Below are positions 1 to 62,611 of a stretch of 62,611 nucleotides of DNA, piece by piece. A program made the position numbers and the translations under genes. The DNA is from Candidatus Galloscillospira stercoripullorum. Lineage in GTDB: Bacteria > Bacillota > Clostridia > Oscillospirales > Oscillospiraceae. The stretch spans positions 1 to 62,611 of the forward strand of contig DVLB01000089.1 of the NCBI GenBank assembly GCA_018715695.1, in the 5' to 3' direction. Under the pieces are notes generated by a model, which worked only from the letters and a program-made list of their open reading frames with translations, did no database searches and had not been told where the DNA came from. The first letter of the stretch is position 1; every line of letters starts with the position of its first letter.

Positions 1-56
1 GGCCTGGGCCTGCCCTTCTGAGGGCACGTCCGGCCACATCCCGGCACCAGTACCCC

Positions 57-125
57 AGCCTGTCGAAAAAGTTCTTTCGACAGGCTGCTGCACTTTTTGA
101 AACTTCAAAAAAGTTTCAAAAAGTG
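57..125. repeat. Two back-to-back inverted repeats (hairpins)
   Basis: AGCCTGTCGAA(57-67)/TTCGACAGGCT(76-86), then CACTTTTTGAAAC(91-103)/GTTTCAAAAAGTG(113-125). Confidence 0.75.
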
Positions 126-218
126 GTTTGACTAGACGCGAAAGACAACCCTGACGGTTTTCTTTCACACTATCTTTCCCTCCGTAACCTTTGGTGAAGA
201 GGGTTTATCGACAGTCTC

Positions 219-258
219 ACCCGCCCTGGCTTTTATGGCCGGGGCGGGCTTTTTTTGT
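219..258 (+). terminator. Rho-independent terminator
   Basis: CCCGCCC...GGGGCGGG stem followed by a T run, upstream of the csoR-like gene. Confidence 0.7.
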
Positions 259-301
259 CCCGCGTCTTGACAGGCGGGGGAGAAGGGTGTACCATAACAC
301 T

Positions 302-318
302 ACACCCCGGGGGGGTGT
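302..318. promoter_or_regulatory. Probable CsoR-type operator
   Basis: Palindrome ACACCCC-GGG-GGGGTGT directly upstream of the CsoR-like ORF; G-tract dyads of this kind are typical of CsoR sites. Confidence 0.65.
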
Positions 319-342
319 TATATAAAGAAAGGAGGAGAGGGG

Positions 343-606
343 ATGCAGGCGGATCACGACAAGGTCCTGCGGATGCTCAAGACGGCCAGAGGCCAGATGG
401 ACGGCATCGTGCGCATGGTGGAGGAGGACCGGTACTGTATCGACATTTCCCAGCAGCTGTTGGCCACCCAGGCCCTGCTGGGCCGGGTGAACAAGGAGAT
501 CCTCACCGCTCACCTCAAGCACTGCGTGGGCCAGGCGTCCACCCCGGCGCAGCTGGAGGAGAAGATCGACGAGCTCTCGGCCATGCTGGGCAAGCTGCTC
601 AAATAA
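343..606 (+). CDS. csoR: Metal-sensing transcriptional repressor, CsoR/RcnR family
   Basis: Small all-helical protein (GQMDGIVRMVEEDRYCIDISQQLLAT...HLKHCV) with CsoR-type Cys/His pattern; next to copA. Confidence 0.85.
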   Translation: MQADHDKVLRMLKTARGQMDGIVRMVEEDRYCIDISQQLLATQALLGRVNKEILTAHLKHCVGQASTPAQLEEKIDELSAMLGKLLK

Positions 607-636
607 CGCCGGTTTTAGAAAGGTCGGAAGGATTCC

Positions 637-3177
637 ATGAAGCAGAAATTCAATGTGACGGGTATGACCTGCTCGGCCTGCTCGGCCCATGTGGACAAGG
701 CGGTGCGGAAGGTGCCGGGGGTGAGCGCGGTGAATGTGAACCTGCTTACTAACTCCATGACGGTGGAGTACGACCCGGGACAGGTGACGCCCCAGGCGAT
801 TGAGGAGGCGGTGGCCGCCGCGGGCTACGGCGCCTCCTGCCCGCTGGAGGGGCAGGGGGAGAAGCGGTCTGCTGCCCCCGCCGCCGATCCCATGGCCGCT
901 GAGCTGCGGGACATGAAGCGGCGGCTTATCGTCTCCTTCGTGTTTCTCATCCCACTCTTTTATATCGCCATGGGCCATATGATGGGCTGGCCGCTGCCCG
1001 CCTTTTTCCACGATATGCGCGCAAACGGCATGAGCGTGGCGCTCATCCAGTTTTTGCTCCTGCTGCCGATCATGTACGTCAACCGCAAGTACTACCTGGT
1101 GGGCTTCAAGACTCTGTTCAAGGGAGCGCCCAACATGGACTCCCTCATCGCCCTGGGCTCCGCCGCGGCGGTGGTCTACGGCGTGGCCGCCCTGTTTCAG
1201 ATCTCCTACGGCCTGGGCCACGGGGATCTGGCGCGGGTGGACAAGTGGACCATGGACCTGTACTTTGAGGGGGCGGGGATGATCCTCACCCTCATCACCC
1301 TGGGCAAGTACCTGGAAGCTCTCTCCAAGGGCCGTACGGGGCAGGCCATCAGCCGCCTCATGGACCTCTCGCCCAAGACCGCCTCGGTCCTGCGCGGCGG
1401 CGTGGAGGTGGAGATCCCGGTGGAAGAGGTGGCCGTGGGCGATCTGGTGGTGGTGCGGCCGGGGGCGCGCATCCCGGTGGACGGGGTGGTGGCCGAGGGC
1501 CGCTCATCGGTGGATGAGAGCGCCCTCACCGGCGAATCCCTGCCGGTGGAGAAAGTCCCCGGCGACAAGGTGGCTGCCGCCGCCATCAACGGCTCCGGGT
1601 CCTTCACCTTCACCGCCACCCGGGTGGGAGAGGACACCACCCTATCCCAGATGATCCGCCTGGTGGAGGAGGCCGCCTCCTCCAAGGCCCCCATTGCCAA
1701 GCTGGCCGACAGGGTGGCGGGGGTGTTTGTCCCCGCCGTCATGGCCATCGCCGCCGTCACCGCGGTGGTCTGGCTCATCGCCACCGGGGGGGACGTGGAG
1801 CGGGCCCTCACGGCGGGAGTGTCGGTACTGGTGATCTCCTGCCCCTGCGCCCTGGGCCTGGCCACGCCGGTGGCCATCATGGTGGGCACCGGCAAAGGGG
1901 CGGAAAACGGCATCCTCATCAAGTCGGCCCAGGCCCTGGAGACCCTCCACGCCGTGGACACGGTGGTGCTGGACAAGACAGGCACGCTCACCCAGGGTAA
2001 GCCCCGGGTCACCGAGTGCCTCACCGCGCCGGGCGTGACGGAGGAGGAGCTGCTGTACGCGGCGGCAGCGCTGGAAAAACCCTCGGAGCACCCCCTTTCC
2101 CAGGCCGTTCTGGAACGGGCGGAGGAGCTGGGCATTGTGCCCCAGGCGGTGACGGACTTCGAGGCCGTCCACGGCAGGGGAGTGCGTGCCTCTCTGAGTG
2201 GGGAAGCCCTTCTGGGCGGCAGTGCCCTCTTCCTGGAAGAGGAGGGCGTGGACCTCAGGGGCTTTGACGCCCTGGCCAGCACCCTGGCTGACCGGGGCAG
2301 GACGCCCCTCTACTTTGCCCGCGGCAAGCGGCTGCTGGGGGTGGTGGCGGCGGCCGATCCCCCCAAGCCCACCAGCGCCCGGGCGGTGGCCGAGCTGCGC
2401 AAACTGGGCATTGATACAATTATGTTAACCGGAGACAACGAGCGCACCGCCCGCGCGGTAGGGGAGGAGCTGGGGGTGGACAGGATCATCGCCCAGGTAC
2501 TGCCCCAGGATAAGGAGCGCCATATCCGCCAGCTTCAGGAGCAGGGACGGCGGGTGGCCATGGTGGGGGACGGCATCAACGACGCCCCGGCCCTGGCCCG
2601 GGCCGACGTGGGGCTGGCCATCGGCGCGGGCACCGACGTAGCCATGGAGAGCGCCGACATCGTGCTCATGAAGAGCGACCTGATGGACGCCCTGGACGCG
2701 GTGCGCCTGTCCCGGGCTACCATCCGCAACATCCGCGAAAACCTGTTCTGGGCCTTTTTCTACAATGTCATCTGTATCCCTGTGGCCGCCGGGGTGCTGG
2801 TGCTCTTCGGGGGACCTCAGCTCAATCCCATGTTCGCTGCCGCGGCCATGAGCCTCTCGTCGGTATGCGTGGTGAGCAACGCCCTGCGGCTGAAATTTTT
2901 CAAACCTACGCCCCGCCATGGGGAGGAGCTCTCTGTTCAGGAGGAGAAGAAAGGAGACACGGTCAAGATGGAAAAGAAGCTTAAGGTGGAAGGTATGATG
3001 TGCGGCCACTGCAAGGCCCATGTGGAGAAGGCTCTTGCCGCTGTGCCGGGGGTGAGCGCCGCCGTGGCCGACCTGGAGAGCAAGACGGCCACCGTCACCC
3101 TGGCCGCCCCCGTGGACGACGCTGCCCTGAAAGCAGCCGTGGAAGAGGCGGGCTACCAGGTCACCGGCATCTCCTGA
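637..3177 (+). CDS. copA: Copper-translocating P-type ATPase with N- and C-terminal heavy-metal-associated domains
   Basis: [14 protein letters not shown] motif, CPC ([12 protein letters not shown]), [21 protein letters not shown]-terminal [11 protein letters not shown] second HMA domain. Confidence 0.95.
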
Positions 3178-3198
3178 CCGGATTTTCCGCAATAAAAT

Positions 3199-3246
3199 TG
3201 CCCCGGCGGTGCGTTTTGAGACGTGCCGCCGGGGCAGTTTTCCTTT
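3199..3246. terminator. Terminator after copA
   Basis: TGCCCCGGCGG...CCGCCGGGGCA stem followed by a T-rich tract. Confidence 0.7.
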
Positions 3247-3370
3247 TCCGGCAGCCGGAAGAGGAAATTTTTTGTGGAAAAGGGCAGTTGTAAAATCTCT
3301 GGGCGATGGTACAATGGGCTTTATAACAAATCACAGGGACCGGAAGAGGGAGAAAGAGAGGCGAGGGGAC

Positions 3371-4777
3371 GTGGTACAGGCCATGGCGGAGACCGAGCAA
3401 AAGCCCCTGTTCACCGGGGGGATGCTCCGGCGGCTTATCATCCCGCTGGTCATCGAGCAGTTCCTGCTCATGACGGTGGGTATGGCGGACACAGTGATGG
3501 TGACCACCGCGGGGGAGGCGGCGGTGAGCGGCGTGTCCCTGGTGGACAACGTGAATATTCTGCTCATGCAGATCTTTGCCGCTCTGTCCACCGGCGGTGC
3601 GGTGGTGGTGTCTCAGTATCTGGGGCGGCGGGACGTGGACAGCGCCCGGACGGCGGCCAAGCAGCTGCTTTACGCGGTAACGGCGGTCGCCGCCGTGCTG
3701 ACAGTGCTGGCCCTCATATTCCGGGAGCACCTGCTGCGGCTGCTGTTCGGCAGCATCAGCGCGGACGTGATGGACAGCGCTTTGGCCTACTTCATCGCCA
3801 CGGCACTGGCCTATCCCTTCATGTCCATCTACAACGCGGGGGCGGCACTGTTTCGCTCCATGGGCAATAGCCGGGTGTCCATGTTCAACTCGGCCATTGT
3901 GAACGTAGTGAATATCGCCGTCAACGCGGTGCTCATTTTCGGCTTTCACATGGGGGCCCTGGGCGCGGGCATCGGCACCCTGGTGTCCCGGATGGTGGCC
4001 TCGGGGATGATCCTCTTTTTGTTGCGGCGGGAGGACTGCCTGCTGCGCATCGAGGGTATTCTCCATCCGGAGCTCCGGTGGGACATGATCCGCCGCATCC
4101 TTACCATTGGCATCCCCACAGGACTGGAAAACGGCCTGTTCCAGATGGGCAAGCTGGTGGTGCTGGGCCTGGTGACCTCCTTTGACGTGGGGGTGGATCT
4201 GGCGGTGGTGGGCTCGGCGGTGGCGGCCAACGCCATCGCCAACAGTGTGGCCAGCGTCATCAACGTTCCCGGCCAGGCTATGGGCCTGGCGCTGGTGACG
4301 GTGGTGGGCCAGTGTATGGGCGCCCGGGCACCGGACCAGGCGGTGTCCTACACGGGCAAGCTCATGGGAGTGACCTACCTGGCCATGGGCATTCTCAATC
4401 TGCTCTCCTTCCTCTTTGCCCAGCCGCTGGTGGCGCTGTTCAATCTGGAACCGGCCTCCCAAGTCCTGGCGGTGGAGGTGCTGCGCTGGTGCGCGGTGTT
4501 TACCGCCATCTTCTGGCCCTCCTCCTTCACCCTGCCCAACGCCCTGCGGGCGGCGGGGGACGCCCGGTTCACCATGGCGGTGGCCCTGGGGTCCATGTTT
4601 TTGTTCCGGGTGGGACTGAGCTATGTCCTCGCCTCCGACACCCTCTTCGGCCTTCCCATGCCGGGCCTCCACCTGCTGGGGGTATGGCTGGCCATGTTCG
4701 TAGACTGGATCATCCGCACATCCTTCTTCACTGTGCGCTTCCTGCGGGGAAAGTGGAAGACCATCCAGGTTATCTGA
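3371..4777 (+). CDS. MATE family efflux transporter
   Basis: MATE-like 12-TM protein (LVIEQFLLMTVGMADTVMV...). Track ORF starts at 3209 inside the terminator; GTG 3371 or ATG 3383 is more likely. Confidence 0.85.
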   Translation: MVQAMAETEQKPLFTGGMLRRLIIPLVIEQFLLMTVGMADTVMVTTAGEAAVSGVSLVDNVNILLMQIFAALSTGGAVVVSQYLGRRDVDSARTAAKQLLYAVTAVAAVLTVLALIFREHLLRLLFGSISADVMDSALAYFIATALAYPFMSIYNAGAALFRSMGNSRVSMFNSAIVNVVNIAVNAVLIFGFHMGALGAGIGTLVSRMVASGMILFLLRREDCLLRIEGILHPELRWDMIRRILTIGIPTGLENGLFQMGKLVVLGLVTSFDVGVDLAVVGSAVAANAIANSVASVINVPGQAMGLALVTVVGQCMGARAPDQAVSYTGKLMGVTYLAMGILNLLSFLFAQPLVALFNLEPASQVLAVEVLRWCAVFTAIFWPSSFTLPNALRAAGDARFTMAVALGSMFLFRVGLSYVLASDTLFGLPMPGLHLLGVWLAMFVDWIIRTSFFTVRFLRGKWKTIQVI

Positions 4778-4795
4778 TTCGTCCGCCTATACGAA

Positions 4796-4828
4796 AGTCC
4801 CCCGCCGCAAATGCGGCGGGGGACTTGT
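4796..4828. terminator. Bidirectional terminator between convergent genes
   Basis: GTCCCCCGCCGC...GCGGCGGGGGAC hairpin. Confidence 0.75.
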
Positions 4829-4841
4829 GCTTTGCAGGGGC

Positions 4842-6332
4842 TCAACCCAGACGGCCGTACAGAGCGGTGAGGTCCCGCAGACGGCGGGAGAGGGCGGGGG
4901 TAAAGGCGCCGGGGAGGGAGCGCCAGCGCCAGTTGGTCCCCACGGTGGAGGGAGTGTTCATTCTGGCCTCGCTGCCAAGACCCAGCAGGTCCTGAGCCTG
5001 GACAATGGTAAGGTCGGCCACGCTTTGCCACAGGGCGGCGATGGCGTCCCAGTGGGGCTCCCGGGAGGAGAGACGGAGATACTCCCGGGCGTAGCAGGCG
5101 CTCTCCCCCTCCAGGGAGGAGAGCCAGCCGCGGAGCGTGTCGTTGTCGTGGGTGCCCGAGTAGGCCACGCAGTGGCGGGGCAAATTGTGGGGCAGGTAGG
5201 GGTTTGTGCTGTTGCGGTCGGAATCAAACGCGAACTCCAGCACCCGCATGCCGGGGAAGCCGCACGCCTGGCGCAGAGCGTGGACCTCCGCCGTAAGAAA
5301 GCCCAGGTCCTCGGCAATGATCCGGCCGGGCCCCACAGTTTGCTCCACCGCCTGGAAAAGCGCCGCTCCGGGGCCTTTTTTCCAGCGGCCCTCCCGGGCG
5401 TCGGGGGCGCCGTAGGGAATGGCGTAATAGGCCTCGAAGCCCCGGAAGTGATCAATGCGCAGCACTTCAAAGCACTGGCACAGCCGCTGGATGCGCTCTG
5501 TCCACCAGGCGTAGCCGTCCCGGGCCATGGCATCCCAGTCAAAGAGAGGGTTGCCCCAGAGCTGGCCGTCGGCGGCAAAGGCGTCGGGAGGGCACCCGGC
5601 CACCTCGGTGGGCATATGGTCCTCACCCAACTGGAAGAGCTCGGGCCGTGCCCACACGTCGGCGCTGTCCAGGGAGACATAGATGGGCAGGTCGCCAATG
5701 AGCGAGATACCCTTTTCGTTTACATAATGTTTAAGAGCCTTCCATTGCCGAAAGAAGAGATACTGAAGGGCCTGCCAGAAGGAAATGTCGGAGGCGTATG
5801 TACGCTGTGCCGCGGCCAGGTCCTCCGCGTGGCGCAGGCGCAGGCCCTCCTCCCACTCCCACCAAGGCCGTCCGCCATGGGCGTCCTTGAGGGCCATGAA
5901 CGCCGCGTAGTCGGGCAGCCAGGTGCGGTTTTCCGTCAGGAAGGCGGTGTAGTCTGCCGGCTGGGCGGCCAGAAGCCGCTGGGCGGCCAGGCGCAGGATG
6001 GGGTAGCGCTTTTCATAGAGAGCGCCGTAGTTGACGTCGCCCGGCGCGCTCTCCCAGTCCACCTGGACGTACTCCTCCCGCTGGAGCAGTCCGTCCTGCT
6101 CCAGCGCCTCAAGGTCAATGAAGTAAGGGTTTCCGGCGAAGGTGGAGAAGGACTGGTAGGGGGAGTCGCCATAGCTGGTGGGGCAGATGGGTAGCACCTG
6201 CCAGAAGCTTTGACCGGCGTCGGCGAGGAAATCGGCGAAGTCGAGGGCGCACCGTCCCATGCTCCCGATGCCGTAGGGAGAAGGGAGGGAGGACAGGTGC
6301 ATGAGGATACCACTTTTTCTCAAGAGCATCAC
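4842..6332 (-). CDS. malQ: 4-alpha-glucanotransferase
   Basis: GH77-like: SGILMHLSSLPSPYGIGSMG, RIDHFRGFEAYYAIP, IIAEDLGFLT, YSGTHDNDTLRGW. Confidence 0.93.
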   Translation of the reverse strand: MMLLRKSGILMHLSSLPSPYGIGSMGRCALDFADFLADAGQSFWQVLPICPTSYGDSPYQSFSTFAGNPYFIDLEALEQDGLLQREEYVQVDWESAPGDVNYGALYEKRYPILRLAAQRLLAAQPADYTAFLTENRTWLPDYAAFMALKDAHGGRPWWEWEEGLRLRHAEDLAAAQRTYASDISFWQALQYLFFRQWKALKHYVNEKGISLIGDLPIYVSLDSADVWARPELFQLGEDHMPTEVAGCPPDAFAADGQLWGNPLFDWDAMARDGYAWWTERIQRLCQCFEVLRIDHFRGFEAYYAIPYGAPDAREGRWKKGPGAALFQAVEQTVGPGRIIAEDLGFLTAEVHALRQACGFPGMRVLEFAFDSDRNSTNPYLPHNLPRHCVAYSGTHDNDTLRGWLSSLEGESACYAREYLRLSSREPHWDAIAALWQSVADLTIVQAQDLLGLGSEARMNTPSTVGTNWRWRSLPGAFTPALSRRLRDLTALYGRLG

Positions 6333-6462
6333 GTCCCAAATCAGGTTTGCTTGGGCGGCGGAGCCGCGCCCTTATTGTACCGCGTTTGGGCCCGGCGGGC
6401 AACTCCAAACCGAAGCAAAAGCGGCCCCGCGCCGTGATAGGCGCGGGGCCGCGGCAGTGCGT

Positions 6463-6693
6463 TCAGGTATGGTCCTCCACCATGTCATGTCCCCGGAAGA
6501 GCAGGGAGATGCACCAGATGGCGGCCAGACCCACCAGCGTGTAGATGACCCGGCTGATGGCGCTGTCAGACCCGCCGAACAGGAAGGCCACCAGGTCGAA
6601 ACGGAAAATGCCGATGCTGCCCCAGTTGAGCCCGCCGATAATGGCAAGGGTCAGGGCGATTTTATCTACGATCACGTCAGAGAACCTCCTCAA
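6463..6693 (-). CDS. DUF378 family small membrane protein
   Basis: KIALTLAIIGGLNWGSIGIFRFDLVAFLFGG motif typical of DUF378. Confidence 0.8.
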   Translation of the reverse strand: MRRFSDVIVDKIALTLAIIGGLNWGSIGIFRFDLVAFLFGGSDSAISRVIYTLVGLAAIWCISLLFRGHDMVEDHT

Positions 6694-6760
6694 AATGGGA
6701 TTGCGGCATTAGCATGGCCCATCCGGCGTGAAATTATACAAAAAAATTAAAGACGGTCAG

Positions 6761-7156
6761 TCATTCCAGGGAGTGGGGGCCGAAACCGTGGGGGAGAAGG
6801 TCGCCGTCCAGAGAGAGGGAGACAAAGTCTCCGTTTTGCCGGGTGCAGAGCACGGTAAGGTGGGGGGCAAACTCCAAGAGCATCTGACGACAGGCGCCGC
6901 AGGGCCAGCAGTAGTCGTCGGAGCTGCCGGCGACGGCCAGGCGGGTAAAGGTGCGCTTGCCTTCGCTCACGGCCTTGACCAGGGCGGTACGTTCAGCACA
7001 GATGGAGGAGCCGTAGGCCGCGTTTTCCACGTTGCAGCCGGTGTATACCGTCCCGTCGGCGCACTCCAGGGCGGCGCCCACGGGGAAATGGGAGTAGGGG
7101 GAATAAGAATGGTTCCGGGCGGCCAGGGCCAGTGCCACCAGCTCAGCGTCAGTCAT
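6761..7156 (-). CDS. cdd: Cytidine deaminase
   Basis: NHSYSPYSHFPVGAAL, GCNVENAAYGSSICAERTA, PCGACRQML zinc motifs. Confidence 0.95.
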   Translation of the reverse strand: MTDAELVALALAARNHSYSPYSHFPVGAALECADGTVYTGCNVENAAYGSSICAERTALVKAVSEGKRTFTRLAVAGSSDDYCWPCGACRQMLLEFAPHLTVLCTRQNGDFVSLSLDGDLLPHGFGPHSLE

Positions 7157-7413
7157 GGAAATCCCTCCATTTTTTGAAAGACTGTTTTTCTGATTGTACC
7201 ACGGCGCCGGAGGGGGAACAATGGGCAGCGCTCATAAAATTTTGAAAAACGGGGAACAAACTAAGGATAAGATCGTCTAACCAGCGGATAAGGAATGCTC
7301 CGCGCCCTTTCGGAGAAAGCGGAGAACAAAGACACGCTTTTTACGGTTGCAAACCAGGGGAATTTCTGTTAAAATAATCAAGATTGGTTGAACAATTCCT
7401 AGGAGATGTGGCA

Positions 7414-8196
7414 ATGGATAAGAGAGAAAAGGAAAACCTCAGAAAGCAGGAAGACGCCGCCCTGGTCCATTTTCTGGCCTGGCTGCTGGGCACGGTGGTG
7501 CTTTCGGTGATTCTGCTGGCGGCCAAGCGCTACCGGGTAAACTTCCGGGTGGACGAGCTGGATCTGGCGGAGGGGATTGTAGGCGCCAGCGGCGTGGTGG
7601 CCATCGTGGCGGCTATCGCGGCTGTCGCCGCCGTCGTGTGGGCGGTGGTGAGCCACCGCAGCGGTAAGAAGCTGGTCTATCCTGTGGGGACGGCCCTCTT
7701 CCTGGCGGGCCTGACGCTGGACGCGCTGGTGATCCGCAAGGACAGTGACGGTACCATGATCTCCGGGCTGCTGGCGGTCTATGCAGTGTGGGCCGCGCTG
7801 GCGCTGGTGTATTACTTCTACCAGCGGGATTTCTTCGCCGTCGCTTTGACCGGCGCGGAGGGTATCCTGTGGGTGTGGTTTTACTCCCGTCTGGGCCGCA
7901 GCACGGCCAGCTATGTTCTGCTGGTGCTGGAGGTACTCATTCTGGCAGGCGTGGCCGTCGTGGCCTATGAGGCCCGCAAGAACAAGGGCGCGCTGCGTCT
8001 GGGCGGCCGTACGGTGCAGCTCTTTCCTCCCAAGGCCAACTACGGGCTTATCTATCTGAGCTGTGTGCTGATGCTGGTTGTGCTGGTGGCCTGCCTGCTT
8101 CTGGTGGGCGGCGGAATTCCCACCGGGGTGTTCTATGCGGTGCCGGTGGCCTGGCTGTTCATCATGGCTGTGTACTACACCGTCAAGCTTATGTGA
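7414..8196 (+). CDS. Multi-pass membrane protein of unknown function
   Basis: ATG preceded by AGGAGA; several hydrophobic segments; no family recognised. Confidence 0.6.
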   Translation: MDKREKENLRKQEDAALVHFLAWLLGTVVLSVILLAAKRYRVNFRVDELDLAEGIVGASGVVAIVAAIAAVAAVVWAVVSHRSGKKLVYPVGTALFLAGLTLDALVIRKDSDGTMISGLLAVYAVWAALALVYYFYQRDFFAVALTGAEGILWVWFYSRLGRSTASYVLLVLEVLILAGVAVVAYEARKNKGALRLGGRTVQLFPPKANYGLIYLSCVLMLVVLVACLLLVGGGIPTGVFYAVPVAWLFIMAVYYTVKLM

Positions 8197-8221
8197 GCGT
8201 GCCATAAGATGACAAAAGAAA

Positions 8222-8270
8222 AAGGCGGACCTCGCCTCCGTGGAGGAGAGAGGTCCGCCGATTTTTTACC
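8222..8270. terminator. Terminator
   Basis: GGCGGACCTC...GAGGTCCGCC stem followed by a T run. Confidence 0.65.
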
Positions 8271-8341
8271 TTCCGGCCAGGAAAAGCCGGGCTGGAAGAG
8301 CGCTTCCAGTGGATGGGGGAAGGCACGGAAGAAAGCGGGAA

Positions 8342-8385
8342 AAAAGGCCCCCGCTCCGGGATGGAGCGGGGGCCTTGCTCTTTGG
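8342..8385. terminator. Terminator of the Na/Pi cotransporter gene
   Basis: AAGGCCCCCGCTCC...GGAGCGGGGGCCTT hairpin. Confidence 0.7.
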
Positions 8386-10155
8386 TCAGGCGATGGGGTC
8401 ATAGTACTTGGAGCGGTACTGGGCAAAGAGAGCATCGAAGTCCTCGTCTCCGCCGTGGTGCAGATTGTGCAGATAAGCGTGGGTGTCGGTCTGGACCAGG
8501 TCGCCCTTGGGCGAGGTCTCCCGGATGATGTAAAGGGCCACGTTGGAGCAGTGGTCGGAGATACGCTCCAGATTGATGAGCAGCTCCAGGTACTGAGTAC
8601 CCAGCTCGATGGTGCACTCGCCAGACTTGAGACGTTCGATGTGGCGGTTCTTGAGCTCGTTTTGCATCAGGTCCACCACCTCCTCCAGAGGCTCCACCTG
8701 ATCGGCGATGGTGCGGGAGCGGGTGCTGTAACAGGCCAGGGCTTTGTCCAGGGTCTCACCCACGGCACCGGTGAGGGCGTTGAGTTCCTGCTTGGCCGAG
8801 TCGGAGAAGGTAATGCCCCGAGTGTGGAGGGCGATGGCGCTCTCGGACAGGTTGACCACATAGTCGCCGATGCGCTCGTAGTCGGACAGGGTGTGCAGCA
8901 GTTCGGAGACCATCATGCTCTCCTCGGCAGAGAGAGCCCGGTCGGTGAGCTGTACTAGGTAGTGGTCCAGCAGGTCCTCCAGCTTGTCGATGGCGTGTTC
9001 CGTTTCGTTGAGCCGCTCCAGCTTCTTGGCGTCATAGTGGTCCAGCAGCTCCACAGCCAGCTTGTAGTTGTCCCTGGCGAATTCGCCCATCTGAATCACG
9101 GCGTCCCGGGATTTCTCCAGAGCCAGGGAGGGGGAGGAGAGGAAGCGCTCGTCCAGCACCGAGATTTCCCGGGTCTCGGCGTCGCCGGGGACCACATGCT
9201 CCACCAGCTTGACCAGCAGGGAGTGGAAGGGGAGCAGGACGATGGTACACACCACATTGAAGAGCAGATGCAGGTTGGCGATGCCGCCCCGGTCCAGCAC
9301 GTCGTACCAGAAGGGGAAATGAAGCAGGGCATTGCCACCGTAGAGGACAATGAGGAAGAAAATGGAGCCGATGAGGTTGAAGGAAAGATGGATCATGGCG
9401 GTGCGCTTAGCGTTTTTGCTGGCACCGATACTGGAGAGGATAGCGGTGATACAGGTACCGATGTTCTGACCCATGATGATGGGAGCGGCGGTGTTGAAGG
9501 TGACGAGGCCGGTGGAGCTCAGAGCCTGGAGGATACCCACCGAGGCCGAGGAGCTCTGAATGATGGCGGTGACCAGGGTGCCCACAGCCACGCCCAGCAG
9601 GGGGTTGGAGAAGGAGAGGAACAGGTCCTGGAAGGCGGGCACATCCCGCAGGCCGCTCACGGCGGCGGACATGCTCTCCATGCCGATGAACAAGAGGCCG
9701 AAGCCCATGAAGATCTGGCCAACGGTACGCTTACGACCGGAGCTGATGAACATGTAGAGCACGATACCCACCAGAGCCATGATGGGACCCAGAGAGGCGG
9801 GCTTGATGAGAGATAGGACGAAATTGTCAGTGGAGAGATCGCCAAGGCTCAGCAGCATGGCGGTGACGGTGGTGCCGATATTGGCGCCCATGATGACGCC
9901 GACGGCCTGACGCAGCTTCATCATGCCGGCGTTGACGAAGCCCACGCACATGACGGTGGTGGCTGAGGAACTCTGGATAACGGCGGTGACCAGGGCGCCA
10001 AGCAGTACGCCCTTGAAGATATTACTGGTCAGCCGCTCCAGGATTCGCTCCAGACGGCCACTGGAGATGGTCTCCAGGCCGTTGCTCATGTTGGACATGC
10101 CAAACAGGAAAAGCGCTACTCCGCCCAAGAGGGAAATTACATCTTGAATATCCAC
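8386..10155 (-). CDS. Na/Pi cotransporter family protein with C-terminal PhoU-like domain
   Basis: GGVALFLFGMSNMSNGLE, duplicated ALVTAVIQSSSATTVM/TLVTAIIQSSSASVG; GTG start at 10155 preceded by AGGAGG. Confidence 0.9.
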   Translation of the reverse strand: MDIQDVISLLGGVALFLFGMSNMSNGLETISSGRLERILERLTSNIFKGVLLGALVTAVIQSSSATTVMCVGFVNAGMMKLRQAVGVIMGANIGTTVTAMLLSLGDLSTDNFVLSLIKPASLGPIMALVGIVLYMFISSGRKRTVGQIFMGFGLLFIGMESMSAAVSGLRDVPAFQDLFLSFSNPLLGVAVGTLVTAIIQSSSASVGILQALSSTGLVTFNTAAPIIMGQNIGTCITAILSSIGASKNAKRTAMIHLSFNLIGSIFFLIVLYGGNALLHFPFWYDVLDRGGIANLHLLFNVVCTIVLLPFHSLLVKLVEHVVPGDAETREISVLDERFLSSPSLALEKSRDAVIQMGEFARDNYKLAVELLDHYDAKKLERLNETEHAIDKLEDLLDHYLVQLTDRALSAEESMMVSELLHTLSDYERIGDYVVNLSESAIALHTRGITFSDSAKQELNALTGAVGETLDKALACYSTRSRTIADQVEPLEEVVDLMQNELKNRHIERLKSGECTIELGTQYLELLINLERISDHCSNVALYIIRETSPKGDLVQTDTHAYLHNLHHGGDEDFDALFAQYRSKYYDPIA

Positions 10156-10599
10156 CTTTTTTCCTCCTGCACACACAGCATACAGTGTCGAATGACTGCC
10201 GTTTCAATTATAGTCGGTCGGACACTGTTCGTAAACAACGAGTAAAGTACTTTTCTGAAATTTTACATTTCGACGAAAACCCACCGGAAAATTTGGTGGA
10301 TTTCTGGATGGGGTGGCAGAGGAAGGCTTTACATAATGTTCATGGGAAATTCAAAAAGCGTCCAACCATTTCCTCCGGGGGAGTGCTATGCTTTATCCAG
10401 ACAGAACAAATCACAACTCCGGCTACTGCCCGCCGGAGAGGACGGCCAAAAAGGGCAGACAAAAAATAACACGCTAGGCGTGTTTTTATATAAGATGATT
10501 CTTTTTCCTTCCCTCTCACAGCAGCGAGGGCCCGCCTCATTTCGAGACGGGCCCTCGCTGCTGCTCTGTGCGCTTCTGCGAGGACGCGGCCGGACAAAA

Positions 10600-10634
10600 G
10601 AAGACCCCCTCCCGCAAAGCGGGAGGGGGAGGAA
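10600..10634. terminator. Terminator of degV-like gene
   Basis: CCCCCTCCCGC-AAA-GCGGGAGGGGG hairpin. Confidence 0.7.
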
Positions 10635-10636
10635 GG

Positions 10637-11512
10637 TCAGTCCAGGACCTGGATGCCGGCGCCGATGACGCCCTTGCCGATATAGACGCTCAGGGTGGCG
10701 TCGATGGTGCTTTCCCAGCAGTGCTCACAGTCCGGGAAGGCGGAGAGCAGCTTTTCACGGAGCTGCTCCATGGCCTCGCTGGCGCCGCCGTGCTCGATAG
10801 CCAGGTTGTAGCGCCGGTGAGAGCCCAGCCTCTCCCTGCACAGCTCCACGAGCTTGTCCTGGGCCTGCCGGAAGCCCCGGACCTTGGCGATGGACTGAAG
10901 CTGCCCATCCTCGGAAAAATGGATTACTGGCTTGATGCTCAGCATGGTGCCCGCCATGGCGGTGACCTTCCCGATACGCCCACCCTTGGCCAGATACTCC
11001 AGGGTGTCCACGGTGAAGAAGGGGAAGGTGTTGCCGATAAGTTCCGGCACCCGATGCTCCACAAGGTATTCCCAGTCAGCTCCGGCACAGATCTCTTCCC
11101 AGAGCTGCAGCACAGTGATGCCGCTGCCCAGCGCGCCGCTGAGCGAGTCGAAGACCTTTATTTCCAGGTCGCTGCGCTCGGCGGCGTAGAGCCGGACCAT
11201 GTTGAAGGTGCCGGAGAGACCGGAGGAGAGCATCACGGCGATGACCTTTTCATAGCCGTCGGCGGCGATCTGGTCCAGGGTACGGGCCAGGAAAGGCAAG
11301 TCGGGCAGGGAGGTCTTGGGGATCTCGCCGGCGTCCAGGCGGCGGTAAATATCCTCAGAGAAAATATCCACCCCGTCGTGGTACTCTCCGTCGGCGCAGA
11401 GGATGCGCAGCGGGACGGTATAGATGGGCTTGCCCTGGCGCAGCTGCGCCGTCAAATCGGCGGTGGAGTCGGTGAGCAGAGCGATCTTATGGGGGTTTGA
11501 CAAATTCCTCAC
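10637..11512 (-). CDS. DegV family (fatty-acid-binding) protein
   Basis: KIALLTDSTADL, TSLPDLPFLARTLDQI, VIAVMLSSGLSGTF, GKVTAMAGTMLSIKPVI. Confidence 0.9.
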   Translation of the reverse strand: MRNLSNPHKIALLTDSTADLTAQLRQGKPIYTVPLRILCADGEYHDGVDIFSEDIYRRLDAGEIPKTSLPDLPFLARTLDQIAADGYEKVIAVMLSSGLSGTFNMVRLYAAERSDLEIKVFDSLSGALGSGITVLQLWEEICAGADWEYLVEHRVPELIGNTFPFFTVDTLEYLAKGGRIGKVTAMAGTMLSIKPVIHFSEDGQLQSIAKVRGFRQAQDKLVELCRERLGSHRRYNLAIEHGGASEAMEQLREKLLSAFPDCEHCWESTIDATLSVYIGKGVIGAGIQVLD

Positions 11513-11519
11513 CCTAATC

Positions 11520-11556
11520 TATAATAATCACATAACGATGTTATGTGATTATTATA
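11520..11556. promoter_or_regulatory. Perfect dyad operator between divergent degV and tetR genes
   Basis: TATAATAATCACATAAC-GAT-GTTATGTGATTATTATA, 17-bp arms and 3-nt spacer. Confidence 0.8.
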
Positions 11557-11572
11557 AGCGGGAAGGCGTCTG

Positions 11573-12256
11573 ATGTCAATGAGTAAAAGAGAGACGGCGG
11601 AAGACTACCGACTTCAGCGGCAGCAGCAGGGGAGACAGACCGAGCAGGCCATCCTGCAGGCTGCGCTGGAGCTGGCCCGGGACAAGAGCTTTGACAGGGT
11701 CACCGTGCGGGACATCTGTGCCCGGGCGGGGATCACTACGGGGGCCTTTTACCACCATTTCCCCTCCAAGGAGGATCTGCTTAGCCGGGGCTTCGCGCCG
11801 CTGGACACCTATATGGAGCGGGCTCTCTCGGGGCACGAGGGAGAGGAGCCGCTGGAGCGCCTGTGGCGGATTCTGTCCACTTACGCGCTGTTCATCCAGG
11901 AGCAGGGGGTGGAGCTGGTGGCCCGGTATTATGAGCGCCGCCTCACGGATCGCTCGGCGGGCAGCATGGACCCTACCCGGTATACCCTGCGCGCCACCCT
12001 GGCGTGCCTGCAGGAGGCGCAGGCGCAGGGGAGCTTGGCGGGAGGTCAGGGCGCGGAGTGGACGGCGGATTTTCTCTTCCGGCATTTCCGGGGCATTGTC
12101 ATCGACTGGATCATCCATGGGGGAGAGTATCCGCTGCTGCCGATCCTGGAGGAGGACTACGCCCTGTTTGCCCGAATTTTTTCCAGGCCCCGAAAGGACG
12201 GAGACGGGGGGAACCCCGAGACGGCCGCGAAGGAGGAAAAAAAGGAGGCGCCCTGA
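11573..12256 (+). CDS. TetR/AcrR family transcriptional regulator
   Basis: N-terminal HTH (ILQAALELARDKSFDRVTVRDICARAGITTGAFYHHFPSKEDLL). Confidence 0.9.
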   Translation: MSMSKRETAEDYRLQRQQQGRQTEQAILQAALELARDKSFDRVTVRDICARAGITTGAFYHHFPSKEDLLSRGFAPLDTYMERALSGHEGEEPLERLWRILSTYALFIQEQGVELVARYYERRLTDRSAGSMDPTRYTLRATLACLQEAQAQGSLAGGQGAEWTADFLFRHFRGIVIDWIIHGGEYPLLPILEEDYALFARIFSRPRKDGDGGNPETAAKEEKKEAP

Positions 12257-12276
12257 GAGGCGCCTCCTTTTTTTAT
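12246..12276. terminator. Bidirectional terminator
   Basis: GGAGGCGCC...GGCGCCTCC followed by a T run. Confidence 0.7.
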
Positions 12277-12278
12277 GC

Positions 12279-13307
12279 TTACCACTTGTTTTCCACCTTC
12301 TCGGCAAAGCCCATGAGGTCCTTAACCTCCAGGACGGTGCCGTCATCCAGAACCGCCGTTCCGGAGAATCTGCCGAAGACCTGGTGCTGGTCGGACTTGA
12401 GAAAGGCCGCGCTGGTGAGGCTGGCGCGGTCCATCACGGGGGAGAAGCTCATTTCAAAGCGCTTATCGTCGCTTTCGAAGGTCCAGGGGGCGAGGAAATC
12501 CTCCCGGCCGTCCCTGCGGGGGATATGGAAGGTGACCTCAGAGAGCTTGTGTGCTTTGCCAGCGTAAAAGAGCATGTTCTCTGTGGCGGCAGAGGTGTTC
12601 CCAAAGCCGTAACCGATATTGAAGCCGAAGGGGACACCGCAGAGGAGACCCGAGGCGCTGCCCCAGTACCAGGTGTTGTGATAGGGCCATACCCCTCGGC
12701 CCCAGTCCAGCACGGCGAAGGAGTCGGAGGGATCGAAGGTGTAGGCCTTGTCGCCCAGGGCCACCGTGCCGTCGGCGCGCAGGCAGTTGATCTTCTGATT
12801 GAAATAGAAGTGGCCGGGCTTATCAAAGGGGGTGCAGATGACCATGGACTCCTCCGGCTCGGCGGAGAGAATGATCTCGGCGTCCAGATCTTTGCCGTCG
12901 TGGAACTTGTCCATGTGGGCGATGAGCTGCCGGCGGTGGCCGTCGTTGCGGAAGAAGATACCGTAGCCTTTGCCGGAGGCAGCCGTGTCCCCCACCTTGG
13001 AGGTCACCGGCAGGCCGGTGGAGCCCATGGGGAACAGGTACATGGGGCTTCGGGTGACCTGGAACTGCGTGTCAAAGTCCAGTAGGGAAATAGAGCAGAG
13101 GCCCATGTAGGAGTTGTCGGCGATGGTGAGGGCCAGGGCAAAATGGTCGTTCATCACCAGATAGTAGTCCCACTCCTTGAGCCGGGTGGCGCCGCCGCGA
13201 ATTTTGGAGCGGTCGTAGACGGGCAGAAGCCGTTTGGCGTAGCCCGGCTCGGTGAGGTTGCCCGCCTCGTCCAGCAGGGGAATGGGAGATACAATCTCGT
13301 GCTGCAT
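12279..13307 (-). CDS. DUF2804 domain-containing protein
   Basis: RLKEWDYYLVMNDHFALALTIADNSYMG...DWGRGVWPYHNTWYWGSASG...; ATG at 13307 preceded by GGAGGG. Confidence 0.8.
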   Translation of the reverse strand: MQHEIVSPIPLLDEAGNLTEPGYAKRLLPVYDRSKIRGGATRLKEWDYYLVMNDHFALALTIADNSYMGLCSISLLDFDTQFQVTRSPMYLFPMGSTGLPVTSKVGDTAASGKGYGIFFRNDGHRRQLIAHMDKFHDGKDLDAEIILSAEPEESMVICTPFDKPGHFYFNQKINCLRADGTVALGDKAYTFDPSDSFAVLDWGRGVWPYHNTWYWGSASGLLCGVPFGFNIGYGFGNTSAATENMLFYAGKAHKLSEVTFHIPRRDGREDFLAPWTFESDDKRFEMSFSPVMDRASLTSAAFLKSDQHQVFGRFSGTAVLDDGTVLEVKDLMGFAEKVENKW

Positions 13308-13413
13308 GGCGATCCCTCCTTGATCTTGATGAGACCAGTATACCTCTGGCGGCACGGAAAGCGCAAGAGCGGAATAGGGACAATCACCACCGGCATATCC
13401 TCGAAAGGCGGAG

Positions 13414-14607
13414 GTGAGCGCCATGTGGCGGCTATTGGGCAAGAAGTGGATGAGGGACTTGGCCCTGGGGGCGGGGCTGCTGGCCATGACGGTCGCGCTG
13501 GTGCTCTATCCAAAGGAGGCGGTGGCCTCAGCTCGGGAGGGGCTGGAGCTGTGCGGCAATGTGATCGTCCCCTCCCTTTTCCCATTTTTTGTCTTGTCCT
13601 CCCTGGTGGTGGAGCTGGGGCTCTCGGGCTATTTGGGCCGGGCGCTGGAGGGGATCATGCGCCCCCTGTTCGCGGTGAGCGGAGCCTGCGCCAGTGCCTT
13701 TGCTCTGGGCTTCGTGGGGGGGTATCCGGTAGGCGCCAAGACAGCTATCGAGCTCTATGAGAAGGGCATGTGTACCAAGACCGAGGCTGAACGGCTGCTC
13801 TCGTTCTGTAACAACTCCGGACCGGCTTTTATCCTGGGCGTGGTGGGCGCGGGAGTGTTCTCCAGCAGCCGGGTGGGAGTGCTGCTATGCCTGGCCCACG
13901 CGGCGGCCTCGGTGTGCGTGGGAGTGCTTTTCCGCTTCTACGGGAGGAGCTCGGAAAAGCGGGAGCGGAGAAGGGGGCCTAGCTTCGAAGCCCGGCGTTT
14001 CTCTGCCGCCTTTACAAACAGCATCAAAAGTTCGGCCCTCTCTACCCTTAATATATGTGCCTTCGTGGTCTTTTTCACCGTGGTGATCCGGCTGCTCTTC
14101 CTCACCGGGTTCCTGCCCGCCCTGGCACAGGCCCTGGGAGCGGTCTTTGCGCCTCTGGGTTTCTCCTCTGCCCAGGGTGAGCAGCTGCTCACGGGCTTTT
14201 TGGAAGTCTCCTCCGGGGTGTGGAGCCTCAAGGGGGAGGGAGCTTTGGCGGGCCGGGTGTCCATGGCGGCCTTCATGCTGGGGTGGGCCGGGGTGTCGGT
14301 CCACTGCCAGGTTCTCTCATTTATCAGCGGTAGCGGGCTGTCGGTGCGCACCTACCTGCTGGGAAAGCTGCTCCACGGAGGATTGTCGGCGCTGCTGGTG
14401 ACGGCGCTGTTTCGGCTGCTTCCCTTCCGTCTGCCGGTGTCCGCCTACCTGGCGCAGCAGGTGGAGGGCATTGCCGGCATGGACTTTCAGAGCGCGGTCA
14501 CCGTATCGGTAGTGGCAGCCTGGGTGATGTTTCTGCTTTTCTTTCTGACCGCAGCTCTGGCGGTGAGAAAAAAGAGTGGAAAAGGTCGACGGGGTGTGGT
14601 ACAATAG
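13414..14607 (+). CDS. ylbJ: Sporulation integral membrane protein YlbJ-like
   Basis: VIVPSLFPFFVLSSL, GGYPVGAKTA, LLSFCNNSGPAFILGVVG; start could be ATG 13423. Confidence 0.85.
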   Translation: MSAMWRLLGKKWMRDLALGAGLLAMTVALVLYPKEAVASAREGLELCGNVIVPSLFPFFVLSSLVVELGLSGYLGRALEGIMRPLFAVSGACASAFALGFVGGYPVGAKTAIELYEKGMCTKTEAERLLSFCNNSGPAFILGVVGAGVFSSSRVGVLLCLAHAAASVCVGVLFRFYGRSSEKRERRRGPSFEARRFSAAFTNSIKSSALSTLNICAFVVFFTVVIRLLFLTGFLPALAQALGAVFAPLGFSSAQGEQLLTGFLEVSSGVWSLKGEGALAGRVSMAAFMLGWAGVSVHCQVLSFISGSGLSVRTYLLGKLLHGGLSALLVTALFRLLPFRLPVSAYLAQQVEGIAGMDFQSAVTVSVVAAWVMFLLFFLTAALAVRKKSGKGRRGVVQ

Positions 14608-14628
14608 CTGCGCAGCAGCTATTGTACC
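14598..14628. repeat. Perfect inverted repeat overlapping the ylbJ stop codon
   Basis: GGTACAATAGCTGC-GCA-GCAGCTATTGTACC, 14-bp arms. Confidence 0.8.
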
Positions 14629-14729
14629 AACTATTTCGGCACAATTCGCTCCCGCCTGATGGCGCGGCCGCGAATGATGCCATTTATACCACAAGGCCGC
14701 AGCCTTAGTGGCATAATACCGCGAGAGAA

Positions 14730-14954
14730 ATGGGGGATGGCACGGTGCTGTTTGAAAAGAAGATGGAGCCCCGGTGCACTTACTGCGCCAGGAGCGCCAT
14801 GCTGGATGAGGAGCATGTGCTGTGCGCAAAAAAGGGTGTCATGTCCGCTGGGCAGTCCTGCCGGTGGTTTCGGTACGACCCTCTCAAGCGGGTGCCGCCC
14901 AAGCCCGCCGCCCCTGATTTCAGCCATTTGAAAGAGGAAGATTTCGTCCTCTGA
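14730..14954 (+). CDS. Small Cys-containing hypothetical protein
   Basis: 74 aa with CTYCARSAMLDEEHVLCAKKGVMSAGQSCRWFRYDPLKRVPP, zinc-ribbon-like Cys spacing. Confidence 0.6.
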   Translation: MGDGTVLFEKKMEPRCTYCARSAMLDEEHVLCAKKGVMSAGQSCRWFRYDPLKRVPPKPAAPDFSHLKEEDFVL

Positions 14955-14960
14955 AATGAA

Positions 14961-14998
14961 GCGGCCGCCCGCCGGAAATTCCGGCGGGCGGTTTTCTG
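14961..14998 (+). terminator. Terminator
   Basis: CCGCCCGCCGGAA-ATT-CCGGCGGGCGG followed by TTTTCT. Confidence 0.7.
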
Positions 14999-15084
14999 TG
15001 GAGACCGGGGCGGGATTGTGGAAAACGCCCATTGAAATCAGGGAACGGCCCGAGTACAATAGGGCGCGAAAGGGGGGAAAGGGC

Positions 15085-15642
15085 GTGTATCTGCTGCTGG
15101 GCAGCCGGGGCGGAGACGGCCGGGCGGAGGCCCGGGCCCTGCTGGCTCTGGCGCTGGAGGAGAGCTTTGGCCTCCGGCAGATGCCGGAGATCGCCCGGGG
15201 TGAGAGAGGCAAACCCTATTTCCCCAGCCATCCTCAGATCCACTTCAACCTCAGCCACAGCGGGCCTTTAGCCCTGTGCGCCGTGGGGGAGGAGCCGGTG
15301 GGGGTGGATATCGAGGTCCTGCGCCCTCGCTCTCCCAGACTGCCCCAGCGGGCCCTCACGCCGGAGGAATTGGTGTGGTATGACGCCCGGGGCAGGCGGT
15401 GGGAGGATTTCTACACCCTCTGGACCCGGAAGGAGAGCCTAGTGAAATACACTGGCGCAGGACTTTACGACCCCCGGCAGGTCCAGCCGCCGCTTCCAGA
15501 GGAGGAGGGCGGTGAACCTCTGGTGCGCAGTTGGGCGGGAGAGGACTGGCGGGCGGCACTGTGTGGTCGCGGACCTCTGCCTGCGTCTATACGCTGGGTA
15601 CCCTCAGCAGACGAGGGACAGCACGCCAGGGAGACGCTCTGA
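15085..15642 (+). CDS. 4'-phosphopantetheinyl transferase superfamily protein
   Basis: GKPYFPSHPQIHFNLSHSGPLALCAVGEEPVGVDIE, FYTLWTRKESLVKYTG; GTG 15085 likely start. Confidence 0.85.
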   Translation: MYLLLGSRGGDGRAEARALLALALEESFGLRQMPEIARGERGKPYFPSHPQIHFNLSHSGPLALCAVGEEPVGVDIEVLRPRSPRLPQRALTPEELVWYDARGRRWEDFYTLWTRKESLVKYTGAGLYDPRQVQPPLPEEEGGEPLVRSWAGEDWRAALCGRGPLPASIRWVPSADEGQHARETL

Positions 15643-15805
15643 ACGTGTGCTGCCGGCCTGTATTGCCGTTGCCCGCCGAGAGCAGGAGGCCTTGAGGGAA
15701 ATTTAAGAGAAACTTAAAGACTTTTCAAGGAGCCTTTGCTATACTAAAGTCACCAAATGATCGGAAAGGGAACATCCGCCGCGGTGCGGAAAGGAGGGAG
15801 CGGAC

Positions 15806-16894
15806 GTGAACATTCTCATCCTGACCGGCAAGTTCGGTATGGGTCATTGGTCGGCATCCCAGTCGCTGCGTCAGCAGCTCCAGGCAAGCTTTCCGGAGGC
15901 CTGCGTTACAGTGGAGGACTTTCTGGCCTGGTCCATGCCCGATGCCTCCGAGACCATCTATAAAGGATTTGATCTTCTGGTGACCCACGGCAGCGGGATC
16001 TTCAATACTTATTACCGCATGACCGAGAACGTCGCCACGGAAACGCCCCAGCTGTTGGAGTCCTTTTTCCTGGATAAGCTCCAGCAGCTGCTGGAGCTGC
16101 GGCGGCCTGACGCCGTTATCGCCACCCATCCCTTCTGCGCCAAGACGGTCTCCCGGTACAAGAGGGAGACCCGCTCTAGGCTGCCTCTGGTGACCTGCAT
16201 CACCGATCTCTCGTCCCACTCCGAGTGGATCAACACCGGTACTGACTGCTACCTGGTGGGCAGCGACGAGATCCGTGAGCGCCTGGCGAAGAAGGGCGTG
16301 GAGCGCGGCCGCGTGCTGGTTACCGGCATTCCGGTGCGCTCTGAGTTCAAGCACCCCGGCCGCCGCAGCGGTGATGGGGAGCGCCATCTGCTCATCATGG
16401 GCGGGGGCCTGGGGCTCATGCCTAAGCGGGAGCGGTTTTATGAGGAACTCAACGCCATGCCTGGAGTGAAGACAGTACTCATCGCCGGGGGAAATGAGAA
16501 GCTGCGGGAGCGGCTGGAGGGCCGGTATGAGAACATCGAGGTCTTGGGCTTTACCGACCGGGTCTATGAGTACATGGCCTGGGCGGACCTGGTCCTCACC
16601 AAGCCGGGCGGCATCACCCTGTTTGAAACCATCTTCTCCGAACTGCCCATCCTGGCCTGGGAGCCTTTCCTTCAGCAAGAGATCAACAATGCCCGCTTCC
16701 TGCTGCGCAGCGGCATCGGTCGCATTGCGCGGAAGGGGAGCGAGGAGTGCCTCTCGGCCATCTCGGGGCTCATTTACGATACGGCGGCCCTGGAGCGGAT
16801 GCGGGAGAACATGCGCCGGCTTAAGAGCCAACTGGAAGAAGAGAGCCTGAACCGGCTGCTCTCCGGCCTGATGAAAAAAGGAGCGTGCGCCTGA
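15806..16894 (+). CDS. Glycosyltransferase, MGDG synthase / diacylglycerol glucosyltransferase-like (GT28)
   Basis: NILILTGKFGMGHWSASQSL, IMGGGLGLMP, YMAWADLVLTKPGGITLFE. Confidence 0.85.
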   Translation: MNILILTGKFGMGHWSASQSLRQQLQASFPEACVTVEDFLAWSMPDASETIYKGFDLLVTHGSGIFNTYYRMTENVATETPQLLESFFLDKLQQLLELRRPDAVIATHPFCAKTVSRYKRETRSRLPLVTCITDLSSHSEWINTGTDCYLVGSDEIRERLAKKGVERGRVLVTGIPVRSEFKHPGRRSGDGERHLLIMGGGLGLMPKRERFYEELNAMPGVKTVLIAGGNEKLRERLEGRYENIEVLGFTDRVYEYMAWADLVLTKPGGITLFETIFSELPILAWEPFLQQEINNARFLLRSGIGRIARKGSEECLSAISGLIYDTAALERMRENMRRLKSQLEEESLNRLLSGLMKKGACA

Positions 16895-17016
16895 TGAAAA
16901 AAGAGAACAAGATCGCCCTGGTGTCCATCCTGTCCGCAGTTGCCGCCCTGGCGGCGGCAGCCGGCGTGGTGAGTTATTTCCTGCTGAGGAGGAGAAAACG
17001 CTCCCATGGGGCTTAA
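16894..17016 (+). CDS. Small single-pass membrane protein (40 aa), absent from the ORF track
   Basis: ATGA overlap with the previous stop; MKKENKIALVSILSAVAALAAAAGVVSYFLLRRRKRSHGA; AAAGGAG upstream. Confidence 0.6.
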   Translation: MKKENKIALVSILSAVAALAAAAGVVSYFLLRRRKRSHGA

Positions 17017-18076
17017 ACGCGGCCGCCTGGGCGCGGTCATCCTGATCGCGCTGATCGTGCTGACCGGTTTCCTGCTGCTGCGGGACCAGCCGCTGGGAGA
17101 GCTGACGGGAGCCCTGAAGCGGGTGCAGCCGGGCTATGTGCTGCTGGGCCTGGGGCTGATGTTTGTGTTTGTGGGCAGTGAAGCCATGGGGACCCGGGTA
17201 ATCCTGGGGCGTCTGGGCCACAGCGTGCCCTACCGCAGGTGCCTGGGGTATTCCTTCGTGGGCTTTTACGTCAGCTCCATCACGCCCTCCTCCACCGGTG
17301 GGCAGCCCGCCCAGATCTACTACATGAGCCGGGACGGGGTCCCGGCGGCCCATGGGGCTTTGGACATGATGCTGCTGGCCGTGTGCTACCAGGTGACCAT
17401 CCTCCTCTACGCCGCCGTGATGCTGCTGCTGCGGCCCGGCCTACTCTCCCTGATGGGGGGCGGCCTGGGGCTGCTGCTGCTCTACGGCGGTGCCGTCATG
17501 GTGGTCCTCACCGCAGGGATGCTGTGCGTCATGTTCCTGCCCCGGGCGGCCCGCCGTCTGACGGGCGGCGTGCTGGGCATTCTGGTGCGCCTGCGCCTGA
17601 TCCGGGAGGCAAAGACGGCTCGGGAACGGCTGGACCGGCAGTTGGAGGAATACCGGGAGGGCGCGGCATGCCTCCGGAAGAATCCCGGCCTGATCCCGGT
17701 GCTGCTGGGACTCACCACCGTGCAGCTCACCGCGCTGTTCTCCGTGCCCTTTGTGGTCTACCGGGCCTTTGGACTGAGTGAGTATGGCCCCATGGATCTC
17801 ATCGGCACCCAGGTGCTGCTCACCGTGGCCACGTCCGCTCTCCCGCTGCCCGGAGCGGTGGGTGCCAGCGAGGGAGGATTTGTGGCCGCCTTCGCCTTGT
17901 TCTTTGGCTCCGACCTGGTGACACCGGCGGTGCTGGTGAGCCGGGGAATCAGCTTTTACTCCTTCCTGGTTCTCAGCGGTATCATCACCCTGGCTGTCCA
18001 CATGCGGGGACGAAAAAAACGGACCGGGAAGCCTGATCGGGAGCCGGAAAAACAGACCGATACCACCGCGGCATAG
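17006..18076 (+). CDS. YbhN/lysylphosphatidylglycerol synthase TM-region family flippase-like protein
   Basis: GYSFVGFYVSSITPSSTGGQPAQIYYMSRDGVP and LPLPGAVGASEGGF motifs. Confidence 0.85.
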   Translation: MGLKRGRLGAVILIALIVLTGFLLLRDQPLGELTGALKRVQPGYVLLGLGLMFVFVGSEAMGTRVILGRLGHSVPYRRCLGYSFVGFYVSSITPSSTGGQPAQIYYMSRDGVPAAHGALDMMLLAVCYQVTILLYAAVMLLLRPGLLSLMGGGLGLLLLYGGAVMVVLTAGMLCVMFLPRAARRLTGGVLGILVRLRLIREAKTARERLDRQLEEYREGAACLRKNPGLIPVLLGLTTVQLTALFSVPFVVYRAFGLSEYGPMDLIGTQVLLTVATSALPLPGAVGASEGGFVAAFALFFGSDLVTPAVLVSRGISFYSFLVLSGIITLAVHMRGRKKRTGKPDREPEKQTDTTAA

Positions 18077-18103
18077 CGGGAAGCAAAAAATAGATAAAGA
18101 GGA

Positions 18104-18131
18104 CCGTGCCTCTTGAGGCACGGTCTTTTTT
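18104..18131 (+). terminator. Terminator
   Basis: GACCGTGCCTC-TT-GAGGCACGGTC followed by TTTTTT. Confidence 0.75.
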
Positions 18132-18178
18132 GTGCTATGATTTCCCAGAAGATCACAGAGGGGAAGGAGACCTTTTAT

Positions 18179-19126
18179 ATGAAGTATCTGGGGATCGATC
18201 TGGGCGGGATCAACGTGGCCGCCGCGGTGGTGGACGAAGGAGGAACTATCCTCTCCCGGGGTCGGGTGTCCACGCCCCGCACCGGGGCAGAGGCAGTAGC
18301 CGATGCTATGGCTGCCGCTGCCCGGGCGGCGGTGGAGGGAGCCGGCCTTGCCATGGAGGAGATTGCCTCCGTGGGTGTGGGTTCTCCCGGTACCATCGAC
18401 CCCGGTGCGGGGATCGTGGAGTACTGGTCCAACCTGGACTTTCACCATGTTCCCCTGTCGGGCATGGTGGAGCAGCGCCTGGGCCGGCCGGTTTACCTGG
18501 AGAACGATGCCAATGCCGCGGCCCTGGGGGAGTATGCCGCCGGGGCAGGCCGGGGGAGCGAGTCCATGGTAGCCATCACCTTGGGCACCGGCGTGGGCGG
18601 CGGCGCTGTGCTGGGGGGCAAGCTCTATACCGGCTACAACTACGCGGGGCTGGAGGTGGGCCACTTCGTCATCGAATACGGCGGCCGCAGCTGTACCTGC
18701 GGCCGCAAGGGCTGCTTTGAAGCCTACGCCTCCGCTACCGCCCTCATCAAGCGCACCCGGGAGGAGATGGAGCGCCATCCTGAGTCGGCGCTGTGGCGTG
18801 TGGCCGGTAGCCTGGAGAAGGTGGAGGGCCGGACGGCCTTTGAGGCCGCTGCTCTAGGTGACGCTACAGCCAAAGCCCTGGTGGAGGAGTACCAGAGCTA
18901 TTTGGCCTGCGGTATTGCCAGCCTCATTAACATCTTCCAGCCGGAGGTCTTCTGCGTGGGCGGGGGCGTGGCCGGCGCGGGGGAGACGCTGCTGGGCAGA
19001 GTGCGGGAGATGGTGGACCGGGAGGATTACGCCCGCCATAACGCCCGGCGTACCCGGCTGGTGGCTGCCTCCCTGGGTAACGATGCGGGCATCATCGGCG
19101 CGGCCCTGCTGCCTCTGTTCCGCTGA
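18179..19126 (+). CDS. ROK family sugar kinase
   Basis: YLGIDLGGINVAAAVVDEGG, ENDANAAALGEY, TLGTGVGGG, CTCGRKGCFEAYAS. Confidence 0.93.
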   Translation: MKYLGIDLGGINVAAAVVDEGGTILSRGRVSTPRTGAEAVADAMAAAARAAVEGAGLAMEEIASVGVGSPGTIDPGAGIVEYWSNLDFHHVPLSGMVEQRLGRPVYLENDANAAALGEYAAGAGRGSESMVAITLGTGVGGGAVLGGKLYTGYNYAGLEVGHFVIEYGGRSCTCGRKGCFEAYASATALIKRTREEMERHPESALWRVAGSLEKVEGRTAFEAAALGDATAKALVEEYQSYLACGIASLINIFQPEVFCVGGGVAGAGETLLGRVREMVDREDYARHNARRTRLVAASLGNDAGIIGAALLPLFR

Positions 19127-19181
19127 AGCGGGCTTTGGTCAAAACGTCATAGGCGAAAAAAGTACATAAAACAGGGAAAAG

Positions 19182-19220
19182 CCGTCGGTCCGCCTGTGGA
19201 AGCGGACCGACGGCTTTTTG
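19182..19220. terminator. Bidirectional terminator
   Basis: AAAGCCGTCGGTCCGC...GCGGACCGACGGCTTTTT. Confidence 0.75.
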
Positions 19221-19241
19221 CAATTTTTTGTGCTATGGACT

Positions 19242-20060
19242 TCAAATCGTGTGCTTGAGGATAAAGCCGAGGATGGCGCTCTCCAGCTCCCTGGGCCTTT
19301 CGAAGATGGCCACATGTCCGCAGCCGGGGATGGTGAGGTACTCGGCGCCGGGGATAGCGTCGGCCATGATTTTGGAGAAGCGGGGGGGCTTGAGAATATC
19401 CTGTTCGCCGCAGAGGATAAGGGCGGGGCAGCGGATGCTTCCCAGCTTATCGGTCATGGTCACATCCTGGGCAAAGGTGTCGTAGAGGATCTTCTGCCCC
19501 TCCAGGTAGTCGGCGTTGGCGGCCTTGGTGGCCTTGGCTCGCTCGGTGAGCATGGCCTTGTTGTCCCGGATGAAGTCAGGACCGTAAATACTGGGCGCCA
19601 TGCCCCAGAAGAAGGTCTCTCCGTCCTTGGTGTCGCATAGTATCTTCCAGCCCAGGACAAATCCGCTGAGCACATCGTCCAGCTCACTGACCGAGTCGAT
19701 GACCGAGATGGTCTTGACCATTTCGGGGTAGAGGATGGCGAACTTCATGGCGGTCTCGCCGCCATAGGAGGTGCCGATGAGGTGGAGCTGCTCCGCGCCC
19801 AGGGAGAGGAAGAGCTCTCTGGCCTCGGCGCAATGCTGGGCGAAGGAGTAGGGGCCGGCAGGCTTGTCTGACTTCATCTGTCCCTTGAAGTCGTGGAGGA
19901 TGATGCGCCAGCCCAGTTTTTCGAAAACGGGGGTAAGCAGGGACCAGGAGTTGGTGGAGGCCATGACGCCGTTGAGAAAGGCGACAGTCTCCTTGCCGTT
20001 GGGGTCGCCCTTCACCTCATAAAACAGGCGGACGCCGCTGCTGGTGGTAAAGTAAGCCAT
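19242..20060 (-). CDS. Alpha/beta hydrolase
   Basis: HLIGTSYGGETAMKFA nucleophile elbow (GTSYGG), catalytic-type GCGHVAIFERP. Confidence 0.85.
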   Translation of the reverse strand: MAYFTTSSGVRLFYEVKGDPNGKETVAFLNGVMASTNSWSLLTPVFEKLGWRIILHDFKGQMKSDKPAGPYSFAQHCAEARELFLSLGAEQLHLIGTSYGGETAMKFAILYPEMVKTISVIDSVSELDDVLSGFVLGWKILCDTKDGETFFWGMAPSIYGPDFIRDNKAMLTERAKATKAANADYLEGQKILYDTFAQDVTMTDKLGSIRCPALILCGEQDILKPPRFSKIMADAIPGAEYLTIPGCGHVAIFERPRELESAILGFILKHTI

Positions 20061-20212
20061 AGCTATGATCCTCCTTATAAAAAATAAAAAGCGTGCGGGG
20101 AGCGGGGTCAAAAGACTCCGTTCCCCGCACAGCCAAGGGATTTACACAGTATTACGATTGTGTGTGTCGGGGAGGCCCGGCGGTTTCCCGCCGGGCCGGA
20201 GGGAAACGATGA

Positions 20213-20632
20213 TCAGGCCTTGGGAGGCATGACGGTGGCCATACCGGTAATGACGGTCTCGCCCTTCTGGTTGGTGACCACGGTCTCCAGCTTCAGGCGG
20301 TTCTTCTCCTCGATGCGCTCCACCACGGTGGCGGTAGCGGTGACGGTGTCACCGATGAAGACGGGCTTGAGGAACTTGAGCTCCTGGCCCATGTAGATGG
20401 TGCCGGGGCCGGGCAGGTAGTTGCCCAGGACGTTGGAGATGAAGCCGGCGGAAAGCATGCCGTGGGCAATGCGCTGGCCGAACATGCTCTTGCCGGCCTC
20501 CACGGCGTTCATGTGAGCGGGATTGAAGTCGCCGCTGATGCCGGCGAAGAGGGTGATGTCCGCTTCGGTAATGGTCTTGCTGAAGGAGGCGGAGTCGCCG
20601 AGCTTGATCTCTTGCATGGTAAGGCCTTTCAT
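20213..20632 (-). CDS. MaoC-like (R)-specific enoyl-CoA hydratase
   Basis: FAGISGDFNPAHMNAVEA...RIAHGMLSAGFISNVLGNYLPGPGTIYMGQELKFLKPVFIGDTV hot-dog hydratase motif. Confidence 0.9.
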   Translation of the reverse strand: MKGLTMQEIKLGDSASFSKTITEADITLFAGISGDFNPAHMNAVEAGKSMFGQRIAHGMLSAGFISNVLGNYLPGPGTIYMGQELKFLKPVFIGDTVTATATVVERIEEKNRLKLETVVTNQKGETVITGMATVMPPKA

Positions 20633-20676
20633 CGTTGCATTCTCCTTCTTAAATAAGTAGATTTTGAGGTGATATA

Positions 20677-20841
20677 CGAATCATCTTTCATGTCACATCA
20701 TAGACGGAACGCGGCAGTTTGTCAACCCTGTTTTTGTGTAGAATCGCACAAAAATTCTACACCTGAAAGTAAAAATAAGACTTGACAAAGGGGAGCGGTG
20801 GCAGCTATTCTAAAAGTCGGAAAGCGAATCATCTTTCATGT
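20677..20841. promoter_or_regulatory. Exact 17-bp direct repeat in divergent promoter region
   Basis: CGAATCATCTTTCATGT at 20677-20693 and 20825-20841. Confidence 0.6.
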
Positions 20842-21096
20842 TTTCCAAAAGGGCCAGAGGGCACTGGATATGATGTATTGATGCCCGACGGCTGCGTTCC
20901 GGCAAATGCTCCCGCAGGGCGGCACGGGCGCATCCCCTCCCCCACTTACTGGGGGGTGCGCCTGGGCTGCCGCCCAACTCTGTGCAGACGGACCGAGAAG
21001 GGGAGCAGCCCAAGCGCCTTCCTGAGAGATCTCGCTGCACGGCAAAGGGAAAATATTTCAAAGAAAACAGAAAAAAGGAATAGGAGGAGCATTCCA

Positions 21097-22134
21097 ATGA
21101 GCAAGCAGAATGTAAACGTGGGTATCGTGGGTCTGGGCATCTATCTCCCCAGCAAGCGGATGACCGCCAAGGAGATCTCCGAGGCTACCGGCGGCAACTG
21201 GAGCGAGGACGCCGTCATCAACAAGCTGGGTATCGTGGAGAAGTGCGTTCCCTCCGCCGATCCCTGTGACGGGACCCAGGAGATGGGCGCTCTGGCCGCG
21301 CTGGACTGCCTGAAGAACACCGGAGTGGACCCTCTGGAGATCGACGCCATCCTCTGCATTACTGAGGAGTGGAAGGAGTATCCCCTGACCACCTCCGCCT
21401 GCTATGTTCAGGACCGGATCGGGGCCAAGAACGCCTGGGGCATCGACGTGCAGAATCGCTGCTGCACCTGCGTGTCCGCCATGAAGATGGCCAAGGACAT
21501 GCTCATCGCCGACGACGAGATCAACACCGTCCTCATCTGCGGCGGCTACCGCAACTGCGATCTCATCGATTACACCGACAACAACGTCTCCTTCATGTAT
21601 AACCTGGCTGCCGGCGGCGGCGCCATTCTGATGAAGAAGAATTATAATAAGAACCTGCTGCTGGGTACCCACCTGATGAGCGACGGCTCCGTGGTCCATA
21701 CCTGCGGCGCGAAGGTGGGCGGCATCGCCGAGCCCGCCACTGCGGAGAACATCCAGGAGCTCTATAAGCTGCGTCTGATGGACTCCCCCAAGATGAAGGG
21801 CCTGCTCAACAGCGTTTCTATGCCCAACTGGTATCACTGCATCGACGAGGCGCTGCGCAAGTCCGGTATGACCCGCGCCGACATCGGCTATCTGGACATC
21901 CTGCACATCAAGCGTTCCGGCCACAAGGGCATGCTCGCCGACCTGGGCCTGAGCGAGGATAAGACCATCTACCTGGAGAACTACGGCCATGTGGGCCAGA
22001 TCGACCAGATCCTCTCTCTGAAGCTGGCGCTGGAGCAGGGCAAGGTGAAGGACGGCACCGTGCTGACCATGATTGCCGCAGGCATCGGCTACACCTGGGC
22101 GGCCAACGTGATCAAGTGGGGGGACGCTGAGTGA
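21097..22134 (+). CDS. 3-oxoacyl-ACP synthase III (FabH)-like / thiolase-superfamily enzyme
   Basis: GIVGLGIYLPSKRMTAKEI, active-site-like DVQNRCCTCVSAMKMA, LHIKRSGHKGM, YGHVGQIDQ; ATG at 21097 after TAGGAGGAG. Confidence 0.85.
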   Translation: MSKQNVNVGIVGLGIYLPSKRMTAKEISEATGGNWSEDAVINKLGIVEKCVPSADPCDGTQEMGALAALDCLKNTGVDPLEIDAILCITEEWKEYPLTTSACYVQDRIGAKNAWGIDVQNRCCTCVSAMKMAKDMLIADDEINTVLICGGYRNCDLIDYTDNNVSFMYNLAAGGGAILMKKNYNKNLLLGTHLMSDGSVVHTCGAKVGGIAEPATAENIQELYKLRLMDSPKMKGLLNSVSMPNWYHCIDEALRKSGMTRADIGYLDILHIKRSGHKGMLADLGLSEDKTIYLENYGHVGQIDQILSLKLALEQGKVKDGTVLTMIAAGIGYTWAANVIKWGDAE

Positions 22135-23006
22135 GTACTTTTCTCCAACTGCTGCTCAAAGGCCTTGAAACGGGCGCCATCTACGCCCTGGCCTCTCTGG
22201 GCATTATCATCGTGTATCGAACCAACTTCATGATCAACTTCGCCCAGGGCACCATGGGCATGTTCGGGGCGTACATCGTCACCGTCATCTTTGCCAAGAT
22301 GAACCTGCCTCTGGTTTTGTGCATCCTGCTGGGCATCATCGCAGGCATCCTCATCGGCTTTGTGGTGGACTTTGTCATCATCCGCCGGACCAAACGGGTC
22401 AGCGGCAGTGGCAAGGAGATCATCACCCTGGGCATGATGATGATCTTCCTGGGTATTGCCCCGCTGATCTTCGGCGTGGAGCCCATGCGCCTGCCCAAGC
22501 TTATTGAGAGCGGCAACGTGTCCATCCTGGGCGCCAGCATCACGCTCAACGGCCTGTTCAACATCATCTTCGGCCTGGGCGTCACCGTGGCGCTGTTCCT
22601 GATCCTCCAGAAGACCAAGCTGGGCCTGGCCATCCGGACCACCGCCTCCAGCGAGCGCACCGCCCGCCTCATGGGTGTGCCCACCAAGCTGGTGACCCTG
22701 TTCGCCTGGGCTCTGGCCATGGTGCTGGGCACTCTGGCCGGTGTCATGGTGGCCCCCATGACTTCGGTGACCACCGCCCTGATGGACACCGTGCAGGTTA
22801 GCGCCTTCATCGCCTGCGTGCTGGGTGGCTTCCAGACCTTCTACGGGCCTGTGATCGGCGCGTACATCATTGCCATCCTGGGCAATATGCTCTCCTACTA
22901 TTGGAGCGACGTCTGGGGCCAGCAGATCCTCTACATCGCCATCATCATCTTCATTATCTTCAAGCCCGTGGGCCTGGTGGGCAAGAAGACCATCAAGAAA
23001 GTGTAA
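22131..23006 (+). CDS. Branched-chain amino acid-type ABC transporter permease (LivH-like), copy 1
   Basis: GLETGAIYALASLGIIIVYRTNFMINFAQGTMGMFGAY, EAA-like GFQTFYGPVIGAYI. Confidence 0.92.
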   Translation: MSTFLQLLLKGLETGAIYALASLGIIIVYRTNFMINFAQGTMGMFGAYIVTVIFAKMNLPLVLCILLGIIAGILIGFVVDFVIIRRTKRVSGSGKEIITLGMMMIFLGIAPLIFGVEPMRLPKLIESGNVSILGASITLNGLFNIIFGLGVTVALFLILQKTKLGLAIRTTASSERTARLMGVPTKLVTLFAWALAMVLGTLAGVMVAPMTSVTTALMDTVQVSAFIACVLGGFQTFYGPVIGAYIIAILGNMLSYYWSDVWGQQILYIAIIIFIIFKPVGLVGKKTIKKV

Positions 23007-23021
23007 AGGGGGGGACGAAAG

Positions 23022-24077
23022 ATGGGAAACACTCCGCTGGCCACGGCCAACCGGTCTCTTGCCTGGCGCCTGTGGCACAATCATAACCTGCGTTTCGTCC
23101 TCTTCGGACTGGTGATCGCTACCGTTCCCCTGTGGGTGAGCATGGGTGTGTTCAAGACCTCTTGGCTGGGCATCCTGGGCGGCACCGTGATCTACGCCAT
23201 CGCGGCCCAGGGCATGAACCTGCTGCTGGGTTACTCCGGCCTTATCTCTCTGGGCACCGCCGGCTTCATGGGCCTGGGCGCCTACATAAGCGCGTACGTC
23301 ACCGGCGATATGGGCCTGCCCTGGGAGGTGGGCATCATCGCCGCTGTGGTTATCTGCCTGATCCTGGGCCTGCTGGTGGGTCTTGCGTCCCTGCGCATCG
23401 AGGGCCTGTATCTGGGCATCGTGACGCTGTGCGTGGCCGAGGTGCTGCGCAAGACCTTCGATGAGTTCACCGCGATCACCGGCGGCTTCTCCGGCAAGTC
23501 CGCCAACTTCCCCACTCTGCTGGGCTTGTTCAAGCTCAACCAGGGCCAGACCTTCGTTCTGCTGGTGGTGGTCATGGTGCTCATCATGATGCTCACCTGG
23601 AACCTGGTCCACGGCCAGCTGGGCCGTGCCTTCCACGCCATGCGGGGCAGCCAGGTGGCCGCCCAGGCCATGGGCGTGTCCCTGATGAAGTACCGCCTGG
23701 TGTCCTTTGCCCTGGCCACTGCCTTCGCGGCCCTGGCCGGCGCGCTCTACGCCCACTTCACCCGCTTCGTCTACCCCAGCACCTGGGCCCTGACCCTGTC
23801 CCTGAACATTCTGGCCATGGTCATCATCGGCGGTCCCCGCAGCATCTACGGTATGTTCTGGGGCGCGCTGGTGGTCTATGCGGTGCCCGATTTGTTCCTC
23901 AAGCAGATCCCGGTCATCGGTGACATCGGCGGTCTTGCCTATGTGTTCTCCGGCGTGCTGATCATCCTGGTGGTACTCTTCTACCCCGGCGGCGTGGTCA
24001 ATATCGCCCAGGACGTCAAGAAGCTGCTGCGAAAGATCACCGGGAAAGGGAAGAAGGAGGTGAGCGGGAATGGCTAA
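23022..24077 (+). CDS. Branched-chain amino acid-type ABC transporter permease (LivM-like), copy 1
   Basis: NLLLGYSGLISLGTAGFMGLGAYISAY, GGPRSIYGMFWGALVVY. Confidence 0.92.
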   Translation: MGNTPLATANRSLAWRLWHNHNLRFVLFGLVIATVPLWVSMGVFKTSWLGILGGTVIYAIAAQGMNLLLGYSGLISLGTAGFMGLGAYISAYVTGDMGLPWEVGIIAAVVICLILGLLVGLASLRIEGLYLGIVTLCVAEVLRKTFDEFTAITGGFSGKSANFPTLLGLFKLNQGQTFVLLVVVMVLIMMLTWNLVHGQLGRAFHAMRGSQVAAQAMGVSLMKYRLVSFALATAFAALAGALYAHFTRFVYPSTWALTLSLNILAMVIIGGPRSIYGMFWGALVVYAVPDLFLKQIPVIGDIGGLAYVFSGVLIILVVLFYPGGVVNIAQDVKKLLRKITGKGKKEVSGNG

Positions 24078-24939
24078 TACCAACGTGAAGACCAGTGCTG
24101 CTCCCGCCGCCAAGGAGCCCACGCTGGCCCCCGACGAGGTGCTGCGCATTGACGGGCTGTCCATCCACTTCGGCGGCCTGAAGGCGGTGGACAATCTGTC
24201 CTTTGCCATCAAGGAGAAGGAAATCTTCGGTCTCATCGGCCCCAACGGCGCAGGCAAGACCACTGTCTTTAACTGCATCACCCAGTTCTACACCCCCAAC
24301 GCCGGCAGCGTGCTGTTCCGCACCAACAGCGGCGCAGTGGAGAACCTGGTGGGCAAGCCGGTCCACACCATCATCCGCAAGGGCCTGGTGCGTACCTTCC
24401 AAAACGTGGAGCTCATTCCCGAGCTGTCCATCATTGACAACGTGCTCATCGGCGCCCACTCCGACTTCAAGTGCGGCATGTTCTCTCAGGCTCTCAAGCT
24501 GCCCGGCGCCCGGAAAGAGGAGCGTAAGATGCGGCAGAAGGCCATGGATGTACTGGAGTTCATGGGCATCGCTGATCTGAGCGAGACTCCGTGCGGCGGC
24601 CTGCCTTACGGCATCCGCAAGAAGGTGGAGATGGCCCGCACCCTCATGTGCAACCCCAAGCTCATCATCCTGGATGAGCCGGCCGCCGGCCTCAACGACG
24701 TGGAGACCCAGCAGCTGGCAGAGACCATCTACCAGGTGCGCGACAAGTATCACTGCACCGTGCTGCTGGTGGAGCATGACATGCGTCTGGTCATGAGCAT
24801 CTGTGACCGGATCTGCGCCATCTCCTTCGGTAAGTTCCTGGCCTGCGGTACCCCTGCTGAGATCCAGCAGAACAAGCAGGTCCAGGAGGCCTACCTGGGC
24901 GTGAGCGAGGAAGCCTATGAGAAGGAGGAGAAGGTATGA
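24070..24939 (+). CDS. ABC transporter ATP-binding protein (LivG-like), copy 1
   Basis: GLIGPNGAGKTTVFNCIT, LIILDEPAAGLND; overlaps the previous gene. Confidence 0.93.
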   Translation: MANTNVKTSAAPAAKEPTLAPDEVLRIDGLSIHFGGLKAVDNLSFAIKEKEIFGLIGPNGAGKTTVFNCITQFYTPNAGSVLFRTNSGAVENLVGKPVHTIIRKGLVRTFQNVELIPELSIIDNVLIGAHSDFKCGMFSQALKLPGARKEERKMRQKAMDVLEFMGIADLSETPCGGLPYGIRKKVEMARTLMCNPKLIILDEPAAGLNDVETQQLAETIYQVRDKYHCTVLLVEHDMRLVMSICDRICAISFGKFLACGTPAEIQQNKQVQEAYLGVSEEAYEKEEKV

Positions 24940-25658
24940 GCGGAAAAACGATCCTTTCCCTCCAGGGCCTCAAGGTGCGCTACGGTCCCATTGAGGCTCT
25001 CAAGGGCATCAACATCGACGTGCCCGAGGGCTCCGTGGTGGCTCTGCTGGGCGCCAACGGCGCCGGCAAGACCACGACCCTCCAGACCATCTCCGGTCTG
25101 GTGGAGGCCTCTGAGGGCAAGATCATCTATGAAGGCAAGGACATTACCCGCATGGAGCCGGAGAAGATTGCCGGCATGGGTATTGCTCAGTCTCCCGAGG
25201 GCCGTCAGATCTTCCCGGATCTGACGGTGCTGGAGAACCTGCGGGTGGGTGCCTTCACGGTGAAGGAACGCAAGGTCATCCAGCAGTGCTTCGAGCGTGT
25301 CTACCGGCACTTCCCGCTGCTCAAAGAGCGCGCCAAGCAGCTGGCGGGTACCCTGTCGGGCGGCGAGCTGCAGATGCTGGCCATTGCCCGGGCCCTCATG
25401 TCCAACCCCAAGGTGCTGCTGCTGGATGAGCCCTCCCTGGGCCTGGCCCCCCTCATCGTGCAGAACATCTTCTCCATCATCAACGAGATCAAGAAGGAGG
25501 GCACCACGGTGGTCATCGTGGAGCAAAACGCCCTCCAGACCCTGAAGATCGCCGACTACGGCTATGTCCTGGAGATCGGCGAGATCAATATCTCCGGTGA
25601 GGCCAGTGTCCTCATCAAGGACCAGCGCCTGGTGGAGGCCTACCTGGGCACCCAGTAA
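24936..25658 (+). CDS. ABC transporter ATP-binding protein (LivF-like), copy 1
   Basis: ALLGANGAGKTTTLQTISGL, LSGGELQMLAIARALM, LLLDEPSLGLAP. Confidence 0.93.
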   Translation: MSGKTILSLQGLKVRYGPIEALKGINIDVPEGSVVALLGANGAGKTTTLQTISGLVEASEGKIIYEGKDITRMEPEKIAGMGIAQSPEGRQIFPDLTVLENLRVGAFTVKERKVIQQCFERVYRHFPLLKERAKQLAGTLSGGELQMLAIARALMSNPKVLLLDEPSLGLAPLIVQNIFSIINEIKKEGTTVVIVEQNALQTLKIADYGYVLEIGEINISGEASVLIKDQRLVEAYLGTQ

Positions 25659-25722
25659 GGTCTGATATGGTATTTCCGCGCTCTGTGCGCGCAATACGAA
25701 ATCAAAATTAGGAGGTAAACCA

Positions 25723-26994
25723 ATGAAAAAGCGACTGCTTTCCCTGCTCCTTGCCGGCGCCATGGTGTTTGCTCTGGCCGCCTGCAACAACAACGACAAC
25801 CCTTCTGGCGGAAACACCGATCCCACTGACAATCCCGGCACCACCGTCGAGAATGCTCAGGGCGTGACCGACACCGAGGTTCTGGTGGCCAACACCGCCG
25901 CTGTGTCCGGCGCCTACGCCAGCGTGGGCCTGCCCTTCCTGGCCGCTATCGAGGCTTACTTCGAGATGGTCAACTCCGAGGGCGGCATCGACGGCCGCAA
26001 GATCACCTTCCTGCATGAGGACGACGAGTTCGATCCCCAGAAGGGCCGCGCCTACCTGCAGCAGATGGTGGAGGACGAGAAGGTCTTCGCCATCGTGGGC
26101 CACTTCGGCACCCCCGTGGTGTCTGCCACTCTGGACGACCTGAAGAGCTACGGCATCCCCTCCGTGTACTTCGCCACCGGTATCGGCCAGCTCTTCGCCG
26201 AGAACGCCACCACCAATGAGGAAGGCTACAACATCTTCCCCATCCAGCCCCTGTACATCACCGAGGGCCAGGTCATGGTGGCCCGCGGCGTCGGTAACTT
26301 CGACGCCAAGAAGATCGGCGTGATCTACACCAACGACGACGCCGGCATGAACATGCTGGAGGGCGCCGAGGCCAAGGCCGCTGAGCTGGGCGTGGAGCTG
26401 GTCTCCGCTCAGGTCACCCCCGGTGCCACCGACGTGTCCGCCGCTGTCACCTCCATCAAGGGCGAGGGCGTTGACTTTGTCATCGTGGCCGCCATCCAGG
26501 CCACCATGCCCACCATCGTCAAGGAGATGGCCAACCAGAACATGACCGTGCCCGCCATCACCACCTACGTCTGCGCCGCCGTCAGCATCACCGAGCAGAT
26601 CGCTGCCGACATCGCCGGCAAGTTCGACGTGTACGCCAGCAGCTGGAAGATCCGCGATGAGGACCACGCCGACGACGTGGCTGCCTTCACCGAGTGGATG
26701 CCCGAGGAGTACGTGGAGAACACCGACGCCGAGTCCGGCTGGGTGGCCGCCCACGTGTTCTGCGAAGGCCTGCGCCGCCTGGAGGGCGAGGCTGTGACCT
26801 GGGAGTCCTACATGGCGGCCCTGGAAGAGGCCCCCATCGAGATCCCCTTCGGCGGCAGCATCGACTTCTCCAACGGCCAGCGTATGGGCGTGCAGTCCAT
26901 GCTGCTGTCCAAGTGCAACCCCGACGTGGAGGGCGGCTGGGAGGTCGTCTATCCCATGGAGGATATGGCTACTATCGTGGCTAACGCTCAGTAA
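25723..26994 (+). CDS. ABC transporter substrate-binding lipoprotein (LivK-like), copy 1
   Basis: Lipobox LAAC, GVTDTEVLVANTAAVSGAYASVG, periplasmic-binding fold type I pattern. Confidence 0.9.
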   Translation: MKKRLLSLLLAGAMVFALAACNNNDNPSGGNTDPTDNPGTTVENAQGVTDTEVLVANTAAVSGAYASVGLPFLAAIEAYFEMVNSEGGIDGRKITFLHEDDEFDPQKGRAYLQQMVEDEKVFAIVGHFGTPVVSATLDDLKSYGIPSVYFATGIGQLFAENATTNEEGYNIFPIQPLYITEGQVMVARGVGNFDAKKIGVIYTNDDAGMNMLEGAEAKAAELGVELVSAQVTPGATDVSAAVTSIKGEGVDFVIVAAIQATMPTIVKEMANQNMTVPAITTYVCAAVSITEQIAADIAGKFDVYASSWKIRDEDHADDVAAFTEWMPEEYVENTDAESGWVAAHVFCEGLRRLEGEAVTWESYMAALEEAPIEIPFGGSIDFSNGQRMGVQSMLLSKCNPDVEGGWEVVYPMEDMATIVANAQ

Positions 26995-27031
26995 GACTAC
27001 TGGCACTGTAAGCTCAAAAAGACTGTGTACG

Positions 27032-27066
27032 ACACCCCCGGGGGAGCTCTCGTCCCCCGGGGGCGT
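27032..27066 (+). terminator. Strong GC hairpin between the two transporter operons
   Basis: ACACCCCCGGGGGA...TCCCCCGGGGGCGT; no clear U tract. Confidence 0.5.
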
Positions 27067-27234
27067 ATGCGGCAGGACGGATCCATGGGCCCCGGGGCGT
27101 CCGGGGGCACGGGGATGTGTCCCGCGGCAGCGGAACACGATATTCGAGGACGGAGGTAAAATGCCAATGAAAAGACTGAATCCAGGCACAGGGAAGCGCC
27201 TCACCGCTGTGCTGACAGCAGGAGGTGAGGAGAA

Positions 27235-28173
27235 ATGATGCTGGCCGCCTTTTTCTCCACGCTGTGCGGTACGCTCCTCAGCGTGTGCATCACGGCCATC
27301 GCGGCGTTTGCCGTTACGCTGATCTTCAAGACCTCCACCACTACAAACTTTGCCCAGGGCTCTATCGCCGCGCTGGGCTGCTACATCACCGCCGACCTGT
27401 TCGGCAAGTATGACCTGCCGGTCTGGCTGGGTCTGTTCCCCGGTATGGTGGTGGGCGTGCTGGTGGGTCTGTTCGTGGACATCGTGATCTTCCGCAAGGG
27501 CAAGAACGTCAACGCCCTGGGTAAGCAGATCATCACCATGGGTCTTGTGTCCCTGATCTTCGGCGCTATCCCGCTGATCTTCGGCACCCCCGAGACCATT
27601 CCCTTTGAGCCCTTCTATAACACCCAGAAGGCGGGCGTGGCGCCCAACTTCATCATCCCTGCCTTCGGCGGCGAGATCGTCATCACCAAGCACTCCATCA
27701 TTTGCCTCATCATCACGGTAGTGGTGCTGGGCGCCCTGTTCCTGCTGCTCAAGTACAGCAAGTGGGGCCTGGGTGTGCGTGCCACCGCTTCCAACGAGTT
27801 CACCGCTGAGCTCATGGGTATCAACAGCCATGTGATCACCGCCGCTTCCTGGGCCATTGCGGGCGCCCTGGGCGTGCTGGCCGCGGTGATGTATGCCGGT
27901 GGCGGCACCATGATCTCCTCCGGCTTCATGACCACTGTGCAGGTCAACGCCTTCCTGGCCGGCATTCTGGGCGGCTTCTCCACCTTCTACGGCCCGGTCA
28001 TCGGCGCAGTGTGCATCCCTGTAGTCTCCAGCTGCATTGGCTTTTTGGCCAACTTCCCCGGCCTTGCCAACATCTCCCGGTGGAACATGGTCATTGTCTA
28101 TGTGCTGATGCTCATTGTCATCCTTATCCGGCCCCAGGGCCTGACCGGCAAGCCCGTGGTCAAGAAAGTGTAA
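27235..28173 (+). CDS. LivH-like ABC permease, copy 2
   Basis: IFKTSTTTNFAQGSIAALGCYITADL, GGFSTFYGPVIGAV. Confidence 0.9.
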   Translation: MMLAAFFSTLCGTLLSVCITAIAAFAVTLIFKTSTTTNFAQGSIAALGCYITADLFGKYDLPVWLGLFPGMVVGVLVGLFVDIVIFRKGKNVNALGKQIITMGLVSLIFGAIPLIFGTPETIPFEPFYNTQKAGVAPNFIIPAFGGEIVITKHSIICLIITVVVLGALFLLLKYSKWGLGVRATASNEFTAELMGINSHVITAASWAIAGALGVLAAVMYAGGGTMISSGFMTTVQVNAFLAGILGGFSTFYGPVIGAVCIPVVSSCIGFLANFPGLANISRWNMVIVYVLMLIVILIRPQGLTGKPVVKKV

Positions 28174-28189
28174 GGGGGCCAGAGAGAAT

Positions 28190-29209
28190 ATGAAGAAAAA
28201 GAATCCTGTGGTGGATTTCCTGCGAAATCCCCTTTCCCAGATCATCATCTTTGTGGTGATCGTGGCGCTCATCGAGTTTTTGTCCATGGCAGGCCTGATC
28301 TCCTCGTCCTTCGTGCAGGCGGTGGGCAATACCATGATCTATGCCATCATCGCCATCGGCTTCTGCCTGCTGCTGGGTTATTCCGGCCTTGCCTCTCTGG
28401 GCACCGGCGGCTTCATCGGCATCGGCGCCTATGTGGCCTTCTATGTGATCCAGGAGTTTAACCTGCCCTATATCGTGGCTCTGCTGGCCGCCATTGTGGC
28501 CTCCATCGTCATCGGCGTGGTGGTGGGCTTCATCTCTCTGCGCATCGAGGGCATCTACCTGGCCATCCTGACCCTGGGCCTGTCGGAGATCATCCGCAAC
28601 CTGCTCATGGTCATCAAGTCCACCGTAAAGATCGACGTGGACCATGTCCGCCTCTTCGGTCTGAAGATTGGGGACCAGGGCGCCTACTTCCTGATCCTGT
28701 TCACCTTCGCGCTGCTCATGTGGCTGCTCTCCAACCTCATTAACAGCCCCACGGGCCGGGCCATGCTGGCCATGAAGAACTCCACCTCGGCGGCTCAGGC
28801 CATGGGCATCTCCCTGATGAAGTTCCGTCTGCTGGCCTTCGTCATCTCCATCATCTTCGCCGGCATCGGCGGTGTGCTGTACATGATGTTCATCCGCACC
28901 ATCACTACCTCCACCTCCACGCTGCTCACGCTGACCACCTCCCTGAATATTCTGGGCGCGGTGATCATCGGCGGCGCAAAGAGTCTGTGGGGGACTACCT
29001 TCGGCGTGTTCATTATCTATGGCCTCCAGGCCATGTTCCTGAGCAAGATCCCCTTCTTTGTGGAGAATCCCGCCTTTATCATCCTGGTGACCGGTGTGCT
29101 CATCATCGTGGTGGTTATGTTCTTCCCCGGCGGCTTTGCTCAGATTGCCAGTCAGGTGACTGCCAAGATTAAGAGCAAGCGGGCCCAGGGCGGAAAGGAG
29201 GCGGCCTAA
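28190..29209 (+). CDS. LivM-like ABC permease, copy 2
   Basis: LLLGYSGLASLGTGGFIGIGAYVAFYV, LRIEGIYLAILTLGLSEIIRN. Confidence 0.9.
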   Translation: MKKKNPVVDFLRNPLSQIIIFVVIVALIEFLSMAGLISSSFVQAVGNTMIYAIIAIGFCLLLGYSGLASLGTGGFIGIGAYVAFYVIQEFNLPYIVALLAAIVASIVIGVVVGFISLRIEGIYLAILTLGLSEIIRNLLMVIKSTVKIDVDHVRLFGLKIGDQGAYFLILFTFALLMWLLSNLINSPTGRAMLAMKNSTSAAQAMGISLMKFRLLAFVISIIFAGIGGVLYMMFIRTITTSTSTLLTLTTSLNILGAVIIGGAKSLWGTTFGVFIIYGLQAMFLSKIPFFVENPAFIILVTGVLIIVVVMFFPGGFAQIASQVTAKIKSKRAQGGKEAA

Positions 29210-30174
29210 TGCCTGTCAGCTACAGTCATGTGGATCGTCTGCGCCGGAAGGTGCAGCTCTATGAGAGCCTGGCCCAGATGGAGCCCAAGAAGGCTGCCGC
29301 CCATGAAAAGCGGGCCGCGGCCTTCCGGGAGAAGCTCTCCCAGGCGGAGAAGGACCTGCCCCAGACCGGCCTGAAGCTGCCTGAGGGCGTGGTGCTGGAC
29401 GTGAAGGACCTGTGCATGTACTTCGGCGGCGTCAAGGCCGTGGACGGCCTGAGCTTCCAGGTAAAGAAGGGTGAGATCTTCGGCCTTATCGGCCCCAACG
29501 GCGCCGGCAAGACCACTGTCTTCAACTGCATCACCCAGTTTTACAAGCCCACCGCTGGCACGCTGCACTTTGAGAACAAGTCGGGCCAGACGGTGGACCT
29601 GAACAAGGAGAAAGTCCACGACGTGATCCTCCAGGGCATCGTGCGTACCTTCCAGAACGTGGAGGTCATCCGGGAGCTGAGCGTGCTGGATAACCTGCTC
29701 ATCGCCGGCCATCGTCAGTACACCGCCAACCTGGCCGAGCAGACCCTGCACCTGCCCATCCTCCGCCAGGAGGAGCGGGTGATCCGCGCCCGGGCCATGA
29801 AGGTGCTGGAGTTCATGGGCCTGACGGCCTACAAGGACTGGTACGCCATGGGGCTGCCCTACGGCGTGCTCAAGAAGATCGAGATCGCCCGCACCCTGAT
29901 GTGCGATCCCCAGCTCATCATTCTGGACGAGCCGGCCGCCGGCCTCAATGATTCCGAGACCGCGGAGCTTGCAAAGCTCATCCGGCGCATCCAGGAGGAG
30001 TACAAGTGTACCATCCTGCTGGTGGAGCACGATATGGGCCTGGTCATGGATATCTGCGACACCATCTGCGCCATCTCCTTCGGCAAACTGCTGGCTCTGG
30101 GTACCCCGGATGAGGTGCAGGCCAACAAGGACGTCCAGGCGGCCTACCTGGGCGACAGCGGAGAGGAGGAGTAA
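29209..30174 (+). CDS. LivG-like ABC ATPase, copy 2, with ~60-aa N-terminal extension
   Basis: GLIGPNGAGKTTVFNCITQF, LIILDEPAAGLND; extension MPVSYSHVDRLRRKVQLYESLAQMEPKKAAAHEKR... Confidence 0.9.
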   Translation: MPVSYSHVDRLRRKVQLYESLAQMEPKKAAAHEKRAAAFREKLSQAEKDLPQTGLKLPEGVVLDVKDLCMYFGGVKAVDGLSFQVKKGEIFGLIGPNGAGKTTVFNCITQFYKPTAGTLHFENKSGQTVDLNKEKVHDVILQGIVRTFQNVEVIRELSVLDNLLIAGHRQYTANLAEQTLHLPILRQEERVIRARAMKVLEFMGLTAYKDWYAMGLPYGVLKKIEIARTLMCDPQLIILDEPAAGLNDSETAELAKLIRRIQEEYKCTILLVEHDMGLVMDICDTICAISFGKLLALGTPDEVQANKDVQAAYLGDSGEEE

Positions 30175-30176
30175 GC

Positions 30177-30893
<717 letters not shown>

Positions 30894-30964
30894 GGCGTTT
30901 CAAGCAAGTCAGCAAATACCCTTCACATATGCCCCACAAATTGCAATGAAAAGGAGAGAAACAC

Positions 30965-32332
30965 ATGAAGAACCTGACCAAGAAGCTCCTCGCGCTCCTG
31001 GCCTGCGGCGCCATGATCTTTGCCCTGGCCGCCTGCAACAACGACGAGGGCAGCACCAACCCCACTCCCACCCAGGGCAGCGAGACTGAGCAGGGCGGCG
31101 AGACCACTGGCACCGTCCAGGGTGTCACCGACACCGAGATCCTCATCGGCAACACCGCCACCACCGCCGGTGCCTATGCTGACGTGGGCATCCCCTTCAA
31201 TGCCGGCCTCAATGCCGCTCTGAAGGAGTACAACGACGCCGGCGGCTTTGAGGGTCGTACCGTGCGCCTCATCAACTACAACGATGACTTCGACGCCGCC
31301 AACGGTCTGACCTACACCAAGACCCTGGTGGAGACCGACAAGGTCTTCGCTCTGGTGGGCCACTTCGGCACCCCCACCGTGGGCGCCACTCTGGACTACA
31401 TCAAGGAAGTGGGCATCCCCATGGTCTACGCCGCCACCGGCATCTCCGAGCTCTATCAGGAGGGCGCCACCGGCAACGACGCCGTGGTCTTCTCCGTGCA
31501 GCCTATCTATGACGCCGAGGGCCGCGTGCTGCTGGCCCGCGCTGTGGCCTCCACTGAGGACGGCATCGGCCTGGGCGGCACCAAGATCGGCTGCATCGCC
31601 ACCACCGACGACGCCGGCGAGGGCCTGAAGGCCGGCGTGGAGCGCCAGGCTCAGGAGATCAGCGGCGTGGAGATCGTCTATCAGGACGTGGACGCTGCCG
31701 CCACCGATTACTCTGCCGCCGTCAACGTGCTCAAGAACAATGGCTGCGACGTGGTCATCATCGCCTCCAACCAGGACCCCATGGCCAAGGTCATGACCGC
31801 CATGCGTGACGCCAACTACAACGCCAAGGTCATCACCTCCTACGTCAGCGCCTCCGCCGTCACTCTGGGCGAGCTGGTGGCCAACGGTTCCGTCACTGCT
31901 GACCGTCCCATCTACGCCACTTCCTGGCTGGACCTGACCACCGAGCAGGGCCTGGCCGAGTACAACGCCTTTGCTGAGGTCATGCTGGCTTGGGAGGCTG
32001 AGAACGGCATTGCTGCCGAGGATACTTACTCCCTCAACTCCTACGCTATGGCCGGCTATGTGGCCGCCAAGACCTTCATCCACGGTCTGGACCAGATCGA
32101 GGCCCAGGGCCTTGACCTGACCTGGGAGAACTATGTCACTGCCATGGAGAGCGCCCCCCTGCACATCCCCATGGGCGGCGACATCGACTTCGCCGGCGGC
32201 GACCGTCTGGGCGTTACCGCTCTGGCTCTGAACACCATCTCCCTGGAGGTCAATCCCGATACCGGCCTCTATGATCTGCTGACTGCGACTCCCATCATGT
32301 CCCTGGATGACGTGATGGCTCACGTGGGCTAA
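30965..32332 (+). CDS. ABC substrate-binding lipoprotein (LivK-like), copy 2
   Basis: Lipobox LAAC, GVTDTEILIGNTATTAGAYADVGIPF, VGHFGTPTVGATLDYIKEVGIP. Confidence 0.9.
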   Translation: MKNLTKKLLALLACGAMIFALAACNNDEGSTNPTPTQGSETEQGGETTGTVQGVTDTEILIGNTATTAGAYADVGIPFNAGLNAALKEYNDAGGFEGRTVRLINYNDDFDAANGLTYTKTLVETDKVFALVGHFGTPTVGATLDYIKEVGIPMVYAATGISELYQEGATGNDAVVFSVQPIYDAEGRVLLARAVASTEDGIGLGGTKIGCIATTDDAGEGLKAGVERQAQEISGVEIVYQDVDAAATDYSAAVNVLKNNGCDVVIIASNQDPMAKVMTAMRDANYNAKVITSYVSASAVTLGELVANGSVTADRPIYATSWLDLTTEQGLAEYNAFAEVMLAWEAENGIAAEDTYSLNSYAMAGYVAAKTFIHGLDQIEAQGLDLTWENYVTAMESAPLHIPMGGDIDFAGGDRLGVTALALNTISLEVNPDTGLYDLLTATPIMSLDDVMAHVG

Positions 32333-32367
32333 TCCGCGGCAAACCGAATAGAAACAGCCAACGCCCA

Positions 32368-32402
32368 TGCGGGGGAGAAGGGCGACCTTCTCCCCCGCAT
32401 CT
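32368..32402 (+). terminator. Terminator-like hairpin
   Basis: ATGCGGGGGAGAAGG-GCGA-CCTTCTCCCCCGCAT; a second dyad GTGAAA..CGGCCG..CGGCCG..TTTCAC follows at about 32470-32500. Confidence 0.65.
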
Positions 32403-32623
32403 CTCACCGGGCGCTTACTCAGCGGCCGAGGGTGCGGATCATTCGTGCGGCCAGCGCCGCGCAGCCGTGTGAAAGCGGCCGGGTTCGGCCGTTTTCACAT
32501 GGTTCAGGAAGCCAACTGGACCACCGGGTGGTTCCCGGTATCCCCCGCCAAGATCGCAGAGGACCATGAGCCGGCGAGACGGCTCGATATTATATGCCCC
32601 TACGGGCTAGAGGAGGAATTGAC

Positions 32624-33934
32624 ATGAACATCGAGGAGAAGTACATTTCTGTCGAACAGGCGCTTTCCTATGTCAAGTCGGGTGACGTGATCGTGACCGG
32701 CCTGGGCTCTGCGGAAGCAGGCGCTTTCATGGGCCAGCTGCACACCATCGCCGACCGGGTGAAGGACGTGACCGTCACCAACTGTCTGCCCACGCACCCT
32801 TCGGAGATCTATAAGCCTGAGTACCGCAACTCCTTCCTGGTGGACGGCTGGTTCTATGCCCCCGCCCTGCGCAAGGCCCACTCCAACGGCAATATGTCCT
32901 TCATTCCCAACCACCTCCACCTGGCGGCCACCAAGCGGCTCTATCACGTCAAGCCCAACATCTATGTTGGCGCGGCCACCCTGCCGGACAAGCACGGCTA
33001 TGTCTCCCTCTCTCTGTCCAACACCTATGAAAAGCGCATGATCGAGGCTGCCGACCTGGTGATCCTGGAGGTCAACCCCAACATGCCCTATACCTTCGGC
33101 GACGTGCAGCTGCCGGTGAGCGATGTGGACTACATGATCAAGGTGGACTACAAGCCCCCTGTCATGCCCGACGCCCCCTTCTCCGAGAAGGACGCCATCA
33201 TCGGCAAATACATCGCCGACATGGTGCCCGACGGATCTTGCATCCAGCTGGGTATCGGCGGCATTCCCAACGCTGTGGCCGAGGCCCTCAAGACCAAGAA
33301 CGATCTGGGCATCCACACCGAGATGCTCACCACCGGTATGATGAAGCTGGCCAAGCTGGGTGTCATCAACGGCAAGTGCAAGCAGTACGAGAAGGGCAAG
33401 ATCGTCACCACCTTCGCCATGGGCGAGCCGGAGCTCTATGAGTTCATGGACTACAACCCCGCCATCGCCATCATGGACGGTGCCTGGACCAACGATCCCT
33501 ATGTCATTGCCCGCAATGACAACCAGGTGTCCATCAACACCACCCTGGAGGTGGACCTGACCGGTCAGTGCGCCAGCGAGTCTCTGGGCTCCAAGCAGTT
33601 CTCCGGCACCGGCGGCCAGGCGGATACCGCCATCGGCGCCCAGATGTCCAAGAACGGCAAGAGCATCATCGCTCTGTACTCCACCGCCATGGTCAAGGGC
33701 CCCGACGGGGAGAAGCATGAGGTCTCCAAGATCGTGCCCCAGCTGATGCCGGGCGCCGCCGTTTCCCTGTCCCGCAACGACGTGGACCGGGTGGTCACCG
33801 AGTACGGCGTGGCCGAGCTGCGGGGCACCAACATCCGGGAGCGTGTGGAGCGGCTCATCGCCATTGCCCACCCCAAGTTCCGGGACGAGCTCAAGGCCCA
33901 GGCCCGTGAGATCGGCATCGTTTATGACCGCTAA
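32624..33934 (+). CDS. Acetyl-CoA hydrolase/transferase family CoA-transferase (4-hydroxybutyrate CoA-transferase-like)
   Basis: CIQLGIGGIPNAVAEAL, FSGTGGQADTAIGAQMSKNGKSIIAL, VVTEYGVAELRGTNIRERVERLIAIAHPKFRDEL. Confidence 0.9.
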   Translation: MNIEEKYISVEQALSYVKSGDVIVTGLGSAEAGAFMGQLHTIADRVKDVTVTNCLPTHPSEIYKPEYRNSFLVDGWFYAPALRKAHSNGNMSFIPNHLHLAATKRLYHVKPNIYVGAATLPDKHGYVSLSLSNTYEKRMIEAADLVILEVNPNMPYTFGDVQLPVSDVDYMIKVDYKPPVMPDAPFSEKDAIIGKYIADMVPDGSCIQLGIGGIPNAVAEALKTKNDLGIHTEMLTTGMMKLAKLGVINGKCKQYEKGKIVTTFAMGEPELYEFMDYNPAIAIMDGAWTNDPYVIARNDNQVSINTTLEVDLTGQCASESLGSKQFSGTGGQADTAIGAQMSKNGKSIIALYSTAMVKGPDGEKHEVSKIVPQLMPGAAVSLSRNDVDRVVTEYGVAELRGTNIRERVERLIAIAHPKFRDELKAQAREIGIVYDR

Positions 33935-33956
33935 ATCGTGACAGGAGGCGTGCCCC

Positions 33957-34775
33957 ATGTCTTATTTTACCTTTGAAGGCAAGCAGATCTACTATGAGAT
34001 CCACGGTGAGGGCAAGCCCTTTATCGTGCTCAACGGCATCATGATGTCCACCGCCAGCTGGAAGGCATTCGTACCGGCTTTTTCGGCTGCCAACCAGCTC
34101 ATCCTCATGGACTTCCTGGATCAGGGCCAGTCTGAGCGGATGACGGGGGAGTACAGCCAGGGTATCCAGGCTGAGGTCGTACTGGCACTGATGGACCATC
34201 TGGGCCTGGAGAAGGCCACTGTCATGGGCATTTCCTACGGCAGCGAGGTGGCCCTGCGTTTCGCGGTGAAGTACCCCGAGCGTCTGGAGCGTCTGGAGCT
34301 GTTCAATGTGACGGCCCGGACCGGCGCATGGCTCCAGGATATCGGCGACGGCTGGAATCTGGCTGCCCGCAACTGCGGAGAGGCCTATTATCTCACCACC
34401 ATCCCGGTCATCTATTCTCCTGAATTCTATATTAAGCAGAAGGAATGGATGGCCCATCGCCGGGAGGTCCTCACCCCTGTCTTCGGGAATCCTGCCTTCT
34501 ATGAGGCCATGATTCGCCTGACCAACAGCTCCCGGGATTACGACGTGTCCGATCAGCTCCATAAGATCACCGTGCCCACGCTGGTGGTCTCCTGTGAGAA
34601 CGACTATCTCATCCCCATGCCCGAGCAGCGGTTCCTGGCGGAGCATATTCCCAACTGCGAGTATGTGGTCATCCCCAACTGTGGTCACGCCTCCATGTAT
34701 GAGAAGCCCATGCTGTTCGCCTCTCTGGCGCTGGGCTTCCTGAATAACCCCACCACGGAATATCCCATCGGCTAA
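33957..34775 (+). CDS. Alpha/beta hydrolase
   Basis: GISYGSEVALRFA elbow, PNCGHASMYEKP His; similar start (MxYFT) to the hydrolase at 19242-20060. Confidence 0.85.
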   Translation: MSYFTFEGKQIYYEIHGEGKPFIVLNGIMMSTASWKAFVPAFSAANQLILMDFLDQGQSERMTGEYSQGIQAEVVLALMDHLGLEKATVMGISYGSEVALRFAVKYPERLERLELFNVTARTGAWLQDIGDGWNLAARNCGEAYYLTTIPVIYSPEFYIKQKEWMAHRREVLTPVFGNPAFYEAMIRLTNSSRDYDVSDQLHKITVPTLVVSCENDYLIPMPEQRFLAEHIPNCEYVVIPNCGHASMYEKPMLFASLALGFLNNPTTEYPIG

Positions 34776-34917
34776 AAAAAGCTTGCAAAAAAGTGGAAAA
34801 GGTGGTATTGTACCAACTGTTGGAAAATTATGGGCTCGATCGGGTCGAGACCGGGGATTCTCCGTCGAGACAGGAAGAGAACGGCAGAGTATTTCCGGAG
34901 AAGAGGAGGCAAATGGT

Positions 34918-35529
34918 TTGGAACCCCTGGTGAACAGACCGAGAACAAAGCGGGGAAAGGCCACGTTAGACCGGATCCTTGCAGCAGCGGAGCAGGTATT
35001 TTTTGAAAAGGGGTACCATCGCGCTTCCATCAACGACATTACAAATCTGGCGTCGATCGGTGCCGGTACCTTCTACATCTACTTTGACGGCAAGTATAAT
35101 CTCTACCGGTATCTGCTGCTCCAGTGCAGCCATAAGATCCGTAAGAACCTGAGCAAGGCCATCAAGGACTGTGAGACCCGCCGGGAGATGGAAGAGGTGG
35201 GCCTGCGCAGCTGGCTGAGCTTTGTGCGGGAGAACCGGTATATGTACCACATCATCTGGGAGTCGCTGTATGTGGACAAACAGCTGTTTGTGGACTACTA
35301 TGTGAATTTCGCGGCGGCCTATATCCGGGGACTCAATGAGGCGGCAGACAAGGACCAGTGTCGGAAGATCGACAGCGAGGTCCTGGCCTACACCCTCATG
35401 GGCGCATCCAACTTCCTGGGCCTGAACTGGGGCCTTTTCAAGGAGGAAGAGGAAGACCTGGACTACGTTACAGCGGAATTCATGAAGATCCTGGACGGAG
35501 GGATTTTTGATCTGAGCCAGGACTGGTAA
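34918..35529 (+). CDS. TetR/AcrR family transcriptional regulator
   Basis: ILAAAEQVFFEKGYHRASINDITNLASIGAGTFYIYFDGKYNLYRYLL; TTG 34918 after AGAGGAGG is a plausible start. Confidence 0.85.
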   Translation: MEPLVNRPRTKRGKATLDRILAAAEQVFFEKGYHRASINDITNLASIGAGTFYIYFDGKYNLYRYLLLQCSHKIRKNLSKAIKDCETRREMEEVGLRSWLSFVRENRYMYHIIWESLYVDKQLFVDYYVNFAAAYIRGLNEAADKDQCRKIDSEVLAYTLMGASNFLGLNWGLFKEEEEDLDYVTAEFMKILDGGIFDLSQDW

Positions 35530-35535
35530 AGCGCA

Positions 35536-35570
35536 AAAAAAGAGACCTGCCGGAAGGCAGGTCTCTTTTT
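35536..35570. terminator. Terminator
   Basis: AAAGAGACCTGCC-GGAA-GGCAGGTCTCTTT, flanked by A and T runs. Confidence 0.75.
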
Positions 35571-35830
35571 TACTCGCAGGGAACGAATTCGCCCGGGTCC
35601 TCCTTATCTTGCGCCTCCAGCGGCAGGAGGACCAGCGAGGCTCCAAAGAGCACCGCCGCCGTCACGGCGATGGCCTGGAGACGGTTTTCCCGCAGCCAGG
35701 GCAGATACTCTTCCGGAAAACCCGGCAGCTTTCCGCCCCATTTTTCCACAGCGTAATAGACCGCCAGGGCCGCCGCTGCGCACACAAGCAGCCGCGAGAG
35801 CCATTCGCGCCTATCTTCTTTATGTTCCAT
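35570..35830 (-). CDS. Small membrane protein, unknown
   Basis: MEHKEDRREWLSRLLVCAAAALAVYYAVEKWGG..., two hydrophobic segments. Confidence 0.5.
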   Translation of the reverse strand: MEHKEDRREWLSRLLVCAAAALAVYYAVEKWGGKLPGFPEEYLPWLRENRLQAIAVTAAVLFGASLVLLPLEAQDKEDPGEFVPCE

Positions 35831-35896
35831 CTCCGCCCCTCCTTTTCTCATCACAGTATAGTATAGACGGAAGAGAGACGTGATAGAAGGGAGGAA

Positions 35897-36646
35897 TCAG
35901 GCCTTGATTACATGCACGCCGGCGGCGGTGAGCAGTTGCTCCTGCCGCTGGGGAAGGGCGTCGTCGGTGATGAGGGTGTGGAGGGTGGAGAGGGGGAAGA
36001 TGGTGGTGGTGGAGCTGCCACCCACCTTGTCCGAGGTGGTGAGGACGATCATCTTCCTGGCGGAGTGGGCCATGTACCGGGCCACCTCGGCCCGGAAGAG
36101 GTTGATGGCGGTGACGCCCATCTCGGCGCTGACGGCGTCTGCACCGATGAAGCACTTGTCCACCGAGAACTGGCTCAGGCACAGCTTGGTGAGAGGACCC
36201 ACGTTGGTCTCGGCGTCGTGCTGGAAGGAGCCCCCCAGAAGCACGATGTCCAGGGAGGGGCAGTCCCGGACGAAATTGGCCAGGAACACCGAATTTGTGA
36301 TGATGGTTACCCCCCGCTTGGCGGCCAATTCCCGAGCCAGCAGGGAGCAGGTGGAGCCGGTCTCCACAATGACAGTCTCCCCGTCGCTGACCAGACTGGC
36401 GGCAGCCTGGGCGATGCGCAGCTTGGCCTCGTAGTGGTTCCACATCCGGGTGGAGATGTCGTAGCCGCTGACCACGGGCACCGCGCCGCCGTGGGTGCGC
36501 TTGAGCACCCCCCGCTCTTCCAGCTTTTTGAGGTCCTGGCGAACAGTGACCAGAGAGACGCCCAGGGCGTCGGTGAGCTCGGTGACCGAGACCTTGTCCT
36601 GGGTCTGGAGCATATCGATAATGGCAAGCTGCCGCTGATTGAACAA
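35897..36646 (-). CDS. DeoR/GlpR family transcriptional regulator
   Basis: RQLAIIDMLQTQDKVSVTELTDALGVSLVTVRQDLKKLEERGVLKRTHGGAVP; TTG 36646 after GGGGGG likely start. Confidence 0.9.
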   Translation of the reverse strand: MFNQRQLAIIDMLQTQDKVSVTELTDALGVSLVTVRQDLKKLEERGVLKRTHGGAVPVVSGYDISTRMWNHYEAKLRIAQAAASLVSDGETVIVETGSTCSLLARELAAKRGVTIITNSVFLANFVRDCPSLDIVLLGGSFQHDAETNVGPLTKLCLSQFSVDKCFIGADAVSAEMGVTAINLFRAEVARYMAHSARKMIVLTTSDKVGGSSTTTIFPLSTLHTLITDDALPQRQEQLLTAAGVHVIKA

Positions 36647-36698
36647 GCAAAGCCCCCCGTTTCCGTGGCAAGTATTTTGGCTATTATAATGTCTGCTG

Positions 36699-36936
36699 AA
36701 TAAACCGCAATGCGGTTTATTTGCGCGGCATTGCCGCGCACTTGATTGAAAACGGCTGATTTCAGTTGTTTTCAATCAAGTGCAACATTGTTGCAATGCG
36801 TATCCTCACACAAGTGCCATGGCACTTGTGTGAGTGGTGCAAGGGTTTTGGGCGAAAACGGTACAAAACCCTTGCACTTGAACAAATCTATTTTGCATGG
36901 AAAGCCTTGGCTTTCCATGCGTGCCGCTTTGTTCAG
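36699..36936. repeat. Dense array of seven consecutive inverted repeats (candidate structured ncRNA or palindromic element)
   Basis: Dyads at 36699-36721, 36722-36740, 36738-36783, 36781-36795, 36805-36834, 36837-36877 and 36879-36935 (with inner 36895-36920); see findings. Confidence 0.85.
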
Positions 36937-37105
36937 TACGCATTATTATATCAAATCCTGCCCGCCGGCGCAACGGGGGGAACGGGAAACCGGCACGGCG
37001 GCGCTTTTTGTAGAAAACGCCAGGGGGATTTTATACCTGCCCTCTTGTGTGGACGGAGAGTTTGCCGTATACTGACAGAGACAGAACAGAAAGGAGCGTG
37101 GCACA

Positions 37106-38593
37106 ATGGGCGCAAAGCAGGAGCTTATGCAGCTGCAGAACGGCAGCGACGTGCGGGGCGTGGCCCTGGCCGTGGAGGGGGGCAAGAGCGTCAACCTGAC
37201 GGAGGAGGCGGTGTGCCGCATCGCCGAGGGCTTTGTCTGCTGGCTCAGGGCCGCTACGGGAAAGGAGCATCCGCGCATCGGGGTGGGGCACGACTCCCGG
37301 CTCACGGCGCAGTCTCTTAAGCGGGCGGCCATCCGGGGGCTGAGAGCCCAGGGGGCGGAGGCCGAAGACTGCGGCCTGGCGTCCACCCCGGCCATGTTTA
37401 TGGGCACCGTGTTCCCCGAGACCGGCTTTGACGGCTCCATTATGCTCACGGCCAGCCACCTGCCCCGTGAGCGCAACGGAATGAAATTCTTTACCCCCGC
37501 CGGAGGCCTTGACAAGGGCGACATCCGCTCGGTGTTGGAGCTGGCGGAAGGGCTGGAGGCCGTCCAGGGTCCGGCCGAGGCGCCTACCTGCGCCCTGATG
37601 GACTTGTACGCCGCCTCCCTGCGGCGCAAGATTGTGGAGAGCGCCGGAGCGGGGGAGCGGCCGCTGGAGGGGCTTCACATCCTGGTGGACGCGGGCAACG
37701 GCGTGGGAGGCTTTTTCGTCACCGACGTGCTGGAGCGCCTGGGGGCGGACTGCACTGGCAGCCAGTTCCTGGAGCCTGACGGTAACTTCCCCAACCACGC
37801 GCCCAACCCGGAGGACAAGGCCGCCATGGCCTCCATCCGACAGGCGGTGCTGGCGCATAAGGCAGACCTGGGCATTATCTTCGATACCGACGGGGACCGG
37901 ATGTCCGCTGTCCTCTCCGATGGGGAGGAGGTCAACCGTGACGCCATCATCGCCATGATGGCCGCCATCCTGGCTCCTGACTACCCCGGCGGCACCATTG
38001 TCACCGACTCGGTGACCAGCGACCGGCTCACCGATTTTCTCACCTCCCTGGGGCTCAGGCACCGCCGATTCAAGCGGGGGTATAAGAACGTCATCAACGA
38101 GGCCATCCGGCTGGGCACCGAGGGCGTTTGCGCCCCGCTGGCCATTGAGACCTCGGGCCACGGTGCCATGAAGGAGAACTACTACCTGGATGACGGGGCC
38201 TATATGGCGGTGAAGCTCATCATCGCCGCCGCCCGGATGAGGCGGGAGGGCAAGAAACTGGAGTCCCTCATCGCCGCCCTGCCCCCGGCGGGGGAGGCCA
38301 TGGAGCGGCGCATCCCCATCTCGGGGACGGATACTGCAGCCTACGGCGCCCAGGTGCTGGAGACCTTCCGTATCCGTGCGGCCCAAGCGGGGTATATTCT
38401 GGCTGAGACCTGCGAGGGGGTACGGCTGACCTTCCCCGGGGAGGGCTGGCTGCTGCTGCGCCTCTCCCTCCACGATCCGCTGCTCCCCCTCAATGTGGAG
38501 AGCACGCAGCCCGGCGGCTGCGCAGCGCTGCTGGCTCGGGCGAGAGAGCTGCTGCAAGGCTTTGAGCGGCTGGACCTGGGGGCCCTGGACTGA
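37106..38593 (+). CDS. Phosphomannomutase/phosphoglucomutase family phosphohexomutase
   Basis: IMLTASHLPRERNGMKFF (catalytic Ser loop), DTDGDRMSAV metal loop, ETSGHGAMKENYYLDDGAYMAVKL. Confidence 0.9.
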   Translation: MGAKQELMQLQNGSDVRGVALAVEGGKSVNLTEEAVCRIAEGFVCWLRAATGKEHPRIGVGHDSRLTAQSLKRAAIRGLRAQGAEAEDCGLASTPAMFMGTVFPETGFDGSIMLTASHLPRERNGMKFFTPAGGLDKGDIRSVLELAEGLEAVQGPAEAPTCALMDLYAASLRRKIVESAGAGERPLEGLHILVDAGNGVGGFFVTDVLERLGADCTGSQFLEPDGNFPNHAPNPEDKAAMASIRQAVLAHKADLGIIFDTDGDRMSAVLSDGEEVNRDAIIAMMAAILAPDYPGGTIVTDSVTSDRLTDFLTSLGLRHRRFKRGYKNVINEAIRLGTEGVCAPLAIETSGHGAMKENYYLDDGAYMAVKLIIAAARMRREGKKLESLIAALPPAGEAMERRIPISGTDTAAYGAQVLETFRIRAAQAGYILAETCEGVRLTFPGEGWLLLRLSLHDPLLPLNVESTQPGGCAALLARARELLQGFERLDLGALD

Positions 38594-38643
38594 CCGGCAT
38601 TTTACCGTGCGGCGGAGACCGCCCACAACAGGAGGCATTTGCT

Positions 38644-39468
38644 TTGGACATCAAACTCATCGCGCTGGACATGGACGGTACCCTGCTGGACCGGGATCAC
38701 AGCACCGTTCCGGCGCGCAATGTGGAGGCCCTGCGCGCAGCGGCGGAGCGGGGAGTGGAGATCGTGATCGCCAGCGGGCGCAGCTGGTCCCTGATCCGGG
38801 AGACGGTGACTCCGCTTGGGCTGGTGCGCTACGCCCTCACTGCCAACGGGGCCCTGACTCTGGACACCGCCGCGGGGCAGGTGCTGGACAAGGTGCCCAT
38901 GGACCGGGTGCAGTGCGCCGCCATCGTAGAGGCTCTGCGCCGGCACTCCCTGGCCTATGAGCTGTATGCCGACGGGGAGAACTATGTCCAGCGCAATGAG
39001 CTGGAGGGAATGCGGGAGTTCGCCCTCTCTCCGGCCTTTGAGGAGATGTTCCTGCGCAACGTCACCTTGGTGGACGATATGATGGACGTGGTCAAAACCC
39101 GTCTTGCGGAGAAGTTTGACATCTTCTATGTGCCCGACCAGGTGCGCGCTCCGCTGCTCGCGGAGCTCTCGGCCACCGGGCCCTTTTCCGGCGCGGGGGC
39201 GTTGGGCACCAACCTGGAGCTGACCGCAGCGGGAGCCAACAAAGGCGCGGCCCTGGCGCGGCTGTGCGAAAGATTGGACATCACGCCGGAGCAGGTCATG
39301 GCCTTCGGCGACGGGGACAACGACCTGGAGATGCTCTCCTGGGCGGGCTGTTCCTTCGCCATGGGCAACGCGCCGGAGGCGGTGAAGGCCGCGGCAAAGC
39401 GCGTGACCGGCGCCAACTACGAGGGCGGCGTGGGCATGGCCATTGAGGAATATTTGCTCTCGCGCTGA
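38644..39468 (+). CDS. HAD-IIB family (Cof-like) hydrolase
   Basis: IALDMDGTLLDRDH, VIASGRSW, KGAALARLCERLDI, AFGDGDNDLEML. Confidence 0.92.
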   Translation: MDIKLIALDMDGTLLDRDHSTVPARNVEALRAAAERGVEIVIASGRSWSLIRETVTPLGLVRYALTANGALTLDTAAGQVLDKVPMDRVQCAAIVEALRRHSLAYELYADGENYVQRNELEGMREFALSPAFEEMFLRNVTLVDDMMDVVKTRLAEKFDIFYVPDQVRAPLLAELSATGPFSGAGALGTNLELTAAGANKGAALARLCERLDITPEQVMAFGDGDNDLEMLSWAGCSFAMGNAPEAVKAAAKRVTGANYEGGVGMAIEEYLLSR

Positions 39469-39481
39469 GCATGGTGTAAAA

Positions 39482-39527
39482 ACGAGGGGGACAGGCCGTG
39501 GGCCTGTCCCCCTCGTTTTCGTTTTTG
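39482..39527. terminator. Bidirectional terminator
   Basis: AACGAGGGGGACAGGCC...GGCCTGTCCCCCTCGTT with flanking A/T runs. Confidence 0.8.
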
Positions 39528-39530
39528 TCT

Positions 39531-40211
39531 TTATGCCTCCTCAGTCAGGCTGCGCAGACCCACCACGTCCCGGACGGGCAGGGAGAACACGGCGGAGATG
39601 TGCCCCTGCCTGGGGCCTGCCTTGTCCAGGATGGAGCGCATGATGGTCCGTTCGCTCTCCTGGCGGGTGACGATGTAGATGAGCTCCTGCTCAGAGGCGA
39701 TGGACATGCCGAAGAAGGTGGCGTTCAGCTTTTCCCCGGTCCCCTTGGCATGGACGATGGTGCCGCCCTTGGCCCCCGCCTCCCGGGCGGCGTCCATGAC
39801 GGGGTCGGTATGGCCCTTGTTGGCAATGACGATGATGAGGGAGAAACGGTTTTCCTCCATGGAGATCACCTCGGTTTCCTCAGAGTCCTGACCTGCTGTC
39901 AGGTATTGCAGACTGGATGTACCCCCCACGCTGCGCAGGGGGATGGTGAAGGCGATGCCGTTGCCGGGCACGTCGATGCGCATTTCCCGCACCACACCCT
40001 TGAGCAACCGCTGGGCCTTGGAAGCGGCGGTGACGGCGGAGAGCATGACCTTGCCGGTCTTTTCGATGCCCAGCAGGTCCAGGGTGCGCTGCTGCGCGGT
40101 GCCCTCGCAGGGGAGGGCCCACTGGGTCTGAAGGCCCTGGCTGAGGAGGTAGTGCTGGAACAGCTCTCCCAGCTCCCGACGGACGATGGTGACAAAATAG
40201 CACATTCCCAT
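39531..40211 (-). CDS. Tandem P-II-like nitrogen regulator protein
   Basis: Two PII-like halves (MGMCYFVTIVRRELGELFQHYL... and RFSLIIVIANKGHTDPVMDAAREAGAKGGTIVHAKGTG...); adjacent to DUF1538 gene. Confidence 0.7.
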   Translation of the reverse strand: MGMCYFVTIVRRELGELFQHYLLSQGLQTQWALPCEGTAQQRTLDLLGIEKTGKVMLSAVTAASKAQRLLKGVVREMRIDVPGNGIAFTIPLRSVGGTSSLQYLTAGQDSEETEVISMEENRFSLIIVIANKGHTDPVMDAAREAGAKGGTIVHAKGTGEKLNATFFGMSIASEQELIYIVTRQESERTIMRSILDKAGPRQGHISAVFSLPVRDVVGLRSLTEEA

Positions 40212-40222
40212 GGGGCTCCTCC

Positions 40223-41803
40223 TTAAAAGGTGATGATCTCGTCGTCGCCCTGGGTATCCAGAATGACGATGTCCTCCTGATCCTGGGACGGAGTGGAGGG
40301 TGCGTCCGGGCCGGAGGGAGTCTTTCGGCTGCGGAAAGCGTGGTAGATGCCCAGCAGCTGGATGGTGATGAGGGGGGTCATGGCCACCATGGCCACCACG
40401 CCGAAGGCGTCCACCACCACGTTGCCGCCCACCCCCATGCACACGCCGGTGGCCAGGGGGAGCAGGAAGGTGGCGGTCATGGGCCCGGAGGCCACGCCGC
40501 CGGAGTCAAAGGCGATGGCGGTGAAGATGGGGGGCGTGAAGAAGGTGAGCACACCGGCCAGCAGGTAGCCGGGAATGAGCAGACAGAGAATGGGCAGGCC
40601 GGTGAGTACCCGCACCATGGAGAGGCCTACCGAGATGGACACGCCGATGGACAGACTGGTGGACAGGGCCTTGGCGGGAATACCGCCGGCGGTGAGCTGG
40701 AAGACCTGCTGGTTGAGGACGTGGACCGCGGGCTCGGCGGCGGAGAGGAAGTAGCCGATGACCATGCCGATGGGGATGATGATCCACCGGATGCTCATGG
40801 AGCCGATGAGCTCGCCTATGTAAGTGCCCACCGGCATGAAGCCAGTGTTGACCCCGGTGAGGAAGAGGGCCAGGCCCAGGTAGGTGTAGACCACGCCCAC
40901 GCCGATCCGGGCCAGCTCCCGGCCGCTGAGATGCAGCTCCACGACCTGGAAGAGAAGGAAGAACACCAGAATGGGACACAGGGCCACCGCCACCTCCTCC
41001 AGATAGGAGGGCAGGGAGGAGAGAAAGAGCAGGCCCAGCTCCCGGGAGTCCTCAGAGACGGGGATGGGGGTGTACTCATAGGCACCCGACCCCGCGCCGT
41101 AGACGATGCCCAGGATGAGCACCGCCAGGATGGGGCCCACCGAGCACAGGGCCACCAGGCCGAAACTGTCGTTTTCCGCGTTGCCGTCGCTGCGGATGGC
41201 GGCCACGCCGGCGCCCAGAGCCATAATAAAGGGGACGGTCATGGGTCCGGTGGTAACGCCGCCGGAGTCGAAGGCCACCGACAGAAACTCCGATGGAACA
41301 AAGGCGGCCAGGAGAAAGACCAGAATATAAAGGCCGATGAGCAGATGGGAGAGGTGAACCCGCAGCAGCATGCGCAGCATGGCGACCACCAGGAACAAAC
41401 CGACGCCCACGGCCACCGAGAGAATGAGGGTCATGTTGGGTACCCCAGGTACCTGCTGAGCCAGGACTTGGAGGTCGGGCTCCGACATGGTGATGAAGAT
41501 GCCCACCACCAGGCTCACCAGCACCACCACCCAAACCTTTCTCGACCGGGTGATGGCGGAACCCACATGGCTGCCGATGGGGATCATGGCCATGTCCGCC
41601 CCCAGAGTAAAGAGACCCATGCCGACGATGAGCAGGGCAGCGCCCAGGATGAACCCCAGCAGCAGGTCGTTGGGCACCGGGGAGATGGTGAAGCACAGCA
41701 GGAACACGATGCCCGTGACCGGCAGAACTGAGGACAGGGATTCCTTGAACTTTTCAAAGAGGATAGTGCGGTTTTGTTGGAGAAGTCGCCTGGATTTTCT
41801 CAC
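40223..41803 (-). CDS. DUF1538 membrane protein with internal duplication
   Basis: Two copies of AFDSGGVTTGPMTVPF/AFDSGGVASGPMTATF; polytopic membrane protein. Confidence 0.8.
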   Translation of the reverse strand: MRKSRRLLQQNRTILFEKFKESLSSVLPVTGIVFLLCFTISPVPNDLLLGFILGAALLIVGMGLFTLGADMAMIPIGSHVGSAITRSRKVWVVVLVSLVVGIFITMSEPDLQVLAQQVPGVPNMTLILSVAVGVGLFLVVAMLRMLLRVHLSHLLIGLYILVFLLAAFVPSEFLSVAFDSGGVTTGPMTVPFIMALGAGVAAIRSDGNAENDSFGLVALCSVGPILAVLILGIVYGAGSGAYEYTPIPVSEDSRELGLLFLSSLPSYLEEVAVALCPILVFFLLFQVVELHLSGRELARIGVGVVYTYLGLALFLTGVNTGFMPVGTYIGELIGSMSIRWIIIPIGMVIGYFLSAAEPAVHVLNQQVFQLTAGGIPAKALSTSLSIGVSISVGLSMVRVLTGLPILCLLIPGYLLAGVLTFFTPPIFTAIAFDSGGVASGPMTATFLLPLATGVCMGVGGNVVVDAFGVVAMVAMTPLITIQLLGIYHAFRSRKTPSGPDAPSTPSQDQEDIVILDTQGDDEIITF

Positions 41804-41819
41804 GGAACACCTCGTTTCA

Positions 41820-44333
41820 TCAGGATGGAGAGGGAAGGGAATCTTTGAGCTCCAGAAGCTCTACGCCCAGCACGGCCATGGCGCCCCGGGAGAGGACCCT
41901 CTCTCCCAGTGTGGAAGCTCCGGCCTCCTGCTGGCGGGCATAGGTCTCCTCCACTGCCGAGCGGGCCCAGGCCTCCGGCTCCTCCAGCCCCAGGTAAGCG
42001 CCTGTCCGGGCCAGAATGTCGGTCGCCTCAGCGGTGGTCAGGGGATCGTCGGGCCGGAAAAGTTCCCCGTCTGGGAGAAGCCCGGCCTCCCACAGGGCGG
42101 TGACGGCGTGGGCGTACCAGATGGTATGGCGCACGTCCGTGTAGGGGGCGGCGTAGTCCTCCAGCTCGGGCAGCTCCAAAAGCCGCATGAGCAGCACCGA
42201 GAAGGCGCAGCGCAGGGCGGGGGACTCTCCGTCGAAGGCGCCGGTGCCCGAGCCGGCCACGGCGTGGGCGTCGAAGAGGATGCGCACCTCCTCTTCGTAC
42301 CACTTTCCGTCCACATCGGGGAAGATGGAGGCGATGTCGTAGCCGCCCCAGTCCTCGGCAAGACCCAGGGTGGGGAAGAGGTAGCCGTAGTAATCGGAGA
42401 GGAGAATGGCGGAGGAGACCGAGAGTTGGTCATTGACCGCCTGGACCAGAGCCTGGGCATACGCCTCGTCGGGCATGGCTCCGTTGGCCCAGGTCAGGGA
42501 GCCGGTAGAGGCGTCGTAGCGGAGCTGCTCGGTGAGGAAGCTGCCGTCCTCCAGCAGAGCCAGATGGGTACAGGGGGAGAGGACATCCCGGCCGGTGAGC
42601 AGCCGGGAGTCATAGGGTAGGCCGAAGAGGTTGAGCAGGGTGGGCAAAATATCCTGGGTGCAGCAGTAGTCCTCCACCACCACGCTCTCCTCCATGCCGC
42701 CGTTCCAGCAGATGAAGCTGTTTTTATGCTGCCAGAAGGGCTCATCCACGGCATCGCCCGCCAGGGCGGCGTAGGCCTCGTCAGTGAGGCCGTAGGGCAG
42801 GTGGTCACCGGTGAGGACGATGACGGTCTCTTCTGCCTTGCCCGCCTCCTCCAGGCGCTCCACCAGATAGCTTACCGCCTGCTCCAGCTCCAGCTGGCAG
42901 GCGTAGTAGGCACGGAGCTCCTCGCTCACGTCCAGGTCCTCCACCAAGGCGCGGTTTTTCTCGCTCACTGCGTTGCCCTCAAAGGTGTAGGGGAAGTGGC
43001 CTGAGTGGGTCATGTAGTAAACGTGGAAGGAGGAGAGGCCGATATACCCGTCCACCGTCTTTTCCATCATCTCCAGATCGGAGGGGGGGACGGCCATCTC
43101 CATGTCCAGCCCGGAACCAATGGCTTTGAAGTCATAGCCCATGTTGGAGTGGGTGGTGGAGCGATTATAGTAGGTGGCAAGGCCGTCGTGGTAGGCCAGG
43201 GCGTCCACACCCCGGGCGGAGAAGAGGTGGGCCAGGGTGAAGGGCAGGTAGTTGCTCATGGAGACGGTGAAACTGGAGTAGAGAGGGTCGGGCATGAGCC
43301 CCAGACACAGGCTGTACTCGCCGTTGGTGGTGACGCTGGAGAAGCTGCCGTAGAAGTTCTCAAAGCGGAAACCCTCTTGGGACAGGCGGTAGAGGGTGGG
43401 GGTCAGGTCCTCATCCACCAGGTAGGGGGAGAAGGACTCGGCGCAGATGACAATGAGGTTGTATCCTTCGAAATAGCCGGTGTACTGGTTTTTGGCCGTA
43501 CCCGAGAGGCCGGAGAAGTAGTTGTTGAGCCGCGTCAGATCCTCAGCATCCTCCTCCTCGGGGTCGGGCAGAAGGGAGAAGTCCAGCTCAGGGAGGACGT
43601 TGCGCTCTCCGCTGCCGCCGTCGGTCAGGTCCAGGCTGCCGCTGAGCTCCACGCCGCCGCGGAAGAAGAAGCGGCGCAGGTCCAGCACCTGGGCGGTGAG
43701 CAGGCCGAACTGCTCGGCCCGGCGCTCCAAGGTGGCGCTGTTGCTGTGGAGGATGGCGACAGGGGAGTCCAGAGCGGTGCCCCAAAGGGGGAGAGAGAGG
43801 GTGAGCCCCGTTCCCAGGACTACGGCCAGCACGGGACTGAGGACGAGGGGGCGCCAGGGAAGCCACTGCCTGGGGAGAAGGGCGAAGTGGCGCAGCAGAA
43901 AATAGGCGACTAGGGGGATCACCAGGAGAATGAGCTGCGGCAGGCAGGCGAGGATACCGCCCCACACAATGGGGGCGAAGTTGGTCAGAGCTTCGTCACC
44001 CACGGAGAGAAGACCCACGGAGAGGTAGCTGTCGCAGATGTGGTAATAGACCAGCTGCACGCAATAAAAAAGGGTGGTCAGGCCCAGCAAAAGCGGGGCG
44101 AGGATCTTTCCAAAAAGGCCCCGTAGAGCAGATAGCGGTGCCAGGACCAGAGCGGCCACGCAGGAGAAGGCCAGCATCAGCGGCAGTCGCTTGAGAGACT
44201 CACCGGCGGAAAGAGCCACTGTCAGCTCCCAAAGTGCCAGGGAGAGCAGCCAGAACAGCAGCACGGACACTGACTGCTTTACGGCCCACCGCTCTCCGGC
44301 GTGGCCTGGCTCAGACGGCTGAGTGACAGACAT
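41820..44333 (-). CDS. LTA synthase-like sulfatase-fold membrane protein with C-terminal SLH-like segment
   Basis: N-terminal TMs, NLIVICAESFSPYL, SSVTTNGEYSLCLGLMPD, VIVLTGDHLPYGL; C-terminal IFPDVDGKWYEEEVRILFDAHAV and YTDVRHTIWYAHAVTALWEAGLLPDGELFRPDDPLTTAEA. Confidence 0.8.
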   Translation of the reverse strand: MSVTQPSEPGHAGERWAVKQSVSVLLFWLLSLALWELTVALSAGESLKRLPLMLAFSCVAALVLAPLSALRGLFGKILAPLLLGLTTLFYCVQLVYYHICDSYLSVGLLSVGDEALTNFAPIVWGGILACLPQLILLVIPLVAYFLLRHFALLPRQWLPWRPLVLSPVLAVVLGTGLTLSLPLWGTALDSPVAILHSNSATLERRAEQFGLLTAQVLDLRRFFFRGGVELSGSLDLTDGGSGERNVLPELDFSLLPDPEEEDAEDLTRLNNYFSGLSGTAKNQYTGYFEGYNLIVICAESFSPYLVDEDLTPTLYRLSQEGFRFENFYGSFSSVTTNGEYSLCLGLMPDPLYSSFTVSMSNYLPFTLAHLFSARGVDALAYHDGLATYYNRSTTHSNMGYDFKAIGSGLDMEMAVPPSDLEMMEKTVDGYIGLSSFHVYYMTHSGHFPYTFEGNAVSEKNRALVEDLDVSEELRAYYACQLELEQAVSYLVERLEEAGKAEETVIVLTGDHLPYGLTDEAYAALAGDAVDEPFWQHKNSFICWNGGMEESVVVEDYCCTQDILPTLLNLFGLPYDSRLLTGRDVLSPCTHLALLEDGSFLTEQLRYDASTGSLTWANGAMPDEAYAQALVQAVNDQLSVSSAILLSDYYGYLFPTLGLAEDWGGYDIASIFPDVDGKWYEEEVRILFDAHAVAGSGTGAFDGESPALRCAFSVLLMRLLELPELEDYAAPYTDVRHTIWYAHAVTALWEAGLLPDGELFRPDDPLTTAEATDILARTGAYLGLEEPEAWARSAVEETYARQQEAGASTLGERVLSRGAMAVLGVELLELKDSLPSPS

Positions 44334-44580
44334 GGGACCCCTCCTTTCCCGTGAAATTAACGTGGTTTGCAAAACATTATAATACCACAATCAAAACGGA
44401 TATACAAGGGCGGCGGCGCCCACCGGGAGGCGGAGGCGGCGCCCGACGGGAGTCGGAGATGAAGGGGGGCGCCAAACACGGATTATAGCGGCAAACCCAG
44501 CGCGATCGTCGGTCGAATGGCCGAGGAAGAGGGCACCTATACGCTCTACGACCTCACGCCCTGACCGTCTGGCTCGGAGG

Positions 44581-44630
44581 GATGCAAGGCAGAGAGGGGG
44601 ATGCCCACAGGGCGTCCCCCTCTCTGCATC
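44581..44630. terminator. Hairpin between sulfatase and racemase genes
   Basis: GCAGAGAGGGGGA(44589-44601)/TCCCCCTCTCTGC(44615-44627); no long T run. Confidence 0.5.
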
Positions 44631-44734
44631 TCGTCGCGTTCGTGATTTATAATACGGGCAGTGGGTGTCCGACCCGCCTGGCCGCCCCCCGGACCCTGGA
44701 GGTGATGTCACCTCAGTGATAGACAGCGGTGCCG

Positions 44735-45874
44735 TCAACCGACATGGCTTTTCCAGTCTGTGACAATGGGTAGACGGTGCCCAAGCCTAGAAAGGAGTTC
44801 GTTGGTGATCGTACCGCACTGCCCAGCCACATCTTCAGCCCGGATCACTTGCCCGCCGTCGGTTCCGATGATCGTCGCCACATCACCGGGCTTCACACAA
44901 GGCACGTCGGTCACATCCACCAGCAGCTGATCCATGCACATCCGCCCCACCATGGGGCAGCGCGCTGCGTGAAGCAGTACCTCGCCCTTTTGTTGGGGGA
45001 GGCAGCGCGGCAGGCCGTCAGCATAGCCGATGGAAACGACGGCCAGCTTCCGCATTTGCTCCGCCCGGAAGGCCAGGCCGTATCCCGCTCCCTCGCCGGG
45101 CAGCAGGGTGCGTACTGAAACCACCCGGGCGCGAAGGGAAAGCGCTGGACCCAGAGCCAGCGTTCGCCCGGTGGTTGCGTCTTTGCTGAAAACGCCGTAA
45201 AGGGCGATGCCCGCCCGTGCCCAGAAGCACGGCTGAGGCGGCAGGTTCCAGATGCCGTAGCTGGCCTGGATATGAACCTCTCCCGGGTCCAGACCGTGGG
45301 CCCTGAGCCATTGGACCGCCCCGTAAAATCGCTCTAACTGCGTGTGGGTAAAGGCCATATCCTCCGCTTCCAGGCTGTCCGACATGCACAGGTGGGAAAA
45401 CACCCCCTCAATATTCAAATTTGGCAGTTCATATAAATGCTGCAAAGCCTTGTGGTCCTTCGCCGGAATGCCCAGACGGTGCATGCCGGTATCCAACGCC
45501 AAGTGGACTGAGAGCGGCACACCTTGGGCGGCCAAGGCCCGGCCGTGATCCTCATCCGCTACCGTCTGGATGAGCTTCCACCGGTAAATGAGAGAAGCCA
45601 TTTCCGGCGGCGTGTAGCCCAGGATCAGGATTTTCCCCCGGACACCCGCCTGCCGCAGAGCAATTCCCTCCTCCAGGCAGGCCACTGCAAAGGCTTTCAC
45701 TCCCTCCGCTTCCAACCGCCGGGCCACAGGGATGGCCCCGTGTCCATATGCATCGGCCTTTACTACCGCCATCAGGCGGCAGCCGGAACACAAAGCAGCC
45801 TGGAGAGTGCGGGCGTTATGGGCCAAAGCGTTCAAATCCACTTCCCGCCAGGCTCGGCTTGCTTCCTCACGCAC
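44735..45874 (-). CDS. PLP-dependent alanine/serine racemase (VanT racemase-domain-like, no membrane domain)
   Basis: REVDLNALAHNARTL, AVVKADAYGHG, RAGIALYG, VSIGYADGLPRCLP, GRMCMDQLLVDVTDV. Confidence 0.88.
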   Translation of the reverse strand: MREEASRAWREVDLNALAHNARTLQAALCSGCRLMAVVKADAYGHGAIPVARRLEAEGVKAFAVACLEEGIALRQAGVRGKILILGYTPPEMASLIYRWKLIQTVADEDHGRALAAQGVPLSVHLALDTGMHRLGIPAKDHKALQHLYELPNLNIEGVFSHLCMSDSLEAEDMAFTHTQLERFYGAVQWLRAHGLDPGEVHIQASYGIWNLPPQPCFWARAGIALYGVFSKDATTGRTLALGPALSLRARVVSVRTLLPGEGAGYGLAFRAEQMRKLAVVSIGYADGLPRCLPQQKGEVLLHAARCPMVGRMCMDQLLVDVTDVPCVKPGDVATIIGTDGGQVIRAEDVAGQCGTITNELLSRLGHRLPIVTDWKSHVG

Positions 45875-46340
45875 GGCCCGCTCCCCCTTCCAAAATCCGG
45901 GGCGGCTGGGCTACTACGGTGCATCCCGCCGGGATGTCCTGACACACCACCGCTCCTGCGCCGATCTTTGCCCCGTCGCCGATGCGGATGTCCCCCACCA
46001 GCACCGCCCCCGCGCCAATGAGACATCCATTCCCGATAACGGGGGCTCGCCGGTTTACCTCCCCGATGGTGACATTCTGGTAGATCCAACACCCTGCGCC
46101 TATGGTGGCAAAGCGGGAGATGTAGATCCCATGGAGTCCATGGGGTAGCACCGGTTTATCTAGGATCACCGCGCCGGGTCCCACATAGCCTCCGTGCCGC
46201 CGGGCGCTGCGGTTGAAGAAAAAGGTTAAAATATCCCGGATCACCTTCCGCTTTGCCCGGCTGCGCAGACGGTAAAGACGCCAGAAGCCCACCATTCGGT
46301 CCCCTTTGGACCAGTCGGTAAAAAATTTTCGTAAAGACAT
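45867..46340 (-). CDS. Serine O-acetyltransferase-like left-handed beta-helix acyltransferase
   Basis: Hexapeptide repeats IGAGCWIYQNVTIGE...VIGNGCLIGAGAVLVGDIRIGDGAKIGAGAVVCQDIPAG; overlaps racemase start. Confidence 0.85.
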   Translation of the reverse strand: MSLRKFFTDWSKGDRMVGFWRLYRLRSRAKRKVIRDILTFFFNRSARRHGGYVGPGAVILDKPVLPHGLHGIYISRFATIGAGCWIYQNVTIGEVNRRAPVIGNGCLIGAGAVLVGDIRIGDGAKIGAGAVVCQDIPAGCTVVAQPPRILEGGAGRA

Positions 46341-46346
46341 GGCCGT

Positions 46347-47075
46347 TCACCTCCAGGTGGTGACCACAAAACCGCCGCAGTTGTCCGCCGACACCTGCCA
46401 GTAACTTCCTGGTTCTGAGAGCAGATCATCCCGCACTGACTCATCACAGTACCAGATATGGAACGTGCGGCAGGCTGCACAGACGGTCAGAGACCGCTGA
46501 GAATAGTCCCGACGCAGCATCTCCATATATTCCTCCAGGACAAGCCCTTGTTCAGCCATGAATCTTGCATGGGGTACGCCCACATAGCGGAAATGCCATG
46601 GCTCGTGGGCAATGCCGGTGACAGTCTCTTTCCCAGCGGGATAACGCAGGATGAAGCCGTAATCCGCGGCAAGCTTTCGGAAGGAGCCGCACACACCGCT
46701 ATATGGAAAATTAGGGCGAATGAAGTCGATCTCCTCCGATGCCAAACCCAGATCGATGGCCAGGCCCGTCTGATGTTCGCTGCATCCGGGAAGGGCCACA
46801 TACTGCCGGGTAAAGACCTCCCCCTCCTTGACCAGAGTGTCATCCCAGATGGCCTGCTGTTCCTCACGGCTGCGCCAGCCGGAGACGGGGACGATGGTAT
46901 GTTCGCCTCCCACCGCTCGGATGCAGGCGTTGAGGAGCCCTGCCGCCCGCCGCTCCAGCAGGATCTCCGGCCAACGGGGGTCCACGCAGACCAGGTCCGG
47001 CGCGGCAGAGGTTTGAATGGCATGGGCGGCGTTTACCAGCAGCAGAGCGCCGGAGGCCTGAGTCAGGACCCTCAT
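46347..47075 (-). CDS. vanXY: D,D-peptidase/carboxypeptidase, VanXY/VanY-like
   Basis: PVSGWRSREEQQAIW, GCSEHQTGLAIDLG (SxHxxGxAxD), HEPWHFRYVG (ExxH). Confidence 0.85.
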   Translation of the reverse strand: MRVLTQASGALLLVNAAHAIQTSAAPDLVCVDPRWPEILLERRAAGLLNACIRAVGGEHTIVPVSGWRSREEQQAIWDDTLVKEGEVFTRQYVALPGCSEHQTGLAIDLGLASEEIDFIRPNFPYSGVCGSFRKLAADYGFILRYPAGKETVTGIAHEPWHFRYVGVPHARFMAEQGLVLEEYMEMLRRDYSQRSLTVCAACRTFHIWYCDESVRDDLLSEPGSYWQVSADNCGGFVVTTWR

Positions 47076-48109
47076 ACGCCCACCTCCTCCTCGATGATGC
47101 GGGTGATGAGGGCGGTGAAAGGAAGCCCTGCCACTTTCATCATGTTGGGATAGCGGCTGTGGGCGGTGAAGCCGGGAATGGTATTCACCTCATTGAAGAC
47201 GATTTCCCCCTCCGGGGTGAGAAACAGGTCCACCCGGGCAAAGCCCTTGCAATCCAAAGTGCGGTAGATAGTCTTGGCCGCCGCCTGGATCTCCGCCACC
47301 TTTTGGGGCGGGATGCGGGCGGGGCAGTGGATGGCGGAGGTTTTCAGGGTGTACTTCTCCTCGAAATCGAAGAAGCCCTGGGAGAGCTCGATCTCGTCCA
47401 CCGTGCCCACAGTGAGCTCATCGGTACCCAGTACGGCACAGCCCACTTCGAAACCTGGGATGGCCTCCTCCAGAAGCAGCTCCCGGTCGTTGGCAAAAGC
47501 GGCGGCTGCCGCTCCGGCCAGCCCCTCCGGGCCGATGACCCGGGTGATGCCAAAGGAGGACCCGGCCCGGACGGGCTTTACAAAGAGTGGGTATCCCAGC
47601 TCTGCCGCTGCCGCTTGGATCGCGTCCATCCCCGCGTCCCGGCGGAACACCGCACTGCGGGGTGCTTTTATCCCGGCCAGGGCGGCCAGCTTATGGGCCC
47701 GGTCCTTGTCCATGCACAGGGCAGAGGACAGCGTGCCGCAGCCAATGACCGGAATCCCCGCCAGCTCAAGCAGACCCTGGAGGGTGCCGTCCTCCCCATT
47801 CTTGCCGTGAAGCACCGGAAAAGCGGCGTCAAAGGACAGTTGCGTGCCGCTGCCGTCCAGCAAGAGCAGACGGGACACCCCCCGGCTGAGGACCAGAGTA
47901 CAAGGCATACATTCGGATTCCTGCCAACGATCGGCGAGGATGTCGTCGGGTGTACCTGTGTAATAGAGCCAGTCGCCCCTCTGCGTGATACCAACCATCA
48001 GGGGCTCAAATCGACTCCGTTCCAGGTGGGTCAGTACCGCGTGGGCCGACTGGAGAGATACGCCGTATTCGGTGGAGCAGCCGCCGAAGAAAATCAAAAT
48101 CCGCTTCAT
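47072..48109 (-). CDS. vanG: D-alanine--D-serine (VanG-like) ligase
   Basis: ATP-grasp Ddl motifs (GCSTEYGVSLQSA, LHGKNGEDGTLQGLLELAGIP, FNEVNTIPGFT); omega-loop GFFDFEEKYTLKTSAIHCPARI resembles VanG rather than VanA/B. Confidence 0.82.
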   Translation of the reverse strand: MKRILIFFGGCSTEYGVSLQSAHAVLTHLERSRFEPLMVGITQRGDWLYYTGTPDDILADRWQESECMPCTLVLSRGVSRLLLLDGSGTQLSFDAAFPVLHGKNGEDGTLQGLLELAGIPVIGCGTLSSALCMDKDRAHKLAALAGIKAPRSAVFRRDAGMDAIQAAAAELGYPLFVKPVRAGSSFGITRVIGPEGLAGAAAAAFANDRELLLEEAIPGFEVGCAVLGTDELTVGTVDEIELSQGFFDFEEKYTLKTSAIHCPARIPPQKVAEIQAAAKTIYRTLDCKGFARVDLFLTPEGEIVFNEVNTIPGFTAHSRYPNMMKVAGLPFTALITRIIEEEVGV

Positions 48110-48129
48110 ATAAAAACCTCCCAAAAGGA

Positions 48130-48172
48130 AATGCCCTGTTTCGGTATCAAAATGGTACCAAAACAGGGCATT
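48130..48172. promoter_or_regulatory. Extended dyad in the vanS-ligase intergenic gap
   Basis: AATGCCCTGTTT...AAACAGGGCATT with inner GGTATCA/TGGTACC. Confidence 0.5.
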
Positions 48173-48234
48173 CCATGTATTCCATTTCTCTTTCGGGATT
48201 CCTGCAATTTTCTCGGGAAATCCTTACGATTTTC

Positions 48235-49341
48235 TTACCGGGGCAGGGTGACGGTGAATAGCACCTCTTCCTCTTTACTCCGGGCGGTGATGGTTCCGCC
48301 GTGGGCCTCCACGATCTCTTTGGCGATGGCCAAGCCCAATCCGGCGTTTCCGGTATGGGTGCCCCGGGAGGCATCCAGGCGGAAAAACTGCTCGAACATC
48401 CGGGAGAGCTTTTCCGCAGGGATGGTAGGCCCGGCATTGCGGAAGGTGATCACGATTTGTGCCTCTTCTGTCCGGGCCGCCACTCGCAGAACTGAATCGG
48501 AGTAGGCATAGTGGCAAGCGTTGTTGAGCAGATTATCAAAAACCCGAGCCATCTTGCCCGGATCACAGACCGCCCGCAGCTCCCCGGGCAGGTCCAGCTG
48601 GCAGGTCATCCCTCTCTGGGCCAGGACTGGGCCAAACTCGCTGCACATCTGCTCCAGCATCCGCTTCAGGTCGGTGTCCCCCTTCTCCAGTTCCAGATGG
48701 GTGAGGCTGAAACGGGTAATATCAAAGAACTCGTTGATGAGGTCCTCCAGCCGCTCGGCCTTCTCCAGCGCCACGCCGGTGTAGCGCGCCCTCATGGCAG
48801 GGGAGAGCTCCGGCTCGTCCCGCAGGAGGGTGAGGTAGCCGATGACACTGGTAAGGGGCGTTTTTAGATCATGGGCCAGGTAGACTACCAGGTCGCTTTT
48901 CCGCTGCTCGGCGTCTTTGGCAGCCTGAGCGGCCCGCAGAGCCTGTTCTCGGGCCAGATTCAGCTGGTCCTCAGCACTTTTCAGCCCCTGAGGCAAACGG
49001 ATCGGGACATCCGTAGGGTGGGACAGCTCCTCCGCCCCGGAGAGCAGCCACTCCAGGTCCCGGGCAGAGCGGGCAATGAAATAATAGCTGATGGCCACCC
49101 AGCCCAGAAGCACCACAGCTATACCCACCAGGAAAATATACTCCCGCACCCAGAGCAGAACACGATAAAGAGGATTGCTCCACGACCAGGAGACCTGGGC
49201 ACAGACCATTATGCCCAGCAACGCCAGGACGATCACCGCCGTCACCCAGGCGGTCAGAGCCAGCAGGTAAAGCCCCCAGGTGCGAAGACCCGCTCGCTTC
49301 CCCCGCTCTTCCCGTTCCGTTGGAATCCGCCGGTTACTCAA
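48235..49341 (-). CDS. vanS: Sensor histidine kinase, VanS-like
   Basis: Two TMs, LVVYLAHDLKTPLTSVIGYL H-box, NLLNNACHYAYSDS N-box, GLGLAIAKEIVEAHGG G-box. Confidence 0.88.
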   Translation of the reverse strand: MSNRRIPTEREERGKRAGLRTWGLYLLALTAWVTAVIVLALLGIMVCAQVSWSWSNPLYRVLLWVREYIFLVGIAVVLLGWVAISYYFIARSARDLEWLLSGAEELSHPTDVPIRLPQGLKSAEDQLNLAREQALRAAQAAKDAEQRKSDLVVYLAHDLKTPLTSVIGYLTLLRDEPELSPAMRARYTGVALEKAERLEDLINEFFDITRFSLTHLELEKGDTDLKRMLEQMCSEFGPVLAQRGMTCQLDLPGELRAVCDPGKMARVFDNLLNNACHYAYSDSVLRVAARTEEAQIVITFRNAGPTIPAEKLSRMFEQFFRLDASRGTHTGNAGLGLAIAKEIVEAHGGTITARSKEEEVLFTVTLPR

Positions 49342-50032
49342 TGGTATACCCCACCCCCCACACAGTTTTGATAAACTTCGGCTTGCGGCTGTTCTCGTGC
49401 ATCTTCTCCCTCAGACGGGCAATATGGCTCATGACAGTATTGTTGCTGTCCATATATTTTTCGCCCCAAGCGGCCTCAAAAAGCTCCTCGCTGGACACCA
49501 CATGGCCCTGCCGGCTGCACAGGTACCAGAGGATAGAAAATTCCAAAGGCGTCAGGGAGAGTTCTTCCCCAAAGAGAAAGCATTTGTGCGTTGCCTTGGA
49601 AATCTGCAGTCCCCGGATATCATACTCCCGGGAAGCCTCCTCGCTACCGCCACTGCCCGGGTTATAACGGGTGTAGCGACGCAGCTGGGTTTTGACCCGT
49701 GCCACCAGCTCTAGAGGACTGAAGGGCTTTGTGATGTAGTCGTCCGCCCCCAGGGTGAGGCCGGTGATCTTGTCCATATCCTCTACCTTCGCGGTGAGCA
49801 TTAAGATGGGAAAGAGATGCCTCTCCCGGATCTTCTGGCAGAGCGTAAATCCGTCCATATCCGGAAGCATCACATCCAGAATGGCCAGGTCCAGCCGCTC
49901 ATGCTCCACGCATTCCAGCGCCTGTGTAGCATTATAAAATTTGTGGACTGTGTACCCTTCGTTTTGCAAGTAGACGTCGATCAAGTCGGCAATGGCCGCC
50001 TCGTCGTCCACAATCATGATCTCTGCGCCCAT
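49334..50032 (-). CDS. vanR: Response regulator, OmpR/VanR family
   Basis: IMIVDDEAAIADLI, LAILDVMLPDMDGFTLC, C-terminal winged helix (LTPLEFSILWYLCSRQGHVVSSEELFEAAWGEKYMDSNNTVMSHIARLREKM). Confidence 0.92.
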   Translation of the reverse strand: MGAEIMIVDDEAAIADLIDVYLQNEGYTVHKFYNATQALECVEHERLDLAILDVMLPDMDGFTLCQKIRERHLFPILMLTAKVEDMDKITGLTLGADDYITKPFSPLELVARVKTQLRRYTRYNPGSGGSEEASREYDIRGLQISKATHKCFLFGEELSLTPLEFSILWYLCSRQGHVVSSEELFEAAWGEKYMDSNNTVMSHIARLREKMHENSRKPKFIKTVWGVGYTIE

Positions 50033-50251
50033 CTTAAAGTCCCCGCCCATCCATTGGCCTGACAGTTCGACCCACAAGCCGTTCTATCGCCTCACTATAT
50101 CACAAACGTCACGATATTTCCACTTATAACAAGCACGAGGAACAATGTCAGCAGACTTATTATTCCGCTCATGGTATTGCGTCTTGCCGACAGGAGGTGA
50201 GACAGAGGAGTATTCGCCTGACGAATAACCGTTATCTGGCGACGAAATTCA

Positions 50252-50293
50252 AAGGGCCCGTCGCAGAATGAAAAAATTCTTCGACGGGCCCTT
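50252..50293 (-). terminator. Hairpin terminator directly 3' of the tRNA-Leu fragment
   Basis: AAGGGCCCGTCG(50252-50263)/CGACGGGCCCTT(50282-50293) with inner AGAAT/ATTCT. Confidence 0.75.
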
Positions 50294-50346
50294 GGTGCGG
50301 GCATGGGGACTCGAACCCCAACGCATCACTGCACGAGAACCTAAAG
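50293..50346 (-). pseudogene. 3' half of a tRNA-Leu(UAG), probable integration attachment site
   Basis: Minus strand: TTTAGGT (anticodon-loop-like) TCTCG TGCAGTGATGCG (variable arm) TGGGG TTCGAGT CCCCA TGCCCGC A CCA; no matching 5' half upstream. Confidence 0.8.
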
Positions 50347-50477
50347 GTAATGTCACCTTAGTGAAAGATTTTTCTGCTGGCACAACATCATGCATATGTG
50401 CTCAATTTCACTGGGTACTACGCCTGCGAAACAAAGGAAATAGCTACAAGAGATTACGGCCTGACTTACGGCTATTA

Positions 50478-53400
50478 TTACAAGCTGTCTAAAATCGTTT
50501 TTAATGCATAGGGTTTAGCATATTTCAAATGCGCATCACTCACAAAAATGGTGTTTTCTTCTAATGGCTTTGTCCACATAGCCGGATATACTACTACTTT
50601 CTTTTTGCTATAGCGCCCCTCTGCCCAAACTGATTCGTGATTAACATCGATATGTGTGCCGGAAATCTGGAGAATTTGTTCCAAGGATTTCAAAAGATAC
50701 TGCTGTTTTTCGTATGGGATTGCAGATACTCTTGCCCCTGTTTCTCCCCAGTTCAATAAATCAAGTGCAGCCTTACGATCGAGAACGCTGTGGATGTATT
50801 GATTTCGATAGTGCTTTAGACACCTGTGGCAAGCACTGTCACAGGTACAGCTTTCGAGAAGTTCTCGAGTTTTGGTAAGTAGCTGTCGAATAGAGGATTC
50901 AATGCTAACAGCATAACCTGCACCACTTGAAAGGCTATCATACAAGTAGATATCAACGAAATCTCCATTGCGATTTTGTCGAACACGAAAACCAGTCACA
51001 AGCTCTGTAAATTCAATGTCCAATTCCTGACATGCTGCCAAGCGCAGGCCTTCCGCAAGAGACTGTCCAGCACGGTTAAGCCAAGAATTCCTGGTGGGAT
51101 TAATATCGATCTGCTGTCGATCCAAAGCAAATTCCAGAACAAGCATATCTGTAACAAAGTCATATCCAAGATTCACATTGATTGTATCGCTATGCTTGCA
51201 ACGTGTTTTGATGAATTTGGATCTATACGGACGCAAAACATCCTTAAGAACCGCGGGGTCATCTCCGGGCATTGCAGCACCGCAGTCGCAGCAGATTGTG
51301 AATCCCTTACCACTAACACCATTGTTAAGCATGATGATTCGCTGATTGGGACGAACAGCCATTCGGATGTTGGCACATCCATTAACCGCCGTAACATCAT
51401 CTGCATCGGGTAGTGTGGAATATAGAGGTTGCTGAGTTGCTGAGTATTCTTCATTCAATTGTGCCGTTTCAATGGATGTGGCATTTCGTGGTGCGAATCC
51501 CCATGGGCGTAGCATTGGCAACATATTTGTCAATGCTTTATTGCCGCAGAAAGGACAAGTATAAGGGTTATCCTCTTCTAAGCCAAACCAACCACACTGA
51601 CTGCAGGTACGAATGCTTTTTCGGTAGCTTGCATCCTGAATAAATGCTTTGGCTGGAGATGCAGCAGTTCTTTCGCTCCGCTCTCCTCCGGGATAATACA
51701 AACCACCAATCTGGTAGGTCGTCTTATCAACAACAATCGCTCTGCCAGGCGCATATTCACCAATTGCAACATCCAACCCTCGTTCAACCTGATATTTTAC
51801 CTTCCCACTGACATCGGAAATATATGTGCTAACAACATTTTTGGGGAAAGAATAGGTAGGTATAACACCCTCTTCATAAAGCGCATCCAAAAGCGATTTT
51901 TTCCCAGAATCACTGCTATCATCTGTTTCAAACAATTCAGGATGATCATCTCGTTTTTGCTTCAGCGCCGACAGAGATTTTTCAAGTTCATCTTTGTAGC
52001 TACCTAATGCACCTTTGGATCCAACGGGCACAAGAATATCATCTTTGCTAATTTCAAAGATTGCCAAAAAGCTGCTGAAAGGCTGTAGGTGTTCATCCAG
52101 AAATTCAATGGCGGGAATAGCATCCAAACTGTTAGATTTCTCTCTCAGATAGGTTTGAAGTGCAACCATACCAAGATGTCGCTGGGTGATTTTCTCGCTG
52201 CTGATATCAATCCACGGTTTTCTGGGATCGCCTCTGAACATAGGTACTGGGTTGGAAAAGTACAGTGAATCATGTGGTCCATCTTCGCAAAAAGTAACAA
52301 TGGTAGACAGACTTGAGCCGCGACGGCCTGCACGACCAGCACGCTGCTGATAATTCTCACGCATAGGAGGAATATTCCGCAAACCGACAGCAACCAACGA
52401 TCCGATATCGATACCTACTTCCATTGTAGTCGTGCTGCTTAGAATATCGACAGGCGCTTCGCCGTTCTGCAAAAAATCCTGAAACCGTAGCTCATACTGC
52501 TCTGTTCTGGACCAGAGTTCATCCCGCTGATCTTTATGGGAAAGTTGTGCAGTATGTTCTTCGGTATCAATTACACGAATGGTGTCACCTTGAAGCGCAT
52601 CCTCAATGGGCTTACGCCAAAAATCCAATGCATCCATTTCTTCCGTTGTCATGGGATGAATCTTTTCACACTGACAACTTGGGCATTTCCCTTTCAGTAA
52701 ATACGGCGTGAGCTCTGAACAGCGTTCACAACGGAACCACGTGTGTTCTAAATCAAAGCGCGGTTTTATACGAGAAAGGTCAATATAATACTTTCCGTTG
52801 GAAGACGAACCTTCATCCATAAATGTTTCCCGCAAAATTTGGCTCCACTTTGCAGCAACAGAATCATTATCGCTCCATCCCATTATTTCGCGGATATCGG
52901 TAGAAAACTTTTTGTTCTTATCAATGCCATATCCCACATAGTTTGGACGCACTTTTTCACGAATCACATCCGGGATGGTATGTCCAAGGATCACCGAAGT
53001 GTCACAAGTTGAAAGAATCCATGCGTTAAAGAATTCCATGAATTCTTCCTCACTTACTTCGACCCCTGCTTCCTCTAACGCATCAAGTGCATCCCATTTT
53101 GCAGCATCCGTAGGCTCTATCCAACTGAGGGCTGAATCAACCAGCGTATTATATCCCCCACAATAAAAACGAATGAGCTGTTCCTTCATTTGGGTAGGCG
53201 CATTATCAATGGTGAAGCGAGGAGTGTACTGTTGCCCACGTTTCTTTGCACGTGTGTAATTCTTCAGTGCCTGTGTTCCATGCTCAATTAACCGTTCTCG
53301 TTGTTTTTCTGTCTCGCTATCATGGAAAATTTGAACATGATGCTCCACAGCTACCATTGCAAAGTAGTCATAGAAATAGTTCATGGACTGCTCTGCAACT

Positions 53401-55745
53401 TCGTGTTCCATTCGATCAATGGCAAGCACCGCAAGCTGTCGGGCCGCAGTCATATCAGATGCGTCAGACATATCTCTTGCCAGCTTAGCTGCACGTTGGC
53501 GGCTATCTGAGAAAAGCAGAACTTTCCGCCCCTCGTTTGGAAGTCGATCGGGATCGCCTGTTTTCCCTGGAACCGCAGGTTGAGCTTGGAATTGCGCTTT
53601 AATCAGATTGAAGAAGGACTGGTTGCCTCTTGTATTAAAAGAGGTCAGTTGCATCTTAGATAGTTCATGCCGACAATGCGGACAGGTGGAAAATGTCAGG
53701 ATGTCCGGTCGGGCCTTTGCTGTGAAGCCGCTATAATACAGCTTTCTGATGCCCTGCTTTCCATCCAAGGAATCATCAGAAAAGTCGATGAAGCCGCTTT
53801 GAACATCTAAGTAGCAAGGCGAAATTTTATTCTGTCCTTGACGTTCCGGCAATCGATAACCTGCAGACGGAATGAAAAGATGTATTTCTTTAACCTCATC
53901 TTCATTTATCATACCAGGTTGATGCCAGAGGTATGTACGTCTTCTGGCTTCAAAATCTTGCTTCAGCACAAAACCTCTGAAGAAAATACTACCGCACCGG
54001 CGATCATTGTATAACTCATAAATTGTGCTTCCGCATTCTTTGCAAGTAAGATTACCATCCGAAAAATAGACCTCACCCAATGTTAATCCGTTTTCCGTGT
54101 GCGAATGAGGACATTCTGGATTAGTACAAGCGTAAACGCCCTTGATTCCACGAAAAAGCATATGCATTCTTGCTGGAAACAAAACACTTCCACTTTCGCT
54201 TCGCGCCAAAGGTGCGATCGAAAGCATAACACTGACAGCGTGCAGGGCATCTTCTAAACTATTATCAGGAAAGATAGACTCCGCTAATTCTTGTAAAGAG
54301 ACTGCTGTTCCGCGGCAAAGTTTGAACATTTGGCAGAATGGTACATAGTCTACCAGATGGTCGTATAGCCATTGGTATGCATCTTCAGAAGAAACGAATG
54401 GAGCAGGACTATTGGCAATACCTGTCCAAAATCCATTGAGTGCCATAAGGCGTTCCGGATCATCGCCCTCAAACGCATCCGGAAGAAATTCTTTAAATTT
54501 ACTGAAGGGAATATGAACTGCACTTCCGCTGCCTATTTCCTCTCGTTCGCCAGTAAGATAACAGAACGGATGCATGTCGTCGGATGCAGTCAATTCATTT
54601 GCAAATGTCCTGACGGCCTTCCGGTCATTCTCGTTATTGTTGGGCATACTTGCGGTAGTCAATATAAATTGAACTCTACTGCGATCAATGCCCAAACGGT
54701 GGAATAAACGCCGTATGAGCAATGATACCTCGCCGCCTGCAGAACCACGATACATATGCGCTTCATCAATGACAAATAGAAGCTTATTATTCGGATCTGC
54801 ATTTAGCCATGCCTGAGTATCTGACCATATTTTATGCTCTCTTGGCCGAAGAAGCATATATTCAAGCATGGAGTAGTTTGTAATCAAAATATCGGGGCAG
54901 AATTGCTGCATTTCAAAACGAGTTACCAGTTCTGCATCCTCATCGTTCGGAATATGTTTTCCGTTATAGAGTTTTTCAAGAAATTCATCAAAATTTTCTT
55001 TGGCCGGTAGTTTTCCGTCCTTAATGAGTTTCTCTAAAAAAGCTTTTTCTTCATCGTTTTCAGGATTGACCATACGGGAATATGTTGCCGCAAGTGAACG
55101 GTCCTCACTACGTCGGGGCTCCTTACCTGCATAAGGAGTTCTGCCGGTATACATGCCGAATTGAGGCCGGCGGGAATTATTTCCACATGCGGTGCGGAAT
55201 ATATTTATAAATCGGTGGTCTGGATCGCCAATCAAACGACGCAAACGACTAATCTGGTCAGAAACCAGGGCGTTCATAGGATACATGATAATCGTTCGGA
55301 CACCACGCATAGCCCAACTATCAGGGTTATTTCTTGCTTCTGAAGCAAGTTTTGCCATCAAGGGCCACATAAAACATTCCGTCTTACCAGAGCCTGTACC
55401 TGTTGACACAAACAGATCCTGACCCTCAAATGCCGCTTCCAAAGCGGAAATTTGGTGACAAAAAGGTGATGGGTATACGCCAAGATTGGCGTCTGATAGC
55501 GCCTTAAAATAGTCTTTCAGCCAATCAGGTAACTTGGGAGATGACTGGATTCCGTTTGTCGTACTTTTGTAAGCAGGTGATGATTCAACATACGGTTTTT
55601 GATAAAGAACACCTTCTTGATTCAGCTTATTTTGTGCAGCGGACAGCAAGATAGGCGACTTCCCAAAATATTGCGACTTTATATAGTTTTCCAGAGCTTC
55701 ACGCAGTTGCAAGTGAACTCCGTTTGCACCATTGGACATAATCAT
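50478..55745 (-). CDS. Large DEAD/DEAH-box helicase with multiple zinc ribbons and DUF1998-like C-terminus (DruE/DrmAB-like)
   Basis: STGTGSGKTECFMWPL, VIDEAHMYRGSAGGE, STTTMEVGIDIG, QQRAGRAGRRGSS; CxxC pairs; CTCDSACHRCLKHYRNQYIHSVLDRKAALDLLNW. Confidence 0.9.
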   Translation of the reverse strand: MIMSNGANGVHLQLREALENYIKSQYFGKSPILLSAAQNKLNQEGVLYQKPYVESSPAYKSTTNGIQSSPKLPDWLKDYFKALSDANLGVYPSPFCHQISALEAAFEGQDLFVSTGTGSGKTECFMWPLMAKLASEARNNPDSWAMRGVRTIIMYPMNALVSDQISRLRRLIGDPDHRFINIFRTACGNNSRRPQFGMYTGRTPYAGKEPRRSEDRSLAATYSRMVNPENDEEKAFLEKLIKDGKLPAKENFDEFLEKLYNGKHIPNDEDAELVTRFEMQQFCPDILITNYSMLEYMLLRPREHKIWSDTQAWLNADPNNKLLFVIDEAHMYRGSAGGEVSLLIRRLFHRLGIDRSRVQFILTTASMPNNNENDRKAVRTFANELTASDDMHPFCYLTGEREEIGSGSAVHIPFSKFKEFLPDAFEGDDPERLMALNGFWTGIANSPAPFVSSEDAYQWLYDHLVDYVPFCQMFKLCRGTAVSLQELAESIFPDNSLEDALHAVSVMLSIAPLARSESGSVLFPARMHMLFRGIKGVYACTNPECPHSHTENGLTLGEVYFSDGNLTCKECGSTIYELYNDRRCGSIFFRGFVLKQDFEARRRTYLWHQPGMINEDEVKEIHLFIPSAGYRLPERQGQNKISPCYLDVQSGFIDFSDDSLDGKQGIRKLYYSGFTAKARPDILTFSTCPHCRHELSKMQLTSFNTRGNQSFFNLIKAQFQAQPAVPGKTGDPDRLPNEGRKVLLFSDSRQRAAKLARDMSDASDMTAARQLAVLAIDRMEHEVAEQSMNYFYDYFAMVAVEHHVQIFHDSETEKQRERLIEHGTQALKNYTRAKKRGQQYTPRFTIDNAPTQMKEQLIRFYCGGYNTLVDSALSWIEPTDAAKWDALDALEEAGVEVSEEEFMEFFNAWILSTCDTSVILGHTIPDVIREKVRPNYVGYGIDKNKKFSTDIREIMGWSDNDSVAAKWSQILRETFMDEGSSSNGKYYIDLSRIKPRFDLEHTWFRCERCSELTPYLLKGKCPSCQCEKIHPMTTEEMDALDFWRKPIEDALQGDTIRVIDTEEHTAQLSHKDQRDELWSRTEQYELRFQDFLQNGEAPVDILSSTTTMEVGIDIGSLVAVGLRNIPPMRENYQQRAGRAGRRGSSLSTIVTFCEDGPHDSLYFSNPVPMFRGDPRKPWIDISSEKITQRHLGMVALQTYLREKSNSLDAIPAIEFLDEHLQPFSSFLAIFEISKDDILVPVGSKGALGSYKDELEKSLSALKQKRDDHPELFETDDSSDSGKKSLLDALYEEGVIPTYSFPKNVVSTYISDVSGKVKYQVERGLDVAIGEYAPGRAIVVDKTTYQIGGLYYPGGERSERTAASPAKAFIQDASYRKSIRTCSQCGWFGLEEDNPYTCPFCGNKALTNMLPMLRPWGFAPRNATSIETAQLNEEYSATQQPLYSTLPDADDVTAVNGCANIRMAVRPNQRIIMLNNGVSGKGFTICCDCGAAMPGDDPAVLKDVLRPYRSKFIKTRCKHSDTINVNLGYDFVTDMLVLEFALDRQQIDINPTRNSWLNRAGQSLAEGLRLAACQELDIEFTELVTGFRVRQNRNGDFVDIYLYDSLSSGAGYAVSIESSIRQLLTKTRELLESCTCDSACHRCLKHYRNQYIHSVLDRKAALDLLNWGETGARVSAIPYEKQQYLLKSLEQILQISGTHIDVNHESVWAEGRYSKKKVVVYPAMWTKPLEENTIFVSDAHLKYAKPYALKTILDSL

Positions 55746-56770
55746 TCCTCCACAAAGCAGTAACCCATTGATTCCAACTCATGTTTGAACATAGGATAGA
55801 TTTGCCTTGCCATCATTCTTGTAAAGACTTGGGGCGTTTTTGATGTAAAATCATATCGCACAGGCCAGCTATAGAGTTTGAAGAAGTTTTCTTCCGAAGG
55901 TGGCAGACGATAGCCAAGTTTGATTTCTATCAGACTTCCCTTTGCCTTCGTTTTGATTTCTGGAAGTGTTCCATGTTTTTTTAGAAGTGATATTGCAATC
56001 CTTCTATATTCGCCGTGGTTGCCTGGAACATTCGAAAAATAGTCCCGCATTCTCCATTCTGGAATCGGTGTATTCAGAAATACCCCATTACTGTATCGAT
56101 AAAATACAAAAATTTTATTTGGTTCACCATATCTTGCAAGGGATATATGGTCATTTTTTTCGGGAATCTGTTGCCAATACCCCCATTTAAATGGAGGATC
56201 AAGCCGCAGAAACTCTGAGTTATCTGGCCATTCTATTTGTTCCCATTCGCAATGCGCCAACAGTTCTTCGAGATAGCTTTCAAACGACTGCTTCTGCAAA
56301 CCAAACATTGATGATATTGTCCTGTCGGAAGTTGAAGTTTGAACGGAATAGAAACCCAATCCGCTCATAAATAACTTCAAGTCAGGTGAAATACCTCTGT
56401 GAAGAACAAGATCCCCATTTCCTCCAGTTGCAAGAGCGGTTGGGGATATTTGATAAGCGGAATGATAAAAGAACCCATTTCGCAGATAGATAGAGTACAT
56501 TTCCTCAATCAAATCCGTCTTGTCATGCGGGAGGAGAAATCCAATCTTCGGATAAATGCCTTCATAAGCATCAAAAATCTGGCCAATTCTGCTTTTGAAG
56601 TGCTGAATAGAAACTGAACCTCCATCCTCGGTGTGATCCCAAAGCGAAGCGAGAGCCATTTGCCCAGCAACACTATAAACGACCCGACAAACCCATTTGT
56701 TGTCATCTGACTGCGGAATATTTAATTGCCTTCCAATTGAAACAATTAGGTCGTTTATCATATCGTTCAC
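55742..56770 (-). CDS. Hypothetical protein of putative defence operon (342 aa)
   Basis: ATGA overlaps with both neighbours; no recognised family. Confidence 0.8.
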   Translation of the reverse strand: MNDMINDLIVSIGRQLNIPQSDDNKWVCRVVYSVAGQMALASLWDHTEDGGSVSIQHFKSRIGQIFDAYEGIYPKIGFLLPHDKTDLIEEMYSIYLRNGFFYHSAYQISPTALATGGNGDLVLHRGISPDLKLFMSGLGFYSVQTSTSDRTISSMFGLQKQSFESYLEELLAHCEWEQIEWPDNSEFLRLDPPFKWGYWQQIPEKNDHISLARYGEPNKIFVFYRYSNGVFLNTPIPEWRMRDYFSNVPGNHGEYRRIAISLLKKHGTLPEIKTKAKGSLIEIKLGYRLPPSEENFFKLYSWPVRYDFTSKTPQVFTRMMARQIYPMFKHELESMGYCFVEE

Positions 56771-58815
56771 TCTTCCTCAATATATCTTGCAACTTCAGCT
56801 TTTACCGAACTGGAGATTCCGCTCTCGCCTTCAATAACATCCTTTAAGACATCCAATCTCCCGGTAAGTACGCAGAGAGGAAGCACACCAAAGAGCAGTT
56901 CCAAGTCCTTATCTTTTGCGGGATTCTCCAAAATGCATTTTGCATCGGACAGGACACGAGTTAACTGGCCCAATAGGAGTTTGCTAAGGCCCAAACGCTT
57001 AAATGCAGATATCCGGAGAGACTGTTTTTCCTCAGAAACATATGGTTGGAACTTCTCAGCGCGTTTACTTGGCCATGTCTCGAGAGCAGGTAAACTTCCT
57101 ATAAAACATTCACTCAGGACAGGGAGCATGTAATTATAAAGGCCTTTCGGCTCAATAAGCATATCCTCGACATATGGATGGGTCCAGATTATCTGCTTTT
57201 TGAGTCTTGTAAACTTCTGCGGTAATGCATCCGTCCACCCTTTTCCGAACATATTTTGAACCGACACAATAGAATCGTCAGCCTCGCTGATTCTTTCCAC
57301 TATAGAAAGGTCACATTCATCTCCTAAAGTCAATTGTCCTGCTCCGTTTGCGTACATCGAAACAGACAGCACCTCAGCAATATCCTGTCCCCCAGGGCCT
57401 GCAATCAAAGTTGGCACATTGTTGATATGGGTTGCATACAGAAAAGCAGTGAGCATTGAGCAGAAGTCTGGTTCAATGCCCAACGCACATGACAAATTCT
57501 GATAGATTGCATCATATTCATTGCGCCAGCTTTCTGCGAGTTCAATATCCTCATCAGAATATTGGCCACTGGTACTGCTGTATTGCCATGAGGCAGGGGG
57601 ATTCCCATACGGCAAGGTTGCATTTGACTGAGGCAGAAAAACAGAAATATCAGCAATGAATCCTGCCATATCTTTTTGCGCGTCAGCAATTTTCTGGCGC
57701 ACTGCGACCAGCGTTTCTTTTCCAATCGATTCATATTGCGCTATCTCTGCAAGTAACCGATCAAGTTCACCTTGTTTTGTGGCAATTTCTGCAAGTAGTT
57801 CACTATGCTGCTTTTTTGCAATGGATATTGTTTCTTCCATTTCTGAAACTTCTACCTCAGCTTTGGCAATTTCAGCAGCATGAGAATTATGCCATTCCAC
57901 GGATACGGCTTTTTCGCATAATTCTCTTAATTCATCGTGATTCTTTGCAATTTCAGCCAACACATTAACATCGATATCGCCGACTTTAATCAATGCATCT
58001 GCTCGATTAACAAAATCATCAACTGTCTGTTTTGCTTGGTCCAGAGTACAATTTAGTTTTTGAACAATCGCGTCGTACAAAGATTCTCCGCAAATCTTCT
58101 CAAGAAGAAGTTTGCAATGTTTCCATTCAGCCTTGGTGGCACCAATACACTCCTTAAACAAAGGCCATGTGGTGCGTTCAAGAATGAGCGTGCGAATAAC
58201 CTCGTCTGTATTTCCTATTGAAACATATCCAGAAGGCTCTCCCAGCTGAAGTGTTTTTAGAAATCTTAGGTTACGATCATCCCAATTATAGATATCCCCG
58301 GAGGAAATTGTGTAGTTTGGCAGGGAGTAGACAGTTTCCGAAAGTTTTGCACATCGATCCGAAATGTTGAACTCATTTGCACGACACAGTACGCCTGCGA
58401 ACTGCCCCCATTTAGGTTCATAGCAAAAAAGTGTATCGCAAAAGTAAGCTTGTGTACGAGCAGTTCCATTCTGAAGTTGTTCAACCACTTCGTCTAAAGA
58501 TTTTGCCATAAGAACTACTACACGTACCGGCGAGTAGTCTTTGACATAGTACGACTGGACATAGTCAATTGCTGGGTTATCCCTATTAGGAATTGCTGTC
58601 CACTCCCAAATACCGATCGTTCCAAGCGCAGTAGGCCCATCGTTGCGGTACAGTCTATCTCTGTTTTCAAAATAGTTATCCGTCCGTTCCGACTTGAATG
58701 GTGTATGTAAAATATCATCTTCCACATCTGCTAAACGGTTCAGCCATATACGCCCTTCGTAATCTACTGTAATGTAGCACAGTGATGTGAAGGAAACTTC
58801 ATTGTCAATCATCAT
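56767..58815 (-). CDS. Coiled-coil protein with degenerate ATPase-like C-terminal region (682 aa)
   Basis: Coiled coil KAEVEVSEMEETISIAKKQHSELLAEIATKQGELDRLLAEIAQYES; later LIAGPGGQDIAEVLSVSMYA resembles a Walker A lacking GK[ST]. Confidence 0.8.
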   Translation of the reverse strand: MMIDNEVSFTSLCYITVDYEGRIWLNRLADVEDDILHTPFKSERTDNYFENRDRLYRNDGPTALGTIGIWEWTAIPNRDNPAIDYVQSYYVKDYSPVRVVVLMAKSLDEVVEQLQNGTARTQAYFCDTLFCYEPKWGQFAGVLCRANEFNISDRCAKLSETVYSLPNYTISSGDIYNWDDRNLRFLKTLQLGEPSGYVSIGNTDEVIRTLILERTTWPLFKECIGATKAEWKHCKLLLEKICGESLYDAIVQKLNCTLDQAKQTVDDFVNRADALIKVGDIDVNVLAEIAKNHDELRELCEKAVSVEWHNSHAAEIAKAEVEVSEMEETISIAKKQHSELLAEIATKQGELDRLLAEIAQYESIGKETLVAVRQKIADAQKDMAGFIADISVFLPQSNATLPYGNPPASWQYSSTSGQYSDEDIELAESWRNEYDAIYQNLSCALGIEPDFCSMLTAFLYATHINNVPTLIAGPGGQDIAEVLSVSMYANGAGQLTLGDECDLSIVERISEADDSIVSVQNMFGKGWTDALPQKFTRLKKQIIWTHPYVEDMLIEPKGLYNYMLPVLSECFIGSLPALETWPSKRAEKFQPYVSEEKQSLRISAFKRLGLSKLLLGQLTRVLSDAKCILENPAKDKDLELLFGVLPLCVLTGRLDVLKDVIEGESGISSSVKAEVARYIEEE

Positions 58816-60364
58816 TATCCCTCCCAGGATTATTTTGAATGGTTTTCCTGAGCAAATTTAAAGCTGTACGGGAAATTTCGCCTCGCCGCAAAGCCTTGCA
58901 GAGCCATTTTTGCGTTTGGGGATATTTCGAGAATTTACTGACAAAACTTCCAACTGCATGCGTTACAGGAATCATCGGGCCAGAGCAAGAACTCAATTTT
59001 TTGACAAGCACAGCATCCAGCAACATAACATCCATGTTGACGGTTTCCTGCTCAAAACGAATGGAGCGAATGTAGTCGCAGCCTTGATAAAAATGTATCT
59101 CTGTGCCAAATGATAGTTCGTCGATTGTTAAATGCTCCTCGCCAGAAAGCTTGTAGATATATTCGGTCTTACCGTTTCTTTGAAGCACAGCCTTCCCATC
59201 ATACGGGCAAGAAACTGATATGCACTTTAATTTAGGAAGTTTTACATAGCTCTCTTCATTTAGCGTGTTGCCAGAATGATCAGATATGATTATTGCTGGT
59301 AACGGTGCCTTTTTGCGCAGGGGTTGCTTTACCAAATAGGAGAATCCCAATGCTCCAGATTTTCCAAGTGAGATTAACTGTTCTCTTTCCCTGGTATAGA
59401 GCTTGTATAATTTCCCGTCTTGAGTACCCAGCACATTCGCAGTTGCGGGGTATGATTTCAGTTCGGCATCATCACCGCATAAATAGAAGTAAAATTCCGC
59501 TGAGTTGTGGTATATAAAATACGGATTCTGGATGTATGCTGGCCATATAGGATAGAATTTGGTTGGTTTTTCAGTTAAGAAAATAGCATATTTAAGGAAA
59601 AACTTTGCGGAGCGTTCTGAAAACCTTTTAATGCAAATTTTATATAAATACCAACTATTGAAAGAGTTTGCGCGCGTTTTGGCTATTTCTATTGCTTCGA
59701 TATCTGCAGGGAAAGTATATATTGGATGTCGTTGCAATAAATAATAGAAATTTCCGGCATACGCCTTTCCGCCAGATTGTAGAATTTGGCCAGTTTGTCC
59801 GTCAAAGAAGGAGCCAGCCTGGTTGATTCCCGGTATATTGTTGGACCAAAATCTTCTTAATTCGGGATTAGCATTTATATATTCAACACAGTAAATCTGG
59901 CTTGGAATAGAGCCAACACTCAAGTAGGTGGTTCCAATCCGCTCAATTCGCTCAAACGAGTACTCATAAACTTGGTGTGAATCTCCGGCTATCTTAATTT
60001 TGTCGCAGTGTGCCTTGTTGTCTGGAGGGTAGAAGAACCCTAATTGTAGAGAAAACATCGATCCTGTTACAACAAGACGCAAAGGCATTATATGGCTGTT
60101 AAGTGCTCGTAGCGATCGACCGTAGTTTGGATCAAAAGAGGCTTGGCGTTCGTCGCATTCTTTATTGGGAGAGGCCGGATCATGACGGAAGTGTTGAACA
60201 TTCATACCAGGGGCGGTAAGTAAAACATTTTGTGCGCATAATTCACACACAAAATGGCCGCTTCGTGCTGATGCACCATAGGGATACATCTTGCAAGCCT
60301 CTTCTACCGTGATACGACGATATCCAATTTTAGAATCCCACACGCATACATGAGTTAATGGCAT
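58805..60364 (-). CDS. Protein with N-terminal CoiA-like zinc-finger (519 aa)
   Basis: HFVCELCAQNVLLTAPGMNVQHFRHDPASPNKECDER matches the C-x2-C...HF-x-H...C pattern of CoiA N-terminal domains. Confidence 0.8.
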   Translation of the reverse strand: MPLTHVCVWDSKIGYRRITVEEACKMYPYGASARSGHFVCELCAQNVLLTAPGMNVQHFRHDPASPNKECDERQASFDPNYGRSLRALNSHIMPLRLVVTGSMFSLQLGFFYPPDNKAHCDKIKIAGDSHQVYEYSFERIERIGTTYLSVGSIPSQIYCVEYINANPELRRFWSNNIPGINQAGSFFDGQTGQILQSGGKAYAGNFYYLLQRHPIYTFPADIEAIEIAKTRANSFNSWYLYKICIKRFSERSAKFFLKYAIFLTEKPTKFYPIWPAYIQNPYFIYHNSAEFYFYLCGDDAELKSYPATANVLGTQDGKLYKLYTREREQLISLGKSGALGFSYLVKQPLRKKAPLPAIIISDHSGNTLNEESYVKLPKLKCISVSCPYDGKAVLQRNGKTEYIYKLSGEEHLTIDELSFGTEIHFYQGCDYIRSIRFEQETVNMDVMLLDAVLVKKLSSCSGPMIPVTHAVGSFVSKFSKYPQTQKWLCKALRRGEISRTALNLLRKTIQNNPGRDNDD

Positions 60365-60385
60365 CCCTCGTCACCCTCGTTCTTG

Positions 60386-60619
60386 TTACAACGACTCGGA
60401 ATTGTAAGCCGATGTGTCATCTCTGATAAAATCCATCATTTCTCCTGCATTACAATTCATAACATCTGCAATTTTAAGGAGAACCGATAGATTTACTTCT
60501 TGATTTTTGCGAAGTTTAGTGAAAGTAGCAGAAGAAAGTCCTGCACGCTTGCGAAGCTCAGCTTTGCTCATCTCTCGTTCAGCGCAAAGGACCCATAATT
60601 TTTTGTAAGTTACTTTCAT
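60386..60619 (-). CDS. XRE-family HTH regulator
   Basis: LWVLCAEREMSKAELRKRAGLSSATFTKLRKNQEVNLSVLLKIADVMNCNAGEMMDFI. Confidence 0.9.
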   Translation of the reverse strand: MKVTYKKLWVLCAEREMSKAELRKRAGLSSATFTKLRKNQEVNLSVLLKIADVMNCNAGEMMDFIRDDTSAYNSESL

Positions 60620-60835
60620 GGTTTCACCCCGAATAAGAAGGATTTATAAAATTATACTACTACGAACCACATCTGTTTTCAACACATTTCGCTTTTTTAC
60701 GAGTTGTTTCGATTGTATAAATTAAAGTTATCGCGAATCTAAACGCTTTTTGCTTTACGAGTGATTTTTAAAATATTTTGTTGGCTATTCCCCTCGTCCT
60801 GTGATATTGTGTGTTGCTACCAGGAGGTGCAACGC

Positions 60836-61159
60836 ATGAAAACACGACTTAAGACCCTGTATGACTGCTTCTATACCCCGCCTGAGTTTTCGGAGCAGAA
60901 GCAGGAAGTGAAAGAATGCCACCAGGCACTCATTCAAGTGCTGGAGAAGCCGGAACGGCGGCTGGTACTACGAATCATGGATGCCCAGAGTCTGATGGCA
61001 GAGGAACGCTCCATCGACAGCTTTATCTCTGGATTTGAGCTGGCGTGGCAACTCTCCATGGAACTGAATCAATTTGAAAAAGAGCGCTCAGTCTCTCGCT
61101 GTACATCATCGAGGAGATCGGGTGCTCTTTCCATGTCTGGAGAGGAGGAAGAACCATGA
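60836..61159 (+). CDS. Small mobile-element-associated hypothetical protein (DUF6809-like)
   Basis: MKTRLKTLYDCFYTPPEFSEQKQEV...ISGFELAWQLSMEL; ATG 60836 after AGGAGG. Family name is from memory. Confidence 0.55.
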   Translation: MKTRLKTLYDCFYTPPEFSEQKQEVKECHQALIQVLEKPERRLVLRIMDAQSLMAEERSIDSFISGFELAWQLSMELNQFEKERSVSRCTSSRRSGALSMSGEEEEP

Positions 61160-61613
61160 AGAAACGAATCATCACTGCCGCAGTCGCCGCCTGTCTGGCC
61201 CTGTGTGCCGCTGTGTGGCCGCAGGACGAGCCAGGGAAACACCCGCGCTGCCCACGCCAGCCGCTGTAATCGCCACACAGCCCGAAGTTCCGGAGATACC
61301 AGAAATAGAAGAAGTCAAATCATCAGAGGAAGAAAAGTCGGAAGCAACACTGCCGGAACTGGTCGAGGAAGCCGATATTGCCCCGGAGCCATCGCCTGCT
61401 CAAACGCCCTCAGCGAGTGAAGTACCGGTTCTACCTGAACAGGATGTCACAGCCCCACAAGAACCAGAACCTGCCCCGGCTTCACCTAACAGTGCTCCGG
61501 ACAACATGGTCTATGTGCCGGGCTTTGGATGGATAGAAAGCCAGGGACCCAACCATGCGGAATACGCCGAGGATATGCACGAGAACGGTAATAAAATCGG
61601 GATCATGGGATAA
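61156..61613 (+). pseudogene. Secreted/anchored Pro-Glu-rich protein (DUF6550-like) split by a frameshift
   Basis: Signal-peptide start MKKRIITAAVAACLALCAAVWPQDEPGK at 61156; the body ETPALPTPAAVIATQ...YVPGFGWIESQGPNHAEYAEDMHENGNKIGIMG is in the -1 frame. Confidence 0.6.
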
Positions 61614-61658
61614 ATGAAAAGCAGTGCGGTATCAGGACAAAGCCTGGTGCCGCACTGC

Positions 61659-62611
61659 TTATTCTGTTTCCTGCTCCAATGCGTCGCGGATTATCTCATG
61701 GACATGGATCAGCGAAATAACTTCACAGAGAAACCGCACCGCCAGTTCCTTTTCGTCCAGCCAGGTGGTCTGCGGCGGCACATAGTAACCAGAATCAGTC
61801 TCTGCTTCTGCTCTGGCCTTGTGAATGGCTTTCTGGATGGAGAGCCACTGACCGTAAGCACCATCGTTCAACTGTTTTCTCAGTTTCCGGATGGCGCTCT
61901 TATACGCTTTCTCTGCACCACTGGGTCCGTTGTAGTTGAGCCGGATGGCCAGTTCCTGAAAGGTCATGCCCTGTTCGTTGGGCTGGCCGATCCCCAGATA
62001 ACAGCGCACCAAATTCAGCTCTCTGGGGCTCAGCACCTCCTCCATACGCTGGAGGATCAGCGTCCGGCGCATGAAGCGGTCGTAGGCTCTGGCGGGGTCA
62101 CCACCACAACCAAGGTCAAAGACTCGATCGCCCAAAGACTCGATCTGAAACACAGTGTGGTATTCTTCCAGCAGACGCTTGGCTACTTTAGCGGAGACTT
62201 CCAACTTCTCTTGAATGACGGTCAGAATATCTGCTTCAGCGTCCTGCTCGTGTGTGGCATAGAGAAATGCCACCTGGCGCAGCTGGTGGTAACGGTCCAG
62301 CGGAAGGGACAGAGAAAAAGAACTCTGGGCGGCGCAGTCCCGCATGGCCGTCTCAATGGCGGGGGTCGCGTAGGTCAGCAGCTTTGTTCCATAGGAGGGA
62401 TCAAACCGCCGTGCTGCGTCCAGCAGTGCCAGCGCCCCCTCCTGCTTGAGGTCGTCCACCAGAAAGTCCTGAGAAAACTGCTCGCAGTAGCTTGCGGCCA
62501 GCATGGTCAGGTATCCCTTGTTCTGGGAGAGCAGGAGCGGGGCGGCCTGAGGATCGCCGCCCTGTATCCGCAGGGCAAGCTCCTCGTTGCTGGAGCAGAG
62601 ATCGTCACAGC
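61659..62611 (-). CDS. Sigma-70-like factor of integrative element, truncated by the window edge
   Basis: DDLKQEGALALLDAARRFDPSYGTKLLTYATPAIETAMRD (sigma region 2-like); open reading continues past 62504 to the edge (...CDDLCSSNEELALRIQGGDPQAAPLLLSQNKGYLT). Confidence 0.75.
   Translation of the reverse strand, partial: CDDLCSSNEELALRIQGGDPQAAPLLLSQNKGYLTMLAASYCEQFSQDFLVDDLKQEGALALLDAARRFDPSYGTKLLTYATPAIETAMRDCAAQSSFSLSLPLDRYHQLRQVAFLYATHEQDAEADILTVIQEKLEVSAKVAKRLLEEYHTVFQIESLGDRVFDLGCGGDPARAYDRFMRRTLILQRMEEVLSPRELNLVRCYLGIGQPNEQGMTFQELAIRLNYNGPSGAEKAYKSAIRKLRKQLNDGAYGQWLSIQKAIHKARAEAETDSGYYVPPQTTWLDEKELAVRFLCEVISLIHVHEIIRDALEQETE

Follow-up and report, generated by a model that had tools for sequence, protein, structure and literature searches.

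A Small Hairpin-Rich Element of Oscillospiraceae, Probably Mobile and Inserted into the -10 Box of Promoters

An array of contiguous hairpins in Candidatus Galloscillospira stercoripullorum (GenBank assembly GCA_018715695.1, contig DVLB01000089.1, positions 1 to 62,611; this whole stretch of 62,611 nucleotides is called the window below) is most probably one copy of a small non-coding mobile element, which would be moved by an enzyme encoded elsewhere and would insert into the -10 box (TATAATA) of sigma-A-type promoters, duplicating the box. We put the probability of this reading at roughly 85%. It draws on exact boundaries, 7-bp duplications, empty sites, the position of the copies relative to -10 and -35 boxes, a bias in orientation, and the compensatory conservation of the hairpins, all of them features of the DNA sequence. 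An earlier sequence-only reading of the window had described seven contiguous hairpins and proposed three candidates: a structured non-coding RNA, a palindromic mobile element, or a multi-site regulatory region. The second of these is borne out by dispersed copies whose boundaries are exact, by target duplications of 7 bp, and by empty sites. The same reading had reckoned with a local pile-up of palindromes should there be neither covariation nor a multi-copy family, and the array clearly has both.

The Hairpin Array and Its Surroundings

The seven dyads all lie where they had been placed, within 36699-36936 of the window, and the array folds far beyond chance on both strands (RNAfold z = -12.8 on the plus strand and -11.8 on the minus strand, reached in 0 of 100 shuffles). 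The hairpins described earlier are real, and their extent can be refined: the alignment of copies sets the element at 36689-36943, adds a 7-bp repeat on each side, and reveals a long-range pairing besides the seven hairpins (Table 1). Copies begin with ATGTCTGCTGAATAAA and finish with TTTGTTCAGTACGCAT, and in the alignment the similarity of the flanks ceases there. In the 53 aligned copies, stop codons interrupt nearly all reading frames, and no ORF was found.

Table 1. The window copy, its hairpins, and its neighbours (positions in the window)
Feature	Position	Strand	Remarks
Element	36689..36943	+	255 bp, ATG...CAT, ATGTCTGCTGAATAAA ... TTTGTTCAGTACGCAT, without gene; boundaries from 20, then 53 aligned copies; 68-98% identity to copies in the same genome; ORF check
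Left 7-bp target duplication, TATTATA	36682..36688		from alignment of copies
Right 7-bp target duplication	36944..36950		TATAATA on the minus strand: -10 box for deoR
Left terminal inverted repeat, ATGTCTGCTGAATAAA	36689..36704	+	
Right terminal inverted repeat, ATGCGTACTGAACAAA	36928..36943	-	12/16 identical to left repeat
Hairpin 1	36698..36722	+	adjoins left end; 97.6% of cells paired; double changes in 6/11 pairs
Dyad 1 arms	36699-36709/36711-36721		
Hairpin 2, TGCGCGGCA/TGCCGCGCA	36722..36740	+	
Dyad 2 arms	36722-36730/36732-36740		
Hairpin 3	36738..36783	+	double changes in 15/18 pairs
Dyad 3 arms	36738-36759/36762-36783		91% complementary
Hairpin 4, TGCAACA/TGTTGCA	36781..36795	+	family shares only its CATTG/CAATG core
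Dyad 4 arms	36781-36787/36789-36795		
Hairpin 5, perfect 30-bp palindrome	36805..36834	+	14/14 pairs covary across family
Hairpin 6, GTGCAAGGGTTTTG/CAAAACCCTTGCAC	36837..36877	+	double changes in 12/17 pairs
Dyad 6 arms	36837-36850/36864-36877		
Hairpin 7	36879..36935	+	outer stem TGAACAAA/TTTGTTCA adjoins right end and nests GCATGGAAAGCC/GGCTTTCCATGC
Dyad 7 outer arms	36879-36886/36928-36935		nested inner dyad 36895-36906/36909-36920
Long-range pairing, 5' arm AATGCGTA	36795..36802	+	pairs with 36937-36944; encloses hairpins 5-7
Long-range pairing, 3' arm TACGCATT	36937..36944	+	overlaps right end
-35 hexamer TTGCGC of deoR promoter	36968..36973	-	17 bp from -10 box; read from sequence
DeoR-family regulator gene	35897..36649	-	its promoter received the insertion; Pfam DeoRC and HTH_DeoR; start codon provisional
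Phosphoglucomutase/phosphomannomutase gene	37106..38593	+	divergent neighbour; Pfam PGM_PMM I-III

Pfam domains agree with the earlier naming of the flanking genes as a DeoR-type regulator and a phosphohexomutase. To the right of the window copy, on the minus strand, the deoR promoter reads TTGCGC-N17-TATAAT (36945-36973), and a TGA (extended -10) immediately precedes the TATAAT. A simple promoter scan called no promoter at this site, its rule being at least four of six matches in the -35 hexamer, of which TTGCGC has three. The 7-mer GCACTTG/CAAGTGC had been counted five times in the window copy, and the count is right; as a feature of the family, however, the five-fold repeat was dropped, since the window copy is the only one of the 53 aligned copies with more than one such 7-mer.

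Copies and Distribution

About a dozen copies are present in the same genome. A search with positions 36690-36945 as the query gave 32 matching pieces spread over many contigs, including five full-length copies at 86-100% identity; the other pieces are copies at 68-71%, two copies without hairpin 3 (L006 and L007), and fragments. Among the adjoining genes are those for a dihydroorotase, a glutamyl/glutaminyl-tRNA synthetase, an isochorismatase-family enzyme, a GlmS-type amidotransferase, RuvC, and a GreA-type factor, and they have no common function. Two diverged or partial copies stand face to face within about 150 bp (L014 and L312, G000:C103:6360-6580).

Beyond this genome, a genome of a different genus in the same family (G023) carries seven copies at 70-77%. 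The pattern of the first hairpin was found in 27 of 301 genomes, representing 19 of 106 genera of the family, and the pattern of the right end has 103 matches in GTDB, nearly all in Oscillospiraceae (Flavonifractor, Pseudoflavonifractor, Intestinimonas, and Oscillibacter among them) or unnamed Clostridia MAGs. A match in a Gastranaerophilales MAG lies within a gene and was set aside as chance. The right-end pattern has no match in 2.9 million viral contigs, and a phage element was rejected within that collection. In total, 122 copies were collected from related Oscillospiraceae, lengths of 60-320 bp being eligible, and 99 of them measure 241-258 bp. This sharp peak in length suggests that the mobile form would be the whole array.

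In the Flavonifractor-type genome G023, a 242-bp copy lies in the promoter of an apparent dnaA, a gene named by eye (L055:1454-1695). It has apparent counterparts, L126 (G205) and L282 (G142), so that at least one further species carries a similar copy with similar flanks, and an insertion upstream of what seems to be an essential gene thus appears to have been retained.

Evidence of Insertion

The 7-mers that flank the copies form a direct repeat with the consensus TATAATA, and they vary from copy to copy (TACAATA, TAGAATA, TAAAATA, TATGATA, TATTATA, TATACTA, TAATATA). The left and right 7-mers are nevertheless identical in 88 of 120 cases and agree in at least six of seven bases in 111 of 120; where the left 7-mer departs from the consensus, it is identical to its right partner in 35 of 59. 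For a nearly identical set of 64 that still included false short pairs, 10,000 shuffles gave 3.4 matches on average and never more than 10. "Elements" of 43 bp proved to be such false pairs, which the palindromic left hairpin had produced, and the final counts leave them out. The identity between left and right flanks is 0.86-0.90 over the seven bases, compared with about 0.3 beyond them.

To find empty sites, the two flanks of each of three copies in G023 were joined and compared with 20 genomes of that genus. At one site (L045), the joined flanks matched the genome G325 over 521 bp (1-521) at 96%, and the junction itself is ungapped over 123 bp at 97.6%, with a single TATAATA. The same site is likewise empty in other species at 82-90%, and a second site derived from G023 is empty in both G325 and G335. 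The sister species G001 has the deoR/phosphohexomutase pair and, in the corresponding position, a deoR promoter, TTGCAA-N17-TATAAT, without the element. Three observations show insertion: the flanking 7-mers vary yet match between left and right, the empty promoters of related genomes have a single 7-mer, and the same element occurs beside unrelated genes. A point against the mobile-element account is that the terminal repeats agree at only 12 of 16 positions.

The -10 Box as Target

A TTG at a spacer of 16-18 bp is found in 51 of 83 left flanks of forward insertions, compared with 8 of 83 on the opposite side. The reverse insertions, to which the window copy belongs and whose 7-mer is TATTATA or alike, mirror this arrangement, with 10 of 20 against 1 of 20. 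Taken together, 61 of 103 insertions have a TTG 16-18 bp upstream, as against 39 of 130 TATAATA-like sites that lie elsewhere in these loci, outside long ORFs (P = 1e-5), and a comparison with all such sites agrees. The TG of an extended -10 is similarly enriched (37/103 versus 20/130, P = 4e-4). Sense copies outnumber antisense ones by 83 to 20 (P = 3e-10), and downstream of the sense copies, at 27-240 bp and thus inside a limit of 250 bp, a start codon with a ribosome-binding site was recognized in 51 of 64 cases by a gene-start finder that is crude. These flanks identify the -10 box of sigma-A-type promoters as the target. It should be mentioned that the enrichment of the -35 box may in part reflect the survival of insertions rather than their choice of site. 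Since the 7-mer is duplicated, a -35/-10 promoter remains beside the element.

Are the Hairpins Kept as DNA or as RNA?

Covariation was assessed in 53 copies less than 90% identical to one another, over eight helices with the long-range pairing included. In these helices, 93.6% of the cells are paired and 64 pairs show double changes; 437 double-change cells were observed, against 107 after shuffling and 55-110 with slid partners. The pairing of 36795-36802 with 36937-36944 is part of the lowest-energy fold, with 96.9% of its cells paired. On this alignment, all the hairpins are kept across the copies by paired changes. The kinds of mismatch bear on what is being kept. In the main helices, G-U mismatches number 153 and A-C mismatches 128 (P = 0.15, with related copies counted as independent), and the sense copies alone give 98 and 90; in 14 tRNAs from the same loci, the corresponding numbers are 22 and 0, although ARAGORN itself favours such pairs. 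Because the two kinds are about equally frequent, the dyads look as though they are maintained as DNA and not as one RNA strand. In other words, the near-equality points to a constraint on DNA dyads, or to the correction of palindromes by template switching, rather than to RNA, with the caveat that neutral decay after insertion would be likewise symmetrical and could mask a preference on the RNA strand. In an automated screen, covarying hairpins of this kind would come out as an RNA family, and the comparison of G-U with A-C is a useful caution.

The dyads might owe their upkeep to mutation and not to selection, if template switching during replication corrects imperfect palindromes and the hairpins have no function; this explanation is compatible with mobility, and it predicts equal numbers of G-T and A-C mismatches. 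In a mini-form in G103 (L342:232-275), the left end has been doubled together with the 7-mer beside it, the second copy being inverted and almost perfect (TAGAATG...CATTCTA). Template switching typically yields such a product, which suggests that the mini-form arose in this way rather than by transposition. Template switching, however, leaves unexplained the insertion itself, the fixed length of about 255 bp, and the same order of hairpins across genera; moreover, the long-range pairing has double changes in three pairs with its arms about 135 bp apart. We regard it as an unlikely account of the hairpins.

Less likely still is that the array is a transcribed 5' leader (a regulator, a stabilizer, or a riboswitch-like structure) that is kept for its RNA fold and was spread by mobility. 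The abundance of compensatory changes speaks for it, as does the position of the sense copies just downstream of a complete promoter and ahead of a start codon and ribosome-binding site, and at several genes, some of them orthologous in three species, truncated left ends persist right behind the -10 box. Sense-oriented copies should indeed be transcribed as 5' leaders. On the other hand, the balance of mismatches described above shows no clear excess of G-U over A-C, about a fifth of the insertions are antisense, the neighbouring genes have no common function, and the Rfam covariance models gave no match up to E = 1 in positions 36000-37500 of the window. A structured non-coding RNA is therefore not retained as the primary reading.

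The position of the array between two divergent genes, a regulator among them, could have hinted at a multi-site regulatory region specific to the deoR/phosphohexomutase pair. Both this idea and a chance pile-up of palindromes have a negligible probability and are refuted by the dispersed copies and the empty site: the same array occurs next to unrelated genes, and the sister species lacks it in the orthologous intergenic region.

Short Forms and the Search for an Autonomous Partner

Among the 103 right-end matches in GTDB, no transposase-bearing relative with these ends was found, nor did one turn up in a complete genome of 4.3 Mb that has several copies. A search of 10 genomes, the complete one included, with both ends and up to two mismatches also gave no autonomous partner; many of the genomes covered are drafts. 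Orphan ends (unpaired right ends in GTDB and left ends without hairpin 1) proved on inspection to be truncated or decayed copies or chance matches, not autonomous partners; one of them, L147, is a chance match inside a pdxJ-like gene, named by eye, in another phylum.

Two short forms have matching 7-mers, L343 with 44 bp and L184 with 93 bp. The former (G101:C1:2895061-2895118) retains both ends between TATAATA repeats, upstream of an apparent asparaginyl-tRNA synthetase gene (identified by eye). Such forms may mean that the interior is dispensable for mobility and that the ends suffice. Solitary left ends (ATGTCTGCTGAATCA...) also follow immediately on a -10 box, TATAATA or TATGATA, that has a -35 box, the rest of the element being absent, at L330, L331, L332 (in the complete genome G101), L333, L336, L337, L339, and L340, of which L337, L339, and L340 appear to be orthologous across three species. 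They are either relics or represent the retention of a short motif close to the promoter. A short, unrelated-looking sequence, L291 (G003:C13:16993), begins with the same 16 bases and seems to have a TAAAATA repeat, and is possibly another family served by the same enzyme.

A Possible Mechanism

Under the mobile-element reading, a DDE-type transposase would act in trans and insert the element in either orientation, most often in that of the promoter. Through a staggered cut of 7 bp, the -10 box would be duplicated, leaving the struck promoter with a -35/-10 pair at one end of the element, and the transcript would start at that end, cross the hairpin array, and enter the gene. Real promoters would be preferred over any TATAATA, and the dyads would be required for mobility as a DNA structure, the extruded hairpins being recognized or folded during transposition. 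More speculatively, promoters might be recognized as such, through RNA polymerase, the sigma factor, or the -10 region as melted in the open complex, with the DNA hairpins essential to mobility; we find this combined proposal doubtful. If it is true, this is a bacterial transposon that settles where a transcription unit begins and restores the -10 box through duplication, a bacterial counterpart of promoter-targeting retrotransposons.

The family strikes one functional motif, and duplicating that motif seems to spare the struck gene, which retains what looks like a complete promoter and acquires a leader full of hairpins. Housekeeping genes of common gut bacteria would also receive structured leaders some 250 nt long: in the genome studied here, those for the GlmS-type amidotransferase, RuvC, the glutamyl/glutaminyl-tRNA synthetase, and the GreA-type factor, and probably dnaA in Flavonifractor. 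This bears on promoter annotation and on expression studies.

Comparison with Known Systems

In the open-licence literature, we found no description of the family or of targeting to the -10 box. Elements of the IS200/IS605 or REPIN type, which depend on a Y1 transposase, insert without target duplication; the element, which has a clear duplication of 7 bp, was not assigned to them. The yeast retrotransposons Ty3 and Tf1 integrate at promoters through the transcription machinery and encode an integrase; the likeness is in working principle only, Ty3 and Tf1 being eukaryotic retroelements. The present family offers a test of whether a bacterial mobile element can use the transcription machinery for targeting.

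Among bacterial repeats, bcr1 and its relatives in the Bacillus cereus group are interspersed sequences of 100-400 bp with features of mobile elements, tied to a TTTAT motif (PMC6542083). They share with our element the confinement of a Bacillota repeat to one taxonomic group. In place of TTTAT, however, the element has a flanking 7-bp repeat, TAnnATA, that varies between copies around the consensus TATAATA, and it was not assigned to the bcr1 type. The BOX and RUP elements of pneumococcus are, like the element, small, tightly folding, multi-copy, and modular: BOX consists of boxA, boxB, and boxC modules, of which boxB can be missing or repeated, much as hairpin 3 can be missing here. BOX and RUP are transcribed within operons, and in the parts of the source consulted, targeting of the -10 box is undescribed for them (PMC3049150).

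The closest parallel is with bacterial MITEs, which are shorter than 500 bp, carry no gene, have terminal inverted repeats and a target duplication, lie in intergenic regions, and fold strongly; QMITE2 of Coxiella, for example, has direct repeats of 7-9 bp, and the Correia elements of Neisseria are another example (PMC10969869). The element is likewise shorter than 500 bp, multi-copy, and without a gene, with imperfect terminal inverted repeats within the range of about 4-30 bp and a 7-bp target duplication. It differs in that it targets one functional motif, the -10 box with its -35 context, whereas MITEs are usually characterized by the bases that they duplicate and not by a functional target. 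It differs also in its interior, seven hairpins with compensatory change across genera, and in that a parent IS, an autonomous element with the same ends whose transposase moves the MITE, was not found. On the sequence evidence, it is best filed as a MITE-like element with what would be a new target specificity.
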